Assembly: GCA_025054955.1 (NCBI GenBank)
Contig: JANWZE010000056.1
Span: 1-64,000, forward strand
From: Blastocatellia bacterium
Lineage (GTDB): Bacteria; Acidobacteriota; Blastocatellia; HR10; J050
DNA length: 64,000 nt
Reading direction: 5' to 3'
Positions 1 to 64,000 of the stretch are shown one piece after another. The stretch's first letter is position 1, and the number at the start of each line of letters is the position of its first letter. The notes under the pieces were generated by a model. The model saw only the letters and a program-made list of their open reading frames with translations. It was not told where the DNA came from and did not search any database. Both the position numbers and the translations under genes were made by a program.

Positions 1-305
1 CCGCTCCCGCTCTGCCGGCGCACTCCAAAGATAAAGGTGTTTTGGAGTGCGGCGGCAAGCCCGCAGGGCGCGACGCCGCTTTGGCCCTGCACGCAACGTC
101 GCGACAGAAAGCGCCGTCGCCGCTCCGCTCTGCCGGCGCACTCCAAAGATATTGCTTTGAAAGCACCGTCGTTGCTTCGCTGGGCAAAAGTGGTGAGAGC
201 GCGTTTTGAAAGCGCCGTCGCCGCTCCCGCTCTGCCGGCGCACTCCAAAGATATTGCTTTGAAAGCGCCGTCGCCGCTCCGCTCTGCCGGCGCACTCCAA
301 AACCT
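1..305. repeat. Dispersed intergenic repeat cluster
   Basis: No gene is supported here. A unit built around GCTCTGCCGGCGCACTCCAA begins at about 9, 127, 229 and 281. Most copies are preceded by a GCGCCGTCGCCGCT-like stretch and followed by AAGATATTGCTTTGAAAGC. Spacing is irregular (118, 102 and 52 bp), so this is not a CRISPR array. The same unit occurs in reverse orientation at 55.27-55.45 kb. Short open frames crossing it are products of the repeat. Confidence 0.8.
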
Positions 306-308
306 ATG

Positions 309-337
309 TTGACGCTCGCTCAGTGCCATGCTAGTAT
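309..337 (+). promoter_or_regulatory. Sigma-70-type promoter of the first FG-GAP gene
   Basis: TTGACG (309-314), a 17 bp spacer and TAGTAT (332-337) match the housekeeping promoter well. Transcription would start near 344, giving a leader of about 70 nt before the ATG at 414. It lies just outside the repeat cluster. Confidence 0.6.
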
Positions 338-413
338 GTCGCGCTCATCACATGACGATCGCACACATCACCTAGCAGGAGATCGAGGGATACGCTGGAG
401 GAGTCAATTGCCT

Positions 414-1880
414 ATGAACACAAAACGGTTTAGTGTGATTATTTTCTTACTCGTGGGCCTCATCATGCCAATCACATTGCCGCGTGCGGCGCAAGTGGAT
501 CAGACAGCGATACCGATTGCGCCGCCCACCGCCGAGCCAAACCCACGTTTCGGCGCAGCACTGGCAATGGCTGACATTGATAATGACGGTTTAGCTGATC
601 TCGTCGTTGGCGCGCCAAACGCCGACGTCGCGTCACAAACGGACGCTGGGCAGGCGTTCGTTTATCTCAGTCGCCTTGGGTTAGAGCGATCCACGCCTCG
701 AATCCTACAGGCTTCTACACCCGTGGCCGAGGCTCATTTCGGCGCAGTGCTACTGACCGGCGATGTGAACAACGACCGCATCCCCGACATTTTGGTTGGC
801 GCCCCGGGCGATACGGCCGGTGGGCAGTCCAAGGCTGGCCGAGTCTATGTCTTTCACGGCGGCGCGATGTTCGATACCACCGCAGACCGCGTGCTGCAAG
901 CGCCAGCACCTCAAGCCGGCGCTCGGTTCGGCGTCTCCATCGCAGTTGGCGATTTCAACGGAGGCGGCAACGACATCGTGGTCGGCGCGAACCTAACCGA
1001 CATCACGACTACAGGGACGGACCAAATGATGACAACAACCGTAGACGCCGGGCAAGCCTTCGTCTTTTTTGGCCCAGCATTCGATCGGTTGACAACAACA
1101 CTGCAAGCAGCCACACCGGAAGCTGGCGCGCGCTTTGGCACATCGGTAGCAGCCGCTAATCTGAACGCCGACACGTTCGCCGACGTGGTGGTGGGCGGCG
1201 ACCGCACGAATGTGACCACCGGCACCACGACACAGATCAACGCCGGCGAGGCAGTTGCCTTCTATGGCGCAATGACAGCAATGGATGCCATGACCGGCAT
1301 TGACACAACGGTAGACGTCACACTGCGCGGCGCAACGGTTCAATCAGGCACGGCATTTGCGCGCACCATGATCGGAGGCGATGTTAATGGCGATGGCATG
1401 GATGATGTTGTGGTGGGCGCTCCGTTGTTCGACGCCAGCAATAGCTTGCGTGACGTAGGCGAAGCTTACGTGTTTTTGGCTGCCATGAATATCTCAGCAA
1501 CGCCAACGGCATCTGCAACCGTGCGCGGCGCATTCACCAGCCCCTCGTACTTCGGCACATCATTGGCACTGGGCGATGTGGATGGCGATGCCATCGTGGA
1601 CATTATTGCCGGCGCTCCAGGAACGGAAGTCAGCAACCTGGCTAATGCAGGTCGCGCGTTTATCGTGCTAAGCGGCGCTCCGTTTACCGGCGTGCTCAAT
1701 GCGAACATTGTGCTGTCAGCGCCGATGCCCACTTCCAACAGTGGCTTTGGTCAAGCAGTCGCTGCCGGTGACATTAACGGAGATACTTTGGCCGACGTCG
1801 TCATTGGCGCGCCGGGCATCAATCGCGTCTACATTTTCCTGGCGAATGCGCCGGTTGTTCCATCCAAAAGGAACAACTAA
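414..1880 (+). CDS. Secreted FG-GAP seven-bladed beta-propeller protein
   Basis: A 488-residue secreted protein. ATG 414 is chosen over the upstream in-frame 306 because GGAGGA lies about 13 nt before it and a clear signal peptide follows (MNTKRF, hydrophobic core, then PRAAQ). The mature part has seven FG-GAP repeats of about 60 residues. Each has a Phe-Gly start, a calcium-loop-like DxDxDG(x)xD segment and a VVGAP-type end, which fits a seven-bladed integrin-alpha-like propeller. Blades 3 and 4 have weakened calcium loops. No catalytic domain or anchor is visible. It is probably a surface or exported binding protein; the ligand is unknown. The next gene encodes a second propeller of the same design, so the two are likely paralogues. 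Confidence 0.85.
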   Translation: MNTKRFSVIIFLLVGLIMPITLPRAAQVDQTAIPIAPPTAEPNPRFGAALAMADIDNDGLADLVVGAPNADVASQTDAGQAFVYLSRLGLERSTPRILQASTPVAEAHFGAVLLTGDVNNDRIPDILVGAPGDTAGGQSKAGRVYVFHGGAMFDTTADRVLQAPAPQAGARFGVSIAVGDFNGGGNDIVVGANLTDITTTGTDQMMTTTVDAGQAFVFFGPAFDRLTTTLQAATPEAGARFGTSVAAANLNADTFADVVVGGDRTNVTTGTTTQINAGEAVAFYGAMTAMDAMTGIDTTVDVTLRGATVQSGTAFARTMIGGDVNGDGMDDVVVGAPLFDASNSLRDVGEAYVFLAAMNISATPTASATVRGAFTSPSYFGTSLALGDVDGDAIVDIIAGAPGTEVSNLANAGRAFIVLSGAPFTGVLNANIVLSAPMPTSNSGFGQAVAAGDINGDTLADVVIGAPGINRVYIFLANAPVVPSKRNN

Positions 1881-2067
1881 GACCCCGATTTCGGATTGCC
1901 GATTGAGAAAGCTCATGCCAATGGCGGATTGACAAGACTCAGATCGGCACACGGTCTTGGGCTACCGAACATGAGATTTTCAATGGCAAGGTGCAAACGT
2001 CGCCGAACGCGCTCCGATGTCTGCTGGCAAGGCTCTTGAGTGGGAAGACAGGTTTGGAAGAGCGGTT

Positions 2068-3729
2068 ATGAAGAGTCGTTTGATATTTCGGCGCTTGATT
2101 GCCAGCTCAACACTGATGATCTGGCTTGTTGCACACGCGCCTGGCCAACGCATTGGGCTTGTGGATACCGCCGAGCAGGCCGGGCTCATGCTGACCATCT
2201 TTGGCGCCGCTGTCGGCGATCAACTGAAGGCGCTGGCTGCCGGCGATTTTAATGGAGATGGCATCGGGGACATGCTGGTTGGCACGCACCTGGCGAACAA
2301 TTTGGAGATTCAGCGCATTGATGCTGGCGTCGCCTACATTGTGCTTGGCCGGCGCGACATCCTGCCCATAGAGACCCGCGATCCTGGCGAGCCTGCTGAG
2401 TTGCAACCTGACGCGACTTTTTTCGGCGCGGAAAACGATGATCGAATGGGCGTGTCAACCACGAGCGGTGACATCAATGGCGATGGCATTGATGATATTG
2501 TGTTCGGGGCGCCGCAGGCTGACGGACCGGGTAATGGGCGGCTCAATGCCGGCGAAGTCTATATTTTCTACGGCAGCCGCGATCTCAAACCCGGTTCAAT
2601 ACGCGACGTTGCTGGCATACTCGGCCCTGTGCCTGACGTCACCATTCTTGGCGAGGAGCGTAACGATACGCTCGGCGCGGCTGTGGCGTTAGGTCAACTC
2701 AATGGCCGTGGTGGACTGGATTTGATCATCGGCGCGCCGGGAACCTTTGGTCCGCAAAATACGCGCGCTAGCGCGGGGACGGTCTACATCATCTTTGATG
2801 TGGCCGAGCGAGGCTCGGTGATTGACCTGGCTGATCCATTTACTGGCGCGGATGTCGTCATTCATGGAGCTGAAACGCTGGATGGTTTGGGTGGCGCGGT
2901 GGCAGCCGGTGATCTGAATCAAGACGGCTTTGACGATGTGGTCGTATCGGCGCCGTTGGCTGACGGTCCTGCCAATAGCCGACGTGATGCCGGCGAAGTC
3001 TACGTGTTGTTTGGCGGCGCTCGGCTTGTCAACACACCGATTCGAGATGGCGCTGGCTTTTTCGGACCGATGCCTGAACTCACGATCTACGGTCAAGACG
3101 CCCGTGATCTCTTTGGCGGCTCGCTGCTGGTGGGCGATGTTAGTGGCGATCAGATTGACGATCTGATTATCGGCGCTGTACTGCCACCGATCAACACAAC
3201 CACCGCTTCGATAGGCGGCGATGGCCCTGACAACGGGCGGGCGGATGCCGGCGAGGTGTATGTTATTCGTGGAAGCCGGGCGCTGGCTTCCGAGTTTGTG
3301 CGGGATATGGCCGCTCAGGTGGCGCGTCCAGCCGACGTAACACTTTTTGGTGGCGACGCCGGCGACGTATTCGGTTCATCGTTGCGCGTGGGCGATGTCA
3401 GCGGCGACGGCGTGAACGATCTGATCATCAGTGCGCCACGAGCCGACGGGTTGGATAATAGACGGCTCAATGTGGGCGAAGTCTACGCCTTCTTTGGAGG
3501 CCCTCGCTTGTTCGACGGACTTCGGCGCGATGCAGCCGGTCAAGTGGGACGCGCGCCTGAGCTGACACTGCTTGGGCCAACCGCTGGCGTCAATTTCGGC
3601 CTGACGCTCGCGATGATTGATCTTGATGCTGACGGCGCGCTGGACTTTGTTGTAGGCGCACCACTGCTGAACGGGCCGGAGAATTTGCGGGCCACTGCCG
3701 GCGCTGTCTTGGTTGTGTCTGGCGATTGA
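2068..3729 (+). CDS. Secreted FG-GAP seven-bladed beta-propeller protein, second copy
   Basis: A 553-residue secreted FG-GAP protein. I chose ATG 2068 because the next residues (MKSRLIFRR, then a hydrophobic run ending in HAPGQ) form a signal peptide; the in-frame ATG at 2017 would put a charged segment before it. Seven FG-GAP repeats are visible, with calcium-loop cores such as DFNGDGIGD, DINGDGIDD, DLNQDGFDD and DVSGDGVND. Most blades carry a longer insert that includes an ADGPxNxRxxAGEVY-like strand, so they are larger than those of the upstream paralogue. The third blade (QLNGRGGLD) has a poor calcium loop. Function is unknown beyond calcium-stabilised extracellular binding, which is inferred from the family. 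Confidence 0.85.
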   Translation: MKSRLIFRRLIASSTLMIWLVAHAPGQRIGLVDTAEQAGLMLTIFGAAVGDQLKALAAGDFNGDGIGDMLVGTHLANNLEIQRIDAGVAYIVLGRRDILPIETRDPGEPAELQPDATFFGAENDDRMGVSTTSGDINGDGIDDIVFGAPQADGPGNGRLNAGEVYIFYGSRDLKPGSIRDVAGILGPVPDVTILGEERNDTLGAAVALGQLNGRGGLDLIIGAPGTFGPQNTRASAGTVYIIFDVAERGSVIDLADPFTGADVVIHGAETLDGLGGAVAAGDLNQDGFDDVVVSAPLADGPANSRRDAGEVYVLFGGARLVNTPIRDGAGFFGPMPELTIYGQDARDLFGGSLLVGDVSGDQIDDLIIGAVLPPINTTTASIGGDGPDNGRADAGEVYVIRGSRALASEFVRDMAAQVARPADVTLFGGDAGDVFGSSLRVGDVSGDGVNDLIISAPRADGLDNRRLNVGEVYAFFGGPRLFDGLRRDAAGQVGRAPELTLLGPTAGVNFGLTLAMIDLDADGALDFVVGAPLLNGPENLRATAGAVLVVSGD

Positions 3730-3761
3730 GCACCGAATTAAACAGTCGTTGCCAGATTCCC

Positions 3762-3885
3762 CATCAGCACACGAGAGGAACTCCTACTGTCATGATGCGA
3801 CAACGAATCTGCCGTATTTTCTTCATCAGCACACGAGAGGAACTCCTACTGTCATGATGCGACAACGAATCTGCTGCATTTTTTT
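3762..3885. repeat. 62 bp tandem duplication covering RBS and start codon
   Basis: Two adjacent, nearly identical 62 bp units (3762-3823 and 3824-3885) each contain CATCAGCACACGAGAGGAAC, an ATGATG start and the first codons of the S46 peptidase. They differ at a few bases near the 3' end. Since 62 is not a multiple of three, the upstream copy is in another frame from the downstream gene. Confidence 0.95.
3792..3857 (+). CDS. 21-residue upstream ORF made by start-region duplication
   Basis: The upstream copy of the duplicated start region encodes a short frame, MMRQRICRIFFIS then TREELLLS and stop. It has the same ribosome-binding sequence (GAGAGGAA) as the peptidase. Its TGA stop (3855-3857) overlaps the peptidase ATG at 3854 (ATGA) and touches the second ATG at 3857. 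This geometry is typical of translational coupling. It may be a passive by-product of the duplication, or it may set the translation rate of the peptidase. No homology is expected for the peptide itself, since it is the first part of the signal peptide read until the frame is lost. Confidence 0.5.
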   Translation: MMRQRICRIFFISTREELLLS

Positions 3886-6055
3886 GATTGGTTTGGTGCT
3901 GTTTTCCTGGCCATGTCGGCTGTTGGCCGCTGAAGGCATGTGGTTGCCTGATACGCTCAACACGCTGCCGCTGGATCGCCTCAAAAAGCTCGGCCTGAAA
4001 CTGAAGCTGGAAGAGATCTACAATCCCAACGGCGCTAGCCTCGCTGATGCGGTTGTGATGGTCGGCGGCGGCACAGGTCAGTTCGTCTCGCCTGATGGCT
4101 TGATTCTGACGAATCATCATGTCGCTTATGATGCGATTGCGGCCGCCAGTACGCCGGAACGCAACTACCTGGAAGCCGGCTTCCTGGCCAGGACGCGCGA
4201 TGAGGAAATCTCTGCCAAAGGATATACAGTCTCCATCACCAGAAGCTTCAAAGATGTCACCGCCGATGTGCTCTCGGTCGTCAAGCAGAGCATGTCACTG
4301 GAGGAGCGGCAGAAGGCCATCAATGCGCGCAGCCGTGAGCTGGCCGCCGCCGCTAGTAACGACAAGGAGGGCATCTCCGCACAAGTCGTCGAGATGTTGA
4401 ATGGGTTGTCGTACTACCTCTACACCTACCTCGTGCTCAAAGACGTGCGGCTTGTCTACGCTCCGCCGGAATCCATTGGTAACTTTGGCGGCGATCCAGA
4501 CAACTTCCAGTGGCCGCGTCACACTGGCGATTTCTCGTTCATGCGCGCATACGTTGGCCCTGATGGCAAGCCGGCGGAGTACGACAAAAACAATGTGCCG
4601 TATAAGCCGAAAAAGTATCTGCCGATTTCGCTCGATGGCTATAAGGAAGGCGATTTCGTGATGGTGCTCGGCTATCCGGGAGCGACCTATCGCTATCGCG
4701 AATCGTTCTCCATTGAGTATCGGCAGAATCACTTATACCCGTGGCAAATTCAGACGTTGCAGCGACAGATCGCTTTGCTGGAGCAGGCCAGCCGGCGCGA
4801 TCCGGCCTCAGCGTTGCGCTACAGCAGCGAGCTGCAATCGCTCAATAATGCGCTGAAAAATTTTCAAGGTTCTCTGCAAGGCCTCAAACGCTCCAAGCTG
4901 CTTGAACGCCGGCGAGCCGAGGAAGCAGCGTTCATGCAATATGTGGAGCAAACGCCCAACTGGAAAGCGCAATACGGCGACGCACTCCCGCAACTGGCCA
5001 GTCTCTATCGCGATCTGATGAGCTATCAAGCGAAACAAAATGTGTTGAGCGGGTTGCTCAATGCTGGTTCAACCATGTCGCTGCTGGCTGCTGCCTGGGA
5101 CCGCGCGCGCGACCGCGACAAGCCGCCAGAGGATCGAACTTCTGATCTCACCGATGAAGCGATTGAGCAATTGAAGAAGACGATTCCCGAAACGTGGCGC
5201 GACCGCAACATCGAGCTGGAACGCGGCTACATCGAATTGTTTTTGCAGCAGGCCGACGCGCTGCCCGCTGAGCAGAAAATCGCCTCTGTTGAATCGCTCT
5301 TTGCAGGCAAGTCGGGAGCAGACCGCCGTCAGGCCGAAGCGGCCTGGGCGCGTCAGATGCTGGAAAGCTCCCGTATTCAATCGGCCGATGACGTGATCAA
5401 ATTGTTCGAGATGACGCCGGCTCAGTTGCAGGCCATCGAAGACCCGTTACTGAATTTTGTGGGACAGGCCAAGGCTGAACTGGCGCCCCTGGACGAGCGC
5501 TACCAGCGGTTCGTGGCCGGCGTCACCAAAGCTCGTCCGGCTTACATTCAAGGCATGTCACGCTGGAAGAAAACCGGACTCTATCCTGATGCCAATCGCA
5601 CACTGCGGTTCACCTACGGCGTAGTGAAAGGCTACAGCCCGCGCGACGCCGTGTTCTATGACTATATGACGACACTGCGCGGCGTGCTGGAAAAAGAGAG
5701 CGACGAGCATCCTTTCAAAGTGCCTCAACGATTGAAAGAGCTGTTCGCTCAACGCGATTTCGGTCCGTATGCAGATCGGCGCCGAAACGATGTGCCGGTC
5801 GCGTTTATTTCTGACACAGACATCACCGGTGGCAATTCCGGTAGTCCGATCATGAATGGCAAGGGGGAGTTGATCGGCGTCGTCTTCGACGGCAACTACG
5901 AAGGATTGGGCAGCGATTACGTCTATAATCCGGCGCTGTCTCGTTGCATTGCTGTTGACATTCGCTACGTGTTGTTTGTCACCGAAAAGCTCGGCGGCGC
6001 TCATAACGTGATTCAGGAACTGCAAACTCGACATCGCGCGGTCGGCAGCAAATAA
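3854..6055 (+). CDS. S46 family dipeptidyl peptidase (DPP7-like)
   Basis: A 733-residue exported serine peptidase that removes dipeptides from the N-terminus of oligopeptides, the usual length for family S46. The start is ATG 3854 or the adjacent 3857; the signal peptide MMRQRICCIFLIG to RLLAAE follows. The chymotrypsin-like triad is visible: His near residue 88 (TNHHVAYD), Asp near 224 (PRHTGDFSF) and Ser662 (GGNSGSP). A helical insert lies between them. Eighteen residues after the Ser is Gly680 (VFDGN). In Porphyromonas DPP11 the matching residue is Arg673 and gives acidic P1 preference, while in DPP7 it is Gly. I therefore infer a DPP7-like hydrophobic or broad preference. It lies downstream of the FG-GAP genes and convergent with a symporter. 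Confidence 0.93.
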   Translation: MMRQRICCIFLIGLVLFSWPCRLLAAEGMWLPDTLNTLPLDRLKKLGLKLKLEEIYNPNGASLADAVVMVGGGTGQFVSPDGLILTNHHVAYDAIAAASTPERNYLEAGFLARTRDEEISAKGYTVSITRSFKDVTADVLSVVKQSMSLEERQKAINARSRELAAAASNDKEGISAQVVEMLNGLSYYLYTYLVLKDVRLVYAPPESIGNFGGDPDNFQWPRHTGDFSFMRAYVGPDGKPAEYDKNNVPYKPKKYLPISLDGYKEGDFVMVLGYPGATYRYRESFSIEYRQNHLYPWQIQTLQRQIALLEQASRRDPASALRYSSELQSLNNALKNFQGSLQGLKRSKLLERRRAEEAAFMQYVEQTPNWKAQYGDALPQLASLYRDLMSYQAKQNVLSGLLNAGSTMSLLAAAWDRARDRDKPPEDRTSDLTDEAIEQLKKTIPETWRDRNIELERGYIELFLQQADALPAEQKIASVESLFAGKSGADRRQAEAAWARQMLESSRIQSADDVIKLFEMTPAQLQAIEDPLLNFVGQAKAELAPLDERYQRFVAGVTKARPAYIQGMSRWKKTGLYPDANRTLRFTYGVVKGYSPRDAVFYDYMTTLRGVLEKESDEHPFKVPQRLKELFAQRDFGPYADRRRNDVPVAFISDTDITGGNSGSPIMNGKGELIGVVFDGNYEGLGSDYVYNPALSRCIAVDIRYVLFVTEKLGGAHNVIQELQTRHRAVGSK

Positions 6056-6161
6056 TCAGTCAGACGACAATCCTGAGTCCATTGGTATTCACAAGTCGGC
6101 CACGACCGGAGGCGCGTCAGCAGGCGCCGTGGCGCTGCGCCGTGTTTGATTCACCGATGGC

Positions 6162-7877
6162 TCAACGCCGCTCCTGAAGGCTCATCGTTGCTGGAGCAGC
6201 TTGACGATCCGTCAGGCTCAACACATAGCCGACGACGACCACCACGACGCAGCCGACAATGTTGAACCAAAGGAAGGCAATGTCTGTGGCGCGGCTGGCC
6301 GCATACACAGACGCCATGCCTGCCAGCAAGCCCCAGAATGCGCCACGACCCGTTGCCCGTTTCGTGGCGATGGCCAAAACGAATACGCCTAGCAATGAGC
6401 CATAAAAATACGAGCCGACTTTGTTGACGGCTACAACCACCGAACCGAGCGCGCCCGCATACATGGCAAACGAGGCAGCGAATGCGCCCCAGAGCGCCGT
6501 GCTGATCCGTGAGACCATCAGATAATGGCGTTCGTCTGCAACCGGCTTCAGGTGGCGTTTGTAGATGTCCATCACAGTCACAGTAGAAAGTGCGTTCAGT
6601 TCGGAATCCATCGCTGACATGGCGGCAGCCATGATCGCTGCGATAATCAGGCCGAGAATGCCGGCAGGAAAATAGCGAATGATGAAGCTGGGAAAGATGT
6701 AATTCGTATCGTTGTAATTCTCGCCGCTGGCTCGGCTCATCAGCTCGGCGCTTTGGCGTCGAAGCTGCATCAGCTCGTCGTGCAGCGCGCGATAGTGGCG
6801 GCGAGCTTGCTGCTGCTCCGATGGGTTGTGGTTGTGTCGCGCGGCAATCAAGGCGTGCGCTGCCTGGCGGCGCTGCTCAAATACCTGGTCGTAGCGAGCT
6901 TGAAGCGCGTTGAATTGGTCTCGATAGGGACTTGCTTGCACACGCTCAAGGCCGCGTTTGTCGAAGCCGAGCGGCGGTTTCTCAAAGTGGTAAAACACAA
7001 AGAGCAACACCCCGATAGAGAGAATGAAAAACTGCATCGGCACTTTGAGGAACGCATTGAACATGAGCGACAACCGGCTCTCTTTCAATGAGCGCACGGT
7101 CAGGTAACGTTGTACCTGACTTTGATCGCAGCCAAAGTACGACAACATCAGAAATAATCCGGCAATCAAGCCTGACCAGAGCGTGAATTCATTCTTCGGG
7201 TCCACCGAAAGGTCAATCGCTTTCAGGTGACCGGTGAGGCCGGCCAGGTATGCTGCATCAGACAACGACACTTCGGAAGGCAAGTTAAACAAGATGAGCC
7301 CGAGGCAGATGAAAATCGAAGCAAACATCAGGTACATCTTGTAAACGTCGGCCCAGATTTCTGCTTGAATGCCGCCAAATGATGTGTAGAAGGTGGCGGT
7401 TGCTGCCATGACCAGGATCGTGGCCTTGATCTCCCAGCCGAGGATGATGGACAACACAATGGCGGGCGCGTAAATCACCACGCCAAGCGACATGCCCCGC
7501 GACAGTATAAACAATAGACTGGAAAGAAGTCGGGTCTTCGCGTCAAATCGTTGCTCCAGATATTCGTAAGCTGTGTAGACATTGGCGCGATAGAAAAACG
7601 GAATCAGCGTGGCGCAAAGGATAACCATGGCGATGGGCAGTCCAAAATAAAATTGCACAAACCGCATGCCATCCACGTAAGCTTGTCCGGTCGTGCCAAT
7701 GAGCGTGATGGCGCTGGCTTGCGTCGCCATGACAGACAGTCCGATGATCCACCAAGGCAGCGAGCGGTTGGCCAGAAAGAATTGTTTGGTATTGCGCGAG
7801 CCTCTGCTTTTAGTCACGCCGACATAGACAATCAAGCCAAGGGAGGCGACCAACACAATCCAATCAACGATTCTCAT
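6162..7877 (-). CDS. Sodium:solute symporter (SSS family)
   Basis: A 571-residue inner-membrane transporter with about 13 predicted transmembrane segments and the SSS architecture. It opens with MRIVDWIVLVASLGLIVYVG, followed by the KSRGSRNTKQFFLANRSLPW loop typical of this family. The substrate cannot be read from sequence. A hydrophilic, charged helical insert lies around residues 300-375 (rich in Arg, Gln and Glu), longer than in a standard SSS protein. The start ATG (7877) overlaps the stop of the small upstream ORF by four bases (ATGA), so the two are probably coupled. It converges with the S46 peptidase gene, so uptake of peptide-derived solutes is a plausible but unproven role. Confidence 0.9.
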   Translation of the reverse strand: MRIVDWIVLVASLGLIVYVGVTKSRGSRNTKQFFLANRSLPWWIIGLSVMATQASAITLIGTTGQAYVDGMRFVQFYFGLPIAMVILCATLIPFFYRANVYTAYEYLEQRFDAKTRLLSSLLFILSRGMSLGVVIYAPAIVLSIILGWEIKATILVMAATATFYTSFGGIQAEIWADVYKMYLMFASIFICLGLILFNLPSEVSLSDAAYLAGLTGHLKAIDLSVDPKNEFTLWSGLIAGLFLMLSYFGCDQSQVQRYLTVRSLKESRLSLMFNAFLKVPMQFFILSIGVLLFVFYHFEKPPLGFDKRGLERVQASPYRDQFNALQARYDQVFEQRRQAAHALIAARHNHNPSEQQQARRHYRALHDELMQLRRQSAELMSRASGENYNDTNYIFPSFIIRYFPAGILGLIIAAIMAAAMSAMDSELNALSTVTVMDIYKRHLKPVADERHYLMVSRISTALWGAFAASFAMYAGALGSVVVAVNKVGSYFYGSLLGVFVLAIATKRATGRGAFWGLLAGMASVYAASRATDIAFLWFNIVGCVVVVVVGYVLSLTDRQAAPATMSLQERR

Positions 7878-8020
7878 CGCGCTGCCTCAGCATAGCGTTC
7901 CGTGAGCCAGTAGAGGACTCCAATGATGACGAACAGAAAGATCAAGGCCGCCGCATAGACGCGAGCCCATGTGCCGAGAATCGGCGGCGGATCATCATCT
8001 GGTTGATAGGCCTCGTTCAT
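7874..8020 (-). CDS. 48-residue single-span membrane protein coupled to the symporter
   Basis: This small ORF is easily missed. It encodes MNEAYQPDDDPPPILGTWAR, then a hydrophobic span (about residues 21-40, VYAAALIF to VLYWL), then TERYAEAAR. Its TGA overlaps the symporter ATG in an ATGA arrangement. The N-terminal part is acidic and proline-rich; one transmembrane helix follows, with a charged C-terminus. Small partner proteins of SSS transporters are known (for example YhdT beside PanF), but those are larger and have two spans, so this would be a different type. A promoter (8033-8061) lies immediately upstream, and the gene would be almost leaderless. Coding is supported by the overlap, the clean membrane span and the promoter; function is inferred. 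Confidence 0.7.
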   Translation of the reverse strand: MNEAYQPDDDPPPILGTWARVYAAALIFLFVIIGVLYWLTERYAEAAR

Positions 8021-8032
8021 TGTTGGTCGCCA

Positions 8033-8061
8033 AGTATAGGCATGGGTTCAACGCAACGCAA
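8033..8061 (-). promoter_or_regulatory. Promoter of the small protein / symporter pair
   Basis: Reading the minus strand, TTGCGT (8061-8056), a 17 bp spacer and TATACT (8038-8033) precede the ATG at 8020 by only 12 bases. Transcription would start about six bases before the ATG. The -35 box overlaps the first copy of the local direct repeat. Confidence 0.45.
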
Positions 8062-8272
8062 TGGAGCGCGCTGGCTTCGGCGCCTCAACTGAAGGTCAGG
8101 TCATCGGCCAACGCAATTGCCAACGCAACGCAATGGAGCATGCTGGCTCCGGCTGCCTGTGCGAGCGCAGGCAGCAGTGACCGGTTTGGTGGAGCCGGAG
8201 CCGCTGCCGCTGCTGCGCTGCACGCTGTAGTGCGAGCGCAGGCAGCAGTGACCGGTTTGGCGGAGCGCCGTT
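8041..8272. repeat. Two pairs of direct repeats between divergent genes
   Basis: The space between the symporter pair and the histidine kinase holds two repeat types and no supported gene. Repeat A is CAACGCAACGCAATGGAGC plus a GCTGGCT(T/C)CGGC tail at 8049-8081 and 8121-8153. Repeat B is GTGCGAGCGCAGGCAGCAGT plus GACCGGTTTGG(T/C)GGAGC at 8159-8195 and 8230-8266. Between them lies a CTGCCGCTGCTGCGC stretch. It looks like an intergenic repeat island; a binding role is possible. Confidence 0.8.
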
Positions 8273-8390
8273 CAGAGCGCGGGAGAAACAACGATCAATC
8301 GCCTGCCATCGAACCATCAAATACTACCCTTCATTACACCCCAAAGTGAACGCGCCGTAATCCCGGTTTTTCTTGTTGAACCGAACCGGC

Positions 8391-8396
8391 TACAAT
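8391..8396 (+). promoter_or_regulatory. Candidate -10 box for the sensor kinase gene
   Basis: TACAAT at 8391-8396 is a good -10 hexamer. No strong -35 lies 17 bp upstream; the region there is T-rich (TTTTTCTTG). Transcription from near 8403 would leave a leader of about 20 nt before the ATG at 8425. Confidence 0.35.
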
Positions 8397-8424
8397 AAGC
8401 TGCTCAGGTCGAACAGACGCGATC

Positions 8425-9822
8425 ATGCTCTCGATTCGTCGCAAATTAACACTCTGGTATTTGACAATCCTCGCCATTGTGTTACTCGGCTACGGTGCAG
8501 CGGTCTATCTTTATCTCTCGGCCAGCTTGCTGCGCCTGATTGACAAATCGTTGCGACAACAAGTCATCGCCTTTGAAAAGCACCTGACCGCGCTGGAACG
8601 AGGACAGGAGCCGACTGAAACGGCGACAGGGCGGTTGGCGCTGGCGCCTCAATTCGTCGAGTTAATCGGCGCGGACGGGACAACAACGGATATAGCCAGT
8701 CCTTCAGAAACGTTCCATGTGCCTGTCAATGTTCGGACATTAGAAGAGGTGCGAACCAGCGCGGAGCCGGTGCTGGAAGACGCCGTCACCGATGAAGGCA
8801 AGCCGCTGCGCGTGGCCACATGGCGGTTACTGGATGAACAGGGTCAGATCGTGTCATTTATTCGTGCCGGTTATACACTCGAAGAGATTGAACAGGTGCG
8901 ATGGCAGGTTCTGTGGCTGCTGGGGCTCTCGCTGCTGATTGTGCTGGCGTTGGCCGGCTGGGGAGGCCGGCTGTTGGTGGACAAGGCGCTGAGACCCGTA
9001 GACCGCCTGACACATACTGCTCAAGCGATCACCGCCAAGAATCTTCAAGAGCGGGTCGAGGTTCCTCCAACGGGTGATGAACTGGCCCGGCTGGCGGAGA
9101 CGTTTAATCAAATGATCGCGCGGCTGCAGGAAGCTTTTCAGCGTGAACATCGCTTCACCGAGGACGCTTCGCACGAAATGCGCACGCCGCTGGCCGTGCT
9201 ACGAAATGAAATCGAAGTGGCCCTACGGCGTGATCGTTCGCCGGAAGAATATAGGACAATCTTACAACGCTGCCTGGATCAGTTGCTGCGATTGAACAGA
9301 TTGACCGAAGATTTGCTGATGTTGGCGCGGGCTGAAACGAGCCAGTCCGTGCTCGAACGCCAGCCTGTGGACTTGAACGCGCTCTGCGAGGAGACCGTCC
9401 AATACGTCCAGCCGCTGGCTGACGAACGTCAGTTGATGTTGACCATCAAACTGGACTCCACACCGATTTATGTACTCGGCGATGCGCGACGATTGAAGCA
9501 GGTCGTGATGAACTTGCTCGACAACGCCCTCAAGTACACGCCGGCGGGCGGACGTATTCATGTTGAAGTCGAGCGCGCAGGAGCGACGGCTGTGGTCAGC
9601 GTCAGCGATACAGGCTGCGGCATCGCGCCGGATGACCTGCCATACATTTTCGAGCGATTCTACCGGCGACGGCAAAAGCAGGGGAACAAAAACGACGGCT
9701 TCGGACTGGGCTTGGCCATCTGCCGCTGGATTGTCGAAGCTCATGGAGGCACGATCCGTGTCAGCAGCCAGCCGACCGAGGGAACGCGATTCACATTTGA
9801 GTTGCCGCTGTTTGTGGGATAG
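8425..9822 (+). CDS. Membrane sensor histidine kinase (HAMP-HisKA-HATPase)
   Basis: A 465-residue two-component sensor. Transmembrane helix 1 is at about residues 11-31, a periplasmic sensor of about 130 residues follows, and helix 2 is at about 163-183. Then come a HAMP domain (RLLVDKALRPVDRLT), a dimerisation domain with the H-box SHEMRTPLAVL (phospho-acceptor His250) and an ATPase domain. The N box (NLLDNALKYTP), G1 (DTGCGIAPDDL) and G2 (GFGLGLAIC) are all intact. The layout is that of EnvZ/CusS-like kinases. No response regulator gene lies next to it in this window, so it is an orphan or its partner is elsewhere. The signal sensed is unknown. Confidence 0.93.
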   Translation: MLSIRRKLTLWYLTILAIVLLGYGAAVYLYLSASLLRLIDKSLRQQVIAFEKHLTALERGQEPTETATGRLALAPQFVELIGADGTTTDIASPSETFHVPVNVRTLEEVRTSAEPVLEDAVTDEGKPLRVATWRLLDEQGQIVSFIRAGYTLEEIEQVRWQVLWLLGLSLLIVLALAGWGGRLLVDKALRPVDRLTHTAQAITAKNLQERVEVPPTGDELARLAETFNQMIARLQEAFQREHRFTEDASHEMRTPLAVLRNEIEVALRRDRSPEEYRTILQRCLDQLLRLNRLTEDLLMLARAETSQSVLERQPVDLNALCEETVQYVQPLADERQLMLTIKLDSTPIYVLGDARRLKQVVMNLLDNALKYTPAGGRIHVEVERAGATAVVSVSDTGCGIAPDDLPYIFERFYRRRQKQGNKNDGFGLGLAICRWIVEAHGGTIRVSSQPTEGTRFTFELPLFVG

Positions 9823-9891
9823 ACTTTGCCGCGGCTCATGTGACGCACGTGTGAGGCAATGGCAGAGCCAGACCTCGCCTGATCGAGGCTC

Positions 9892-10533
9892 ATGATGAAG
9901 ACGATTGTCGTTGCTGGCGCAACGAGCGCCGCCGCGAAAACAAGCCTGGTGGTTGCATTGCTCTCGGCGCTGCCCACGCGCGCATGGGGGGCGATGAAGA
10001 TCACCGTCACCCATGACGTGGCACAAGGCTGCCCGCGAGGCGGCCACGGTTGCGGCGTCTGCGCCTCTGTTGGGGGTGGCTATCGGTTTGTCACCGACCC
10101 TGAGATACTCAAGCAACCTGGCACTGATACCGGACGCATGACGCAGGCCGGCGCCGATCCGGTCCTCTGGTTGATTACGACGCCTCCATTTGTGCATATA
10201 GGTTGGCGTGATGTGCAGCGACAGGTCACGTCAGTTGATGGCCTGGTGATAGAGAGCAACAGCTTGGCCCTCTGCATCAAACCCGACTTGACACTGTTCA
10301 CCATCAACCCGCGCGTGCCACGCTCGCGGTGGAAAGCCAGCGCGCCGCGCTTAATTGAGCAAAGCGATCTGGTGATCATCAGTCTGCGCGACGTCAAGCC
10401 ACAGGCTGCACAACCGTTGATTGATGAGATTCACGCTCGGCGCGCCGGCCTCGGTGTGGTTGTCACTGAGAGCGTCGAACAGGTGATTGCTCGACCGGAA
10501 CTCTCGCGCCGGCTCGCTGCTCTGTTTTCCTGA
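9892..10533 (+). CDS. MobB-like P-loop protein with cysteine insert
   Basis: A 213-residue soluble protein. The N-terminus (MMKTIVVAGATSAAAKTSL) has the beta strand and loop of a SIMIBI-class P-loop, but the usual Gly before Lys is Ala (AAAKTS). A cysteine cluster follows, CPRGGHGCGVCAS at about residues 47-59, which could bind a metal or an Fe-S cluster. Later, VDGLVIESNSLAL resembles the LVEG-type strand of MobB and related molybdenum-cofactor proteins, and VIISLRDVKPQ may be the base-recognition strand. I infer a relative of MobB or another metallocentre nucleotidase. No molybdoenzyme gene is adjacent; moaB lies 50 kb away in the window. Function is unproven. Confidence 0.6.
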   Translation: MMKTIVVAGATSAAAKTSLVVALLSALPTRAWGAMKITVTHDVAQGCPRGGHGCGVCASVGGGYRFVTDPEILKQPGTDTGRMTQAGADPVLWLITTPPFVHIGWRDVQRQVTSVDGLVIESNSLALCIKPDLTLFTINPRVPRSRWKASAPRLIEQSDLVIISLRDVKPQAAQPLIDEIHARRAGLGVVVTESVEQVIARPELSRRLAALFS

Positions 10534-10658
10534 GAAAATGCAGATGCAGATTGAATGATGAAATGATTTTCAATCAGTAACTCTATCAATCCTTGCTGAT
10601 GCTGCGAAGTCGGTGGACAAACGTTCCGGCACATTTGGGGGACGGGACGTTTTGGCGT

Positions 10659-10679
10659 GCGGTGACGCATCACCGCTTT
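10659..10679 (+). terminator. Weak hairpin, possible terminator
   Basis: GCGGTGA, a CGCA loop and TCACCGC form a perfect 7 bp hairpin (10659-10676) followed by TTT. It lies 125 bp after the P-loop gene. The U-run is short, so terminator function is doubtful. The rest of 10534-10770 shows nothing I recognise, except a decayed resemblance to the window's dispersed intergenic repeat around 10680-10720. Confidence 0.25.
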
Positions 10680-10770
10680 CCGGCCAAAGCTGGGACACGT
10701 CGCAGCAGTCCAAAAACGCCACAAACTTTTGTCACGTTACTGAGTCTAAAGAAAGGCCGATGACCAGGCG

Positions 10771-11052
10771 TCAACTTTCTCTTCGTTGAACAAAGACAAT
10801 ATGTCTCGGAAGTCGGGATTCAACAAGCGTTCCTCCTTCTTTGAAAGCCCAGGCATCAAGGGCTAATTGCCACATCATGGCCATTCGCTCAGCGGGCGTC
10901 GTGGGCCTCGGCCAGTCAACTTCATCAACGACTTGTTGTCCGCGGCGAATGACGCGCGTAACCATCACTCTGGTTTTCGAGCTCCGTTGCACATCCGAAG
11001 TATACTTTACCTGAAGGCCAATTGGCATCCGATTCCTGCTGCTCAAGCCCAT
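10771..11052 (-). CDS. Small hypothetical protein with TPAERMAMMW motif
   Basis: A 93-residue protein, or 85 if it starts at the second Met (11028), where a GAGCAGCAGGAA stretch could be the ribosome site. The body reads as an ordinary soluble protein: strands in the first half (RVMVTRVIRRGQQVVDEVDW), then PRPTTPAERMAMMWQLALDA and a C-terminal SRLPRHIVFVQRR. Short proteins with such a TPAERM-MW helix are, from memory, often found beside nucleotidyltransferase-like genes in Acidobacteria and Chloroflexi as candidate toxin-antitoxin pairs. No such partner is present here, so it may be an orphan. Coding is supported by its composition, not by a confirmed family. Confidence 0.55.
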   Translation of the reverse strand: MGLSSRNRMPIGLQVKYTSDVQRSSKTRVMVTRVIRRGQQVVDEVDWPRPTTPAERMAMMWQLALDAWAFKEGGTLVESRLPRHIVFVQRRES

Positions 11053-11401
11053 CGCTTACGTTGCCTCAGGAACGGCGCTCGAAGCGGGATGACCTATGAT
11101 CAAGCTGATTCAAGCAGCTCGACGCAAGCCTCAGGGACACTGCGCGGAAGATCAAACACGGTCACACCCGCCTTGCTTGTTCACTGATCTTCAACAGGCG
11201 GCCATTAACAAAAAACTTGACAAATAACCGCCACAAAGCCGAAAATAAGGCTCCGATTTCGATATGACGAAGCCTGCTGCAACCAGAATGGCTCATGTCG
11301 CCAACGTCGCGGCCACTTCGGCGTGCGTGGCTCGGCCTTCGTTGATCAATCTTGTTTTGACTCCTCTCCTTGGTTTACTCCTAGGCATTATCCTCCTCGT
11401 A
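11053..11401. other. Intergenic stretch without a supported gene
   Basis: I see no intact gene here. On the minus strand two short overlapping frames (around 11240-11100, with pieces like NGRLLKISEQARRV and VFDLPRSVPEACVELLES) look protein-like and are broken by a frame change near 11163. This could be a decayed gene, but there is too little to call it. Confidence 0.3.
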
Positions 11402-11490
11402 CTAGCGAGGGGCAGTGGATGAGGCACTGATCCTCCATCGGAGTGGAGACAAAGGCCACCGTCCACTGCCCCTAGCGACGGTGGCCTTTT
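11402..11490 (+). promoter_or_regulatory. Candidate cis-regulatory RNA (attenuator) before the cupin gene
   Basis: Two long pairings compete. GGGGCAGTGGA (11409-11419) is perfectly complementary to TCCACTGCCCC (11462-11472), with an outer CTA/TAG extension across a GCGA bulge. The 3' partner overlaps the ascending arm and loop of a strong terminator hairpin (11451-11489). Between them are smaller hairpins (GAGG/CCTC at 11421-11435 and CTCC/GGAG at 11433-11443). This is the layout of a riboswitch or other attenuator: an upstream fold that sequesters or frees the terminator. I do not recognise a known aptamer family. Confidence 0.55.
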
Positions 11491-11496
11491 ATTTTA
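11451..11496 (+). terminator. Intrinsic terminator inside the cupin leader
   Basis: AAAGGCCACCGTC (11451-11463) pairs perfectly with GACGGTGGCCTTT (11477-11489) across a 13 nt loop and runs into TTTTATTTTATT. It sits 31 bp before the cupin ATG, so it ends transcription ahead of the gene unless it is prevented from folding. Confidence 0.8.
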
Positions 11497-11520
11497 TTCT
11501 CAGCAGGAGAAAACAGGATC

Positions 11521-11886
11521 ATGAATCAGCACTATTGGAATCAAACGGAATCATTCACTATGAAAGAAAACTTTTTCCGCAAGTTGGTCATGGGCGATCA
11601 ACTGACGATTGCGCGCACCGAGATGGACACAGGCGCGCGACTGCAACCGCGTTGCTATCCTTGTGAATCGTTCATTGTGATCTTAACCGGCCTTTGTAAA
11701 GTTCGTGTCAACGGACGCGCCGACATAATCGGCGCCAATCAGATTCTGCATGTTCCTGCTTACGCGGAGCATGATATTGAAGCGTTGGAGCACACATTGG
11801 CGTTGGAAATTCAGCCTCGGTCGCCGGCGTTGCCCCCTGAACGAAGCGGATTGATGGAGGACGAGAACTATCTTTGGGGTGTCTAG
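11521..11886 (+). CDS. Small cupin-domain protein with altered metal site
   Basis: A single-domain cupin of 121 residues, cytosolic. AGGAG at 11504-11508 supports ATG 11521. The fold is recognisable from MGDQLTIARTEM, a central VILTGLCKVRVNG hairpin and the late PAYAEHDIEAL motif with its His. The first motif, usually HxHxxE, reads RCYPCESF. The two His ligands are replaced by Arg and Tyr and a Cys is introduced, while the Glu remains. It may therefore not bind the usual metal, or may use Cys. A strong terminator and a competing hairpin lie upstream, so expression is probably controlled by premature termination. Ligand unknown. Confidence 0.8.
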   Translation: MNQHYWNQTESFTMKENFFRKLVMGDQLTIARTEMDTGARLQPRCYPCESFIVILTGLCKVRVNGRADIIGANQILHVPAYAEHDIEALEHTLALEIQPRSPALPPERSGLMEDENYLWGV

Positions 11887-12070
11887 CCGGCGTCTCGCTC
11901 TGCCTGCGCCAACCATTGCCGCTATAGCAAGAGTCGGCGGACAAAGCGCCGGTCAGTTTTAGGCTCTTGCTCCATCTCAACCAATGATTGCCGCTATCGG
12001 TCTGCTCCGGTAGCGGCATGGCAGCCGAGGCCGGTTTTTCACCGATGTTTCCCTCATCTGCATGTGGTGT

Positions 12071-12076
12071 TATAAT
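12071..12076 (+). promoter_or_regulatory. -10 box upstream of mqnD
   Basis: A perfect TATAAT at 12071-12076; the matching -35 position (12048-12053, TTTCCC) is poor. Transcription would start near 12083. Confidence 0.4.
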
Positions 12077-12109
12077 GCAGCCCTGGCTTACATGGGAGAC
12101 AAACATCAC

Positions 12110-12946
12110 ATGGAAACTCGCCATATTACCATCGCTCACAGTCCTGATTCTGATGATGCATTCATGTTTTATGCGTTAGCTACCGGAAAATTGGACACAG
12201 GTCACCTCACCTTCAGTCACGTGCTGACGGACATCGAAACACTGAATCGAAAAGCGTTGGACGAGGTCTACGACGTGACGGCCGTTTCGATTCATGCTTA
12301 CGCCTACATTGCCGATAAATACCTGCTGCTGCCGAGCGGCGCCAGTATGGGGGAGCAATATGGGCCGATTGTCGTCTCAGCGCGCCCGCTTGCGCCGGCT
12401 CAGTTACGAGGCAAGCGACTCGCAGTTCCCGGCCTGATGACAACGGCTTATCTTGTGATGAAGCTCTTTGAGCCCGACGTCGAGTGCGAAGTCATGCCCT
12501 TCGATCGCATCATAGAGGCTGTGGCCGCCCAGGCCGTTGATGCCGGCTTGCTCATTCACGAAGGCCAGCTCACTTATGCTGAAGAAGGCTTACACAAGGT
12601 TATTGATCTGGGCCACTGGTGGTATCAGCAAACGCGCTTGCCGTTGCCGCTAGGCGGCAACGTGATCAAGCGGAGTCTGGGCCCTGAGCTGATTGCGCAG
12701 ATCGCCCAGTATCTCAGGCAAAGCATTCAGTACGGCCTCGCCCATCGGGAAGAAGCGCTCGCTTATGCCCTGAGTTTCGCGCGCGGCATGAGTGGGCAAC
12801 TCACCGATCGTTTTATTGAGATGTACGTCAACGACCTGACGCTCGATTACGGTGACAACGGCCGCGAGGCCGTCCAACGGCTGCTCGACATGGGGCATGA
12901 ACGCGGTTTCATTCCGCATCGCGTCCAGGTTGAGTTCGCCGCGTGA
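12110..12946 (+). CDS. mqnD: 1,4-dihydroxy-6-naphthoate synthase-like protein
   Basis: A 278-residue protein of the MqnA/MqnD family, which adopts a periplasmic-binding-protein fold but acts in the cytosol. MqnD cleaves cyclic dehypoxanthine futalosine to 1,4-dihydroxy-6-naphthoate in the futalosine route to menaquinone. Support: the N-terminal IAHSPDSDDAFMFYAL motif, the AVSIHAYAYI segment, GKRLAVPGLMTTAYLV and the ligand-site LLIHEGQLTY. I start at ATG 12110 because GGGAG lies about 11 nt before it; ATG 12092 is an alternative. The classical family motif is SPCPNDTF, here SPDSDDAF, so it is a somewhat divergent member. Other futalosine genes are not in the window. Confidence 0.8.
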   Translation: METRHITIAHSPDSDDAFMFYALATGKLDTGHLTFSHVLTDIETLNRKALDEVYDVTAVSIHAYAYIADKYLLLPSGASMGEQYGPIVVSARPLAPAQLRGKRLAVPGLMTTAYLVMKLFEPDVECEVMPFDRIIEAVAAQAVDAGLLIHEGQLTYAEEGLHKVIDLGHWWYQQTRLPLPLGGNVIKRSLGPELIAQIAQYLRQSIQYGLAHREEALAYALSFARGMSGQLTDRFIEMYVNDLTLDYGDNGREAVQRLLDMGHERGFIPHRVQVEFAA

Positions 12947-12964
12947 GCCGCTGGAAGAACACTG

Positions 12965-13702
12965 ATGATTCCGATTCGCGACGACATTCCATCGAGCCGT
13001 GTGCCAGTGGTCAGCATTGGGCTGATTGCGGCCAATATCCTGGTCTTCCTCTATCAACTGACATTGAGCGAGCGAGGCCTTGAGCTGCTTTTCCAGGAGT
13101 ACGCCGTGGTTCCCGTCAAATACTTTTCTCGTGGCTACGTGGATGGATTCGGCGTGCTGCACGAATACACACTGGCAGAGCTGCTCACGCCGATTTTCAC
13201 GGCCATGTTCATGCACGGCGGCTGGATGCACATTGGCGGCAACATGCTCTACCTGTGGATATTCGGCGATAACGTCGAAGACCGCATGGGACATGGCCGG
13301 TTCCTCATCTTTTATTTGCTGTGCGGCGTCATCGCCACGGTGGCGCACATCATGTTCAATCCAGATTCGCAAGTGCCGAGCTTAGGCGCTAGTGGCGCGA
13401 TTGCCGGCGTGCTGGGCGCGTATTTGTTGCTCTATCCGGGCGCGCGCGTCATCACGCTGGTCCCGATTTTCATCTTTATTCAGTTCATTCCGATTCCGGC
13501 GGTGATCGTGTTAGGAATTTGGTTTCTGCAACAATTCGTCGCAGGGGCAGCCTCGTTGGGCGCACAATCGGCGCAGACGGGCGGCGTTGCCTGGTGGGCG
13601 CACATCGGCGGATTTGTCGCCGGCATGCTCTTGGTGCACCTGTTTAAGCAGCGGCGTTACTGGCCCGCCGATCACGAATGGTGGGAGCACACACGTTATT
13701 GA
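12965..13702 (+). CDS. Rhomboid family intramembrane serine protease
   Basis: A 245-residue inner-membrane protease that cuts transmembrane substrates. Six helices are visible. The rhomboid signature is intact: HGGWMHIGGNMLYLW in the second helix region, catalytic Ser143 in GASGAIAGV and catalytic His213 in AHIGGF. A soluble loop of about 50 residues lies after the first helix, as in many bacterial rhomboids. It starts 18 bp after mqnD and is probably co-transcribed. Its last seven bases overlap tail to tail with the convergent phosphofructokinase gene. Substrates are unknown. Confidence 0.92.
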   Translation: MIPIRDDIPSSRVPVVSIGLIAANILVFLYQLTLSERGLELLFQEYAVVPVKYFSRGYVDGFGVLHEYTLAELLTPIFTAMFMHGGWMHIGGNMLYLWIFGDNVEDRMGHGRFLIFYLLCGVIATVAHIMFNPDSQVPSLGASGAIAGVLGAYLLLYPGARVITLVPIFIFIQFIPIPAVIVLGIWFLQQFVAGAASLGAQSAQTGGVAWWAHIGGFVAGMLLVHLFKQRRYWPADHEWWEHTRY

Positions 13703-14790
13703 TCGAGTTCGCCGGCGAATGAAATTCCTATAGCTCGCGCAGCTTTGATCAACTGGCAATCGGGAGGCACCTGCTTCAGTTGAATGGCCGCCTCATCCAT
13801 CGGATGGACGACAACAGCGCCACATCGCCACACCACCATGATTCCTTGATGACCGGCAGCCAACGCCTCAACGGCCATGACGCCAAACGAGGACGCCAGT
13901 AATCGGTCAAACGCCGTTGGTGAGCCACCTCGTTGCAAATGGCCGAGGACGACCAAGCGCGTTTCCTTACCGGTGAGCTGTTGAATCCCTTGGGCAACGA
14001 CGTAGCCAATGCCGCCCAGGCGGCCTTCCTGCCCCCCTTGACCTTTTTCTTGATAGACGGCGGAGCCGCCTTGCGGGATCGCGCCTTCAGCGACCACGAC
14101 AATAGAGAACTGATGGCCGTGACGTTCGCGGCTGAGAATTTTGCCAGCGACTTTTTGCAGCTCGAAAGGAATCTCCGGAATCAGAATCACGTCAGCTCCA
14201 CCGGCCATGCCCGCTTCCAATGCAATCCAGCCGGCATGTCGCCCCATGACTTCCAGCACCATCACACGATCATGGCTTTCAGCGGTCGTGTGTAACCGAT
14301 CAATCGCCTCAGTGGCCACAGCCAGTGCCGTATCGAAGCCAAACGTCCGCTCACTACACGCCAAGTCATTATCAATTGTCTTGGGCACGCCTACAACGGG
14401 CACGCCCAACTGATGAAACTCATAGGCAATGGCCTGCGTGCCTTCGCCACCAATCACCACCAGCGCATCAATGCCCAACCGCTGCACGTTGGCAACTGCT
14501 TGTTGATAGACTTCGACCGGCTTGATCACCTGCCCATCTACATGGCGGATACCGAAACGGCCGCGATTGCGCGTCCCCAGCACCGTGCCGCCGCGCGGCA
14601 GCAAACCGCGCACATCGTTCAATCCGAGCGGTCGCGTTTGCGTTGGGCTGAGCAATCCTTCGTAACCATCCTCAATGCCCACGACCTCCCAACCATATTG
14701 CAAGATCGCCGTCTTCACGACCGCGCGGATGACGGCATTCAATCCAGGCGCGTCGCCGCCACCCGTGAGCACGCCGATTCGTTTGATCAT
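13696..14790 (-). CDS. pfkA: 6-phosphofructokinase (group III type)
   Basis: A 364-residue glycolytic kinase that phosphorylates fructose 6-phosphate. ATG 14790 (MIKRIGVLTGGGDAPG) is chosen over the TTG two codons upstream. Motifs: GGGDAPGLNAVIR for the nucleotide loop, IGGEGT, PKTIDND with the catalytic Asp, and MGRHAGWIAL. In the usual E. coli numbering, position 104 is Gly (GGEG), which favours ATP, while 124 is Lys (PKTIDND), as in PPi enzymes. This Gly104/Lys124 mix is typical of the group III enzymes of actinobacteria, where Gly104 goes with ATP use. I infer ATP as donor. The gene overlaps the rhomboid gene by seven bases at the 3' end. Confidence 0.92.
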   Translation of the reverse strand: MIKRIGVLTGGGDAPGLNAVIRAVVKTAILQYGWEVVGIEDGYEGLLSPTQTRPLGLNDVRGLLPRGGTVLGTRNRGRFGIRHVDGQVIKPVEVYQQAVANVQRLGIDALVVIGGEGTQAIAYEFHQLGVPVVGVPKTIDNDLACSERTFGFDTALAVATEAIDRLHTTAESHDRVMVLEVMGRHAGWIALEAGMAGGADVILIPEIPFELQKVAGKILSRERHGHQFSIVVVAEGAIPQGGSAVYQEKGQGGQEGRLGGIGYVVAQGIQQLTGKETRLVVLGHLQRGGSPTAFDRLLASSFGVMAVEALAAGHQGIMVVWRCGAVVVHPMDEAAIQLKQVPPDCQLIKAARAIGISFAGELDQ

Positions 14791-14932
14791 AAGCAAATTC
14801 CTTTTCAGCGCCGCATCAATAGGCCATGAGACAAATGAGCCGGTGTATCCTCAAGCTGTGTCACTGCATGAGCACTGCTACCCGCCTGTTTCTCATTGAC
14901 GCGCATTCCCTGTTCATGCGCGACGAAACATC

Positions 14933-17728
14933 TCAACGAGCCGGAGTGAAAAAGATGGCATTCAACAATAACAGATGAAGTCCATCCGTGAAGGCGCGGT
15001 AGTTTGGCTCTTCAGCGAATGCGATGACATGCCCGCGACCATGCGGCTGATACATCAAGTAGGCTTTGCCGGCAATTTGCTTCTTGGCATCATCCCAGGT
15101 GAACCCGCTCAGCAAAACCTTATCCTCAGTCATATAGCGACCGACGTTGATGCCCTGATCGAGTTTAATCGGCGTGAAGATATTGCGACTCTCAACCAGC
15201 ACGTTGGCATCGCCATCGTAGCCAAATGCGAGCCAATGCTCGGTGTCTAAGGTGATGCGCATGATCGCTCCCGGCGTGATGCCCGGAAGCTCTTTGTCCG
15301 GTTCAATCCCTTCTTGAGCAGGAAGCGGCTTGGGTTCCTCCTTGGTCAGTTCATCTTTCTTCGTCTCTTCTCGTTTTTGCTCACCCTTTTGAGCGGCGCC
15401 GGGTTTTTGAGCAGCAGCGGGCGGTGAGGGCTTTGGTTGTTCGGTCTTTGTCTCGGCGGCAGGCTGTTCTGGCGGCCGGCTCTTCTCCGAAGGACGTGGC
15501 TTGTATTCACGGGTTGAAGCCAACAGGCCGACTTTTTCTTCGGTCAACCATCGCGTCGCTTCGCCAATGCTGATGAGCGTCCCGCCGGTTTCAATCCATT
15601 GCTTGATGCGCTGCGCGCCGGACTCGCCCAGCACCCGTTCATAGCCGGAGCCGTTGGGTAAGATCAACACGTCATACTCTTTCAGATTGGCGTTGCCCAG
15701 TTGTTGCGTGTTGATGACGGTGATCGGCTGGCCATATTCTTGTTCCAACAGATAGCGCATCCAACCGGCTGACAACGAGCTGGTCGGCGTGTTATAGGCC
15801 ATAGCGACTCTTGGCTTCTTCAGGTACTTGACATAACTGCTACCGAAATTGACGCCTTCATCAACCCAGGCTGTGTCGGTTGGGTAGACATCTACGCCGA
15901 AGTCAGCCGCTAGTTTGGTCAAACGTTGATGTAGGTCTGCCGGATTATCCTTGACCTTGATAATCAGCGAGCCGCTCGGATACCGACGACCACTAAGCGC
16001 CAACGCCTTGTCAGTGCTATAGACGCGCACGCCCTGACGAAGCAGTTCAGTCAACGCCTTGGCAGCCGAGTTCGACCCCCATGGAATCAGATACGCCAGC
16101 TTAGCCGGCTCACCATGCATGCGGCCCTGTGGTGTGGGTGGTTGTTGCAGCGTTGTCAGTTGGCCGCGCGAGACATCCTCGGCGGCGTAGCATTCAACGT
16201 CATACATCAACGGCAGCGACCACGCAGTCACATCGTAAAATTGATCGCTCATCCGTTTCTGATAGCGGCGCACCTGCTCTTTGAGGAATGATTCTTCAAT
16301 CGGCGTATGCTTAGCCAGCAGCGTATGAGCCAGCCGCTTGGCCGGCTGGGCTAGCGAGACAACATACGTCCCTGCGGGAAACGACCGGGATTGCACTTGG
16401 TCGTTGTAGTAATCACGCGCCTTCGCATTGGTAATCGGCGTTGACGCTTGTTTGACTTCAATGCCCTGAGACATCAATGTAGCAACCAGCTTGGCTGCGC
16501 GATTGGGATCGCTTCCCGGAGCAATAATGTATTCTTTGACGGGCCCTCGCTCACCTTCCTGAATCGCTGAACGACGATACTCATAGAAATCGCGCAGCAG
16601 CGCGCGACGCTCTGTAGCCGCTACCTCGGCTGTGGCAATCGAAGCGATAAAGTGGTGCCGAACACCATCGCGATAATGCAACAACGTGTCATCCTTGCGC
16701 CGCACGACCAGACCGCGAGCGGAGGCTTGCTCGTAGGTCATGCCGATGGCGCCGTGAAACATCGGCCATCCTTCACCATAGCCGGGATAGAACGCATCAA
16801 AGATTTCGCGGGTGAAGTAATCAATGTTCATCCGGTCAAACCATCGCGCATTGTTCCGACCAAATCGAGCGAGCCACTGATTCTGCGTCGGTGTCACTTC
16901 GGGATTGACCGGCGGAGCAGGCGGCGGGAAAAAGTAGGTCTCGTTTGATCCCATCTCGTGCAGGTCAACGAAGACATGGGGGAACCATTCGAGAAAAGCT
17001 TTGACGCGCCCGCGTGTTTCCGGTTGCGTTTGCGCGAACCAGTCGCGGTTCATGTCGAACAGATAATGATTCGATCGCCCGCTGGGCCATACTTCGTTAT
17101 GTTCGGCCGCTTGCGGGTCGGGATCAGGCCAGCGTCCTCGCGTCTGCCGATAGTAGTTGATGAAACGCTCGCGCCCATCGGGATTTTGCATCGGATCAAT
17201 CACCACGATGGATTGATCGAAAATCGTCTGTACCAGCGGATCGCCTCGCGCGGCCAGCAGATGATAGGCCATCAGAAGGCCAGCGTCGGTGCTGGAGATT
17301 TCATTGCCGTGAACGCCGTAGGCCAACCACGTCACTGCCGGCAGTGTTTCAATCAACCGATCAGCTTCAGCAGGAGGGAGCGTGCGAGGATCGGCCAGCC
17401 GACGCAAATCAGCTTTGATTTGATCCAGCCGCGCTATATTCGCCTCCGATGCAATGACCAAGTAGTAGAGCTTGCGCTTCTGCCACGTTTCACCATACGA
17501 GACCAAACGTGTTCGACGTGGGGCCGCCTGGGTCAACGCTTGTAAATACCGCTCAGCTTCAGCATGCGTGGTGAGTTGTTCGCCCGGCTCGTGCCCGACG
17601 ATCTGCTTCAGCGTGGGAATGTTCGGATCGTATGAAGCGCCGGGATAAAATGCGGCGTCTTGAGCGGACGCGCCGGTCATCAACCCACACAACCATACCA
17701 ACACAATGATGCTGCTCAGTCTCTTCAT
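14933..17728 (-). CDS. Secreted M14 zinc carboxypeptidase with C-terminal amidotransferase-like domain
   Basis: A 931-residue exported metallopeptidase. ATG 17728 is preferred because a signal peptide follows (MKRLSSIIVLVWLCG to GASAQ). The M14 domain occupies about residues 60-400. Zinc ligands appear in YGVHGNEISS (HxxE) and VDLHEMGSNE; the substrate Arg is in NPDGRERFIN. The later half contains a class-I-glutamine-amidotransferase-like region (VLILPNGSGYERVLGESGAQ, then GGTLISIGEATRW). A low-complexity linker rich in Pro, Lys, Glu and Gln (about residues 750-815) interrupts the C-terminal part. The M20 dipeptidase is 78 bp upstream on the same strand. The pair would trim peptides from the C-terminus and then split dipeptides. 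Confidence 0.9.
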   Translation of the reverse strand: MKRLSSIIVLVWLCGLMTGASAQDAAFYPGASYDPNIPTLKQIVGHEPGEQLTTHAEAERYLQALTQAAPRRTRLVSYGETWQKRKLYYLVIASEANIARLDQIKADLRRLADPRTLPPAEADRLIETLPAVTWLAYGVHGNEISSTDAGLLMAYHLLAARGDPLVQTIFDQSIVVIDPMQNPDGRERFINYYRQTRGRWPDPDPQAAEHNEVWPSGRSNHYLFDMNRDWFAQTQPETRGRVKAFLEWFPHVFVDLHEMGSNETYFFPPPAPPVNPEVTPTQNQWLARFGRNNARWFDRMNIDYFTREIFDAFYPGYGEGWPMFHGAIGMTYEQASARGLVVRRKDDTLLHYRDGVRHHFIASIATAEVAATERRALLRDFYEYRRSAIQEGERGPVKEYIIAPGSDPNRAAKLVATLMSQGIEVKQASTPITNAKARDYYNDQVQSRSFPAGTYVVSLAQPAKRLAHTLLAKHTPIEESFLKEQVRRYQKRMSDQFYDVTAWSLPLMYDVECYAAEDVSRGQLTTLQQPPTPQGRMHGEPAKLAYLIPWGSNSAAKALTELLRQGVRVYSTDKALALSGRRYPSGSLIIKVKDNPADLHQRLTKLAADFGVDVYPTDTAWVDEGVNFGSSYVKYLKKPRVAMAYNTPTSSLSAGWMRYLLEQEYGQPITVINTQQLGNANLKEYDVLILPNGSGYERVLGESGAQRIKQWIETGGTLISIGEATRWLTEEKVGLLASTREYKPRPSEKSRPPEQPAAETKTEQPKPSPPAAAQKPGAAQKGEQKREETKKDELTKEEPKPLPAQEGIEPDKELPGITPGAIMRITLDTEHWLAFGYDGDANVLVESRNIFTPIKLDQGINVGRYMTEDKVLLSGFTWDDAKKQIAGKAYLMYQPHGRGHVIAFAEEPNYRAFTDGLHLLLLNAIFFTPAR

Positions 17729-17806
17729 AATCAGTTTGGACACGAACGCCACAGCGCAGTTGGACGGCCTCGCTTGAAGCCATACAAGCACGCATGGGTA
17801 GCATTC

Positions 17807-19165
17807 CTATTTGTTGAGTTTGGAAATCTCGTCGAAGTACTTGACGAACATCTTCATGCCACCGGAAGCCTGCCCCCAATCATAATTCTCGTTGGGCGCA
17901 TGATAGCCATGTTCGGGCAAGCTGAGGCCAAGAAAAACAATCGGCGCTTTCAAGTATTTCTCCATCGTCACAATTGCGCCGATGGAACCGCCTTCGCGGG
18001 TGAACGCTGGGTCTTTGCCGAAGGCAAATTGCATCGCCCGGCGTCCGGCCTCGGCATACGGTCCTTCAAACTGACCCAAGTAGGGCTGTAACGTGGCCTC
18101 ATGCTCGACGATGACATCCGGATTCTTCGACTTGATGAACTCTTTGACCAGTTTGAAAATCTTCTTAGGATTTTGGTAAGGCACGAGCCGCGTGCTGATC
18201 TTGGCTTCAGCGCGTGGCGGAATGACCGTCTTGACGCCCGGGCCGGTATACCCGCCGACGATGCCGTGCACTTCAAACGTGGGTTCAGCCATGATGCTGC
18301 GCAACACGCGAGCTGTATCGTTGAAGCGGATGCTCTTGAACTCATGCGCTTTGACAAAGTGCGACAGGCGGAACCCCGAAGCAATATAGTTGTTGATCTC
18401 CTTGCTGGTGGCCTTCTTCACGTCATCGTAAAAACCGGGAATTTTGACGCGTCCGGTTGTTGCGTCGTAGCACTCACTAATGAGCTTGCACAGCTCACCG
18501 ATGGGATTGCGCGCGGCGCCACCTGTGACGCCCGAATGCGCATCCTTGCGGCCTGTTTCCAGACGGAGGATGAAGCCCATCAGCCCGCGCAGCCCATACG
18601 GAATTGTTGGCTTGTTTCGTGAAATCCAGATTGTGTCCGAGACCAACACGGAGTCGGTCTTTAATTCGCTCTTTTTTGCCTTGATGAAATGCTCGAAATG
18701 CGGGCTGCCGATCTCTTCTTCAAGTTCCCAGATGAATTTGAAGTTGAGCGGCACGCCATTATCCACGGCATAGCGCACGGCCATCAGCGCCGTCAGCGCC
18801 GGGCCTTTGTCATCGGTGGTGCCACGACCCTCGTAGCGACCATCTTTGTTGAAAAAGTGAAATGGCTCTTGTCGCCACTCTGGTTCATTGGCCGGCTGAA
18901 CATCAAGATGATTGTAGATGGCAACGGTTGGATAGCGTGGGTCCTGGATCAACTGCCCAAACACCACCGGATTGCCCGGCGTAGCGACCTTTTCAGCCGT
19001 TGCGCCGATGGCCGTCAGGTACTGAGCGGCGAGCTCGGCGCCGCGCTCAATATCGGCTTTGCGTTCCGGGTCCATGCTGATTGTCGGTATTTCAACAAGC
19101 TGCCCCAATTTCTCTTCAAACTCTGAGCGCACATGCTGCACATACGCATTCAACTGATCATACAT
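17807..19165 (-). CDS. M20 family metallopeptidase (dipeptidase)
   Basis: A 452-residue cytosolic zinc dipeptidase of the M20/ArgE-DapE-CPG2 group. GGAGGAGG about 13 nt upstream supports ATG 19165. Zinc and catalytic motifs are complete: YNHLDVQPA (His, with catalytic Asp), [10 protein letters not shown] (bridging Asp), [11 protein letters not shown] (catalytic Glu and ligand Glu) and the late [11 protein letters not shown] (His ligand). The length and motifs match the carnosinase-like dipeptidases. No signal peptide is present. It sits between the VWFA protein gene (90 bp) and the M14 carboxypeptidase gene (78 bp), all on one strand, so an operon is likely. Confidence 0.92.
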
Positions 19166-19255
19166 AGCGGCCTACAACCTCCTCCGGTCTGAATTTGTTA
19201 TGGTACGACTCATGGATTTTGGAGCCGTCATTCTACTCAACGCCAGCGGCTCTAA

Positions 19256-21463
19256 TCAATCCACCACGGTGAATGAAGTCCGCTCGACCACGCGATGCGT
19301 GCCGTCGGTCACGGTGACCCGTAAATCATACGCGCCGGTGGGAAACGAAGCGGTCGGGAATTCGGCTACATACTGAATCTGGCCGCGCGCGTCCGGCGCC
19401 GGCAGCGCGCCTGAGGATTGGCCCACCACTTGGTACTTATGAATGAACTCGATCTTGACGTTGACGGTCGCTGTCGGATCGGCCTGCACCATGAAGTAAA
19501 AGAGCATCTTCTGATCCGACGATTTCTTATACACCCGATCCATGTTCGGCATGATGGTGACGTTGCCGTACTGGAACGGATTGCCCTCGTTGCGCTCGCC
19601 GGGACGCAGTGTCTCGACGTTGCCCACAGGCACAATGCTGCTCAACCGCAATGGCGCTGCGCTCCCCGCCGGCACGTTCAGCGACACCTGTTGCACGCTG
19701 GCCTTGCCGCTGCCAGCATCGCGGGCAATCAGCTCAATTTGATACTGACCTGGTTCCAGGTCTGTGTTGCGATAAAACAAAATCTTATTCGACTTAAATG
19801 CGTCCAGACGATCCGCGCGAACGCTGACCGCATAATTTTGACTGAGCTTGCGCACAACCGCGCGGCGCGCGTCCTTGACAAGCGCCATGACGGCCAGTTG
19901 TCCGACATAGTTCTTTGGCTCGTCTTTACCGCCATCCTTTTTCTTCTCTTTGCTAGCCGGCTTGTCTTCGGTGAGAACGATCCTGTCGGCAGGAATTTCA
20001 GCGACCACCTGCACGCTATTGATCATGCGCGGCGGCGGCAGCGGGAATTGCAACGAAGCGACCTTCAGCGGAAAGTCTGCTGGCCGAGGCGTCACCCGCA
20101 GCGCCTCAAACAAGGGTTCCTCGTGTGGCAGCACCGGCATGGCATCACTCGACGGCAGCGCGAAGTATCCACTGCGCGCCCGCACACGCACATCATCGCG
20201 GTTGACTTTGAGCGAGATTTTACGGAAGCGCCCGTCGAAATCCTGATTCGATGGCGCATAGGTCAACACGTAGTACGTGTGCGTATCTTCATCAATGCGC
20301 GCCAGTCCGGCCCGCAGGTCATTGGTGTTGCGAATGGCCAGGCCGCCGGTCGCTTCGGCTAACTCCACGAGCACGCTCTGCGTGTTGAGCCGGCCAATCG
20401 TTTCAACACGACCTAACATGGATTCCCCGCCTTCCACAATCGTCGGATCAGCGCCTGCCGCGCGCGCAGTGGCCAGCGCCGAGACTTGGTCGCTAACGCG
20501 CCCACCTTCACTCTCCACGCGCAATCCGCCGGCATCAACCGTGTAGAACGCCACGTTATACCGGTTGGCATTGCCGATCACTGAGCGGAACTGTCCAGCC
20601 ACGCTTGAAGGAATCGAGAAGCCTTCGGAAAACAGAATCACCGTCTTGCGTCCGGGCAGCGATTGTTGACCACGAATCAATGCAAGCAACGCTAGCACGC
20701 TGGCGCGCGCTTGCGCTTCGCGCTCGAACAGCTCGAAACTGCGAAACGTGTTGATCAACACGCTATCAAGCTGACGGCTAACATCGCCCGTTGGCGAGAG
20801 GCGCGTCGCTGCGGCTTCGGCAAGCTGTTGTGAGACAGGCTGCCCCTCGCCGCGCGTTTGCAGGAGGCGTTCCAATGCCTCGGCGCTCGAAGTGAACTGG
20901 CGTGACGTGCTGCTGGCCGCAATCTCCACCGCTTTCTTCAGCGCCTCACGGTCACGGGTGAACTGCTGAATCATGAAGAGCCGCAGGTCAATGCCAAACA
21001 CGGCGATCCAATCATCAGGTCCGATCTTCTCCAGGTACTCGCGCGCGGCGCGGGCGGCATGGATTTGACTGCCCCGCGCCAGCGACAAATTATCGAACAC
21101 CAGAATAACCAGGTTCGGTTGTCTGGCCACAGAGCCTGTGGCAGGCGCGACCGGATTGGCCGTGGATGGTTTCTCTCCCGTCATCCGGACTGACGCATCA
21201 CGCCCCCGCCGTTCCAAGCGAACTGAAGTAATCGTTTGCTTGATGCCATCCTCGTACACCTCAAAATCAGCGGGCGTCAGATCAACAATCGTCTTGTTCT
21301 TTTTGTCCGTCACAATCACGTCCACGACCACTTCGGTGGCGGTCAGCTTAATCGCCTCCTGTTCCAATGCTCCCTTTTGATCTTGCTGCGCCCAGCCCAA
21401 GACCGAACCGTTCAGGCACAAAATGAGCCAACCAACGAGATAATGTATCCGCGCGTCGTGCAT
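19256..21463 (-). CDS. Secreted VWFA-related Acidobacterial-type protein
   Basis: A 735-residue secreted protein. ATG 21463 has GGAGGAGG eight bases upstream and is followed by a signal peptide (MHDARIHYLVGWLILC to GWAQQ). The first domain matches the start of VWFA-related Acidobacterial proteins: VVVDVIVTDKKNKTIVDLTP, then DFEVYEDGIKQTITS. The VWA fold follows with VILVFDNLSLARGS, where the metal-site pattern is atypical (DNLS rather than DxSxS). The C-terminal half has beta-rich domains and a short Lys-rich stretch (ASKEKKKDGGKDE). The family is abundant in Acidobacteria; its role is unknown, probably protein or surface binding. Confidence 0.88.
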   Translation of the reverse strand: MHDARIHYLVGWLILCLNGSVLGWAQQDQKGALEQEAIKLTATEVVVDVIVTDKKNKTIVDLTPADFEVYEDGIKQTITSVRLERRGRDASVRMTGEKPSTANPVAPATGSVARQPNLVILVFDNLSLARGSQIHAARAAREYLEKIGPDDWIAVFGIDLRLFMIQQFTRDREALKKAVEIAASSTSRQFTSSAEALERLLQTRGEGQPVSQQLAEAAATRLSPTGDVSRQLDSVLINTFRSFELFEREAQARASVLALLALIRGQQSLPGRKTVILFSEGFSIPSSVAGQFRSVIGNANRYNVAFYTVDAGGLRVESEGGRVSDQVSALATARAAGADPTIVEGGESMLGRVETIGRLNTQSVLVELAEATGGLAIRNTNDLRAGLARIDEDTHTYYVLTYAPSNQDFDGRFRKISLKVNRDDVRVRARSGYFALPSSDAMPVLPHEEPLFEALRVTPRPADFPLKVASLQFPLPPPRMINSVQVVAEIPADRIVLTEDKPASKEKKKDGGKDEPKNYVGQLAVMALVKDARRAVVRKLSQNYAVSVRADRLDAFKSNKILFYRNTDLEPGQYQIELIARDAGSGKASVQQVSLNVPAGSAAPLRLSSIVPVGNVETLRPGERNEGNPFQYGNVTIMPNMDRVYKKSSDQKMLFYFMVQADPTATVNVKIEFIHKYQVVGQSSGALPAPDARGQIQYVAEFPTASFPTGAYDLRVTVTDGTHRVVERTSFTVVD

Positions 21464-21504
21464 GAGGATATTCCTCCTCCGGATTGGAATCACTGTGAGC
21501 CAGC

Positions 21505-21510
21505 ATTGTA
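21505..21510 (-). promoter_or_regulatory. Extended -10 promoter for the VWFA gene
   Basis: On the minus strand the sequence reads TGTTACAAT, an extended -10 (TGn plus TACAAT at 21510-21505). There is no clear -35. It lies 41 bp before the ATG. Together with the plus-strand promoter at 21579-21607 it covers the 303 bp gap between the divergent genes; nothing else is seen there. Confidence 0.4.
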
Positions 21511-21578
21511 ACACAAGGCCGCGCGAAACTACACCAAATCTGGTCTGGGCGATGCTGCTGACACAATAGAAACTTGGC

Positions 21579-21607
21579 TTGACACTTACAAGTCCAGAAT
21601 GTTATAA
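21579..21607 (+). promoter_or_regulatory. Strong sigma-70 promoter of the PPC-domain gene
   Basis: A perfect TTGACA (21579-21584), a 17 bp spacer and TTATAA (21602-21607). Transcription would start near 21614, giving a leader of about 150 nt. This is one of the best promoter matches in the window, consistent with an abundant secreted protein. Confidence 0.7.
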
Positions 21608-21766
21608 CCGAGCCGCCCGGTGAAGGTACTTGCAGCAACAGTTTTAGGGAATGAAGCACAGGATTCTTGCGCCAGGAGGCAGCTTTGCAAGAACCGAGCT
21701 CATTCTTTTCGGGCATGTGCATGATTACGCATTTCAATCCAAAAATCTTTTAGGAGGAGAACCCTT

Positions 21767-22891
21767 ATGAAGAGATTGTTTACGCTATTGACCGTAATGG
21801 GACTCGCTGGCCTATTGACGCTTGCCAGCTTCCCTGTATCTGAATCCACCACGAGCGCTGCGCAAGAGGGCGTGACCGATGATCCGACGACCACCCAAAC
21901 GATCACATTGCCGGCATCAGGCACAATCACCATCAGTGGCAATATCGCCAGCCGTGGTGGGACGGTGATCTTCGTGGGTGAGGACAGTTTTGAGAAGGTG
22001 CTGAACCTCGTCGTTAACCAGCCAACTGTGGCGGCGTTTGACCTGAACTGGCCGAACCGCTCAACTGACCTGGACATGATCCTGTGGCAAGTCCCCGCCG
22101 GTGGTGATCCCACGTTGGTGAGCGATGCCGAGGCGGTGAACGCAGCGGCGTCGCCGCTTGGCCCAGCCGCTTTCCCTGAGAAGATCGGCCCCAATGTGCT
22201 GTTGCCGGGCCGTTATGTTCTGGGCATCACCAACTTTGAATGCGACACCTGCGGCGCCAATAGCACGCCCATTGACGGACCGCCGTCGGCGTACACACTG
22301 ACCATCAAGACAGGCGGCACCGACCCGATTGAAGTGAACGTGGATAATGGTCTTTTGGCCATTCTGCGCTTCCGCACCGGCTTAGGGCGAACCTACGTCA
22401 ATCGCTTCTCGTTGGGCCAGCAACTTGCTCTGTCTGGTCCTCGCCAGGTGACGATCACAGCCGCTCGCGTGAATCTATTTAATCCTTCCACGTTCGGCGT
22501 AGCGCGACCTGATATTCCGGGACAATCCGTGCGCTTCCTGGCATTCACCGCGCCCGCCGGCACAACGACTCCGCCGGATAACCCAACGCTGGTGTTCGAC
22601 CGTAACCTGACAGTTCCCGGTGCGGACGGATTCCTTGATTTTGCTATTAACCCGCCGTTCGTCGTTGACAGCAATCAGGAGCTGTTCTTTGGCTACTTCA
22701 TGGCCGATCCGGCCAACAATGGCATGCAGTTCAACATTGACACGTTGGGTGGTTCGGGTCGAACCCGCTCGTTCTTCGCCGGCGGCACGGGCAGGTCAAC
22801 TCCTGCGCTGTCGGGTTGGGCTCCGGATGAAGGCACGGCGGCTGTTCCCCCCGGCGGCAATGTCATGCTGCGGTTAATTGTGAGTCAGTAG
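21767..22891 (+). CDS. Secreted protein with pre-peptidase C-terminal-like domain
   Basis: A 374-residue secreted protein. TAGGAGGAGAA directly precedes ATG 21767, and a signal peptide follows (MKRLFTLLTVMGLAGLLTLA). Residues about 45-180 look like a PPC beta-sandwich: a GTITISGNIAS strand, an AAFDLNWPNRSTDLDMILWQ core and a YTLTIKTGG end. A second beta domain of about 180 residues follows with no motif I recognise. No catalytic residues are evident. It has a strong promoter and a strong terminator of its own, so it is a monocistronic and probably well-expressed exported protein. A role in surface binding is a guess. Confidence 0.8.
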   Translation: MKRLFTLLTVMGLAGLLTLASFPVSESTTSAAQEGVTDDPTTTQTITLPASGTITISGNIASRGGTVIFVGEDSFEKVLNLVVNQPTVAAFDLNWPNRSTDLDMILWQVPAGGDPTLVSDAEAVNAAASPLGPAAFPEKIGPNVLLPGRYVLGITNFECDTCGANSTPIDGPPSAYTLTIKTGGTDPIEVNVDNGLLAILRFRTGLGRTYVNRFSLGQQLALSGPRQVTITAARVNLFNPSTFGVARPDIPGQSVRFLAFTAPAGTTTPPDNPTLVFDRNLTVPGADGFLDFAINPPFVVDSNQELFFGYFMADPANNGMQFNIDTLGGSGRTRSFFAGGTGRSTPALSGWAPDEGTAAVPPGGNVMLRLIVSQ

Positions 22892-22932
22892 TCAGCCGCT
22901 TTCGCTGCTACGTAAACTCGGTTTGAATGCTC

Positions 22933-22980
22933 AGCGCTTTACCTGTGGGCTTTCATCCACAGGTGAAGCGCTTTGTTTTT
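22933..22980 (+). terminator. Strong intrinsic terminator
   Basis: AGCGCTTTACCTGTGG (22933-22948) pairs with CCACAGGTGAAGCGCT (22957-22972), with one mismatch, across an 8 nt loop and is followed by TTGTTTTT. It ends the PPC-domain gene 41 bp after its stop. Confidence 0.9.
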
Positions 22981-23117
22981 GCAGCGAACTGCCAATGTGC
23001 CTGCACCTCACGGGCGAGCTGCACGGATAGAACGCGGATAAGGCCGAGGTAGATGGGCCGTTGCTTTATCCCTGCGACGCTCAGCCGAATCCGCGTCATT
23101 TGTGGTCTTTGTTTCGG

Positions 23118-26100
23118 CTAGAAATTGATTCGGAAGACGAACTGAATAATCCGGCCGCCTGGATCGTTGGTCGTGCCGAAGTCCCGATAGGCTTCAAATA
23201 CCTCACCGAACGTCACACTGTTGATGCTGTGATTGCGCGCCTGTGAAGCAGCCGAGACGGGGAAGAAGAAATTTACCGTGTTAAACGCATTCAAAAACTC
23301 GGCGCGAAATTCTAGATTCAGCTTCTCGGTGAGAGGAGTTTTCTTCAGCACGCTCAGGTCTGCCCGGTAGAATGGCGGGCCGTGCAGGAAGAAAAATGCG
23401 CCCAGCTCGCCCGGCGTGGTCGGCGAATCAATGAACTCAGGATTGGCGCGCCCGTCCGAGCCGATCAATTCGGGAGGAAAGAAAAACACACGGCCATTTG
23501 GCAGCTTGCGGATCTTGAGCATTTTCTGGAGTTGATTGCGAGTGATGTTCTTCAACACAACAGTTGTGCTCAGCGGTGTAGCTGAACCGTTGTACGTCAG
23601 TCGCCCACTGGTCAAGCGAAACGGCGGTCCGCTTTGAATGCGCACAATCCCGTCGGTTTGCCAGCCGCCGATGATTTTGTTCAGCATGCTCGAGCTGGTG
23701 TTCCACAAGCGCCCGGGGCCAAATGGCAGCTCGTAAATCCAATTGACCTTCAGCGCGTGGGTAATGTCAAACGGCGACAATCCTTTATTCAGGTCAGGAT
23801 TTCGAATGGTGATGTAATTTTGAAACGTGACAGCATCAACGACAGCGAAATTCGTCAGCGACTTAGAGAACGTGTAATTGCCTTGCACGAGCAATCCTTT
23901 GGATAGGCGGCGGCGCAGCTCGATCTGCAGCGCGTTGTAACTGGACGCGCCGCCGTTATCCAGCACGTAATTGCCGGCCGTTGTCTCCGGATTGACAACG
24001 AAGAAATTAGGTGGATAACCAGCGGCTACTAGGCGCGGGAAGAAGGCGGCGCTGAAGGCCAGCGACTGAGCGAACGCGCCGGCTTGACCTGTATCCAGAT
24101 AATTGACGAACGTCGTGTTGCGGAACAGTGGCGCTCGCGGATTTGTCGTGCCAAAGGCCGCTTCCAAAATCGGCAACCGCACCTGTCCGGGCAGGCCTTG
24201 ATTGGAGAACAAGGCGCCACGATTGGCTGCGCGACTGATCCGCAGGTTGTTCTGCGCGTTGATGAACTCCTGCAAGAATCCATTCTCAAAGATGTTCACT
24301 TCGTTCAGATCGAATTGCCGATAGAGTTTGACGCCGCGATTGCCCACGTAGCGAATTTCTAGCACCGTGTCGCGCATGATCTCGCGTTGCAGACCGAACG
24401 ACCATTGTTGGACGTACGGCGTCTTCAAATTGGGGATGAACGCGTTGGGCGCCACGCCGCCATAGGTGAAGTCAGCCTGCGCGATAGGAAATTGGAACTC
24501 GCGGGGCTGGCGAGACAAGGGCGGCACGCCGTTGCGCAACAGCAACGAACCCGGCGTGAAGTGCACATCGGGGACCAGCTCGCCAAAGGCATACGGCCCC
24601 GGATTCGGCCCGATCATGAAATCATTCAAGATCGTCAGCCCTTCGCGCGTGTAGCTGATGGAGAAACCGCCGCGAATAGCGGATGCGCCGCCCGTGCCGA
24701 ATAATTTTCGCATGAGCCAATGTTGTGACTGAGGGCTCCAGGCAAAACCCAGACTCGGCGCCAGATTATCCAGATCGCGTGCATACACCGGTTGATCACC
24801 AACCAGATGATAGACCGTCGGACGGCCCGTCAATACGCCGGGTCTGAACAGATTGCCAACACCAGAAATGCCCCATAGACCTTCAAAGCCGGGCGTAGAA
24901 TAAATGTTGTTGGTGTTCCGAGGGGCGCCTTGATACTCCCATCGCAAACCATAATTGAGCGTCAGCTCTTGCGTCGCGCGCCACGAATCCTGTGCGTAGA
25001 AACCATATTCGACGTGTTCAGTTTTTTGTACGAGTGGGATGAACTGTTCATACTTGCGCGTTCGCTCGTTGACGTAGACGGAACCGGTGACGCCCGAAAT
25101 GCGCCCGGTCAGAAACGCGTACAACGCGCGCGCCCGAGGCAGTTCGTTCGCTGTGCTGATGCCGGGGAAATTGTCCGTGTTGAACATTGCATCAGCCGGG
25201 TCGGTCGGCAACACGCCAAAACTGATGTCGGGGATGGCGCTGCCTAAGCCGAATGGATCGTAGTCCACGACTTTCGATCTGATCCAACTGAAATTGCCGC
25301 CAAAATTGAGATTGTGCGCCCCTTTTGTCCACGTGAATTGATCTGCCCACTGATAATAGGGCGTATTGCGTCCGGCCGTTGGAAACTGAAACGGGCTGGT
25401 CAGAAACGATGGAAAATTGACAACAAAGCCGCTGGTAAAGGTCTCCAGGCCGACGCCTGGATTGAAAGCAACGGGCGCGGCCTGAAAGCCGAAGCGAAAT
25501 TCATTGACTTTGTTGGCAGCCAGCGTCGAACGCAGCGCGGTGGAGATGAGGTAGCGATTCGACACCTGGCCACTGCGTTGTGTGAAGCCAGGGATCACCG
25601 GACTGCCCTGGTTATTGAAGTACTGGTAATGATATGTGCCTTCCCAACGATGATTGCTTGTGATGTTCAGGTCCAGACGCAGCGAAGAGAAGCTGCGACG
25701 ATCGTAGGTCCGGCTGTTGAAACCGATCTCATCACGAATCAGGTCGAGCTTGCGAACCGCAACCGAACCGCGCGCCTGATCAATTTGTTCCAACAGCGCG
25801 GTAATTTGAGGATCGGCTGTGCTGGGAAAGCCGTTGCGCCCGGCCAGGTCAAATAGGTTCACCGCGTTGGTCTGCCCAGGACGATCTGTGCGCGCGTAGG
25901 TGAATAATCCGCGTCGAGCTTCCGCCGTCAGAATGTTACGCCGCACAAAGCTCGATTGCGGCAACCGGAATTCGTCCTGCGCGAAGAAGAAAAAGAAGCG
26001 GTTTTTGATGACGGGGCCGCCGATTTTGCCCCCGAACTGGTTGAGTACAATGATTTGCCGTGGCAGCCGCGCCTGATTGTTGAAAAAGTAATTACTATTG

Positions 26101-26894
26101 AGCGCCGTGTTGCGATGATACCACCAGCCGCCGCCATGCCATTCGTTCGTTCCGCTTTTGGTGACGAACTTGATTTTGACGGCGCCTTCGCCGGCAGCGT
26201 CAGCGCCGGCATTGCTGGTGGTCACCGATACTTCTTCAACGGCGTCAATGCGCGGACGAACAATCGTGAAGAATCCATCTGAACTGCGCAGGTAATTGTC
26301 TTGCACATTGATGCCGTCAAATGTGATGTCAATCGCGCCTTTAGGTAGGCCGTTGATGGACGATGTGCGCGGCGTCCCCGGCGTCGCTGTGCCCGGCAGC
26401 GTGAGCACCAAATCGAGCGCGTCACGGGATACAAACGGCAGCTCGGTAATCTGTCGTCCGGTGATCGTTGAATTGATAGTTGGCGAGCTCTTATTGATCA
26501 GGACTTCCCCGCCCCCTTCAATGATAACGACCTCAGTCATCTGCCCAACGTCCAGCACGACGGTCAATTTGATCGAGCCCCCGACATCAAGTTTGATGTC
26601 ACGCATCACGATTTGCTTAAAACCGGCTGCGCTGGCCTGAACCGAGTATACGCCGACGGGCAGCGCCGTCACGGCAAAGAAGCCATCGTCATTGGATTTT
26701 GTTCTGTACTGGAAGCCTGTGGCCTGATTGATCACCACCACCTCGGCCTCAGGGACAACCGCGCCCTGAATATCCGTCACAGTACCTGTGATCGTGCCGC
26801 TGGTTGCCTGCGCGAACACAGCTTGACTGAGGCAGCTCATCCACACAGTGACCACTACGTATGTAAACCGCTTAGCAAGACCCTTCATGTTCAT
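23118..26894 (-). CDS. Oar-like TonB-dependent receptor with CarboxypepD_reg domain (copy 1)
   Basis: A 1258-residue outer-membrane receptor. AAAGGAGGT eight bases upstream supports ATG 26894, and a signal peptide ends at VFAQ. Residues about 25-110 form the carboxypeptidase-regulatory beta domain (GTITGTVTDIQGAVVPEAEV). A plug follows, with ITELPFVSRDALDLVLTLPG, GLPKGAIDITFDGINVQDNY and FVTKSGTNEWHGG. The rest is a 22-strand-type barrel ending in GGRIIQFVFRINF with the terminal Phe needed for outer-membrane insertion. Such receptors in Acidobacteria and Myxococcus (Oar) are thought to import or bind peptides or glycans; the ligand here is unknown. The other copy lies just upstream on the same strand. 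Confidence 0.93.
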   Translation of the reverse strand: MNMKGLAKRFTYVVVTVWMSCLSQAVFAQATSGTITGTVTDIQGAVVPEAEVVVINQATGFQYRTKSNDDGFFAVTALPVGVYSVQASAAGFKQIVMRDIKLDVGGSIKLTVVLDVGQMTEVVIIEGGGEVLINKSSPTINSTITGRQITELPFVSRDALDLVLTLPGTATPGTPRTSSINGLPKGAIDITFDGINVQDNYLRSSDGFFTIVRPRIDAVEEVSVTTSNAGADAAGEGAVKIKFVTKSGTNEWHGGGWWYHRNTALNSNYFFNNQARLPRQIIVLNQFGGKIGGPVIKNRFFFFFAQDEFRLPQSSFVRRNILTAEARRGLFTYARTDRPGQTNAVNLFDLAGRNGFPSTADPQITALLEQIDQARGSVAVRKLDLIRDEIGFNSRTYDRRSFSSLRLDLNITSNHRWEGTYHYQYFNNQGSPVIPGFTQRSGQVSNRYLISTALRSTLAANKVNEFRFGFQAAPVAFNPGVGLETFTSGFVVNFPSFLTSPFQFPTAGRNTPYYQWADQFTWTKGAHNLNFGGNFSWIRSKVVDYDPFGLGSAIPDISFGVLPTDPADAMFNTDNFPGISTANELPRARALYAFLTGRISGVTGSVYVNERTRKYEQFIPLVQKTEHVEYGFYAQDSWRATQELTLNYGLRWEYQGAPRNTNNIYSTPGFEGLWGISGVGNLFRPGVLTGRPTVYHLVGDQPVYARDLDNLAPSLGFAWSPQSQHWLMRKLFGTGGASAIRGGFSISYTREGLTILNDFMIGPNPGPYAFGELVPDVHFTPGSLLLRNGVPPLSRQPREFQFPIAQADFTYGGVAPNAFIPNLKTPYVQQWSFGLQREIMRDTVLEIRYVGNRGVKLYRQFDLNEVNIFENGFLQEFINAQNNLRISRAANRGALFSNQGLPGQVRLPILEAAFGTTNPRAPLFRNTTFVNYLDTGQAGAFAQSLAFSAAFFPRLVAAGYPPNFFVVNPETTAGNYVLDNGGASSYNALQIELRRRLSKGLLVQGNYTFSKSLTNFAVVDAVTFQNYITIRNPDLNKGLSPFDITHALKVNWIYELPFGPGRLWNTSSSMLNKIIGGWQTDGIVRIQSGPPFRLTSGRLTYNGSATPLSTTVVLKNITRNQLQKMLKIRKLPNGRVFFFPPELIGSDGRANPEFIDSPTTPGELGAFFFLHGPPFYRADLSVLKKTPLTEKLNLEFRAEFLNAFNTVNFFFPVSAASQARNHSINSVTFGEVFEAYRDFGTTNDPGGRIIQFVFRINF

Positions 26895-27107
26895 AGATAC
26901 CTCCTTTGCTTGAAGAAACACACTGCCCCTCTTTGCAAGAGCGGTGTCAAACAGGTTCCATGTCTAACAGGACGTCGTCTTGAAACCGATTCGCTCGATA
27001 AAGCTGGTGATCGAAGTGGACCGACACCGCTGATGCTGAATCAAAAACGGCTTGATGACGCCGACCATCAACTGGCCCGCGTCATCAAGCCTCATACCAC
27101 AGAATGA

Positions 27108-30100
27108 CTAAAAATTGATTCGGAAGACGAATTGAATGATCCGTCCGCCCGGATCATTTGTCGTGGACGTATCCTGATACGCATTCAGAATCTGTCCGAA
27201 CAGGCCGTCATTGATATTCGCCGTACTACCATTGGCCGCGCCGGCGCCAAGGAGGCCCCGCGTGCCGCCGCTGCCGGACGCTGCGCTCCGCGCAAAGTAG
27301 AAGTTAGCGTGATTGAACGCATTCAGAAATTCAGCGCGAAACTCCACGTTCCAGTTCTCCGTGATGCGCGTCTTCTTTACGAGACTCAGGTCCCAGCGTT
27401 GGAAGCCTGGACCGTGCAACCAGAGAATAGAGCCGAACTGCCCCGGCGTGCTAGGCGAATCAAGAATGTTCTTGTTGGCCTGGCCGTCCGGCCCGATCAA
27501 TTCTTCAGGGAAGAAATAGACCTGGCCGGTTGGCGTCTTGCGCACCTTGAGCATCTTTTGCAATTGCTGTCGGGTTATTCCCTTGAGGACAACACCGCTA
27601 TCAATGCCCAATCCTGTGAGGTTGTGGTTGAACGTGTAGCGAGCGCTGGTCAGCACAAACGGGGCGCCGGTCTGCGCGCGGAAGATGCCATGCAGGGCCC
27701 ATCCTTCGATTGCCTTATTGGCCAAGTTCGAACTGAAGCCCCAGCGTTGACCTGGGCCAAACGGCAATTCGTAAATCCAGTTAGCTTTGAACACATGTGT
27801 AATGTCAAACGGTGAGAGTCCTTTGTCCAACCGGGGATTGCGCAACGTCTGACGCGGCTGAAACACAACCGCGCTGACCTCGCTGATGTCCGAGAGGGCT
27901 TTGCTGAAGCTATAGTTGGCCTGCAACAATAAACCTTTGGAAAAGCGCCGTCGCAGGTCAACCTGCAACGCATGATAGTTGGAATCGCCATCATTGGTCA
28001 GATACCAGACGCCACCTGTTCCTTCAGGATTTACCACAAAAAAGTTCCGCGGATAGCCAGCACTGACCAGGTTATCCATGAACAGACGGTTCGTGGCCAG
28101 TCGTCGCGCAAACGTGCCGGCTTGACCAGAATTCAAGTCACCGATGAACGCACTGGCGCGAAACTGCGGCGAGGTAGTTCGCCCACCAAACGCAGCCAGC
28201 AGAATCGGCACTGGCTGCGTTCCAGCAGCGCCCGGCGCAAAGCTGCGCCCACCGTTGATCCGCAGATTGATCTGCGCGTTGAGGAAGTCTCGCAGGAACC
28301 CATTTTCAAAAATGTTGACTTCGTTCAGGTCGCCCTGGCGAAACAGCTTGACGGCGTGATTGCCGACATAGCGGACCTCCAGCACCGTGTCGCGCATCAG
28401 CTCGCGCTGCACGCTCAGCGTCCACTGTTGCACATACGGGACCACCAGGTCACGCGTCAAGTAACCATTGGGTGTGAATGCACTGTAAGCAAAATCAGCC
28501 TGCCGCAACGTGGTGGTGAACCGATCCAGTGTCCTTCGCAATGGCGGCAATCCTTGTCCACCGTTGAAATGTAAACTACCCGGCGGGAAATCGCCGCGCC
28601 CCACGCGCAGACTTGCCTCGACTTGCGGTCCTGGATTCGGCCCCAACATCAGGTTGTCAAACAACAGCGTGCCTTCACGAGTATACGTGATCCCGTAGCC
28701 GCCGCGAATGACCGTCTTGCCTTCGGAGCCGAATATCTTGGACAACCATCCCTTCTGGATGTTAGGCGACCAGGCCAGACCAAGACTAGGAGCAAAATTG
28801 TTCCAGTCGCGATTGTAGCTTTCCCCTTCCACAACCGTGTAGATGGTGGGTTGCCCTTGAAGGACGCCTGGCTTAAACAGGTTGCCCGGCCCGGAAATAC
28901 CCCACAAGCCGTCCGGCTGCGGCGTGAAGTAAATTCTGTTGGTGTTGACCGGCGGACCTTGATACTCCCAGCGCAGTCCATAATTGAGCGTGAACGTTGG
29001 CGTGAGGCGCCAGGAATCCTGCATATAGAGCCCAAACTCCGTGTGCCGGCCGCGTTGTGTCAGGGGTTGGCCTTGAACGAATTCGCGCAACTTTTCGTCC
29101 ACGTAAACGATCGCACTGATGTCGGTAATGCGGCCCACCAGCAGCGCGTAAAGACTACGGGCGATGGGTAAGTCCGTCGCAGTGGAAATGCCAGGGAAGT
29201 TGGCCACGTCAAAGAGCGTGCTCTGGGCTGGATCATTGGCGTCAATCCCAAACGTAACCGTCGGGATGGCGTCACCGTAGCCAAAGGGATCGAAATCATT
29301 TCCCCAGAATGTAACCAGCGTGGCCGAGCCACCGAACGAGAAGTTGTGGCGGCCCTTGGTCCATGTCAGATTATCAATCCACTGTTTGACAGGTGTGTTG
29401 CGCCGCGATGGCGAAAACGGAGGAATCGGGTTGCTGCCCAGCGGCCAATCCAACCGATAGCCGCCCGGCACTTTTTCGGGACCTAACTCGCGGAAAAACG
29501 CCACCGATCCACCTTGCAAGCCAAAGCGAAACTCATTAACCATTGTGGGCGAAATCGTCCAGCGCATTGCCGTTGACCCAGAGAAGCGATTGGAGTGCTG
29601 TCCACCAGCCAGGCCTAAGCCGGGGAAGATCGGATCGGCGCCATTGAGCGTATCAGGAAATGCATCGAAGTAGTTGTAGTGCGCGATCCCTTCCCACCTG
29701 ATTTTTTCAGTGATGTTCCAGTCCAATCGCAGGTCGGTGAAGTAGCGTTTATCGAAGCTGGGCGAGTTGAAGGCAAACCGCTCAAGCCGCCCGGCCGGGT
29801 CAGCCGGCGAAACCGTGCCCAGCGCGCGAGCCTGATTGATACGGTCAATCAAGCCGCCGATCGCTGGATCAATCCGCGTCGGGAGGTTGTAACGAGCGGC
29901 CAGTTCCAGCAAATTCACCTTTTGAATTTGCCGATTGTCCGTGCGCACATAATTGAAAATCCCTCGCGACGAGTCCAGACTCAACATGGTACGCTCGCGG
30001 AAAATCGAAGACGGAATGCGGAAATTATCATGCGACCAGAAGAAAAACATCTTGTCTCGCTTAATCGGGCCGCCAATCTTGTAGCCAAATTGGTTCAACA

Positions 30101-30953
30101 GGATTCGTTGTCGAGGCAGTCCTCGTTGGTTGTTGAAAAAGTAATTGGAGTTGAGCGCGGTATTGCGATGATACCACCAGCCGCCGCCATGAAACTCATT
30201 GGTGCCGCTTTTGGTGACGAAGGCGATTTGCACGGCGCCTTCGCCGGCTGAATCAGCGCCCGGATTGCTGGTTGTCACCGTGACTTCTTCAATGGCGTCA
30301 ATGCGCGGGCGAACATACGCGAAAAAGCCATCACCACTCTTGAGCAAGTTATCCTGAACGTTAATCCCATCGAGCGTGATATTGATAGCTCCTTTGGGCA
30401 ACCCATGGATCGAAGAAGTGCGCGGGCGACCCGGCGTGGCCACACCCGGTTGCGTTAAAGCCAAATCCAACGCATCACGCGACGTGATCGGCAATTCGAT
30501 GATCTGACGACCGGTGATCGTCGTGCTCACCTCTTCCGAAGAACGATTGATCAACACCTCGGCGCCAGCCTCGACGTTAACCTGCTCGATGATCTCGCCA
30601 GCTTCCAGCACAACCTTCAAATCAACCGGCGTGGCGGCGCTCAAGGCCACCGAGCGAACCACTAATGACTTAAACCCAGCAGCCGTCACCGTCACCGTGT
30701 AATTACTGACCGGCAGGCCAGGCACCAAAAAGTACCCATCCGGATTCGTGGTCGTTTTGTATTCAACGTTAGTCGTGGTGTCTTTGATTACAACTTCAGC
30801 GCCAACAACGACGGCGCCTGTTTCATCCGTCACGGTTCCGGAAATTCGGCCTGTAGCGCCGCCTTGAGCGAACGCCTCCGACCAAGGCCCGAACCAGACC
30901 AATGCCAGCAGACACGCCGTAGCGCATGTCATAACGATCTTTGAGAGTTTCAT
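27108..30953 (-). CDS. Oar-like TonB-dependent receptor with CarboxypepD_reg domain (copy 2)
   Basis: A 1281-residue paralogue of the neighbouring receptor. GGAGG about 11 nt upstream supports ATG 30953; the signal peptide ends at AFAQG. It has the same order: regulatory beta domain (GRISGTVTDETGAVVVGAEV), plug (RQIIELPITSRDALDLALTQ, GLPKGAINITLDGINVQDNL, FVTKSGTNEFHGGG) and barrel ending in GGRIIQFVFRINF. Plug and last strands are nearly the same as in copy 1, while surface loops differ strongly, which suggests duplication followed by change of ligand. An extra Gly/Ala/Ser-rich segment (SAASGSGGTRGLLGAGAANG) lies before the last strands. A promoter with a leader of about 220 nt lies upstream. 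Confidence 0.93.
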   Translation of the reverse strand: MKLSKIVMTCATACLLALVWFGPWSEAFAQGGATGRISGTVTDETGAVVVGAEVVIKDTTTNVEYKTTTNPDGYFLVPGLPVSNYTVTVTAAGFKSLVVRSVALSAATPVDLKVVLEAGEIIEQVNVEAGAEVLINRSSEEVSTTITGRQIIELPITSRDALDLALTQPGVATPGRPRTSSIHGLPKGAINITLDGINVQDNLLKSGDGFFAYVRPRIDAIEEVTVTTSNPGADSAGEGAVQIAFVTKSGTNEFHGGGWWYHRNTALNSNYFFNNQRGLPRQRILLNQFGYKIGGPIKRDKMFFFWSHDNFRIPSSIFRERTMLSLDSSRGIFNYVRTDNRQIQKVNLLELAARYNLPTRIDPAIGGLIDRINQARALGTVSPADPAGRLERFAFNSPSFDKRYFTDLRLDWNITEKIRWEGIAHYNYFDAFPDTLNGADPIFPGLGLAGGQHSNRFSGSTAMRWTISPTMVNEFRFGLQGGSVAFFRELGPEKVPGGYRLDWPLGSNPIPPFSPSRRNTPVKQWIDNLTWTKGRHNFSFGGSATLVTFWGNDFDPFGYGDAIPTVTFGIDANDPAQSTLFDVANFPGISTATDLPIARSLYALLVGRITDISAIVYVDEKLREFVQGQPLTQRGRHTEFGLYMQDSWRLTPTFTLNYGLRWEYQGPPVNTNRIYFTPQPDGLWGISGPGNLFKPGVLQGQPTIYTVVEGESYNRDWNNFAPSLGLAWSPNIQKGWLSKIFGSEGKTVIRGGYGITYTREGTLLFDNLMLGPNPGPQVEASLRVGRGDFPPGSLHFNGGQGLPPLRRTLDRFTTTLRQADFAYSAFTPNGYLTRDLVVPYVQQWTLSVQRELMRDTVLEVRYVGNHAVKLFRQGDLNEVNIFENGFLRDFLNAQINLRINGGRSFAPGAAGTQPVPILLAAFGGRTTSPQFRASAFIGDLNSGQAGTFARRLATNRLFMDNLVSAGYPRNFFVVNPEGTGGVWYLTNDGDSNYHALQVDLRRRFSKGLLLQANYSFSKALSDISEVSAVVFQPRQTLRNPRLDKGLSPFDITHVFKANWIYELPFGPGQRWGFSSNLANKAIEGWALHGIFRAQTGAPFVLTSARYTFNHNLTGLGIDSGVVLKGITRQQLQKMLKVRKTPTGQVYFFPEELIGPDGQANKNILDSPSTPGQFGSILWLHGPGFQRWDLSLVKKTRITENWNVEFRAEFLNAFNHANFYFARSAASGSGGTRGLLGAGAANGSTANINDGLFGQILNAYQDTSTTNDPGGRIIQFVFRINF

Positions 30954-31398
30954 ATCCTAAGTCCTCCATAGATCAGAGCACTCTTCACCGGCGGCCTGCG
31001 ACCCACCCGCGCAATCGAGAACGTAAGGCTGAGTGCGGCAGAAACAAATAAGCCAGCCACGCTTCAGACGAGGTCCTACAACGAGTTCTACCAACCCAGC
31101 GGATGCTCTGACGGTCGCTCACCACCGATGCTGAATGCTCCTTGAAAATAAACTCAAACCCGATGAAGCCGTGCAAATTGTATGCCACGCTCTCAGAAAA
31201 TATCAAGCTAATTGGGTGTTTAAGTTTAGACGCGCAACAGCGCTCAGCCCACCACCGCATCATCCATTTTTTTGGAAGGTTTTTCCGAAAAATTGGAAAC
31301 CTGCCGCCCGGTGCGAAAAAATCAGGAACCTTCCCAGAGCACTTGCGTGAGGAACACTCCAACGTGCACAGTCAAGCTTGTTTGAGGAGGCATCAACT
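30954..31398. other. Long divergent intergenic region of receptor copy 2
   Basis: This 445 bp stretch separates the receptor gene and the PDZ gene. It holds the minus-strand promoter at 31177-31206 and the resulting leader of about 217 nt. An A/T-rich stretch around 31260-31300 contains alternating TTTTTTGGAAGG / CCGAAAAATTGG segments that can fold. I see no gene and no clear plus-strand promoter. Confidence 0.5.
31177..31206 (-). promoter_or_regulatory. Promoter of TonB receptor copy 2
   Basis: Minus strand: TTGATA (31206-31201), an 18 bp spacer and TACAAT (31182-31177). Start near 31170 gives an unusually long leader before the ATG at 30953. Confidence 0.55.
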
Positions 31399-32451
31399 AT
31401 GCGAAAACGCATTCTTTTCTTCTTGTCAGTTCTGCTGATGGCTGCGGGCCTGACGGGCTGGGGCGCTCCCAGTTGGGCTTTCGATGAGACAAACGACCAG
31501 GACACCATTACTGAGCAGAATGTGGTTTTGATTCAAGACGAAGATGAAAGTAACGCGCCGTACTTCTTCAGCATGTATGCCAGCGCCGGCGGCAGCTTTC
31601 TTGGTGTGACGACTGAGGAAGTCACCCCGGAGGTTGTACGACGACTGAAGCTGAAAGAAGAACGTGGGGCCTTGATCACGAGTGTACTACCCGACAGCGC
31701 GGCGGCCAAAGCCGGATTACAAAAGGACGACGTGATCGTTCGCTGGAACGGAGCGCCTGTGGAAAGCGCTTCCCAACTTCACCGCCTTATTCGCGAAACG
31801 CCCAGTGGACGGATGGTTCGATTGGGGGTCGTTCGCGATGGCCGCGAAATCGAGATGCGAGTCACGCTGGGTAAACGCTCGGAACACGAGCCGAGGCAAT
31901 TTAGAGGTCTCCTGGACCGAGAAACACAAGAGCGGTTGCGCGAGCCGTTCGGCAAAGCGCGCGAGGCTCTGGAGAACCTAGATTGGGGCGCTTACTTCGG
32001 AGCATTCAGCGGTCGTGGACGGATGGGCATCACACTGCAAGAACTGACGCCACAGTTAGCCGACTATTTTGGCGTGAAAGATCGAACCGGTGTGCTGATT
32101 TCTTCTGTGCGTGAAGATTCACCGGCCAGTCGAGCAGGCCTCAAAGCAGGCGATGTCATCATCGCTATTGACGGAGAGAGCGTGCAAGACGCCAATGATG
32201 TGATCCGCGTGGTCGCCAAAAAGGAGCAAGGGCCAGTAGAGGTGCGCATCGTGCGTGAGCGGCGCGAAATGACCGTGACGGTGACACTGGAGAAGAAGGA
32301 AAAAGCCATGCCCTACTTCTTTGGCCCCGAAGCCGGTGCAGTGCGCTTTCGGGCGCCGCACATCAGGCTGTTCGTGCCTCGCATCAGAGAGATTATCCCG
32401 GCGCCAGTTAGGCCGCTCAAGCAAATTGGTACGCCGGCAGGCGTGATTTAG
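31399..32451 (+). CDS. Exported two-PDZ-domain protein without protease domain
   Basis: A 350-residue exported protein. GAGGAGG nine bases upstream supports ATG 31399, and the signal peptide runs MRKRILFFLSVLLMAAG to APSWA. Two PDZ domains are clear: the first at about residues 70-160 (FLGVTTEEVTPEVV, DSAAAKAGLQKDDVIVRWNG), the second at about 200-290 (RMGITLQELTPQLA, DSPASRAGLKAGDVIIAIDG). Both have HtrA/DegP-like carboxylate loops. There is no trypsin-like domain before them, so it cannot be a DegP protease by itself. It may be an adaptor or chaperone that binds C-termini of periplasmic proteins. The C-terminal tail is basic and proline-rich. Confidence 0.88.
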   Translation: MRKRILFFLSVLLMAAGLTGWGAPSWAFDETNDQDTITEQNVVLIQDEDESNAPYFFSMYASAGGSFLGVTTEEVTPEVVRRLKLKEERGALITSVLPDSAAAKAGLQKDDVIVRWNGAPVESASQLHRLIRETPSGRMVRLGVVRDGREIEMRVTLGKRSEHEPRQFRGLLDRETQERLREPFGKAREALENLDWGAYFGAFSGRGRMGITLQELTPQLADYFGVKDRTGVLISSVREDSPASRAGLKAGDVIIAIDGESVQDANDVIRVVAKKEQGPVEVRIVRERREMTVTVTLEKKEKAMPYFFGPEAGAVRFRAPHIRLFVPRIREIIPAPVRPLKQIGTPAGVI

Positions 32452-32551
32452 GTTTTCTCCTCCTGAACGGCGAAGGCGACCGTGTGACGAGGTGAGCTGG
32501 CGCCGGAGCAACCGGGCGGCTCTCTGATCAACCGGTCACCTCCCCTTCTTC

Positions 32552-32575
32552 GGCCGGCCACTTCATTGGCCGGCC
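32552..32575. terminator. GGCCGGCC hairpin, weak terminator candidate
   Basis: Two GGCCGGCC octamers (32552-32559 and 32568-32575) separated by 8 nt can form a stable hairpin, followed by ACTTT. The U-run is short. It lies between the PDZ gene and the promoter of the M28 gene. Confidence 0.3.
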
Positions 32576-32577
32576 AC

Positions 32578-32606
32578 TTTCCACCTCTTTGGGCTTTCCC
32601 TATACT
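32578..32606 (+). promoter_or_regulatory. Promoter of the M28 peptidase gene
   Basis: TTTCCA (32578-32583), a 17 bp spacer and TATACT (32601-32606). Predicted start is near 32613, about 32 nt before the ATG. Confidence 0.5.
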
Positions 32607-32644
32607 ATCCGCTCGCTCGATCAACTCAACTACAGGAGGATGGT

Positions 32645-34375
32645 ATGTCACGGATCAGTTCAATGTTGGGCTGTGTCGTTTCAGTCGTTGTTCTTTTTGT
32701 TTCTTGCGGGACACTTCAGTCCACGCCTTCTGGCGCAGCAAGCGAGCAGCCGCTCAGCCCGCCTGCATCGGCGCTCAGCGCGATCAATGCGCAAGACCTG
32801 ATGGCCTATATTCAACGGCTCGCCTCAGATGAGTTTGAAGGTCGGGCTCCCGGCACAAAGGGCGAAGACCTGACGGTCGAGTACCTTTCGGAACACTTCA
32901 AGCGACTCGGACTGAAACCAGGGAATACGGATGGAACTTATATTCAGAAAGTCCCGCTCGTCGGTCTGACGCCTGATCCAAACATGCGGTTGATTTTCAC
33001 GGCTGGCGCTCAACGGCTCACGTTGGCATACCGCGACGAGTTTGTGGCGTGGAGCAAACACGTTGTCGAGCAGACCGGTGTTCAGGATTCGGAGGTCGTG
33101 TTTGTCGGCTATGGCGTGGTCGCGCCGGAGTTCAACTGGGACGATTTCAAGGGACTGGACGTCAAAGGCAAAACGCTGATCATGCTGATTAACGACCCGC
33201 CAGTGCCTGATCCCGGCGATCCATCGCGCCTGGATGCAAAGACGTTTGGTGGTCGAGCGATGACCTACTACGGTCGCTGGACCTACAAGTATGAAATCGC
33301 TGCACAGAAAGGCGCGCGCGCCTGTTTGATCATCCACGAGACGGAACCGGCGGCCTATCCGTGGGCGGTGGTTCAGGGGCGAGCCGGTGAGCAATTCGAT
33401 CTTTCGACGCCGGATAAGAATTTGTCTCGTTGCGCTGTTGAAGGCTGGCTCACCTATGAGAGCGCGAAAAAGCTGTTTGCGCTGGCCGGCCAGGACATAG
33501 AGAAGCTGAAGAAAGCCGCTGTCAGTCGGGATTTCAAACCGGTTCCGCTGCCCGTAAAAGCATCGGTCTCAATCCGCAATACCATCCGCCCGGTTGATTC
33601 CAGAAATGTCATCGCCAAGCTCGAAGGGAGCGATCCTCGGTTGAAAGACGAGTATGTGGTCTATATGGCCCACTGGGATCATCTCGGCAAAAAAACATCG
33701 CTGACGGGCGACCAAATTTTCAATGGCGCTGTTGACAACGCCACTGGCACAGCCGCTCTGTTGGAACTGGCAGAGGCATTCACCAAGCTGCCCACTCGAC
33801 CGCGTCGTTCCATTTTGTTCTTAGCGCTGACGGCGGAAGAGCAAGGGCTGCTGGGGTCTCAATACTATGCTGAACATCCGATTTACCCGCTGGCCAAAAC
33901 GGTCGCAGCCATCAACATGGATGCGATGAACCCATGGGGCCGCACCAAGGACGTGACGATCATCGGCATGGGCAACTCCACGTTGGACGACATCGCTCAA
34001 TCGGCTGCTAGCGCCCAGGGGCGCATCGTCCGCCCAGACCCGGAACCGGAAAAGGGATTATTCTATCGTTCGGATCATTTCAACTTCGCTAAACAGGGCG
34101 TGCCGGCGCTCTATCTTGACGGCGGCGTTGAGTACATAGACCGCCCACCTGATTGGGGATTGAAGCGCATTCAACAGTACACCGCTGAGGACTATCACAA
34201 ACCCAGCGATGAAGTGAAACCCGATTGGGACTTGAGCGGGCTTCTGCAAGATGTGCAGTTATTGTTTGACGTGGGTTACCGCGTCGCCAATCAGGACTCG
34301 TACCCCGAATGGAAGCCAGGCACTGAGTTCAAAGCGAAACGCGAACAGATGCTCAAACAGGCGTCCGGCTCATAG
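32645..34375 (+). CDS. M28 family aminopeptidase, probable lipoprotein
   Basis: A 576-residue exported zinc aminopeptidase. AGGAGGA five bases upstream supports ATG 32645. The N-terminus ends in a lipobox-like LFVSC (Cys21), so it may be a lipoprotein; lgt and lspA are present in this window. A PA-type insert lies in the first half (about residues 130-250). The M28 di-zinc site is intact: MAHWDHLG (His and Asp), [16 protein letters not shown] (bridging Asp), [11 protein letters not shown] (Glu pair), NMDAMNPWG (Asp) and [14 protein letters not shown] (His). It removes N-terminal amino acids from peptides and belongs to the peptide-degrading set of this window. Confidence 0.92.
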
Positions 34376-34522
34376 CTGCAGTCTTGGCGTTGCTGGAATG
34401 ACTGAGCTGCACAGCCTTCCGGTTGTGATGCCCAGCTCCGCTTCGCGACGAAGTGCGCTGCGGTTGGGCGACTGGAATTGGCCAGTCTTTCAATTGAGAC
34501 ATCCAGCGCCGATACGACCGCC

Positions 34523-35902
34523 CTATTGTGGGGGACGAATCCGCGGCACGAAACCTGGGGGGAACTCAGGTAGCGACGAGACGTAGACCGAGCCCGGATA
34601 CTCTGCTTCAACATAGTAAACCAGCCGAGAGGTGTCGCCAGTCAAGCTCACCGTGTACGAACCGTCGCTTTGCCGACGCATTGGCTCACGTTCAAACGTG
34701 TAGGCTCGGTCACGTGAATAGATCAATTGCACTCTTCTGGCGCCAGCAACCAATGCCCCCGGAACGATGAACACGGTCTCATTCCCTTGCTGTCTGACGC
34801 TCAATTGCGGATCCGGCGGCAGCGGCTGACCGTCGCGCAGATGCCAGTCAAACCACGCTTGAGCGTTACCGAGAATGCGCTTTGAGGCATTGACCACATT
34901 GTTGTATGTGTCGTAGCGGCGCGATGAGTCAGCATAGTAGCCATGATCCCAGTCGTAGATGATCTCCAGTCGCTTTTCTGGCGCGCGCGTCGCCTCGTAG
35001 GTGGATCGCGTCGTAGTGATGGGAAAGAACTCATCTTGCGCGCCGTTGATCAACATAACAGGCGCGTGCTGGCGACCCACGTAATGAATGGGATCAAGGT
35101 ATCGTTCAAACGCGAGCACAGGCGGCGACTCTGGCGTCAGTCCGGTTTCGCTCATGAGCAGGGAAACCCATGAACCAGCTTCCAATGAGCGACGGAAATC
35201 ACCGGTGGCCATGATCGGATAAGCAGCCGCCAAACGGTCATCAACGCCGTTAGCGATCCAAGTCATCAAGCCGCCGGCTGAAATGCCGGTCATGCCGATC
35301 TTTTGCCGGTTCACGGCAGGCAGCGTCGTCAGGTAGGTCACCGCGCGCATGGCCGAATAGGCATATTGATACAACCAGCTTCGGCGAATGTCGGGAATCG
35401 TGTTCAACCAGTTCCGCCATTGCGAGGGCGCGCCGGTTGAACGGCCTTGACCAGGGCCGCTGAACGAAATGGTAACGGCTTTGAGCATCGCGGCCAGTGT
35501 TTTGGCGACCTCCTCATCAGCTTGATCGCCTGCGCCGTGCCCATAGACGAGCGCGGGCAACGTCCCCGGCGCGTGTCCCGTCGGAATGGCCACAAAGCCA
35601 TGAATGCGGATCGGTCCCTGGCCAACGTCAATCGAATCGAAGGTCACCTCGATCACCTCCATCGAAACGCGGTTGATTCTGGCGCGCGTTGGTCCGGCGA
35701 CGACAGCCGCGTTCAACGTCAGTGGATTCTTGATCTCGGCCATGTCCCAAATCTCGGTTGGGTCCGGTTCGTTCTGTGCAGCGACAGGCAGCGGCGGCCT
35801 GCTTGTTATTGAACTGAGGGACGCCACCAACCAGAACGCGATCAGCAACGCGACCCAGCAACGAGCGGGCTGCACAAACGAGAAAGACTTTTTGTATGAC
35901 AT
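34523..35902 (-). CDS. Secreted alpha/beta hydrolase, acetylxylan-esterase-like
   Basis: A 459-residue exported serine esterase. GGAGGAATTGTG directly precedes ATG 35902; a GTG one codon earlier is less likely. The N-terminal signal or anchor segment is rich in aromatic and aliphatic residues and ends near VAAQ. The alpha/beta-hydrolase core has an oxyanion region (VYGHGAGDQADEE), nucleophile elbow GISAGG, acid Asp in NGAQDEFFP and His in WDHGYYAD. The closest families I can name are acetylxylan esterase / dienelactone hydrolase-like enzymes. A beta domain of about 90 residues at the C-terminus carries no motif. It converges with the M28 gene and diverges from the YVTN gene. The substrate is unknown. 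Confidence 0.8.
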   Translation of the reverse strand: MSYKKSFSFVQPARCWVALLIAFWLVASLSSITSRPPLPVAAQNEPDPTEIWDMAEIKNPLTLNAAVVAGPTRARINRVSMEVIEVTFDSIDVGQGPIRIHGFVAIPTGHAPGTLPALVYGHGAGDQADEEVAKTLAAMLKAVTISFSGPGQGRSTGAPSQWRNWLNTIPDIRRSWLYQYAYSAMRAVTYLTTLPAVNRQKIGMTGISAGGLMTWIANGVDDRLAAAYPIMATGDFRRSLEAGSWVSLLMSETGLTPESPPVLAFERYLDPIHYVGRQHAPVMLINGAQDEFFPITTTRSTYEATRAPEKRLEIIYDWDHGYYADSSRRYDTYNNVVNASKRILGNAQAWFDWHLRDGQPLPPDPQLSVRQQGNETVFIVPGALVAGARRVQLIYSRDRAYTFEREPMRRQSDGSYTVSLTGDTSRLVYYVEAEYPGSVYVSSLPEFPPGFVPRIRPPQ

Positions 35903-35991
35903 CACAATTCCTCCAATGCGTCATCTGTTCGTGGGCTTCAGCAGTGTAGCACAGTCCAGGTGAAAATGTCCGATGAAAAAGCTGCGACGCC

Positions 35992-36000
35992 GTGATAAAA
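35992..36000 (+). promoter_or_regulatory. Extended -10 promoter of the YVTN gene
   Basis: TGATAAAAT (35992-36000) is an extended -10 with TAAAAT as hexamer. No good -35 is present, as is common with extended -10 promoters. Predicted leader is about 65 nt. Confidence 0.45.
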
Positions 36001-36070
36001 TGCGGCCACGCCCGGTGATACAAAAACAGATGCGCTGTTTCACAGCAGTTCCGTTTGGAGGCAAAATCTT

Positions 36071-37459
36071 ATGAGACGAATGAGTGTGATTGCCGTCGTT
36101 GTGAGTCTAATCATCATCTCGATTGCCGATGCCGCTCGGCGAACTTCCACTGGCGGGCGCCAACCGAGGCGTTTTCATGCTTACGTGACCAACACGGGGG
36201 ATGACAGCGTCAGTGTGATTGATTTGAGCACGGGCGCGCCACTGGCCACACCGATCAGCGTCGGACCAAGCCCGTCAGCGCTCGCCATCAGTCCTGACCA
36301 GCAACGGGTGTTTGTCGCCAATGCGCAGACAAACACGGTGTCGGTGATTGACACTGAGACGCGCCGGGTGGTGGCAACAACTGTGCTCGGACAAGCCTCA
36401 GTGCGCGCCGTCGGCGTGACGGTCGGATTGGATGGGCAGCGCGCATTTGTGACTCATCCACGCGGCAACACAGTCTATACGGTCCACACGGCCAGCAATG
36501 CCAGAGATGATCTGTTTCCCATGTCCGGCCAACCATCGGGTCTGGCGTGGATCATGAAAGCTGGTCCGTTTCTCTACGTTTCGACGCCGGCAGACCGTGG
36601 TGTCACCTCGGTGGACTTGTTTGAAACGCGACGCAGTCGGCGGCTCATTCCAACAGGTCGTCAACCATGGAGCATCGTGGCCTCGCCCGATGGCCAACTG
36701 GTGTACGTCACCGACGTGGAGGAGTCGAAAGTGAGCGCGATTTCGACAGTGACAGACAGAGTTGTAAGCGTGTTTCCGGTGGGTCGAAGCCCTGACGGTC
36801 TAGCAATCACGCCTGATGGCAGGCGGCTCATCGTAGCCTCGTTGCAGGCGCCGCAGGCGCATATTCTGAATCCGCTCGATGGGAACGTGATGGCGGTTGT
36901 GCCAACCGGTTCATCCATGAGGACGAATCAACCGGGACTCAACCGGGTGGCTGTCTCGCCTGACGGACTTCATGCGGTGGTGGCTAACGAAGATGATGAC
37001 ACAATCACGGTCATTGATTTGAAAGCGATGGTTGTGCGCGCGACTGTGCCGGTCGTAGACCAGCCGACGGGCGTTGTTATTGTCGGTAAGGCAGCCGTGT
37101 GCGATCCGAGGCCGTCCGTGATGGATTTCGGTGATGTACCGTTGGCTCATGGCAGTGTTGAGCAGGTCCTGAGCCTGACCAATCGGGGCACAGAGACGCT
37201 TCAGCTCACACGACTAACGATAGACACGCCGGCGTTTCAGATTGACGGGACGGCGCGCTCGTTGGCGCCGCGCGAAACAGCGCGATTCATTGTTCGATTC
37301 GTTGCCAACGGCCTCGGTGAGCATCTGGCAACACTGCGGATTGAGGCCAACGATCCTGATCCAGACCGTTGCTTCGTTCGGCTGCGCGCTGTCCGGCGCG
37401 CGAGTTTGTCGAGTGGTCGAGGTCCGGCCATTGCCGGCGACGAGCATGCGTGCAGGTAG
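36071..37459 (+). CDS. Secreted YVTN beta-propeller protein with C-terminal Ig-like domain
   Basis: A 462-residue secreted protein. TTTGGAGGC about 11 nt upstream supports ATG 36071; the signal peptide ends at IADAA. Residues about 35-335 hold seven YVTN-type propeller repeats (AYVTNTGDDSVSVIDLSTG, VFVANAQTNTVSVIDTETR, VYVTDVEESKVSAISTVTD and others). The last 110 residues form an Ig-like domain of the ASPM/SPD-2/Hydin or choice-of-anchor D type (MDFGDVPLAHGSVEQVLSLT, ANDPDPDRCFVRL). Such proteins are surface or periplasmic scaffolds. No catalytic site is evident and the partner is unknown. Confidence 0.87.
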   Translation: MRRMSVIAVVVSLIIISIADAARRTSTGGRQPRRFHAYVTNTGDDSVSVIDLSTGAPLATPISVGPSPSALAISPDQQRVFVANAQTNTVSVIDTETRRVVATTVLGQASVRAVGVTVGLDGQRAFVTHPRGNTVYTVHTASNARDDLFPMSGQPSGLAWIMKAGPFLYVSTPADRGVTSVDLFETRRSRRLIPTGRQPWSIVASPDGQLVYVTDVEESKVSAISTVTDRVVSVFPVGRSPDGLAITPDGRRLIVASLQAPQAHILNPLDGNVMAVVPTGSSMRTNQPGLNRVAVSPDGLHAVVANEDDDTITVIDLKAMVVRATVPVVDQPTGVVIVGKAAVCDPRPSVMDFGDVPLAHGSVEQVLSLTNRGTETLQLTRLTIDTPAFQIDGTARSLAPRETARFIVRFVANGLGEHLATLRIEANDPDPDRCFVRLRAVRRASLSSGRGPAIAGDEHACR

Positions 37460-37769
37460 GATTTCGCTTATTCCGATTGGCAATGAACCTGATCAAGGTT
37501 CTCTTCCAAACAGACGAATTACGTCAGCGGCCAGACCCGATGTAGCAGGTTGATCGTTCTCGCTCAGCCGGGCATCCTCGCCCGAGCGCGAATGATGGTG
37601 TTGGCAACTCACCCATAGGATTGCGGTGAAAGCGGCTCAAGAACAGATGCGCTCCTACACCTACTGCGAATCTGCAGGCATGCCCGCAGGTGAATGCGTC
37701 ACAAGCCCGCAGCGGTTAACTTTGACAGAGTCTCGTTCAATTGATAGACTAAAATATCGTCAGATGAGC
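37460..37769. other. Intergenic region before the tRNA gene
   Basis: This 310 bp stretch contains no supported gene. Its only recognised element is the tRNA promoter at 37722-37750. Confidence 0.5.
37722..37750 (+). promoter_or_regulatory. Promoter of tRNA-Ser
   Basis: A perfect TTGACA (37722-37727), 17 bp spacer and TAGACT (37745-37750). Predicted transcription start is near 37757, just ahead of the mature tRNA end at 37770. Confidence 0.7.
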
Positions 37770-37855
37770 GGAGGGTTACGTTAATTGGTAAACGACCGGT
37801 CTTGAAAACCGGCGCCCGCAAGGGCTTGTGGGTTCGAGTCCCTCACCCTCCGCCA
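37770..37855 (+). tRNA. tRNA-Ser (anticodon UGA)
   Basis: A class II tRNA. The acceptor stem is GGAGGGT (37770-37776) with ACCCTCC (37845-37851), discriminator G and an encoded CCA (37853-37855). The D arm is CGT/ACG with loop TAATTGGTAA. The anticodon stem CCGGT/ACCGG encloses loop CTTGAAA, anticodon TGA at 37803-37805. A long variable arm (GCCC-GCAA-GGGC) and discriminator G are typical of tRNA-Ser. The T stem GTGGG/CCCTC has one U-U mismatch around loop TTCGAGT. It reads UCA and related serine codons. Confidence 0.93.
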
Positions 37856-37890
37856 CACTTCACTGACAGCTTGCATGCCAGTTCGGCCAT

Positions 37891-37995
37891 CCTGTTGAGA
37901 AAGCGAACATCCTCGGTCGCGCCCGAAATAGCCGATACGCGCGCGCTTCGTCTTGTTGGCCGTCCTGTTGAGAAAGCGAACGTTCTCGGTCGCGC
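37891..37995. repeat. 32 bp direct repeat after the tRNA
   Basis: CCTGTTGAGAAAGCGAAC followed by (AT/GT)(C/T)CTCGGTCGCGC occurs at 37891-37922 and 37964-37995, 73 bp apart, with two mismatches. It lies between tRNA-Ser and the YtxH gene. It does not repeat the tRNA 3' end, so it is not an attachment site. Confidence 0.75.
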
Positions 37996-38101
37996 GGGCG
38001 ATGGCTGAGCGGCCACGAGAGGGCCGGCCTGATTTGACCGACACAAGCGAACAATGTACACTGATGATTCCATCATTATCGAACGAGGAGTTGTATTGGT
38101 T

Positions 38102-38446
38102 ATGTCAAAAGATCATGAATCGAGCAAACTGACTTATTTTTTAATCGGCGCAGGCATTGGCGCTGTTGTGGCGCTTCTGTTTGCCCCCAAGTCGGGACGG
38201 GAGCTGCGTGAAGACATTGCTGATCGCACGCGCCGGGGCATGGACAAAGCCTCCGAGGCATATCAGGCCACGCGAGAACGCGCCCGCGAATTAGCCGCAG
38301 CCGGCCGGGAGAAAGCGGCGGAGGTGATTGAGCACGCCAAAGAAGCAGTGGCTGAACAGCGCAGCCGTCTGTCAGCGGCGGTTGATGCGGGCAAGCAAGC
38401 CTATCGGGAGGAAAAGAAAAAGCTGTTGGAAGCCGAAGAAAGCTAA
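38102..38446 (+). CDS. YtxH domain protein
   Basis: A 114-residue membrane-anchored protein. The start is ATG 38102 with GAGGAG about 14 nt upstream; an in-frame ATG at 38054 lacks a ribosome site. One transmembrane helix (residues about 9-27, YFLIGAGIGAVVALLFA) is followed at once by the YtxH signature PKSGRELREDIADR, then a long Ala/Glu/Arg-rich amphipathic helix likely to form a coiled coil. YtxH proteins are small envelope proteins of unclear function, in Bacillus linked to general stress. It lies 18 bp before the DUF948 gene, the classic ytxG/ytxH pairing. Confidence 0.85.
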   Translation: MSKDHESSKLTYFLIGAGIGAVVALLFAPKSGRELREDIADRTRRGMDKASEAYQATRERARELAAAGREKAAEVIEHAKEAVAEQRSRLSAAVDAGKQAYREEKKKLLEAEES

Positions 38447-38464
38447 TCTGACGGAGACAGTCCC

Positions 38465-39004
38465 GTGTCCCAGGAAACTCAATTCCTCTTTGCTATGACG
38501 TTTGCTGTGCTCACCGTGATTTTGCTGGTGAGCATTCTGTTGGTATTGGCACGCATTGGTCGAGTGATGCAGCAATTGCAGGCTTCTATCTATGCCCTGC
38601 GTCAGCAGGCCGAACCTGTGCTGCAGGATGCTCGTCAGCTCACTCAGGAGACGCGGGCCAGTCTTTCGACCATCCTCGCCCATGCGCAACAGACTGTGGC
38701 AGCGGTCGGTAAGACGACTGAACAAATCGCCTGGATGGCGCATGAGCAAGCCATTGAGTTACGGGCGTTGGCGCAAGACACAGTTCTGGCCGTGCGCAAT
38801 CAAGTCGAGCGACTGGATGATCTGGTGTCGCGCACGACCACGCGCGTTGATCAAACGGCGGCCATCGTGCAGGCCGAAGTGCTTCAGCCCGTCCATGAAC
38901 TTCATTGCATCGTCGTCGGGATTCAACGCGCCCTGCAGGTGCTCATGGCGCGAAAGCGACGTGCTCTCGATCAAGTCTACCAAGACGAAGAGCTATTTAT
39001 TTGA
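38465..39004 (+). CDS. DUF948 (YtxG-like) membrane protein, GTG start
   Basis: A 179-residue protein that begins with GTG (38465); GGAG eight bases upstream supports this. A single N-terminal transmembrane helix (about residues 8-29, FAMTFAVLTVILLVSILLVL) is followed by long heptad-like helices rich in Gln, Ala and Thr, as in DUF948 proteins. Such proteins pair with YtxH, and here the YtxH gene is directly upstream. The coiled-coil part may form homo- or hetero-oligomers with YtxH. The exact role is unknown. The next gene, ileS, starts about 100 bp downstream. Confidence 0.75.
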   Translation: MSQETQFLFAMTFAVLTVILLVSILLVLARIGRVMQQLQASIYALRQQAEPVLQDARQLTQETRASLSTILAHAQQTVAAVGKTTEQIAWMAHEQAIELRALAQDTVLAVRNQVERLDDLVSRTTTRVDQTAAIVQAEVLQPVHELHCIVVGIQRALQVLMARKRRALDQVYQDEELFI

Positions 39005-39106
39005 AGCGACCGTCAGCCACCACGTGGCGCACGGGGTGTCTCGGCATCGCCATCTGGGCGTGCAGTGTGGGCCTCTTTTTGTTGCTTTGATTTGCACAGT
39101 GAGATC

Positions 39107-41908
39107 ATGACAACCGACACACCATTAGACCTCAAACAGACGATCAATCTACCGGCCAAACTCTTGCCGATGAAAGCGAATTTAATCCACGCTGAACCGG
39201 CGCGACTCGAACGCTGGAAACAGATGGGCCTTTATCATCTGATTCTACAGTCGCGTCAGGGACGACCGTCGTTCATTTTGCATGACGGCCCGCCCTACGC
39301 CAATGGCAATATCCATATTGGCCATGCGCTGAATAAAATTTTGAAAGACTTCATCGTCAAGTCACGCAGCATGATGGGCTACTGGGCGCCGTTTGTGCCC
39401 GGCTGGGATTGTCATGGGCTGCCGATTGAGATTCAAGTTGATAAAAAGCTTGGCGCCAAAAAGCACGATATGCCGGCCACGGTGATTCGCCGCGAAGCGC
39501 GCGCGCATGCCGAGCGCTTTATCAAAGCGCAGTCTGACGACTTTCAGCGACTGGGCGTGCTCGGTGAATTTGAGAATCCCTATGTGACCATGGATTTTCA
39601 ATATCAAGCCGACATTGTACGCGCCTTTGGCAAATTCGTCGAAGACGGCAGCGTCTATAAAGGCGCGCGCGCCGTCCATTGGTGCATACACTGTCAAACG
39701 GCGCTGGCCGAAGCGGAGATTGAATACAATGAGCGCGAAAGCCCTTCCATCTATGTGAAGTTTCCGCTGGCTGTTGACCCGGCGGTGATTGATCCGGCGT
39801 TGCAAGGCAAAACGGTGTCAGTCCTCATCTGGACGACGACGCCATGGACGCTGCCGGCCAATTTAGGCATTACCTTCCATCGGGACTATGAATATGTTGG
39901 CGTGGAGGTAGGCAACGAAGTTTACATCGTGGCCGCCGGTTTGCTTGAGGCTGTCGCAGCGGCTGTTGGTTGGTCGCAGCCGCGCGTGGTGGCGCGATTC
40001 AAAGGCGAGAAGTTGGATCGCTTGAAAGCCCGACACCCGTTCATTGAGCGGGAATCACTGTTCATGCTCGGCGATCATGTGACGTTGGATACCGGCACGG
40101 GCGCCGTTCATACAGCGCCGGGGCATGGCTACGACGACTATATGATCGGCCAACGCTACGGACTGGACGTCTACTCGCCGGTTGACGCGCAAGGCCGATT
40201 TACCGATGACGTCGAGCATTTTGCCGGTCAGCAGGTCTTCAAGGCGAACGCTCGAATCAATGAGCTGATGCGAGAGCGTGGCGTGTTGCTGGCCGAGCAC
40301 ACGATCACGCACTCGTATCCGCACTGTTGGCGTTGTCATCATCCGGTGATCTTTCGCGCGACGCCACAGTGGTTCATTTCGATGGATGCGACGAATTTGC
40401 GCCAGCGCGCCCTTAGGGCGATTGAAACCGTGCAGTGGTATCCAGCGTGGGGCCGCGAGCGCATGTACAACGTTGTCGCGCAGCGGCCCGATTGGTGCAT
40501 CTCACGGCAACGGCTGTGGGGCGTGCCGATCGTGGCGTTTTATTGTGAGCAATGCTCGTATGTCTTGCTCGCGCCGGAGATCATCGAGCACGTTGCCCGC
40601 ATTTTCGAGCAGCGCGGCGCCGACGCCTGGTATGAAGACGACGCGCAAAGCCTGCTGCCGCCGGCAACGCGCTGCCCACAGTGCCATGCCCAGCAGTTTC
40701 GCAAAGAAACGGACATTCTGGACGTGTGGCTCGATTCCGGGGCCAGCTCGCTGGCGGTCCTGGAGCGGCGCGGCCTGCCATGGCCAGCAGACGTTTACAT
40801 CGAAGGCGGCGATCAATTTCGCGCATGGTTTAATTCGTCGCTAACGGTGGCCTTGCCAGCCAAGAATGCAGCACCGTTCCGCGCTGTCATCGCGCATGGC
40901 TGGACGGTTGATGCCGCTGGCGAAAAGATGTCCAAGTCCAAAGGCAACGTCGTGGAGCCGCAGGACGTGATCAAAAAGAGCGGCGCCGAGATTCTTCGCC
41001 TCTGGGTTGCCTCGTCGGATTATCACGAAGAAGTCCGCATCTCCGCTGAAATTCTGACTCGACTGGTGGAAGCCTATCGCAAGATTCGCAATACGGCCTG
41101 CTATCTGGTCAACAATCTGTTTGATTTTCATCCAGCGCAGGACAGCGTGCCGCCGGCTGAGATGTTTGAAATAGACCGCTGGATACTGGCCGAGTGTCAG
41201 CAGGTCACTGAGACTGTGTTGAAAGCGTATGAAGACTACGAGTTCCACGTTGTCTTTCAAACGCTCTACCGATTCTGCACGGTCGAACTTTCGGCCATCT
41301 ACTTTGATATTCTCAAAGACCGCCTCTACACATTTGCGCCGAAGTCTGTGGGCCGGCGCAGCGCGCAAACGGCGCTGTATGAGCTTCTGAGTACCTTGAC
41401 GCGGCTGATGGCGCCCATCCTGGCGTTTACTTCAGACGAGATTTGGGAAGTCTTTCTTGGCCAATTCAGCGACACGCCGGCGTCGGTTCATCTGGCGGAA
41501 TTCCCGCGTCCGGTGGCCGCCTATCAAGATGCTGACTTACTCTCGCGATGGCAGCGCATCATGGAGATTCGCAGCGATGTGCTCAAGGCGTTGGAACTGA
41601 AGCGGGCAGCCAAAGAGATTGGTTCAGGCTTGGAAGCCAAGGTTATCCTCTCGGCCAGCGGGGAGACCTACGATTTTTTGAGCCACTATCTGGATCAACT
41701 ACCGGCGGTGTTCATTGTCTCTCAGGTCGAATTGCGCCGCTCTGATCAAGCCTCGTTGAGCATTGAGGCGCAACGGGCGGATGGCCAAAAATGCGAACGA
41801 TGCTGGAACTACTCCACATTCGTCGGACAACATGAGCGGTACCCGACATTATGTCATCGTTGTTTGCCCACGGTGCTGGAGCTGGAATCGCTTGCGCGCC
41901 GCTCGTAA
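39107..41908 (+). CDS. ileS: Isoleucyl-tRNA synthetase
   Basis: A 933-residue class I synthetase that charges tRNA-Ile and edits valine. ATG 39107 is chosen; an in-frame ATG at 39065 adds 14 unlikely residues. Landmarks: HIGH as GNIHIGHAL in DGPPYANGNIHIGHALN, CP1 editing region with TWTTTPWTLPAN and GTGAVHTAPGHGYDDY, KMSKS as EKMSKSKGNVVEP, and a C-terminal zinc finger (CERCW then CHRC). The full length and intact motifs make this a functional housekeeping gene. The lspA-lgt pair follows, an arrangement common in bacteria. Confidence 0.97.
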   Translation: MTTDTPLDLKQTINLPAKLLPMKANLIHAEPARLERWKQMGLYHLILQSRQGRPSFILHDGPPYANGNIHIGHALNKILKDFIVKSRSMMGYWAPFVPGWDCHGLPIEIQVDKKLGAKKHDMPATVIRREARAHAERFIKAQSDDFQRLGVLGEFENPYVTMDFQYQADIVRAFGKFVEDGSVYKGARAVHWCIHCQTALAEAEIEYNERESPSIYVKFPLAVDPAVIDPALQGKTVSVLIWTTTPWTLPANLGITFHRDYEYVGVEVGNEVYIVAAGLLEAVAAAVGWSQPRVVARFKGEKLDRLKARHPFIERESLFMLGDHVTLDTGTGAVHTAPGHGYDDYMIGQRYGLDVYSPVDAQGRFTDDVEHFAGQQVFKANARINELMRERGVLLAEHTITHSYPHCWRCHHPVIFRATPQWFISMDATNLRQRALRAIETVQWYPAWGRERMYNVVAQRPDWCISRQRLWGVPIVAFYCEQCSYVLLAPEIIEHVARIFEQRGADAWYEDDAQSLLPPATRCPQCHAQQFRKETDILDVWLDSGASSLAVLERRGLPWPADVYIEGGDQFRAWFNSSLTVALPAKNAAPFRAVIAHGWTVDAAGEKMSKSKGNVVEPQDVIKKSGAEILRLWVASSDYHEEVRISAEILTRLVEAYRKIRNTACYLVNNLFDFHPAQDSVPPAEMFEIDRWILAECQQVTETVLKAYEDYEFHVVFQTLYRFCTVELSAIYFDILKDRLYTFAPKSVGRRSAQTALYELLSTLTRLMAPILAFTSDEIWEVFLGQFSDTPASVHLAEFPRPVAAYQDADLLSRWQRIMEIRSDVLKALELKRAAKEIGSGLEAKVILSASGETYDFLSHYLDQLPAVFIVSQVELRRSDQASLSIEAQRADGQKCERCWNYSTFVGQHERYPTLCHRCLPTVLELESLARRS

Positions 41909-41998
41909 GAGTGCCATCGTTGTGGAGCACCACTGCTCTTGTGTTACCTGATGGTTTTCATCTTGACGGATCGGCAGTAAACAAGTCACAGTGTTGAT

Positions 41999-42547
41999 AT
42001 GCAGTCACACGCCCAACATATCATCAGAGAGCGGGTCGGTTATTTGGTCGTGGCGTTGCTCATTTTCCTGGTTGATCAATGGACGAAATACCTCGCCACG
42101 CACTATCTGGATACAGGGCTGACCTATGGCGCCAGCCGCGCGGTCATTGACGGATTTTTTCACCTGACGTATGTGGAGAATGCAGGCATTGCCTGGGGCT
42201 TATTTGCCGATGCTGGGCGCGGCGGAAAATTTGTGCTCGGCTTGATCTCCGTCATCGCGGCGATTGGCATCATAGTGTACGCTGTGCGAACACCGGTTTC
42301 AGAACGCTGGACTCACTGGGGCCTGACGCTCATATTGGGCGGCGTATTAGGCAACTTGACAGATCGCGTGATCAACGGCGCGGTGGTTGATTTTCTCGAT
42401 TTCACCATCGGCTCCTACCGCTGGCCAACGTTTAATCTGGCCGACATGGCCATTAGCATTGGCGCATTCATTCTAATTGTTGATGCGCTGCGCTCGCCCA
42501 GAGAGAGTCCACCGACAGAGCCGGTGTCACTTTCATCTGATCAATGA
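41999..42547 (+). CDS. lspA: Lipoprotein signal peptidase II
   Basis: A 182-residue inner-membrane aspartic protease that cleaves the signal peptide of diacylglyceryl-modified prolipoproteins. Four transmembrane helices are visible. The two catalytic Asp are in GNLTDRVINGAVVDF and FNLADMAISIG, and the NAGIAWGLF motif is intact. No strong ribosome site precedes ATG 41999. It lies 90 bp after ileS and six bases before lgt, so the maturation steps are encoded together. Confidence 0.96.
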   Translation: MQSHAQHIIRERVGYLVVALLIFLVDQWTKYLATHYLDTGLTYGASRAVIDGFFHLTYVENAGIAWGLFADAGRGGKFVLGLISVIAAIGIIVYAVRTPVSERWTHWGLTLILGGVLGNLTDRVINGAVVDFLDFTIGSYRWPTFNLADMAISIGAFILIVDALRSPRESPPTEPVSLSSDQ

Positions 42548-42553
42548 GGCATT

Positions 42554-43369
42554 ATGTATCCAGAGCTATGGCGCATTCCGTTCATTGATTTTCCGATTTA
42601 CTCCTATGGTGTCCTGCTGGCATTGGGCATCTGGCTGGGCATCTGGTTGGCTTCGCGGTTGGCCGCAGCAGACGGTCTTGAGCCGCAGAAGGTCATCGGC
42701 TTCGCATTACGCGTTGTCATCGCCTCACTGGTGGGGGCCAAGCTGCTCCTCATCATCACCGAGTGGCGCTCATTGAACAGTCTGCGCGAGGTCTTTTCAC
42801 TCGATCTGCTGCGTGCCGGAGGCGTCTACTATGGCGGATTTCTCGCTGGCTTGGCGACGGCAGTCATTCTGATTTGGGTCTATCGGTGGCCTGGTTGGAA
42901 AGTGGCTGATGCGTTTGCTCCCAGTCTGGCCATTGGCCAGTCGCTTGGGCGTTTGGGTTGCTTCGCGGCGGGTTGCTGCTGGGGCAAGCCAACGTCTTCG
43001 TGGGTGGGCGTAACATTTCCCATGATCGGACACGAGTACACCGGCGTGCCGGCAGGCATTGCTTTGCACCCAACGCAATTGTACGAAGCAGGCGCCACAC
43101 TCGGAATTTTCTTGTTCTTGATGTGGCTGCGCCGGCGGCGTGCGTTTCCCGGTCAGGTGGTGCTGGTCTACATTCTGCTTTACGCGGCGGCGCGGTTTAT
43201 CATTGAATTTTATCGCGACGATTGGCGCGGCTGGGTTGGCCCCTTGTCAACCTCACAATTCATCGCTGTCTGTTTGGCTGTGGGGTCGTCGCTGTTGTTG
43301 TGGCTCGCGTGGCGCAAGCGTGCTGGAGAACCGATGCGGCTGCAAACCTCGGACTCATCGGCACACTGA
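42554..43369 (+). CDS. lgt: Prolipoprotein diacylglyceryl transferase
   Basis: A 271-residue inner-membrane enzyme that adds diacylglycerol to the lipobox Cys of prolipoproteins. Seven helices are expected. Key segments: YSYGVLLALGIW, RAGGVYYGGFLAG, the Lgt signature region as GRLGCFAAGCCWGKPT (the GCFAAGCC variant common outside Proteobacteria), ALHPTQLYEA and RFIIEFYRDD. It is adjacent to lspA. The stop codon (43367-43369) lies inside the first of three 16 bp tandem units. Confidence 0.95.
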   Translation: MYPELWRIPFIDFPIYSYGVLLALGIWLGIWLASRLAAADGLEPQKVIGFALRVVIASLVGAKLLLIITEWRSLNSLREVFSLDLLRAGGVYYGGFLAGLATAVILIWVYRWPGWKVADAFAPSLAIGQSLGRLGCFAAGCCWGKPTSSWVGVTFPMIGHEYTGVPAGIALHPTQLYEAGATLGIFLFLMWLRRRRAFPGQVVLVYILLYAAARFIIEFYRDDWRGWVGPLSTSQFIAVCLAVGSSLLLWLAWRKRAGEPMRLQTSDSSAH

Positions 43370-43403
43370 AGCATCAGCACGCTGAAGCATCGGCGCGCTG
43401 AAG
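43356..43403. repeat. Three 16 bp tandem units over the lgt stop codon
   Basis: CATC(G/A)GC(A/G)C(A/G)CTGAAG occurs three times without gaps at 43356-43371, 43372-43387 and 43388-43403. The first unit contains the last codons and TGA of lgt. Confidence 0.9.
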
Positions 43404-43440
43404 ACCGACATGCCGATCACCAGAAGACAGAGCGTTCTGT

Positions 43441-44487
43441 ATGGATGAGCGGGCATCCCGACAACTCTTAAGCGGTGGTCCAACAGAGGAAGATCGTCGG
43501 TTCGATCAGGCGCTGCGACCGAAATACCTGGACGAATTCATCGGGCAGCGCAAGGTTGTCGAAAACCTCGCCGTCTACATTCAAGCGGCACGGGCGCGCG
43601 GTGAAGCGCTCGATCATGTCATCCTGCACGGACCGCCGGGCATCGGCAAAACGACGCTCGCATACTTAATTGCCAACGAGCTGGGCGTCGAGATCAAGGC
43701 TACCTCAGGGCCGGTGATCGAACGATCGGGTGACATGGCGGCGTTGCTGACCAACCTGGGCGAACGTGAAGTCCTGTTTGTGGACGAAATCCATCGCCTC
43801 AATCCGACTATCGAAGAGTTTCTCTATCCGGCGATGGAAGAGTACAAACTCGACTTCATCATCGGCCAGGGACCGGCGGCTCGCTCGATCAAACTCGAGT
43901 TGCCGCCATTCACGTTGATTGGAGCCACCACGCGCAAGGGCCTGCTGACGGCCCCGTTGCGCGGACGGTTCGGCATTGACCTCCACCTGGACTTTTACCA
44001 ACCCGACGAGCTGCAGACGATTGTGCTCAGATCGGCCAAGATTCTGCACATCGAGATCGAACCAAGCGGAGCGTTGGAAATCGCTCGTCGCGCCCGCGGC
44101 ACGCCCCGCATTGCCAATCGCCTCTTGCGCCGAGTGCGCGACTTTGCTCAGGTGCAAGGCGATGGGCGGATCAGCCGCCAGATCGCCGATTATGCCCTCA
44201 ATCGTATGGAAGTGGATAAATTCGGCCTCGATGAAATTGATCGCAAAATCCTACTGACGATCATCGAGAAATTCGGCGGCGGCCCGGTCGGCCTGGGCAC
44301 GATCTCGGCAGCCATCAATGAAGAGAAAGATGCGATTGAAGAGATCTATGAGCCATATCTGATCCAGATCGGATTTTTGAATCGCACGCCGCGTGGTCGC
44401 GTGGCAACGCAGGCCGCCTACCAGCATTTGGGCTACGACGTGCTGGGACGGCCCACGGCGGATCAAGGCGGACTGTTTGATGCGTGA
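43441..44487 (+). CDS. ruvB: Holliday junction branch migration helicase RuvB
   Basis: A 348-residue AAA+ motor that, with RuvA, drives branch migration of Holliday junctions. Motifs: LDEFIGQ near the N-terminus, Walker [13 protein letters not shown], Walker [10 protein letters not shown], sensor 1 [10 protein letters not shown], arginine finger region PLRGRFGI, sensor 2 [12 protein letters not shown], and the winged-helix end [12 protein letters not shown]. Length and motifs are typical. It follows lgt by 71 bp; ruvA and ruvC are not nearby. Confidence 0.97.
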
Positions 44488-44544
44488 GCCGGTCCGCGAC
44501 CGCCATCTTCATCTGCTTGTTCGGATCAAACGAGGCGCGGCCCT

Positions 44545-46521
44545 ATGGAAAAAGTCCTCATTGTAGACCGTTTCCCCATCGAGGCGCGGATGGCGGCCAC
44601 GCTGCTTAGTAAAGCCGGCTTTGCAACAGCGTTGGTCAGCCCCGGTCAAGACGTGGTGCAAGCGGCTGAGGAGCAACGACCCGATGTGATTCTTTTGAGC
44701 GTCGCGCTAGCGCCCGAGGACGGCTACCGAGTCTGTCAACAACTCAAGACGAATCGCGCCACGCGCTCAGCCACGGTCGTTCTTTACACCGTTCGTGGTG
44801 AGCCGTTGGATTTCTTTCGCGGCCTCGAAGTTGGCGCCGACGATTTCCTGCTCACGCCTGTAACCAATCAGGAGACACCCGCTCGCCTCAAAGAAATTCT
44901 GGCCGATCGGCACATGACATTTCCGGGCTTCTCCGAGCCGTTGGACCTCGTTCTAACGCAGATTGCCTCTACTACCGGGCCGCTTCCCAGGCGCATTGAG
45001 CGCATGTTGCAGGCGTTCACTCAGCATGCCCGCAAGGGCATCAATATCATGTTGAGCGACTATCTTGGCGACATCTTGGTCAATCAGGCGATTGAGCAAA
45101 CAAATTCCCGCTATCCGTTTTTTGGCAAGCTGATGCACGCTTTCGCCTCAGGCGCCTCGGTTGACTCATCATTGTCGGACGCCGTGTCAGTCAATGAAGC
45201 AACACAGGCGTTCCGAACGTTTGTTCATGCTCTCTACCGACTGGTCGCAATCATCACCCGCACACGTCCCAACCGCGTGCAAGAAATGCGCGTCATCGGC
45301 CGGGCCTTTGACCAGATGCTGACCGAGCTGCAAGCGCAGAGCGAGGAATACCAACGGGCTGCCGAGCGAACTTCGGAGAAACCACCTACCAAGGAGAAAC
45401 CGCCTGCCAAGGGTGAGCCAGCCACACCTTTGCCCGCTGCGGGTTCGCCGTCAGCCCAGTCCACGCACGCACCGGCGCTCACACTGGACTGTGTCATGGA
45501 TGCGCGCGGCCACCTGATCCTCTTTCATGAGGGACTCGCCCGGATGTTAGGGTATGGCCGGGACGAATTGATCGGGCAGCCGCTGGTTGCTTTGCTGGCA
45601 GGCGATGGGCAGCACACACTCGACAAAATACTCAGCTCACTGATGACCGAGGGCGTCGCGCGAACCTATCTTCACTTGAAGACCAAAGACGGCGCTTCGA
45701 TTTATGCTGAAGCCCAGTTCACCGCTGCCTACGATGCCAACGGACAACTGGTCAAGGCTCATGGCGCCCTGCGCATCCTCTCTGTCTCGCTGGTCATTCA
45801 GGAACAAGTCGCTGAGAATGAATATCTGCGACGAACGCTCAATGAGCTGCGCGAGCAGTTCACCCTATTGTCATCGCTGCTAGCGCGCGATTTGAATCAA
45901 CCGCTGGGCGAAATTCTCTCGCTCTGCGATACGCTCGTAACGGAGCATGCCGGCCAATTGAACGAGCTGGCCCAAGCACGCCTTCACAAGATGCAACAGA
46001 TGCTTTTGACGGCCAAGCAACTGACGCAAGGACTCACTGATTACGTGCAGGTGAGCGCCACACCGAGCAGCAACACTCAAGTCAATTTGGATCAGCTCAT
46101 CGAAGAAGTGCGCGCCGCGCTCTCATTGACCTTGATTCAACGGCGGGCAGTCTTTCGTGTTATTGGCGAGCTCCCCACAGTTGTCTGTGATCGAGAGCGC
46201 ATCAGGTGGTTGTTCACTGAACTGGCAACCAATGCCTTAAAATTTAACAAAGCCATCTCGCCAACCGTTGAAATCGGCGTGCAGACGGATGACCCGGCCA
46301 CCTACACGTTTTATGTGAAAGACAACGGCATCGGCATTGACGTCCGCTTGCATGAGTCTATTTTCGAACCGTTGTATCGGGCGCCTCAAGCTCAAGACTA
46401 TGGCGGAATCGGCATGGGATTGGCTACCTGCCAGCGCATTGTGCAATCGCACGGTGGCCGTCTCTGGGTCGAATCAAAGCTCGGCGACGGCGCCACGTTC
46501 TTCTTTACACTGCCGCGCTAG
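44545..46521 (+). CDS. Receiver-PAS-kinase hybrid lacking both phosphorylation residues
   Basis: A 658-residue soluble protein. An N-terminal receiver-like domain (1-125) starts MEKVLIVDRF. The phospho-acceptor Asp is Ser52 (DVILLSVAL), one of the acidic pair is Arg9, and the conserved Lys is Thr104 (LLTPV), so it should not be phosphorylated. A helical region of unknown type (about 140-275) and a Pro/Lys-rich linker follow. A PAS domain lies at about 312-415 (LARMLGYGRDELIGQPL). The dimerisation helix reads LLARDLNQPLGEIL: the His of the H-box is Arg448. The ATPase domain looks intact (LFTELATNALKFN, DNGIGID, GGIGMGLATCQRI). I infer an ATP-binding pseudokinase that acts by conformation or binding. 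It lies downstream of ruvB (57 bp). Confidence 0.85.
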   Translation: MEKVLIVDRFPIEARMAATLLSKAGFATALVSPGQDVVQAAEEQRPDVILLSVALAPEDGYRVCQQLKTNRATRSATVVLYTVRGEPLDFFRGLEVGADDFLLTPVTNQETPARLKEILADRHMTFPGFSEPLDLVLTQIASTTGPLPRRIERMLQAFTQHARKGINIMLSDYLGDILVNQAIEQTNSRYPFFGKLMHAFASGASVDSSLSDAVSVNEATQAFRTFVHALYRLVAIITRTRPNRVQEMRVIGRAFDQMLTELQAQSEEYQRAAERTSEKPPTKEKPPAKGEPATPLPAAGSPSAQSTHAPALTLDCVMDARGHLILFHEGLARMLGYGRDELIGQPLVALLAGDGQHTLDKILSSLMTEGVARTYLHLKTKDGASIYAEAQFTAAYDANGQLVKAHGALRILSVSLVIQEQVAENEYLRRTLNELREQFTLLSSLLARDLNQPLGEILSLCDTLVTEHAGQLNELAQARLHKMQQMLLTAKQLTQGLTDYVQVSATPSSNTQVNLDQLIEEVRAALSLTLIQRRAVFRVIGELPTVVCDRERIRWLFTELATNALKFNKAISPTVEIGVQTDDPATYTFYVKDNGIGIDVRLHESIFEPLYRAPQAQDYGGIGMGLATCQRIVQSHGGRLWVESKLGDGATFFFTLPR

Positions 46522-46774
46522 TTGTCGTCGCAATCAGACGACGCCTTGGCAAAGAGACCAATCCGGTCAGTTCACCAGCTTCCCGGAGGAATGGTCACAG
46601 AGGCCGCAGGTAGAGGGCAGAGATGGAGAGGTTCTCGATGGTCTCTGCGACCTCGATAGTTTCCATTTTCATTGTGGCGTGTACTGGCACATGAGCAGTT
46701 CCTCGGAAACTGACAAATGAACTGCTGGCGACATCACCGGCCAAACAGCAACGAACGTGACAGCGCAGCCAACC

Positions 46775-46855
46775 GTGACGCAAAAGGCGCAGACACGAGA
46801 ACATCGTATAGGCTCACCATTGCAGCGATGCTCAGCGCTGCGCCTTTTGTGTCAC
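46775..46855. repeat. Near-perfect 18 bp inverted repeat with 45 bp loop
   Basis: GTGACGCAAAAGGCGCAG (46775-46792) and CTGCGCCTTTTGTGTCAC (46838-46855) are inverted with one mismatch. The gap between the hybrid kinase gene and the convergent haloperoxidase gene (46522-46888) holds no supported gene. The repeat could be a bidirectional terminator or the ends of a small non-autonomous element. Confidence 0.75.
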
Positions 46856-46888
46856 GTCGAGGCGTTTTTCCAGCTTCACGCCACTGCC

Positions 46889-48409
46889 TCACCGCCTAGG
46901 CAAAAACACGTGATCGAACACATAATCAGCTACGCGCCGACCTTGAAGGATGCCTTCGGTGATGTCGAAGTCCCAGTGAATGCCGAGGTAGATACGGCTC
47001 CGCCCGTTTTCTAACTCCGCCTCAGACAATGACGTGTAAGAGCGCGGGCGCAACGGACGGATGTTCCCGTTATTGTCTCGGGTAATTCCGTTGAACTCGT
47101 CCGATACGAAGGTGAAGCTGATATTGTCGGTTCCATAAAATCGGCGCAGGGTTTGGAACAACGCGCCGCCAAAGCCGGCATGCCCGGATGGATAGGCGGG
47201 GAAAGGCGGCGTGAAGTTTGGACCAACCAAGTTGCTGGCCGGCGCGCCCAATGGCATGAAATTCGGATCGCCGACAGTATCTGGATTGCCATCACCTAGG
47301 CCCGTCGGGCCAGTTCCCGGATCCGCTTCGCGAATGCCTGTGACAGGACGCCAATAGTCGTAGTAGTACTTGGACTCCCAGATGGCAATGGCGGCATCGG
47401 CCATCGCCACGTTAACCAATGCCAACAGTCGCGCTAATTCGACAACATCGCCATCCGTTCCCATCTCCTTTGCAACAGCCATCGCCACTTGATTGTACAA
47501 GCGTGGAGGTGCGCAAAGGCTCGGCGTTCCGTCGTAAGCCCAGTAGATACCGATGAATGTTTGCTCCTCGGTTCGTTCAGTTGGCGTGGTAATGCCGTCG
47601 CCGCCGAGTCGTTTCACTTCGTCATAGGCTCGTGCGTATTCCGGGCTGCTGAGAGATGGTGGAACTGGGCAGCGGAACTGCTCGGCCGAGGTCATGACAA
47701 ACGGTTTCACTTCGGCCCAGCGCGCGCCCAGAGCTATGGGAATTCGGCTAATCGGGTCTTGGCGCCAGCGGCCTGGCTGATCGCTGGTGAAGTAAGTCAC
47801 GCCGATGATCGGCTCTTCGTGCTGCGCGCCATCATTGGCTCTGCGCGCGAGGATGGCGGCTGCCGCGTGGCGGCCTTGGTCAATGCCGTTGGCCTTCGCT
47901 TGGCCGTCAGGCATCTGGGCAAGGTCCTGGAGCAACAACTGCCCGCATTTGACCCGCTGCGATGGGAAGAGCGCCACCAATGTGTCATGCGCTGCTTGTG
48001 CGATGGCAGCTTCCATCAAGGTGTCTGCCTCCGCGCGCGGCAAACCAATGTAGCTTTCATAGCGACCAGCAATGGCATTGACCGCTTCAAAGATGGCAAT
48101 ATGAACGATGGCCATGGCGCGGCTGGCGCGTCCAGGCCCGAAGTTCTCGCCAAACACCCGGTCTTCACCAGGCGCCACAGGCGTATGATCCAATCCGCTG
48201 GCGTCAATGGCGATCTGATTCCAACGTTGAAGCATGTCAGTGCTAGACCTGACCGCACCATCAGGAAACGTCCCGCTGCGCGGCTCGTAAGGCGCACCCC
48301 AGGCACGATGGAAACGATCGTGAGAAAATGAACTACCCCCAGCGAGGGTCGTCATGCTCACAATGAGAATAAACACAATGTACGTGTAACGTGTTCTGCT
48401 CAACACCAT
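46889..48409 (-). CDS. Vanadium-dependent haloperoxidase / PAP2-like protein
   Basis: A 506-residue exported protein. AAGGAGGAG precedes ATG 48409 and a signal peptide follows (MVLSRTRYTYIVFILIVSMT). The vanadate or phosphate site of the haloperoxidase / acid phosphatase superfamily is complete: KYYYDYWRPV (Kx6RP), AYPSGHAGFGG (PSGH) and SRIYLGIHWDFD (SRxxxGxHxxxD). The length, about 500 residues, fits the vanadium chloroperoxidase-like group more than PAP2 phosphatases. It may halogenate or oxidise in the periplasm; phosphatase activity cannot be excluded from sequence. No obvious partner gene is adjacent. Confidence 0.88.
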   Translation of the reverse strand: MVLSRTRYTYIVFILIVSMTTLAGGSSFSHDRFHRAWGAPYEPRSGTFPDGAVRSSTDMLQRWNQIAIDASGLDHTPVAPGEDRVFGENFGPGRASRAMAIVHIAIFEAVNAIAGRYESYIGLPRAEADTLMEAAIAQAAHDTLVALFPSQRVKCGQLLLQDLAQMPDGQAKANGIDQGRHAAAAILARRANDGAQHEEPIIGVTYFTSDQPGRWRQDPISRIPIALGARWAEVKPFVMTSAEQFRCPVPPSLSSPEYARAYDEVKRLGGDGITTPTERTEEQTFIGIYWAYDGTPSLCAPPRLYNQVAMAVAKEMGTDGDVVELARLLALVNVAMADAAIAIWESKYYYDYWRPVTGIREADPGTGPTGLGDGNPDTVGDPNFMPLGAPASNLVGPNFTPPFPAYPSGHAGFGGALFQTLRRFYGTDNISFTFVSDEFNGITRDNNGNIRPLRPRSYTSLSEAELENGRSRIYLGIHWDFDITEGILQGRRVADYVFDHVFLPRR

Positions 48410-48614
48410 TTGATCTCCTCCTTATCGAGACTAAGAGGCACAAACCGTGCAGAACGTGAGGTCGTCTTCAGTCACTTCCCTCCTTAATGCCTCAGGCTCC
48501 CACAGCTATGCACTCGTAAGCGGCTCTCTGTCAGGGCGACCTAGTTTTTTAGATGCCGGCCTCCTCCTCCAAAAAGCCGGCGCAATTATAGAGAGATGAG
48601 CTAAGCTGGTCAAA

Positions 48615-51503
48615 TCACGGACGGCCGATCAACACAAATGGAGCCCAATAATAGGGATGTGGATAGGCGCGGCGAACGGCCAGTTGAGCTTGTCGCAAGG
48701 CGCTGCGGGCTGACTCGCCTTGGCGCAGATATGAATAGAACGCGCCCATCAATTCCGCCGTCGAGCGATCATTGACGGCCCACAAACTGACGATCACAGA
48801 CGGCGCGCCGGCGTACATAAACCCACGCATCAGCCCAACGAGCTCATCGCCGGCAAACACGCGATTCACACCGGTCTGACAGGCGCTCAATGTCACCAGC
48901 TCGGCTTGCAGTCGCAGGTGAAAGATGTCGTAAAAATTCAGCCAGGAATCGGCCAATTTCAACGCCGAGAACAATGGATTATCTCGACGAAAGATGGCAT
49001 GCGAGGCCAGGTGCAAGAACCGGCAATGTTCAGCTTGCCGCTTGAACTCTGCCAGACTGGCTTGCTCACCCACGAGCGCCTGCGCGCCAGGGATGAGCGA
49101 CCGGATGCGCTCGACCTCATCAGCGATATGAGGCAAATTCGTATCAGGAACGCCGACAATCAGCGCAGGCATAGCATGATCGTGTGTCTGCTGAGGTCGC
49201 TGCCGGCACAGTGAGAACGTGTGGGCGCTGGGCGCATAGGAAATTTCGTAGCGCTCCAGTAGATATCCCTGTTCGTCCACCAGCGCATGAAACGGGACGT
49301 AGTGCAACAGACCATGCGGCACAATGATCCATCGTGGCCTGTCCAGCGCCCAGGCCACGGGTTCAACCAACGTTTCATACAGCGCCTGCAGATGCTCTTG
49401 ACTGAATTGAAGCAGGGCTGCTTCGTGTCGCCGGGTATAGTCCGTGTGCAATAGTGGCTTGTGCAATTGAAAACGAAGCGCGCGCAGCAGCCTCAGAACC
49501 TGCGAGACCGAGCCGGTTGGCTGCGCGGCGCACAATCCAGATGAGTTGACAACAAACGCATGAATCTGATCGTCAATGATGAAGTACTCCAGTAGCGCCT
49601 CATCCTCAGACAGATGGCGCGCGAGCCTGTCGCTGCTTATCGAAGCGACGATGTGCAATGAGACGTATTCCGGGTCCTGGGCTTGCAGGTGGCGTAACAA
49701 ACGGGCTAATTCGGCTTCGCTGTCGCTGATCTTTTGACGAAGCTGGCGTGTCAGTTCAACAGAGCGCGCGCCGGGCGTTGTTTCATGTTCGTGCAGCTTG
49801 TTGTAATACCAATCGAGCTGCTCCCGCAGTGTATTCCACGCTTGGGTTGTCTGCTGATCCGGCTGCGCCTGACTCTTCATCTGCAAGGCGCCGGCCAGCA
49901 GGTCAACCAGAGCACGCGATTTGGCGGCTTCGACCACCCGGAAGGCTTCCTGCTGCTTGGCCGGCGACCCATCCCGCAAACAGAGTCCCACCAGGTCCTC
50001 GTAGACTTTGAGTTTATCTTTGACAAACGAGGACTTGAATTCGTCAATGTGGATCGTGCTGCGCATCTGTTCGATTTGACTCAGCGCCTGCTGATAACTT
50101 TCATAGGCATGCGCTGTGTCACCCAGTCGCTCTCGCACATTCCCTTTGAGGTGAAACCACTGATATTTGAGCCAGGGCGCAGCCAATGGTTCCAATCGGG
50201 CCCACGCTTGTTCGCAAAGGCTGTTGGCCGTTGTCAGGTCACCGGTGAGCAGATAGATTTTTGCTAACTGAAGCTCGGCTGCGGCAACACGATAATCAAG
50301 CTGCTGCGAGTGAAAGACCTCGTGCGCGGCCTGACACAACGCGATGGCCTTCTCCCACTGCTGTTGCCGCATCGCGATGTCACTACCATAGAGATCGCAG
50401 AGCGCCTGATAGACTTCGTTTCCCTCGCGCACGAACAGCGCACGCGCCTCCTTCAGCAAGGCCGCCGACTGCTCAAATGCGCCCAGATGCAGAGCGGCGA
50501 GGCTCTGATACATTCTTGCCTTAGCTAACTCATAGCCCATCTGCAATTGAGCAAACTGGCCCGCGGCCAACTCGGCGGCTTCACGCGCGTCATCAAACGC
50601 ATTCAGTTGCAGGTAGACTTCCGCCAGATCAAGCCGACAAATCGCGGCCTGCGTGATGTCGCCATGTTGACGAGCTTCGGCTTCGATCCACTGAAATTGC
50701 TTCAGCGCATGATCGAACCGGCCTCGCAGAAAATAGAGCCAGGCGATGTTATGCTCGACTTGAATCGCCCACAGGTGCAATCCCAAGGCTCGGTAGATGT
50801 GTTGCGCCTGCTGGTACAACTGCAATGAATTTTCAAACTCGCCCAGATGAGCATAGACCACCGCCAAATTGGTTTGCGCGGCTGCGAGGCTTTGCCGGTC
50901 GCCAAGCTGCTGGAACACATCGGCAGCGCGTTGGTAATAGAGGAGCGCCGTGTGATACTGGGCTAGGCGTTCGTAGATGCTACCCACGTTGGTGTCCAAT
51001 TGCGCCAGCAACAGCGACTGATGATATTGCTCAAGAACCTGACGCGCCTGCTGGGCTACCTGCAAGGCCTCTTGATAACGTCCCAGATACATCAACACGG
51101 GCAGCTTAGCTCGTTCGAGGCGCGCGGCTTCGACCGGCTGACCCTCAGCTTGATAGGCTTGCTCAGCTTTGTTGTAAAACTCCAATGCGCGGGCGTATTG
51201 TCCCGAACAATCCAACGCCATCGCTAGGGCATGATACCCCAGCGCGAGACTCTGTCGGTCACCGATAAGACTAGCGGCTTTGTGAGCTAAGTCAGCCAGT
51301 CGCAGCGCCCGATCAATATCCACGCGAATCTCATGAACAACCCTTTCCTTGAGCAACTCGACGAACGCACGCGGAATATGACGACGGTGGTGATGAAGAA
51401 ACGCGATTGCCACATCGTGAGAAGAGAAACTCAGCAGTTGATTCAGTAGCTCGGTGGCTCGTTCAACCTCTTCTTGCGAAGCTCCAGAGCGGACCTCGTT
51501 CAT
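48615..51503 (-). CDS. TPR-CHAT caspase-like protease
   Basis: A 962-residue cytosolic protein with no signal peptide or membrane span. About residues 20-470 are tetratricopeptide repeats (for example ARALEFYNKAEQAYQ, TALLYYQRAADVFQQLGDRQ, ENSLQLYQQAQHIYRALG). A helical linker follows, and the C-terminal third is a CHAT domain, a caspase-like cysteine protease. The catalytic dyad is visible: His835 in FLHLASHAIF and Cys875 in LSACQTG. Downstream strands (VIVSLWAVNDRSTAELM, WAPFVLIG) match the family. The gene is preceded, same strand, by an anti-sigma factor (80 bp) and an ECF sigma factor. In the type III-E Craspase system a TPR-CHAT protease (Csx29) cleaves Csx30, which binds an ECF sigma. 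A similar job here is inference. Confidence 0.92.
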   Translation of the reverse strand: MNEVRSGASQEEVERATELLNQLLSFSSHDVAIAFLHHHRRHIPRAFVELLKERVVHEIRVDIDRALRLADLAHKAASLIGDRQSLALGYHALAMALDCSGQYARALEFYNKAEQAYQAEGQPVEAARLERAKLPVLMYLGRYQEALQVAQQARQVLEQYHQSLLLAQLDTNVGSIYERLAQYHTALLYYQRAADVFQQLGDRQSLAAAQTNLAVVYAHLGEFENSLQLYQQAQHIYRALGLHLWAIQVEHNIAWLYFLRGRFDHALKQFQWIEAEARQHGDITQAAICRLDLAEVYLQLNAFDDAREAAELAAGQFAQLQMGYELAKARMYQSLAALHLGAFEQSAALLKEARALFVREGNEVYQALCDLYGSDIAMRQQQWEKAIALCQAAHEVFHSQQLDYRVAAAELQLAKIYLLTGDLTTANSLCEQAWARLEPLAAPWLKYQWFHLKGNVRERLGDTAHAYESYQQALSQIEQMRSTIHIDEFKSSFVKDKLKVYEDLVGLCLRDGSPAKQQEAFRVVEAAKSRALVDLLAGALQMKSQAQPDQQTTQAWNTLREQLDWYYNKLHEHETTPGARSVELTRQLRQKISDSEAELARLLRHLQAQDPEYVSLHIVASISSDRLARHLSEDEALLEYFIIDDQIHAFVVNSSGLCAAQPTGSVSQVLRLLRALRFQLHKPLLHTDYTRRHEAALLQFSQEHLQALYETLVEPVAWALDRPRWIIVPHGLLHYVPFHALVDEQGYLLERYEISYAPSAHTFSLCRQRPQQTHDHAMPALIVGVPDTNLPHIADEVERIRSLIPGAQALVGEQASLAEFKRQAEHCRFLHLASHAIFRRDNPLFSALKLADSWLNFYDIFHLRLQAELVTLSACQTGVNRVFAGDELVGLMRGFMYAGAPSVIVSLWAVNDRSTAELMGAFYSYLRQGESARSALRQAQLAVRRAYPHPYYWAPFVLIGRP

Positions 51504-51583
51504 GATGGATCGCTCGTCATCGGTCGGTGGTGGCTGCTCAGTCGTGGTCCTCGTGCCTCCTCAGTTGGATGCTCATGGTGATG

Positions 51584-52204
51584 TCACGCTTCAAGCCGGA
51601 CATCCATCTGCTCGACCCACACCTGTACGTCGCCGGTATGAATGTTCAGATCATAGGCTCCGGCAGCAAGCTGGTCGAAGGTAAATTCGCCAATAGAGTT
51701 GGTGGTGGTTGAGGCCACCGTTTCTCCGGCTTGCAGCAGATTCACCAGGATGCCAGCAACGTCGCGCGGCGCGCCCTGCTGATGAAGAACCTGCCCGGTC
51801 AGATGGATCGTGTCGGGCGCATCGCCCGGCTCCAACGACACATCCACATCCCAGACGCCGGCGCGATACAGAAGTTGTCGCATCGTTGGCTCGGTGTCGC
51901 GCGTAGCGACCAGCGCAGGCTGAGCCAAGCTGTCAAAGACCAGCATCGCTGTGATACGTTGCCAGACCGTTGGCTGCGGTTGCGGCCCGTGCGCGGCAAA
52001 CAGTTGAACGGCTCGGTGCAGCACCCATCGTGGCGGTTCGACGGTCTCATCCTGGGCAGTCACCTGTAGAATCTTTTGAATCCACTGCCAATTCTCCTGG
52101 CATCGCGCGCAGCGCCCCAGATGCTCTTGAAGCTCGGCGACACTGGCCTGCTCCAGTCGGTGTTGCGCCATGTCAACTAATTTGTCCATCTCAATACATC
52201 TCAT
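51584..52204 (-). CDS. Zinc-type anti-sigma factor with CnaB-like C-terminal domain
   Basis: A 206-residue protein; ATG 52204 and 52189 are both possible starts. The N-terminal 50 residues form a ZAS-like anti-sigma domain with the HxxxCxxC motif as HLGRCARC, the signature of zinc anti-sigma factors that bind ECF sigmas. A middle region of about 80 residues shows no membrane span, so it should be cytosolic. The C-terminal 75 residues look like a carboxypeptidase-regulatory or CnaB-type beta domain (HLTGQVLHQQG, NSIGEFTFDQLAAGAYDLNI). It lies between the sigma gene (115 bp upstream) and the TPR-CHAT gene. It is a candidate substrate of the CHAT protease, although that is unproven. Confidence 0.78.
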   Translation of the reverse strand: MRCIEMDKLVDMAQHRLEQASVAELQEHLGRCARCQENWQWIQKILQVTAQDETVEPPRWVLHRAVQLFAAHGPQPQPTVWQRITAMLVFDSLAQPALVATRDTEPTMRQLLYRAGVWDVDVSLEPGDAPDTIHLTGQVLHQQGAPRDVAGILVNLLQAGETVASTTTNSIGEFTFDQLAAGAYDLNIHTGDVQVWVEQMDVRLEA

Positions 52205-52269
52205 AGCAGCTTTCTTGCTGGCCGGATACTACCATCAGCATCCTCCAACCCTAAGAGTGAGCGGCCGCG

Positions 52270-52291
52270 ACAAAAAGATACACCTTTTTGT
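52270..52291. repeat. 8 bp inverted repeat between sigma and anti-sigma genes
   Basis: ACAAAAAG (52270-52277) and CTTTTTGT (52284-52291) form a perfect inverted repeat with a 6 bp centre. In the minus-strand transcript it gives a hairpin between the sigma and anti-sigma genes. It could be an operator, a partial terminator or an RNA processing site that sets their ratio. Confidence 0.5.
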
Positions 52292-52319
52292 GCCCGCGCC
52301 AATAAAAAAATCGAAACGG

Positions 52320-52901
52320 CTATGAAAATCCCGCTTTTTTCAGAATTCGTTTCAGTTTCTCCAAGCAGCGCCCCCGTGTCGGGCCGATGCTGGAGGGCGG
52401 CATATTGAGCTGCTTAGCAATCTGCTCATAAGGCCACTCATCCTTCTGGTAAAACAGATAATTCAACAAGAGCCGACAGCGCTCATCCAATTGCTCAATG
52501 CTTCGTCGAATTAAGACCTGTTCTTCAAGCTGCTGAATGACTTCTTCTGGCAGCGGCTCATCGGCCACCAGCTCAAGCGGGCTTTCAGCTTGATCGTCCA
52601 GCGAGACAGCATCAGCCAGTTGCTGTTGCCGTCGCTTGATTTTCCAACACTCGCGCGTGGTCGTTGTAATCAGCCAGGCGCCCAGCTTGGCTTCATTGCG
52701 CAAATTATTCAATCCTTGCAACAGCGCGACACAGACCGATTGAAACACATCGGCCATATCTTCGGGCGAGAGGTTATACTTGTGTGGAATTGAATAGATA
52801 AGCCGCTGATACCGGCACAGCAGCGCTTCCCACGCTTGTGAATCACCTCGCAAACAGGCTGCAATCAGCTCCTCGTCTGTTGCTCTCGTATAATCCGTCA
52901 T
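52320..52901 (-). CDS. ECF-type RNA polymerase sigma factor
   Basis: A 193-residue sigma-70 family member with only regions 2 and 4. Region 2 is visible as DEELIAACLRGDSQAWEAL and DMADVFQSVCVALLQGLNNL, region 4 as EQLDERCRLLLNYLF and the helix-turn-helix YEQIAKQLNMPPSSIGPTRG. GTGGAGC about six bases before ATG 52901 supports the start. It directs RNA polymerase to a special promoter set, held in check by the anti-sigma factor encoded next. The module continues into the TPR-CHAT gene. Confidence 0.93.
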   Translation of the reverse strand: MTDYTRATDEELIAACLRGDSQAWEALLCRYQRLIYSIPHKYNLSPEDMADVFQSVCVALLQGLNNLRNEAKLGAWLITTTTRECWKIKRRQQQLADAVSLDDQAESPLELVADEPLPEEVIQQLEEQVLIRRSIEQLDERCRLLLNYLFYQKDEWPYEQIAKQLNMPPSSIGPTRGRCLEKLKRILKKAGFS

Positions 52902-53457
52902 GCTCCACGATCAATCCTGGACACGCCCTGAGAGATCATAAGGCTCAGCAAACCGTTCACAAGACCGGTCTGCTCATCCTTCTCTCTTTTGCGGTCCCTG
53001 CCAAGCTACGGTGTCCGTGGCAAGCCATTTGATACAAAGGGCTCTACCCGCTTCGTCTCTGTCCCAAACGGCCTAGTAGTGTTTCACGTTTTCCACCATC
53101 CTGCAAGCAGTTTCTGTGGGCGCTTGAGCCCTGCCGCCGGAAAAATTTCCGGCTCAGTGGTTTGTGCCTTGCAGTCTGCCCGCCTCCATCTGTTTGATGG
53201 ATTAAGGTGAGTGCCTCCAATAACACATTCACCTGTGCGCCTGTTCAAAAGAACCCGTCACGGTTAATCCTCCAGCACCAAAACTCCCCATATCCGGCAT
53301 TAACTGGCGGCATGCTCGCCCATTGGTGCTCAAAAATTTCTGCTGCCTGATGTATTTTCTGGTGCTGACAAGCCTCTCTTGTAATGGATGAAAATGTCAA
53401 AAGGCAGGTGCATGCAAAACGCGGTCTGCCGCTCATGGAGCGGGCGGCCAAGCTTAC
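52902..53457. other. Sigma/subtilisin divergent intergenic region
   Basis: About 600 bp without a supported gene separates the sigma operon from the subtilisin gene. The only clear structure is an almost perfect palindrome GCCGGAAAAATTTCCGGC at 53136-53153, which could be an operator or a hairpin. The minus-strand frame at 53245-53532 looks non-coding. Confidence 0.5.
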
Positions 53458-53485
53458 TTGACTCACGGTTTGATCAAATGATAGT
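53458..53485 (+). promoter_or_regulatory. Candidate promoter of the subtilisin gene
   Basis: TTGACT (53458-53463), a 16 bp spacer and GATAGT (53480-53485). The start codon lies only 16 bases after the -10 box, so the leader would be about 10 nt. Confidence 0.4.
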
Positions 53486-53501
53486 TTCACGGGGTTGAAT
53501 A

Positions 53502-55127
53502 ATGATGAAGCCGACGGGGAGTTCTCATTCATACCGACGAGCGCTGCTATTCAGCGTTGGCCTCTTTGTTTGTTTGGTTCTGCTGCCGGCGTTGCGATTG
53601 TCCCAAATTCCTTATACTCAACGAATCGGCGCTTTATTGTCATCGCTTGGTCAATTTTTCCAGACAACGGCAAGCATCAATTACGGCGCCAATGACGATA
53701 ACGGCAACGATAACGACAACGATAATGACAACGATAACGATAATGACAATGACAACGACAACGATAACGATAATGACAACGACAACGATAATAACAACGA
53801 CAATGGCAATGATAACGGCAACGATAATGGCAATGGTAACGGCAACGATAATGGCAATGGTAACGGTAACGGCAATGGCAATGGCAATTCAAATGGGAAC
53901 GACAACAACAATAACAACGATAATGGCAATGGTAACGGCAATGACAATGACAATGGTAATGACAATGAGCAGCCGGTTGTCGAAAATGAGATCGTCGTCG
54001 AGCTGGCGCAGGGCACGAGATTGAGAGATATTCTGGAGCGATATGATCTGAGTTTCATTGAGCGATTGGGCCGCACGAACATCTATCGTTTAGGCTACAA
54101 ACCCGAACGGAATTTGACTGAGCTCCTGGCGGCGTTAAACCGCGATCCGCAAATCAAGCAAGCAGAAGCCCACTATCTTGTTGTTGATCCGCGAACAATC
54201 GTGTTTATTGATCCACGGACGATTGTGTTCATTGACGGGCAATCACCGAGCGAGTATTTCAACCAGTGGGCTATCACGCGCATTCAGGCTGACGCGGCGC
54301 ATGCTTTGAGTCAAGGTCAAGGTGTGACGGTCGCCGTGATAGATACGGGTATTGATGCGACGCATCCGGTCTTTGATCGAGGCAGGCGGATTGCCCCTGG
54401 TGGTTACGATTTTGTGGAGGAGGACGCCGATCCGCAGGAATCATGTCCGAATCCGTCGTTGACGCCGGGGTGTGGTCATGGCACGTTCGTCGCCGGATTG
54501 ATCGCAGCCGTCGCGCCACAGGCGCAAGTATTGCCGATTCGGGCATTCGACCAGAATGGCGCAGGCACGGCTTTCAACATCGCCAAGGCGATTGAACTGG
54601 CGGCTTCGAATAATCGCGTCTCCATCATCAATATGAGTTTTGGGCTGAGAACGCGCTCGTTCGCCATTGACTACGCCCTGAGAAATGCCTATAGCCGTGG
54701 CAAGCTCCTGATCGCTTCGGCCGGCAATCAAGGGAGAGCCAGCGGGCAATATCCGGCCACCGAAAATGAGATCGTGATGGCTGTAGCAGCGACTGACAGC
54801 CGCGATGTCAAAGCTCCGTTCTCCAACTTCGGCGCGTATGTGGACGTTGCTGCTCCCGGCGTGGACATTTACGGACCGTATCCCGACAATCGGTTTGGAA
54901 GCTGGAGTGGCACGTCGTTTGCCACGCCGCTGGTCGCTGCTGAAGCTGCTCTGCTCTATGCCACACAGCCAGCATCTACTCGCCGCACAGCTCAGGCGCG
55001 ACAGCAGGTCATCCAGGCCATCTACCAATCAGCCGAGAACATTGATGCTCACAATCCCGCAATTGCTGGTCAGCTCGGTCATGGACGAATCAACGTGTTG
55101 CGCGCGGTTAATGCGCTTCGTCAGTGA
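53502..55127 (+). CDS. Subtilisin-like S8 protease with Asn/Asp/Gly repeat
   Basis: A 541-residue exported serine protease. The N-terminal hydrophobic segment (RRALLFSVGLFVCLVLLPAL) is a signal peptide or anchor. Residues about 64-155 are an almost pure Asn-Asp-Gly repeat. An inhibitor-I9-like propeptide follows (VVELAQGTRLRDILERYDLS, then IKQAEAHYLV), and a 24 bp tandem duplication gives DPRTIVFI twice. The catalytic domain has all three residues: Asp in VAVIDTGIDATHP, His in GHGTFVAGLI and Ser in GTSFATPLVAAE. The acidic repeat may bind calcium or act as a flexible stalk. It diverges from the sigma / anti-sigma / TPR-CHAT unit, and a functional link is possible but not shown. Confidence 0.92.
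   Translation: MMKPTGSSHSYRRALLFSVGLFVCLVLLPALRLSQIPYTQRIGALLSSLGQFFQTTASINYGANDDNGNDNDNDNDNDNDNDNDNDNDNDNDNDNDNNNDNGNDNGNDNGNGNGNDNGNGNGNGNGNGNSNGNDNNNNNDNGNGNGNDNDNGNDNEQPVVENEIVVELAQGTRLRDILERYDLSFIERLGRTNIYRLGYKPERNLTELLAALNRDPQIKQAEAHYLVVDPRTIVFIDPRTIVFIDGQSPSEYFNQWAITRIQADAAHALSQGQGVTVAVIDTGIDATHPVFDRGRRIAPGGYDFVEEDADPQESCPNPSLTPGCGHGTFVAGLIAAVAPQAQVLPIRAFDQNGAGTAFNIAKAIELAASNNRVSIINMSFGLRTRSFAIDYALRNAYSRGKLLIASAGNQGRASGQYPATENEIVMAVAATDSRDVKAPFSNFGAYVDVAAPGVDIYGPYPDNRFGSWSGTSFATPLVAAEAALLYATQPASTRRTAQARQQVIQAIYQSAENIDAHNPAIAGQLGHGRINVLRAVNALRQ
53691..53966. repeat. Codon-level AAC/GAT/GGC repeat tract in the S8 gene
   Basis: About 276 bp of imperfect repeats of AACGATAACGAC and AATGGCAATGGTAACGGC encode (Asn/Asp/Gly)n. 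Synonymous changes (AAC/AAT, GAC/GAT) interrupt it, so it is an older tract kept at protein level. Copy number may vary between strains. Confidence 0.9.
54186..54233. repeat. 24 bp in-frame tandem duplication in the S8 gene
   Basis: GATCC(G/A)CG(A/G)AC(A/G)AT(C/T)GTGTT(T/C)ATT occurs twice (54186-54209 and 54210-54233). It adds eight residues (DPRTIVFI) between the propeptide-like part and the catalytic domain. Confidence 0.9.
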
Positions 55128-55198
55128 CGCGCTGACCACCGTTACAGAACTTCCCCTACCGTGAAAATAACCATTTTCATATCCCTTGAGAATGTAGT

Positions 55199-55485
55199 AC
55201 AGGCGTTCCCGCCTGTGCTCTATTTTATGCTTCGTGGCGTGCGCCGAGCTCTTGGGTGATTCCTGACCTTATCTTGGAGTGCGCCGGCAGAGCGAAGCGG
55301 CGACGGCGCTTTCCCCTCAGAAAAAGTGGCACAGGCGTTCCCGCCTGTGCTTTATTTTCATGCTCCGTGGCGAGCGTGGAGCTCTTGGGTGATTCCTGAC
55401 TTTATCTTGGAGTGCGCCGGCAGAGCGAAGCGGCGACGGCGCTTTCCCCTCAGAAAAAGTGGCACAGGCGTTCCCGCCCGTGTTT
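55199..55485. repeat. 132-133 bp tandem repeat with dispersed core
   Basis: Two full copies (55199-55330, 55331-55463) and a partial third (from 55464). Each starts with ACAGGCGTTCCCGCCTGT, a small hairpin, and ends with a TTGGAGTGCGCCGGCAGAGC plus GAAGCGGCGACGGCGC core. That core is the reverse complement of the repeat at 1-305. The stretch 55128-55660 holds no supported gene; open frames in it run through the repeat. Confidence 0.9.
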
Positions 55486-55660
55486 TTCATCGTTTCTGCG
55501 CGTCGTCCCGGACGACATGAACAACTCCTGTGAAAATCGCCCACGAAACACACGAAGCTCACGAACGAATTGTCTTTTCATCCTTCGTGGCGTGCTGTTG
55601 CATAGGAGCGATTCCGCAGTTGATATAACTGGCAAACCGCTCTAATTCACGGTGCGCTGA

Positions 55661-56725
55661 TCATCGGCGTCTTGGAGGAGCTAGCGTTCCATCATCGCTG
55701 AGTTCGACGGCATTGTCGCCGAAATCTTGCTGCGACAAGCGTTGAAGAATCGGGATGATCGTGTTGGCTGGATCCAGGCGCGGACCGCCGGGCTTCTCTT
55801 GCTTAATCGGAATAACCTTTCCGCCCAGAAACGTACCATCCGCGGCGAGTCGTACCTGCAAAATCAACGATAAGCCCAGCGGCCCTGCCAGATTGAACGC
55901 TCTGTAGGTGGCGAAGTTGCCAAGCGAATAAGCAATGAGCCGACCTTTGTATACTTCCATGCCGCGCACCACGTGCGGCCCATGACCAAGCAGCAAATCG
56001 GCGCCAGCATCAATCACAGTCCGCGCAAAGGCACGCAAGTTACCTCGGTTTTCGCCGAAAAACATTTCAGTGCCATGAGGGACCCGCTGACGCGTAGCGC
56101 CTTCAGCGCCGCCGTGGAATGAAACGATGACGATGTCGGCATTGGCCGCCGACGCAGCAACAACCTGCCGCGCTGCGCTCAGATCATTCAAATTGTATGA
56201 CGTTCGATTGGTAGCAAAGGCGATGAGTTCGATCTTTTTGCCTTTGACGGTGAGACGAGCAATATCGCCGACTTCACCCGAATGCGCGATGCCGAGACTC
56301 TCCAGCACGCGTTTGGTGCTCTCGCGTCCAGCGACGCCGAAATCCATCACGTGATTATTCGCCAGGCTCATCACGTCAAAGCCAGCCTCCTTCAGATACC
56401 GTCCGTAGCGCGTCGGCGTGCGAAAGGCGAAACAATTCCTCGCTGAGGGAGGACACTTGGTGGTTGTGCCGCCGTCAATCAGTGGCCCTTCCAGATTGCC
56501 GAACGTCAGATCAGCCGCGCGCAGAATCGGCGCTACCTCGGCCAGCAACGTCGCGCCGTCATCAGGGGGCAGCCAGCCAGCGTCGGGAAACGTCGTGCCA
56601 AGCATGATGTCGCCGACCGCCGCGATGGTGATCTCTTCAGCAGGCCGATGAGCGGGAAATGAACCCGCGGTTAATAAAATCATGACCATGACAGCCAACC
56701 AATTTCGAAGCAACGACGCGTTCAT
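55661..56725 (-). CDS. CapA family metallophosphatase-like protein
   Basis: A 354-residue exported protein of the CapA/PgsA family (poly-gamma-glutamate synthesis accessory, calcineurin-like fold). ATG 56725 is chosen since AAGGAGGAT lies 11 nt upstream; a TTG at 56749 is less likely. The N-terminus is a signal peptide (NWLAVMVMILLTAGSF). Metal-site motifs: AAVGDIMLGTTFP, LTFGNLEGPL, SLANNHVMDFG, VIVSFHGGAE and GADLLLGHGPHVV. It starts seven bases after the pepE stop, and its ribosome site lies in the pepE end, so the two are probably coupled. No capBC genes are present, so a capsule role is not supported. Confidence 0.9.
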   Translation of the reverse strand: MNASLLRNWLAVMVMILLTAGSFPAHRPAEEITIAAVGDIMLGTTFPDAGWLPPDDGATLLAEVAPILRAADLTFGNLEGPLIDGGTTTKCPPSARNCFAFRTPTRYGRYLKEAGFDVMSLANNHVMDFGVAGRESTKRVLESLGIAHSGEVGDIARLTVKGKKIELIAFATNRTSYNLNDLSAARQVVAASAANADIVIVSFHGGAEGATRQRVPHGTEMFFGENRGNLRAFARTVIDAGADLLLGHGPHVVRGMEVYKGRLIAYSLGNFATYRAFNLAGPLGLSLILQVRLAADGTFLGGKVIPIKQEKPGGPRLDPANTIIPILQRLSQQDFGDNAVELSDDGTLAPPRRR

Positions 56726-56732
56726 CCCGGTT

Positions 56733-57455
56733 TCATCCTCCTTGTTCAAGAAATGATAGAGAAAGCCCCGGCGGATAATCCGTGGGCTCCTGCCCGCTCA
56801 GAAAAACTCTGGCCGATTTTTCACCCCATAATTCCACCTGTGCGCCTTCAATCCTGAGCGCGCTGCCTTCCCTGAGCCCGACAACGTATGTGCCGGGATT
56901 GAGCAGCACGAACTCGGTAAGGCGCTCGGCTCGTGTCTCGCCACTGTGTTGCGGTATGACGGCGTCTGTGTAATGAGGATTGATCTGGAATGAGATGAGA
57001 CCCAGCGCACGGAAGCTCGGCGGCTCAACGATTGGCATATCGTTAGTTGTCTTGATGGTCGGACAGGCCACATTTGCTCCGGCGCTCCATCCAATGTACG
57101 GCACGCCATCGTCAACGCGTTGGCGAATCACATCAAGCAAATTCGTATCGTAGAGTCGCTTGAGCAACTGAAACGTATTGCCACCGGCAACCACGATGGC
57201 TTCGGCGTGATTCACTGCATCAACTGCATCATCCGCTTCATGCACGGAGGTGAGTGTGTATCCCATCGCCTGGAAGCGCGCGCCCACCATACTGGCAAAT
57301 TCATCGAACGACATGCGCACGACAGCAAATGGGATGAGCAGCACTGTTTGGACCGACTCGCCGAGAAAATCCCGGATCAGGTTCTCAGCATGTTCTAAAT
57401 AGCCCTGCCCGTAATTCCTGGAATTGCTCAGGAGCAGTAATTGTCTTTGTCGCAT
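56733..57455 (-). CDS. pepE: Alpha-aspartyl dipeptidase PepE (S51)
   Basis: A 240-residue cytosolic serine peptidase that hydrolyses Asp-Xaa dipeptides. ATG 57455 has a GGAGAGAGAGG ribosome site; the longer in-frame start at 57515 is unlikely. The family signature is intact: nucleophile Ser in YIGWSAGANVACPTIKTTND, GGNTFQLL and the His region FQINPHYTD. Length and sequence closely follow E. coli PepE. It is the first gene of the pepE-capA pair and part of the window's peptide-degrading set. Confidence 0.94.
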   Translation of the reverse strand: MRQRQLLLLSNSRNYGQGYLEHAENLIRDFLGESVQTVLLIPFAVVRMSFDEFASMVGARFQAMGYTLTSVHEADDAVDAVNHAEAIVVAGGNTFQLLKRLYDTNLLDVIRQRVDDGVPYIGWSAGANVACPTIKTTNDMPIVEPPSFRALGLISFQINPHYTDAVIPQHSGETRAERLTEFVLLNPGTYVVGLREGSALRIEGAQVELWGEKSARVFLSGQEPTDYPPGLSLSFLEQGG

Positions 57456-57695
57456 CCCTCTCTCTCCATCCTCTCGATCTGACTCGATGTAGTCAAGGCC
57501 GCGCCATCGCTTCAATCAATCAGGCGTCGTACTTGTTCTGGTCATCACGAGCAACCTGATAACTCGTCAACCCACCTGAGCGTAGCGAGGGCGTCGGCGT
57601 CATAACTTGTTGTTGCCATCACAAGCAGCCTGACAACGGACAGGCAGCCAGTCGTGGCGCTGAGTTGCCTTCAACCAAGAGCGCGAACATATGAC

Positions 57696-58232
57696 TCACC
57701 GCTCGTTGATCTCGGTTGATTGCCAGGCAATCAGCAACCATTGGTTATTGCGTTTGACGTAGACTTCTGTGAAGCGAACCCGAAAATCGAGCGGTTGACC
57801 CTGTCGCCGAACTTTCATCCTGGCTTGGCCGGTCACGACAGCCGTCTGGCCATACAGCCGAATCTGGATGTCATCAGCTTCGATGGAATCATATCTGATC
57901 GCGCCGGCCTGCAATGAGTGCAACAGGTCAGCTTTTGTATCAACGATGCCGCTGGAGTGCGTGTAGGTGAGGTCGTCATCGAGCAACCGCTCGAGTAACT
58001 TCACCTGGCCGCGCATCATCGCCTCGAACCGGCGGATTTGCGCCATGCGAACGGCTTCTTCGGCAGCGCTCATCTTGAGGCGTTTCTCCTCGAGCGTTTG
58101 CGCGGGCATGGGCGCCGACCACTCAGACACCATCAGCGCAGTGCCACCCGGGCATTTCTCCTCGAGCGTTTGCGCGGGCATGGGCGCTGGCCCCGTCAGG
58201 ATCAATAGCAGGATGACAAGATGTTTTGTCAT
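57696..58232 (-). CDS. Exported DUF4440 / NTF2-like protein
   Basis: A 178-residue exported protein. The signal peptide is MTKHLVILLLILTGPAPMPA. A 72 bp in-frame duplication repeats the segment APMPAQTLEEK just after the cleavage region, adding 24 residues. The rest is one NTF2-like domain of the DUF4440/SnoaL type (MMRGQVKLLERLLDDDLTYT, TKADLLHSLQAGAI, GQARMKV, FTEVYVKRNNQWLLIAWQ). Members of the fold bind small molecules or act as enzymes; no catalytic residue can be named here. It is the last gene of a four-gene minus-strand unit, 18 bp after the cupin gene. Confidence 0.85.
   Translation of the reverse strand: MTKHLVILLLILTGPAPMPAQTLEEKCPGGTALMVSEWSAPMPAQTLEEKRLKMSAAEEAVRMAQIRRFEAMMRGQVKLLERLLDDDLTYTHSSGIVDTKADLLHSLQAGAIRYDSIEADDIQIRLYGQTAVVTGQARMKVRRQGQPLDFRVRFTEVYVKRNNQWLLIAWQSTEINER
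58083..58187. repeat. 72 bp offset direct repeat in the DUF4440 gene
   Basis: A 33 bp segment (TTTCTCCTCGAGCGTTTGCG plus CGGGCATGGGCGC) occurs at 58083-58115 and 58155-58187, offset by 72 bp and in frame. Confidence 0.9.
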
Positions 58233-58250
58233 CGGTCTACCGTCTGCAGC

Positions 58251-58724
58251 TTACCACCCGTTAACTTGCACAGGCTCCTGATCGTACTGACGGAGCAATT
58301 CTGCAAGGGCGACGGGGTCTGGTTTCTGCCCATCTTTCATCAATTGCGCCAGTCCCTCGAAGTATTTTTCGCGCTGTCCGGCTGGACAAAACATGATGAG
58401 CAATCGGGCACGCTGCGTGCCCCGATTGGCAAACGTATGAGGCATGCCACGCGGCACGAGCACGAATCCACCTGGCGAACACTTCACCACCTGTTCTCCC
58501 ACAAGAATGTCAACGTCGCCTTCCAACACATAGAACAATTCTTCGCGCTCACGATGGATGTGCGGCGCTGGGCCGAATCCGCCCGGTTCCTGGATGAATT
58601 CAAACAGGCTCAAATGCTCGTGCGTATCCGCGCCGGTCGCTTTGACGATGACCTGGCTTGTGCCAAGCAGAATACGATTGCCCGCGCCGGGCTCCAAAAC
58701 AACTTCCTTCATGGGCAGTGTCAT
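58251..58724 (-). CDS. Cupin-domain protein
   Basis: A 157-residue soluble cupin. AGGAG precedes ATG 58724. The first metal motif is complete, HIHREREELFYVLEGDVDIL (two His and Glu), and the second reads GMPHTFANRG with its His, so it should bind a divalent metal. A helical tail (EKYFEGLAQLMKDGQK) follows the barrel. Such cupins include quercetinase-like dioxygenases and sugar-binding proteins; the substrate here is unknown. It lies 15 bp after the enoyl-CoA hydratase gene and 18 bp before the DUF4440 gene. Confidence 0.88.
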   Translation of the reverse strand: MTLPMKEVVLEPGAGNRILLGTSQVIVKATGADTHEHLSLFEFIQEPGGFGPAPHIHREREELFYVLEGDVDILVGEQVVKCSPGGFVLVPRGMPHTFANRGTQRARLLIMFCPAGQREKYFEGLAQLMKDGQKPDPVALAELLRQYDQEPVQVNGW

Positions 58725-58739
58725 GTGGTCGTCTCCTGG

Positions 58740-59543
58740 TCACGGCAAATAGGGCTGGGCATCAGTGCTCTCAACGAATTTACGCAGGCCTGCTTCAACG
58801 GCTGGCTTGGTCAGTAGCTCGCAAAAGATTTCGATTTCTTCACGCAATTGGTCGTAAGGAACCGGCTTGATGAATTGTTTCGCTCTGATCCGGGTGGCGC
58901 GGTCGAATTTCTTGATCTGCGCGGCTGTGGAGCGAGCCAGCGAGAGCGCCTGTCCGTCGTTGGCCATCTGGCTGACCAGCCCGATGGTCTGCGCCTTCGT
59001 TGCATTGAAGCTGCGGCCCGTCAACAATAAATCCCGCACCACCGCGTTGCCCAGATCGCGCTTCAATCGAGGAATCCCACCAAAGCCGGGAATCAAACCC
59101 AGCCGCAGCTCGGGAAAGCAAAACCGCGCCATCTTCTCAGCGATAATCATGTCACACGTGAGCGCCAGCTCGAAGCCGCCGCCAAAAACGACGCCATGAA
59201 CGGCGGCAATCGTCACCAGCGGCGATGTGTCAATTGCATTCATCACCCGATGAATGCGCTCAAGGAAATCACGCACGCCAGCCAGACGCTCGTCCTCGGT
59301 CAACTCGTACGAGCGATGATACAACTCCCGCAAATCGGCGCCGGCGCAGAATCCGGCCGGCAGCCTGCTGTAGATAATCAGCGCGTCCGCCTGGTCGGAC
59401 ATGCTGGCCAACGCTTCGACGAACTGTTCCAACTCGCGCAGAGTAGCCGAGCCGATCTCGTTGCACGGCGGACGATGCAACGCTAACTCGACAACGCCGT
59501 CGGTCAGCTCCCAGGAAAGCGTCTCCCCGTTGAAGTTCATCAT
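58740..59543 (-). CDS. Enoyl-CoA hydratase/isomerase family protein
   Basis: A 267-residue crotonase-fold protein. I use ATG 59543; a GTG at 59555 is an alternative. The fold is clear from VVELALHRPPCNEIG, the oxyanion-hole segments AGFCAGADLREL and GVVFGGGFELALTCD, and FCFPELRLGLIPGFGGI. A Glu equivalent to a catalytic residue is present in FCFPELRLG, but the exact reaction (hydratase, isomerase or other) cannot be assigned. It sits between the lysoplasmalogenase and cupin genes in a tight minus-strand unit, so a lipid or small-acid route is possible. Confidence 0.88.
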   Translation of the reverse strand: MMNFNGETLSWELTDGVVELALHRPPCNEIGSATLRELEQFVEALASMSDQADALIIYSRLPAGFCAGADLRELYHRSYELTEDERLAGVRDFLERIHRVMNAIDTSPLVTIAAVHGVVFGGGFELALTCDMIIAEKMARFCFPELRLGLIPGFGGIPRLKRDLGNAVVRDLLLTGRSFNATKAQTIGLVSQMANDGQALSLARSTAAQIKKFDRATRIRAKQFIKPVPYDQLREEIEIFCELLTKPAVEAGLRKFVESTDAQPYLP

Positions 59544-59567
59544 AAGCTGTCTCACGCAGGCACAAGC

Positions 59568-60218
59568 TTATCCCGCTCCGACGGAGAGCGCAATGAGCCA
59601 CTGTGCCAGGTAGTACGTGCTGAGGTTCACCGCGCGCGAAGGCCGATAGGCGCGACGGAACCGACTCCAAGCCAGGATTGCATCCGAGAGGATAAATAAA
59701 ACGGCTCCCAGTAGCGCCAGCCAGGCGCCCGGCGGCTTCAGTTGAATCCATCGCGCCAACGCTTGCCCGGCCATCGTCATGATCACCAGCACGTAGGCAA
59801 GCACAGGCCATTTCATCTTGCCCAAATGCGGCCAGAGCAAGGAGAGCAGGAGAACGCCGACCACCATAAACAGCGTGACTGCGCTGAGCGACGAGGCGAA
59901 CTGAACGCCCGGCGAGAACGCAACGATGTAGCAGAGATGCGCGACCAGAAAACTTGCCACGCCGGCGACAAAACGATCCGAAGGTAACATCAAACAAATG
60001 TCTCCGATCGTCGAAAAAACCAGGCCCAAACAAATGGCCTGTTGATAAAACCGACTGACCGGCTGTTGTATTCGCGCTGCCATGAGCAGGATGAGCAGCG
60101 TCGTCAGCGGCTTGAAGATATAGATGTGATACCGCGGCCCGACGTATTCGGCTCGAATCGTCAGCGTCGCTGTCGCCAGCGCCAACACGAAAATAAGAAT
60201 TTGCCAATCGGCCAACAC
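59568..60218 (-). CDS. YhhN family lysoplasmalogenase-like membrane protein
   Basis: A 216-residue polytopic membrane protein with about eight helices. The start is non-ATG: GTG 60218 or TTG 60215, with GGAGG just upstream. YhhN motifs are present: YIFKPLTTLLIL, STIGDICLMLPSDRFVAGVA, FLVAHLCYIVAF, and near the end GAVLFILSDAILAWSRF with FSTYYLAQWLI-like helices. Members such as TMEM86 hydrolyse the vinyl-ether bond of lysoplasmalogens. In bacteria the role is less clear. It is the first gene of the four-gene unit with the enoyl-CoA hydratase, cupin and DUF4440 genes. Confidence 0.85.
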   Translation of the reverse strand: MLADWQILIFVLALATATLTIRAEYVGPRYHIYIFKPLTTLLILLMAARIQQPVSRFYQQAICLGLVFSTIGDICLMLPSDRFVAGVASFLVAHLCYIVAFSPGVQFASSLSAVTLFMVVGVLLLSLLWPHLGKMKWPVLAYVLVIMTMAGQALARWIQLKPPGAWLALLGAVLFILSDAILAWSRFRRAYRPSRAVNLSTYYLAQWLIALSVGAG

Positions 60219-60260
60219 TGCCTCCGCGATTCTGTCGGCTGGCGACCGCCCGCGTGATAC

Positions 60261-60416
60261 GTCAGTCTTCCAGCGATGTGTCCAACGGCAACCTGAACAG
60301 CAACGGCCTCATTCTTCGTTGCAGAATACGTCGTCAGTCTTCCAGTGTTATATCCAACTGCAACTGACTCCTGACTCCGACTACGTTAGTCTTCCAGCGT
60401 TATATCCAACTGCAGC
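60261..60416. repeat. Three copies of a gene 3' end, including stop codon
   Basis: GT(C/T)AGTCTTCCAG(C/T)G(A/T)T(G/A)T(G/A)TCCAAC occurs at 60261-60292, 60333-60364 and 60385-60416. The last copy is the end of the hypothetical gene on the minus strand (QLDITLED, stop). The other two lie downstream of its stop and read QLQLDITLED and LPLDTSLED, each also followed by a stop. Confidence 0.9.
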
Positions 60417-60865
60417 CCTTCGCCTGAACGCTGCGAATGCTCTTTGTAATGCACGACGCGATGCTCTGGAAGGTTCACCAGCTCGGAGGCGTTGTCCTGT
60501 CGGTCAGGAAACAATCGAATGTTCACGACCTCCTTCGATGTGGCCAGTTTGTGAGCGTCTTCTGCTGACACATAACCCACGAGCATCACAGTTCCATCAA
60601 GTAATTTGTGCACTTCATAACTTTGCGTAATGGGCCGACGGAACAACGGCGCATCGCGGCGTCCGAGCGTCGTGGTGAAGCCATAGACGCCATCAGGCAA
60701 ACGAGGCAGGTCATAGCCTTCTTCCTCGAGCGTGATGAGCCGCACTTGATGTTTGGCCCGGAGCGCATCGCGTTCCGGATCGTCAGCAAGGTTGCGATCG
60801 TGTTGATTCATAGCCTTGTTGATCTCCTCAAGATCATTGTTAATGATGCGTTGTGCTCCGCTCAT
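60386..60865 (-). CDS. Hypothetical protein
   Basis: A 159-residue protein of no family I recognise. ATG 60865 is chosen because a promoter lies ten bases before it, and no upstream ATG has a ribosome site; ATG 60973 would add 36 unlikely residues. The first half is charged and helical (NNDLEEINKAMNQHDRNLAD). The second half is strand-rich: LPDGVYGFTTTLGRRDAPLF, VHKLLDGTVMLVGYVSAEDA and NIRLFPDR. No signal peptide or membrane span is present. The last ten codons recur twice downstream. Coding is supported by composition and by the promoter, not by homology. Confidence 0.6.
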   Translation of the reverse strand: MSGAQRIINNDLEEINKAMNQHDRNLADDPERDALRAKHQVRLITLEEEGYDLPRLPDGVYGFTTTLGRRDAPLFRRPITQSYEVHKLLDGTVMLVGYVSAEDAHKLATSKEVVNIRLFPDRQDNASELVNLPEHRVVHYKEHSQRSGEGLQLDITLED

Positions 60866-60875
60866 GGAGGCGATC

Positions 60876-60904
60876 AATCTACATCTACGATTGCCCAAGA
60901 TCAA
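60876..60904 (-). promoter_or_regulatory. Promoter of the hypothetical gene
   Basis: Minus strand: TTGATC (60904-60899), a 17 bp spacer and TAGATT (60881-60876). The ATG at 60865 is ten bases beyond the -10 box, so the mRNA would be essentially leaderless. Confidence 0.5.
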
Positions 60905-61115
60905 GTCACCGACGCCGAGCGGATGCGCCATTAGAGTGGTTTGCGAATCTTCTAACCCTGGGAGAGCATGCACCGGCGTGCATCAGGCGGCAAGCTGCGA
61001 GGCCTCCAGGCTACAAGCAATTGAAAATCGCTGTAACGACGTTCGGTGTCACCGCCGAACGAGCGCGGAGACAATAGACATGAGACGTCACTGAGCACTT
61101 GGCAACAGGGCAACC

Positions 61116-61619
61116 TCAACGATGGACTTCCCGTACCATGTGCGCCAGTTCGGGCAAGATCAGTTTTTCCATTGCCAGCCGCGCCGCTGCCGGCGAGCCG
61201 GGAATCGAAATCACGATTCTTCCCTGGTATGTGCCGGCGACAGCGCGCGACAGCATCGCTGCCGCGCCAATCTCCTGATAGCTCAAGAAGCGAAACAGCT
61301 CGCCAAAGCCCGGCAGCCGTTTTTCCAGGAGGCTGTCCAGCGCGTCGAAGGTCGAATCACGTCGTGAGATGCCCGTGCCACCGTTGAAAATAACCGCCTG
61401 ACATTGATCATCGGCCACCAGTGAAGTCAGCACGGCACGCAATTGCTCAGGCTCGTCCTTGATGATCTGATAGCTGGTGATGATATGCCCATGAGCGATG
61501 AGTTGTTGTTGGATCAGGTGACCACTGGTGTCTGTCTCCGGCGTGCGTGAATCGCTGACCGTGACGACAGCGCAGCCAACCGGTCCGCGCGCTTGACGTT
61601 TGTGTTCGATGTGACTCAT
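61116..61619 (-). CDS. moaB: Molybdopterin adenylyltransferase-like protein (MoaB/Mog)
   Basis: A 167-residue cytosolic protein of the MoaB/Mog family, which adenylates molybdopterin before metal insertion. The fold is plain: CAVVTVSDSRTPETDTSG at the start, then the ligand loop FNGGTGISRRDSTFDAL (GGTGxxxRD) and the late IPGSPAAARLAM. Length and motifs match MoaB. A TACAAT -10 box lies nine bases before ATG 61619, with no ribosome site, so it may be leaderless. Other molybdenum-cofactor genes are not adjacent; the MobB-like P-loop gene lies far away at 9.9 kb. Confidence 0.92.
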   Translation of the reverse strand: MSHIEHKRQARGPVGCAVVTVSDSRTPETDTSGHLIQQQLIAHGHIITSYQIIKDEPEQLRAVLTSLVADDQCQAVIFNGGTGISRRDSTFDALDSLLEKRLPGFGELFRFLSYQEIGAAAMLSRAVAGTYQGRIVISIPGSPAAARLAMEKLILPELAHMVREVHR

Positions 61620-61628
61620 GGCCGCATG

Positions 61629-61634
61629 ATTGTA
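61629..61634 (-). promoter_or_regulatory. -10 box of moaB
   Basis: Minus strand TACAAT (61634-61629), nine bases before the ATG. The -35 position (TTTCAC, 17 bp upstream) is poor. Prediction: transcript begins two or three bases before the start codon. Confidence 0.4.
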
Positions 61635-61694
61635 GCTGATTCGGAACGTGAGTGAAACTGACGTCGAACGCTCGCTGAGGCTGTGCTCGTCACC

Positions 61695-61724
61695 TTGCAG
61701 ACACTGAGAACGCCTCCGTATAAT
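61695..61724 (+). promoter_or_regulatory. Promoter of the glycosylphosphotransferase gene
   Basis: TTGCAG (61695-61700), an 18 bp spacer and a perfect TATAAT (61719-61724). The start codon is only eight bases after the -10 box, so the mRNA should start at or next to the ATG. Confidence 0.65.
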
Positions 61725-61732
61725 CGCCGCCT

Positions 61733-63307
61733 ATGGTTCAAACCGTTGAGGCTGCCAAGGCTAAAGCTGTAAGCCTGCGGTCACGCGTCTCGCTGTCTCC
61801 GTGGCCACTCGTTGTTGTCCTGGCAGACGGTTTCATTGGAGCGACTGCGCTGTTGTTAGCGTTTCGGTTGCGAATGTTGCAGCGCATTCCTACGTTGAGT
61901 GACTTGCTGTTTGTGCTCAATCCCATCGAGTTATTCAGCACGGTCGCTTGGCCGACGTTTGAGCCTTATTGGTTTTTGTGGCTGGTGGCTCCGCTGATTC
62001 GCGTCGCCTCGCTGTATCGGCAGCGGCTTTATCGCTTCAAGGGCGAATTTTCTTGGTTCGATGACGGCGTAGGCGTTCTGAAAGCCGTCACCTTGGGCTC
62101 GTTGATCTTGATCGTCGTGGCGTTCATGTATCGTGGCGGTTTCGCATTCCGCGTCTATTCATATTCACGCGGCATTTTTCTGCTGGACTGGGGACTGACA
62201 TTGATTGGTCACGTGATGGTGCATGGTCTTGCGCGAGCAGTTCAACTCGGACTGCGCCGGCGGGGAGCGAATCTAATTCCCTCGTTGATCGTCGGACAGG
62301 GCGAGCTGGCCGAACTCTGTTGCGCAGAGATGGCCTCGCGACCGCAACTTGGTTATCGCGTCGTTGGCATCGTCTCCACAACGAATGGTCCGCACCAACG
62401 GAGCGACGACGGACAGACCTCGTTACGTCAATACCCGGTGATAGGCAAGCTGGAGCAGTTGCCGAAGATCATCAACGCCTACGGCATTGAGCAGGTCTTC
62501 ATCACCGATCCGAACGTTTCACCGCGCGTGTTGTTTGAAACGATCATGCAGTGTTGGCAGCGTCGTCAGACTGAATTTAGTCTGGTGCCCACTTTGTTGA
62601 GCACATGGCCGCGCAAGACCGAGCTAGAGCAAATCGGTTCGCTGCCGATGATCAAGCTATTTCAGGAGCCGCTGCGCGGGCCTTACCGCTATCTGAAGCG
62701 GACGACCGACCTGGTGGTGGCTACAGCAGGATTGATCCTGCTCAGCCCCGTCTTCTTGTTGATCTACTGGCTGGTGAAACTCGATTCACCGGGCCCGGCG
62801 CTGTTTCGTCAGGAACGCGTCGGCATGGACGGTCGCGTCTTTACCCTTTACAAGTTCAGAACCATGCGGGTTGACGCCGAGGCCGACGCCCATCGCGAGC
62901 ACATGAGCCAGCTCATCAACGGACAGATCGCCGCGCAAACCGATGGCGAAGTTCTGTATGGCAAAATCGCCGACGATCAGCGGGTCACACGCGTGGGACG
63001 GATTCTGCGGCGCCTGAGTTTGGATGAGCTGCCCCAATTGTTCAACGTGTTGCAGGGAGACATGAGCCTGGTCGGACCACGGCCGCCGATTCCTTATGAA
63101 GTCGAACACTACTCCGACTGGCATCGCAAACGACTGGAAGTCAAACCAGGCATCACCGGTTTATGGCAAGTGAGCGGCAGGAATACGCTGCCTTTTGAGG
63201 AGATGGTGCAACTGGACATCTACTACATTGAGAACTGGTCGCTATGGCTCGATTTGAAAATCATGATACAAACGGTTCCTGCTATCCTGCGCGGCGAAAC
63301 AGCGTGA
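61733..63307 (+). CDS. Polyprenyl glycosylphosphotransferase (sugar transferase)
   Basis: A 524-residue inner-membrane enzyme of the WbaP/exopolysaccharide type, which moves a sugar phosphate onto undecaprenyl phosphate to begin exopolysaccharide or O-antigen synthesis. Four N-terminal helices are followed by a Rossmann-like domain (about 170-290, SLIVGQGELAELCC). One more helix (VVATAGLILLSPVFLLIYWL) leads into the catalytic domain: DSPGPALFRQERVG, YKFRTMRVDAEAD, RLSLDELPQLFNVLQGDMSL, VGPRPP and KPGITGLWQVSGRN. All are intact. ATG 61733 has no ribosome site, and a promoter lies directly upstream, which suggests a leaderless mRNA. No other polysaccharide gene is in the window. Confidence 0.94.
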   Translation: MVQTVEAAKAKAVSLRSRVSLSPWPLVVVLADGFIGATALLLAFRLRMLQRIPTLSDLLFVLNPIELFSTVAWPTFEPYWFLWLVAPLIRVASLYRQRLYRFKGEFSWFDDGVGVLKAVTLGSLILIVVAFMYRGGFAFRVYSYSRGIFLLDWGLTLIGHVMVHGLARAVQLGLRRRGANLIPSLIVGQGELAELCCAEMASRPQLGYRVVGIVSTTNGPHQRSDDGQTSLRQYPVIGKLEQLPKIINAYGIEQVFITDPNVSPRVLFETIMQCWQRRQTEFSLVPTLLSTWPRKTELEQIGSLPMIKLFQEPLRGPYRYLKRTTDLVVATAGLILLSPVFLLIYWLVKLDSPGPALFRQERVGMDGRVFTLYKFRTMRVDAEADAHREHMSQLINGQIAAQTDGEVLYGKIADDQRVTRVGRILRRLSLDELPQLFNVLQGDMSLVGPRPPIPYEVEHYSDWHRKRLEVKPGITGLWQVSGRNTLPFEEMVQLDIYYIENWSLWLDLKIMIQTVPAILRGETA

Positions 63308-63418
63308 GCCTGGCCGGGTAGCGACGTTGGCTCTGCGCTCGTCCCGGTTAAAGCAACAGCTTCTACCTGCGCCATCGCCAGCTCATCCAAGCAAAGCGAC
63401 TATCGGACAGGAGCGAAG

Positions 63419-64000
63419 ATGACACAACCAAACAATCTGGTTCAAAAACAACGGGAATATCTGTTCCCTTGCGTCGGAACTTACTACCAGCAACCGCTCG
63501 TGATCGAGCGAGGCGAAGGGATGTACGTCTGGGACGATCAAGGCAACAAGTACCTGGATTGCTTCGGCGGCGTGTTGACCGTCAGTGTGGGCCATGCCAA
63601 TCCGGTCGTCAACAACGCGATCATCGAACAGGTCAACAAGGTTGCTCACACGTCCACGCTCTACATCAATCAGCCTCAAGTGGAACTGGCTGAAAAGGTG
63701 GCGCATCTGACGCCCGGCCGATTGCAAAAGAGTTTCTTCACCAACAGCGGCACAGAAGCCGACGAAACGGCCATTGTGCTGGCACGACTCTACACAGGCC
63801 GACAAGAGATCGTCGCGCTGCGGCATTGCTACAGCGGTCGCTCGATGCTGGCCATGAGCGTGACAGCGCACTCGACCTGGCGACATGGCGGCCCGTACGT
63901 GCCCGGCATCGTGCACGCGGCTGCGCCTTATTGCTATCGCTGTCCGTTCAAATTGACATATCCGTCGTGTGAGTTAGCGTGCGCCCGCGATGTGGAAGAA
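63419..64000 (+). CDS. Class III aminotransferase (3' end outside the window)
   Basis: The first 194 codons of a PLP-dependent aminotransferase; the gene runs past the end of the window. AGGAG seven bases before ATG 63419 supports the start. Class III features: MYVWDDQGNKYLDCFGGV, VGHANPVV, FFTNSGTEADETAI for the cofactor phosphate, and ALRHCYSGRSM. The cysteine pattern PYCYRCPFKLTYPSCELACA matches the alanine-glyoxylate aminotransferase 2-like subgroup. The catalytic Lys lies beyond the visible part. The substrate pair cannot be given. Confidence 0.92.
   Translation, partial: MTQPNNLVQKQREYLFPCVGTYYQQPLVIERGEGMYVWDDQGNKYLDCFGGVLTVSVGHANPVVNNAIIEQVNKVAHTSTLYINQPQVELAEKVAHLTPGRLQKSFFTNSGTEADETAIVLARLYTGRQEIVALRHCYSGRSMLAMSVTAHSTWRHGGPYVPGIVHAAAPYCYRCPFKLTYPSCELACARDVEE

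Follow-up and report, generated by a model that had tools for sequence, protein, structure and literature searches.

A probable ilv/leu-type leader-peptide attenuator upstream of a cupin-like gene in a Blastocatellia bacterium, with related elements across Acidobacteriota

The window analysed here, a 64,000-nucleotide stretch of DNA from a Blastocatellia bacterium (contig JANWZE010000056.1), carries on its forward strand a gene for a small cupin-like protein of 121 amino acids (11521-11886), preceded on the same strand by the promoter, leader and RNA elements described below. An AGGAG located 11 nt 5' of its ATG (11505-11509) is, from sequence, the putative Shine-Dalgarno motif of this gene and lies 3' of an intrinsic terminator. 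The terminator stands between the cupin gene and a Leu/Ile-rich leader ORF of 52 amino acids (11264-11422; MTKPAATRMAHVANVAATSACVARPSLINLVLTPLLGLLLGIILLVLARGSG, followed by the stop codon), which begins at a candidate start codon without a strong Shine-Dalgarno sequence and ends in LLGLLLGIILLVLARGSG (in a longer stretch, LINLVLTPLLGLLLGIILLVLARGSG) at the stop codon. Further upstream, a candidate promoter (TTGACA-18-GAAAAT, 11217-11246) matches the consensus at 10 of 12 positions, 1.8 such sites being expected by chance in the scanned region; two relatives, G001 and G002, carry a TTGACA at a comparable place, 43-47 nt 5' of the leader ATG. The gene that follows the cupin (12062-12946) is a menaquinone biosynthesis gene (Pfam VitK2_biosynth), which adjoins the cupin gene in G001 and G002 as well.

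A sequence-only reading of this region had described a perfect 11-bp pairing and a 13-bp terminator hairpin followed by a U-rich run upstream of the cupin gene, and both are present. Positions 11409-11419 (GGGGCAGTGGA) are perfectly complementary to 11462-11472 (TCCACTGCCCC), and the GGGGCAGTGGA motif is unique in the 64-kb window with up to one mismatch allowed. The full antiterminator helix is in fact 13 bp long (11409-11421 with 11460-11472, including one G-U pair), and can be extended to 17 positions with one mismatch (11405-11421 with 11460-11476). Its 5' arm (11409-11421) coincides with the 3' end of the leader ORF, which the sequence-only reading had overlooked, and takes in the final codons of the leader together with most of its TGA stop codon (11420-11422). 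The intrinsic terminator (11451-11497) consists of a 13-bp stem (11451-11463 with 11477-11489), a 13-nt loop (11464-11476) and the U-rich tail TATTTTAT; four bases of the antiterminator 3' arm (11460-11463) are common to the 5' stem of the terminator, and the remainder of that arm lies in the terminator loop. A third, protector (1:2) hairpin (CTCCTCG..CGAGGGG, 11393-11412; -11.2 kcal/mol) is predicted to sequester the antiterminator 5' arm. The region 11390-11530 folds with a z-score of -4.1, and dinucleotide shuffling of the upstream stretch never gave a pairing score as high as that of the antiterminator (0 of 1000 shuffles).

With regard to the leader ORF, 11 of the 14 codons of its putative regulatory run (L L G L L L G I I L L V L A, 11366-11407) specify Ile, Leu or Val. 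Homologous leaders of 45 amino acids, ending in TPLLLGLIISLRLWRGSG before the stop codon, were found in G001 and G002, with alignment gaps of 9 and 3 nt. Between the leaders of the window and G001, the aligned codons carry 2 synonymous and 5 non-synonymous changes, with no excess of synonymous change, and this comparison was uninformative; the coding status of the leader hence rests on the frame-preserving indels, the composition and the homologous leaders.

A DNA search of the window's own genome yielded no second copy of the exact sequence, and the DNA matches obtained in the order at E of about 1e-3 (L049-L052) were rejected as chance matches within coding sequences. Related copies needed a covariance model. 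The first one, R1, was built from the three cupin copies, namely those of the window, of G001 (JALSQX010000067.1, Blastocatellia bacterium) and of G002 (RFHM01000458.1, Acidobacteria bacterium), the latter two belonging to another genus of the same family and carrying the element before the orthologous cupin gene. When 162 genomes of the class were searched with R1, matches were located upstream of ilvB, cimA, gltB and another cupin gene; in the window's own genome, further copies precede ilvB (G000:C101:56939-57046) and gltB (G000:C35:41426-41534). Weak R1 matches without the attenuator architecture (e.g., L062, L064, L067) were dropped. A second model of 13 sequences, R2, detected the element in all 10 genomes of the order, with a best E of about 4e-10 or lower in each, and, under strict filters, in 46 of 396 Acidobacteriota genomes at E<=1e-3; matches of R2 on the opposite strand were discarded as self-complementary terminators. 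The genes downstream of the family comprise ilvB, cimA, ilvD, ilvA, ilvN, gltB, pheA followed by ilvD, and some LysR genes, and were named by Pfam matches (one ilvB of G001, one cimA, gltB and the G021 operon), by tblastn, or otherwise by reading of their N-termini.

Several members of the family are worth recording separately. Three (L136, L137, L145) lie directly 5' of genes for LysR-type regulators in other Acidobacteriota families, and four others, all from one family (L133, L135, L147, L148; f30), adjoin ilvC in convergent orientation, no downstream target being apparent within 1.5 kb. In L138 (G305), ilvD comes after a prephenate dehydratase-like gene whose upstream leader contains Phe and Val codons (VVFGFVGVVVLVVRPTG, then stop) and perhaps senses two amino acids. 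The element lies before gltB in L124 (the own-genome copy named above), in G001 (G001:C83:94773-94875) and in G002 (G002:C237:4114-4216); the gltB leaders (TTAITKVKAITTAVRDG and VTIMISAMTPGGGDG, each before a stop codon), with 21% I/L/V, are not rich in branched-chain residues and may sense Thr/Ile/Met or something else. Apart from the family members, a 104-bp stretch of the window (10637-10740) is 91% identical to an inverted stretch about 400 nt upstream of the ilvB leader of the same genome (L099:827-930), and is a dispersed repeat near two attenuated genes.

The composition of the leaders was scored over the 14 codons preceding the last four. The share of Ile, Leu and Val was 67% in the cupin leaders, 63% for ilvB (a figure slightly lowered by one mis-framed row, L084), 61% for cimA, 61% for ilvD and 64% for ilvN, and 43% for the two ilvA leaders, compared with 23% and 4% in the other two reading frames. 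Furthermore, the residue mix tracks the target gene, cimA leaders being without Val, ilvD leaders consisting of 46% Val, and cupin leaders combining Leu and Ile. The peptide ends vary among members (GSG, KSG, PTG, RFG, DG), as expected if the constraint comes mainly from RNA pairing.

These profiles bear on the suggestion of the sequence-only reading that the RNA is a riboswitch or other attenuator, of which the second part holds. A ligand-binding riboswitch, in which an aptamer ligand would switch between terminator and antiterminator while translation plays no part, would account for a terminator and a competing helix just 5' of the gene and for the strong folding. However, an I/L/V-rich ORF runs into the pairing arm in nearly all members examined, the stop codon lies within that arm, the targets (ilvB, cimA, ilvD and ilvA among them) are branched-chain amino acid genes, and only the arm with the stop codon and the terminator are conserved, the sequence between them being variable. 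Nor was a known aptamer class found, in agreement with the sequence-only reading: a search with the Rfam covariance models returned nothing at the gathering score in the window except tRNA elsewhere, and nothing at E<=1 in nine family members except tRNA. We regard a riboswitch as extremely unlikely and the element as most likely a leader-peptide attenuator.

Covariation among homologues, whose absence the sequence-only reading had named beforehand as refuting its proposal, was found in both the terminator and the antiterminator in an alignment of 31 members (A8). In the terminator, 97.8% of the cells are paired, two-sided compensatory changes occur in 8 of 12 pairs, and 34 cells are changed on both sides, compared with 9.2 in shuffles (none of 500 reaching this value). 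Of the cells in the antiterminator core (GGRUGAYG/CRUNAYCC), 94.3% are paired, and the whole antiterminator helix has 17 two-sided cells versus 7.8 in shuffles (again none of 500). When the antiterminator was shifted by one to three columns, pairing dropped from 80% to at most 54%. As the alignment was fitted to the terminator and not to the antiterminator, the count for the latter carries less bias. Single members illustrate this pattern: in L154, the stop codon TGA is changed to TAA and the 3' arm changes to match, and in L142, with a TAG stop, the match is visible in the sequence, the register of the alignment being off there. Similarly, relatives carry A instead of G at the position equivalent to 11461, where the terminator is kept via a compensatory C to U change and the G-U pair of the antiterminator becomes A-U.

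The same data bear on a further explanation, that is, a gene for a small membrane protein followed by an ordinary terminator, both independent of the cupin gene and with only incidental complementarity of the arms. The ORF does encode a hydrophobic stretch of 20 residues and the terminator does follow it, but the complementarity exceeds that of all 1000 shuffles, the antiterminator covaries, and the same arrangement recurs with varied peptides before ilvB, cimA, ilvD and ilvA, which makes this explanation scarcely credible.

The switching behaviour of the leader was predicted by an in silico ribosome scan, in which the RNA under an advancing ribosome was masked and the terminator probability was obtained from equilibrium folding. 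In the window, this probability was 0.0-0.11 with the A site positioned 13 to 8 codons before the stop codon (L G I I L L, codons 11381-11398), 0.99 at every ribosome position between 7 codons ahead of the stop codon and the stop codon itself, and 0.66 without a ribosome. Changing either arm in silico abolished antitermination and the double mutant regained it, and ribosome-dependent switching was seen in none of 200 shuffles. The sequence-only reading had left the choice between a competing pairing and a pseudoknot; the folding scan and the covariation support competition, and a pseudoknot is not needed. Nevertheless, terminator and antiterminator overlap by only 4 bp in the window, as against 6-13 in the majority of relatives. 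A shorter terminator within a pseudoknot might therefore form in principle, and the competition would be partly topological; the mutual exclusion of the helices in the window, as modelled, is the least certain step of the mechanism. Among the other members, the folding of some (e.g., L113, L115, L143, L153) displays a clear switch and that of several relatives (e.g., L060, L061, L082, L132, L155) does not by equilibrium folding, which means that kinetics must matter there or that the calculation is too simple. The antiterminator of the cupin leader in G003 is weak, 26 of 300 shuffles being equally good.

The scan also bears on a TnaC-like arrest peptide, in which the nascent hydrophobic chain ending in RGSG would sense a small molecule or membrane insertion and hold the ribosome at the stop codon. 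The hydrophobic, helix-like peptide, its conserved (R)GSG end and the location of the stop codon inside the arm would fit this explanation. Yet a ribosome held at the stop codon favours the terminator in the folding scan, and the peptide end varies while the I/L/V composition follows the target gene; we consider such an arrest peptide very unlikely.

Taken together, the cupin gene is very probably controlled by an ilv/leu-type attenuator of transcription that works through a leader peptide and its translating ribosome, a conclusion based on the ORF composition, the alternative helices, their covariation, the homologous elements on ilv genes and the cupins inside ilv operons. Stalling of the ribosome, the identity of the amino acid sensed and the function of the cupin are inferred. 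In the proposed mechanism, a ribosome would translate the short ORF as RNA polymerase proceeds through the leader. With charged Leu-tRNA or Ile-tRNA available, the ribosome would reach the stop codon at 11420 and cover the antiterminator 5' arm, the terminator (11451-11489) would form and the cupin gene would not be transcribed. When Leu or Ile (perhaps Val) is scarce, the ribosome would stall in the Leu/Ile run and block the protector hairpin, leaving the 5' arm to pair with 11460-11472; the terminator would thereby be prevented and the cupin expressed. In the absence of translation, the protector hairpin would tend toward termination.

The window protein itself is probably a diverged cupin. 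Its orthologue in G001 and a homologue from an ilv operon match Pfam Cupin_2 (E of 1.3e-5 and 1.1e-9, respectively), and the window protein gave no Pfam match at the reporting threshold. In place of the metal-binding HxH motif, which ilv-linked cupins mostly retain as HxH..E, the window protein has RCY and the two orthologues (G001, G002) have RCF; without these histidines the protein may bind a ligand rather than act as an enzyme. At the C-terminus, LW[GA]V is common to these cupins (in one case LWAM), being LWGV in the window protein; cupins linked to pdxS/pdxT (L093-L095) were set aside as other paralogues without this end. Cupin homologues are located in the order ilvB-ilvN-ilvC-cupin-ilvD in G010 and G021, ilvB..ilvC-cupin-ilvD in G029, ilvB..ilvC-cupin in G041 and ilvB-ilvE-cupin-ilvC-ilvD in G016 (ilvE being named by reading). 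In G015, G031 and G057 the cupin lies about 3.4-3.6 kb past the attenuator on the same strand, with an inferred gene order, and in G003 it is directly behind the attenuator. Since homologues with the same LW[GA]V lie inside ilv operons, the cupin is assigned to the branched-chain amino acid regulon; judged from gene order and leaders, at least five families of the class have it under putative branched-chain control or within a branched-chain operon. The attenuator family would exert control over the pathway genes ilvB, cimA, ilvD, ilvA and ilvN, with the cupin joining them by association through its homologues in ilv operons, and the protein may be a sensor or accessory protein.

In enterobacteria, the leader-peptide attenuators of ilvGMEDA, ilvBN and leuABCD (ilvL, ivbL, leuL) have long been known. 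The present family resembles them in having a leader rich in regulatory amino acids, protector, antiterminator and terminator hairpins, and branched-chain genes as targets. It differs from them in belonging to another phylum without detected sequence relation, in having a cupin target, in the location of the stop codon within the antiterminator arm and in the 3' arm, most of which lies in the terminator loop. Branched-chain-enriched uORFs before ilvB, with attenuation proposed, were described for the ilvB-II motif (Corynebacterium) and the ilvB-OMG and ilvB (Leptospira) motifs in the motif section cited from PMC10272879; the elements found here occur in other lineages, have another consensus and gave no Rfam match at E<=1, and neither cupin nor cimA or gltB is named as a target in that section (PMC10272879). 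Short ORFs with runs of I/V/L codons that overlap candidate terminators were also noted at ilvB of Actinobacteria, where the mode of regulation was found unclear (PMC1262725); the short I/V/L ORFs are a shared feature, and in the present family the alternative helices covary. A survey of 2010 counted attenuator candidates in Acidobacteria, almost none of them with an associated function (PMC2965389), and in contrast to those unassigned attenuators the present family receives one. Searches of open-access full texts found nothing more on such Acidobacteria attenuators or on a cupin with ilvC/ilvD; the mechanism is already known, and no description of the family, of its spread through the phylum or of its link to the cupin seems to exist in the literature searched.

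Overall, it seems reasonably likely that an undescribed, phylum-wide attenuator family marks a branched-chain regulon which includes a dedicated accessory cupin with LW[GA]V, located either in ilv operons or stand-alone under a Leu/Ile leader. A signal and a mechanism are thereby proposed in a phylum whose attenuators had, according to the 2010 survey, almost all lacked a function (PMC2965389), and a searchable covariance model for the family is provided. An uncharacterised cupin is tied to branched-chain metabolism by three lines, namely its own leader, its homologues inside ilv operons and the shared C-terminal motif, and would be an unexpected target, a stand-alone gene to which a leader-peptide attenuator has been moved or on which it has been kept.
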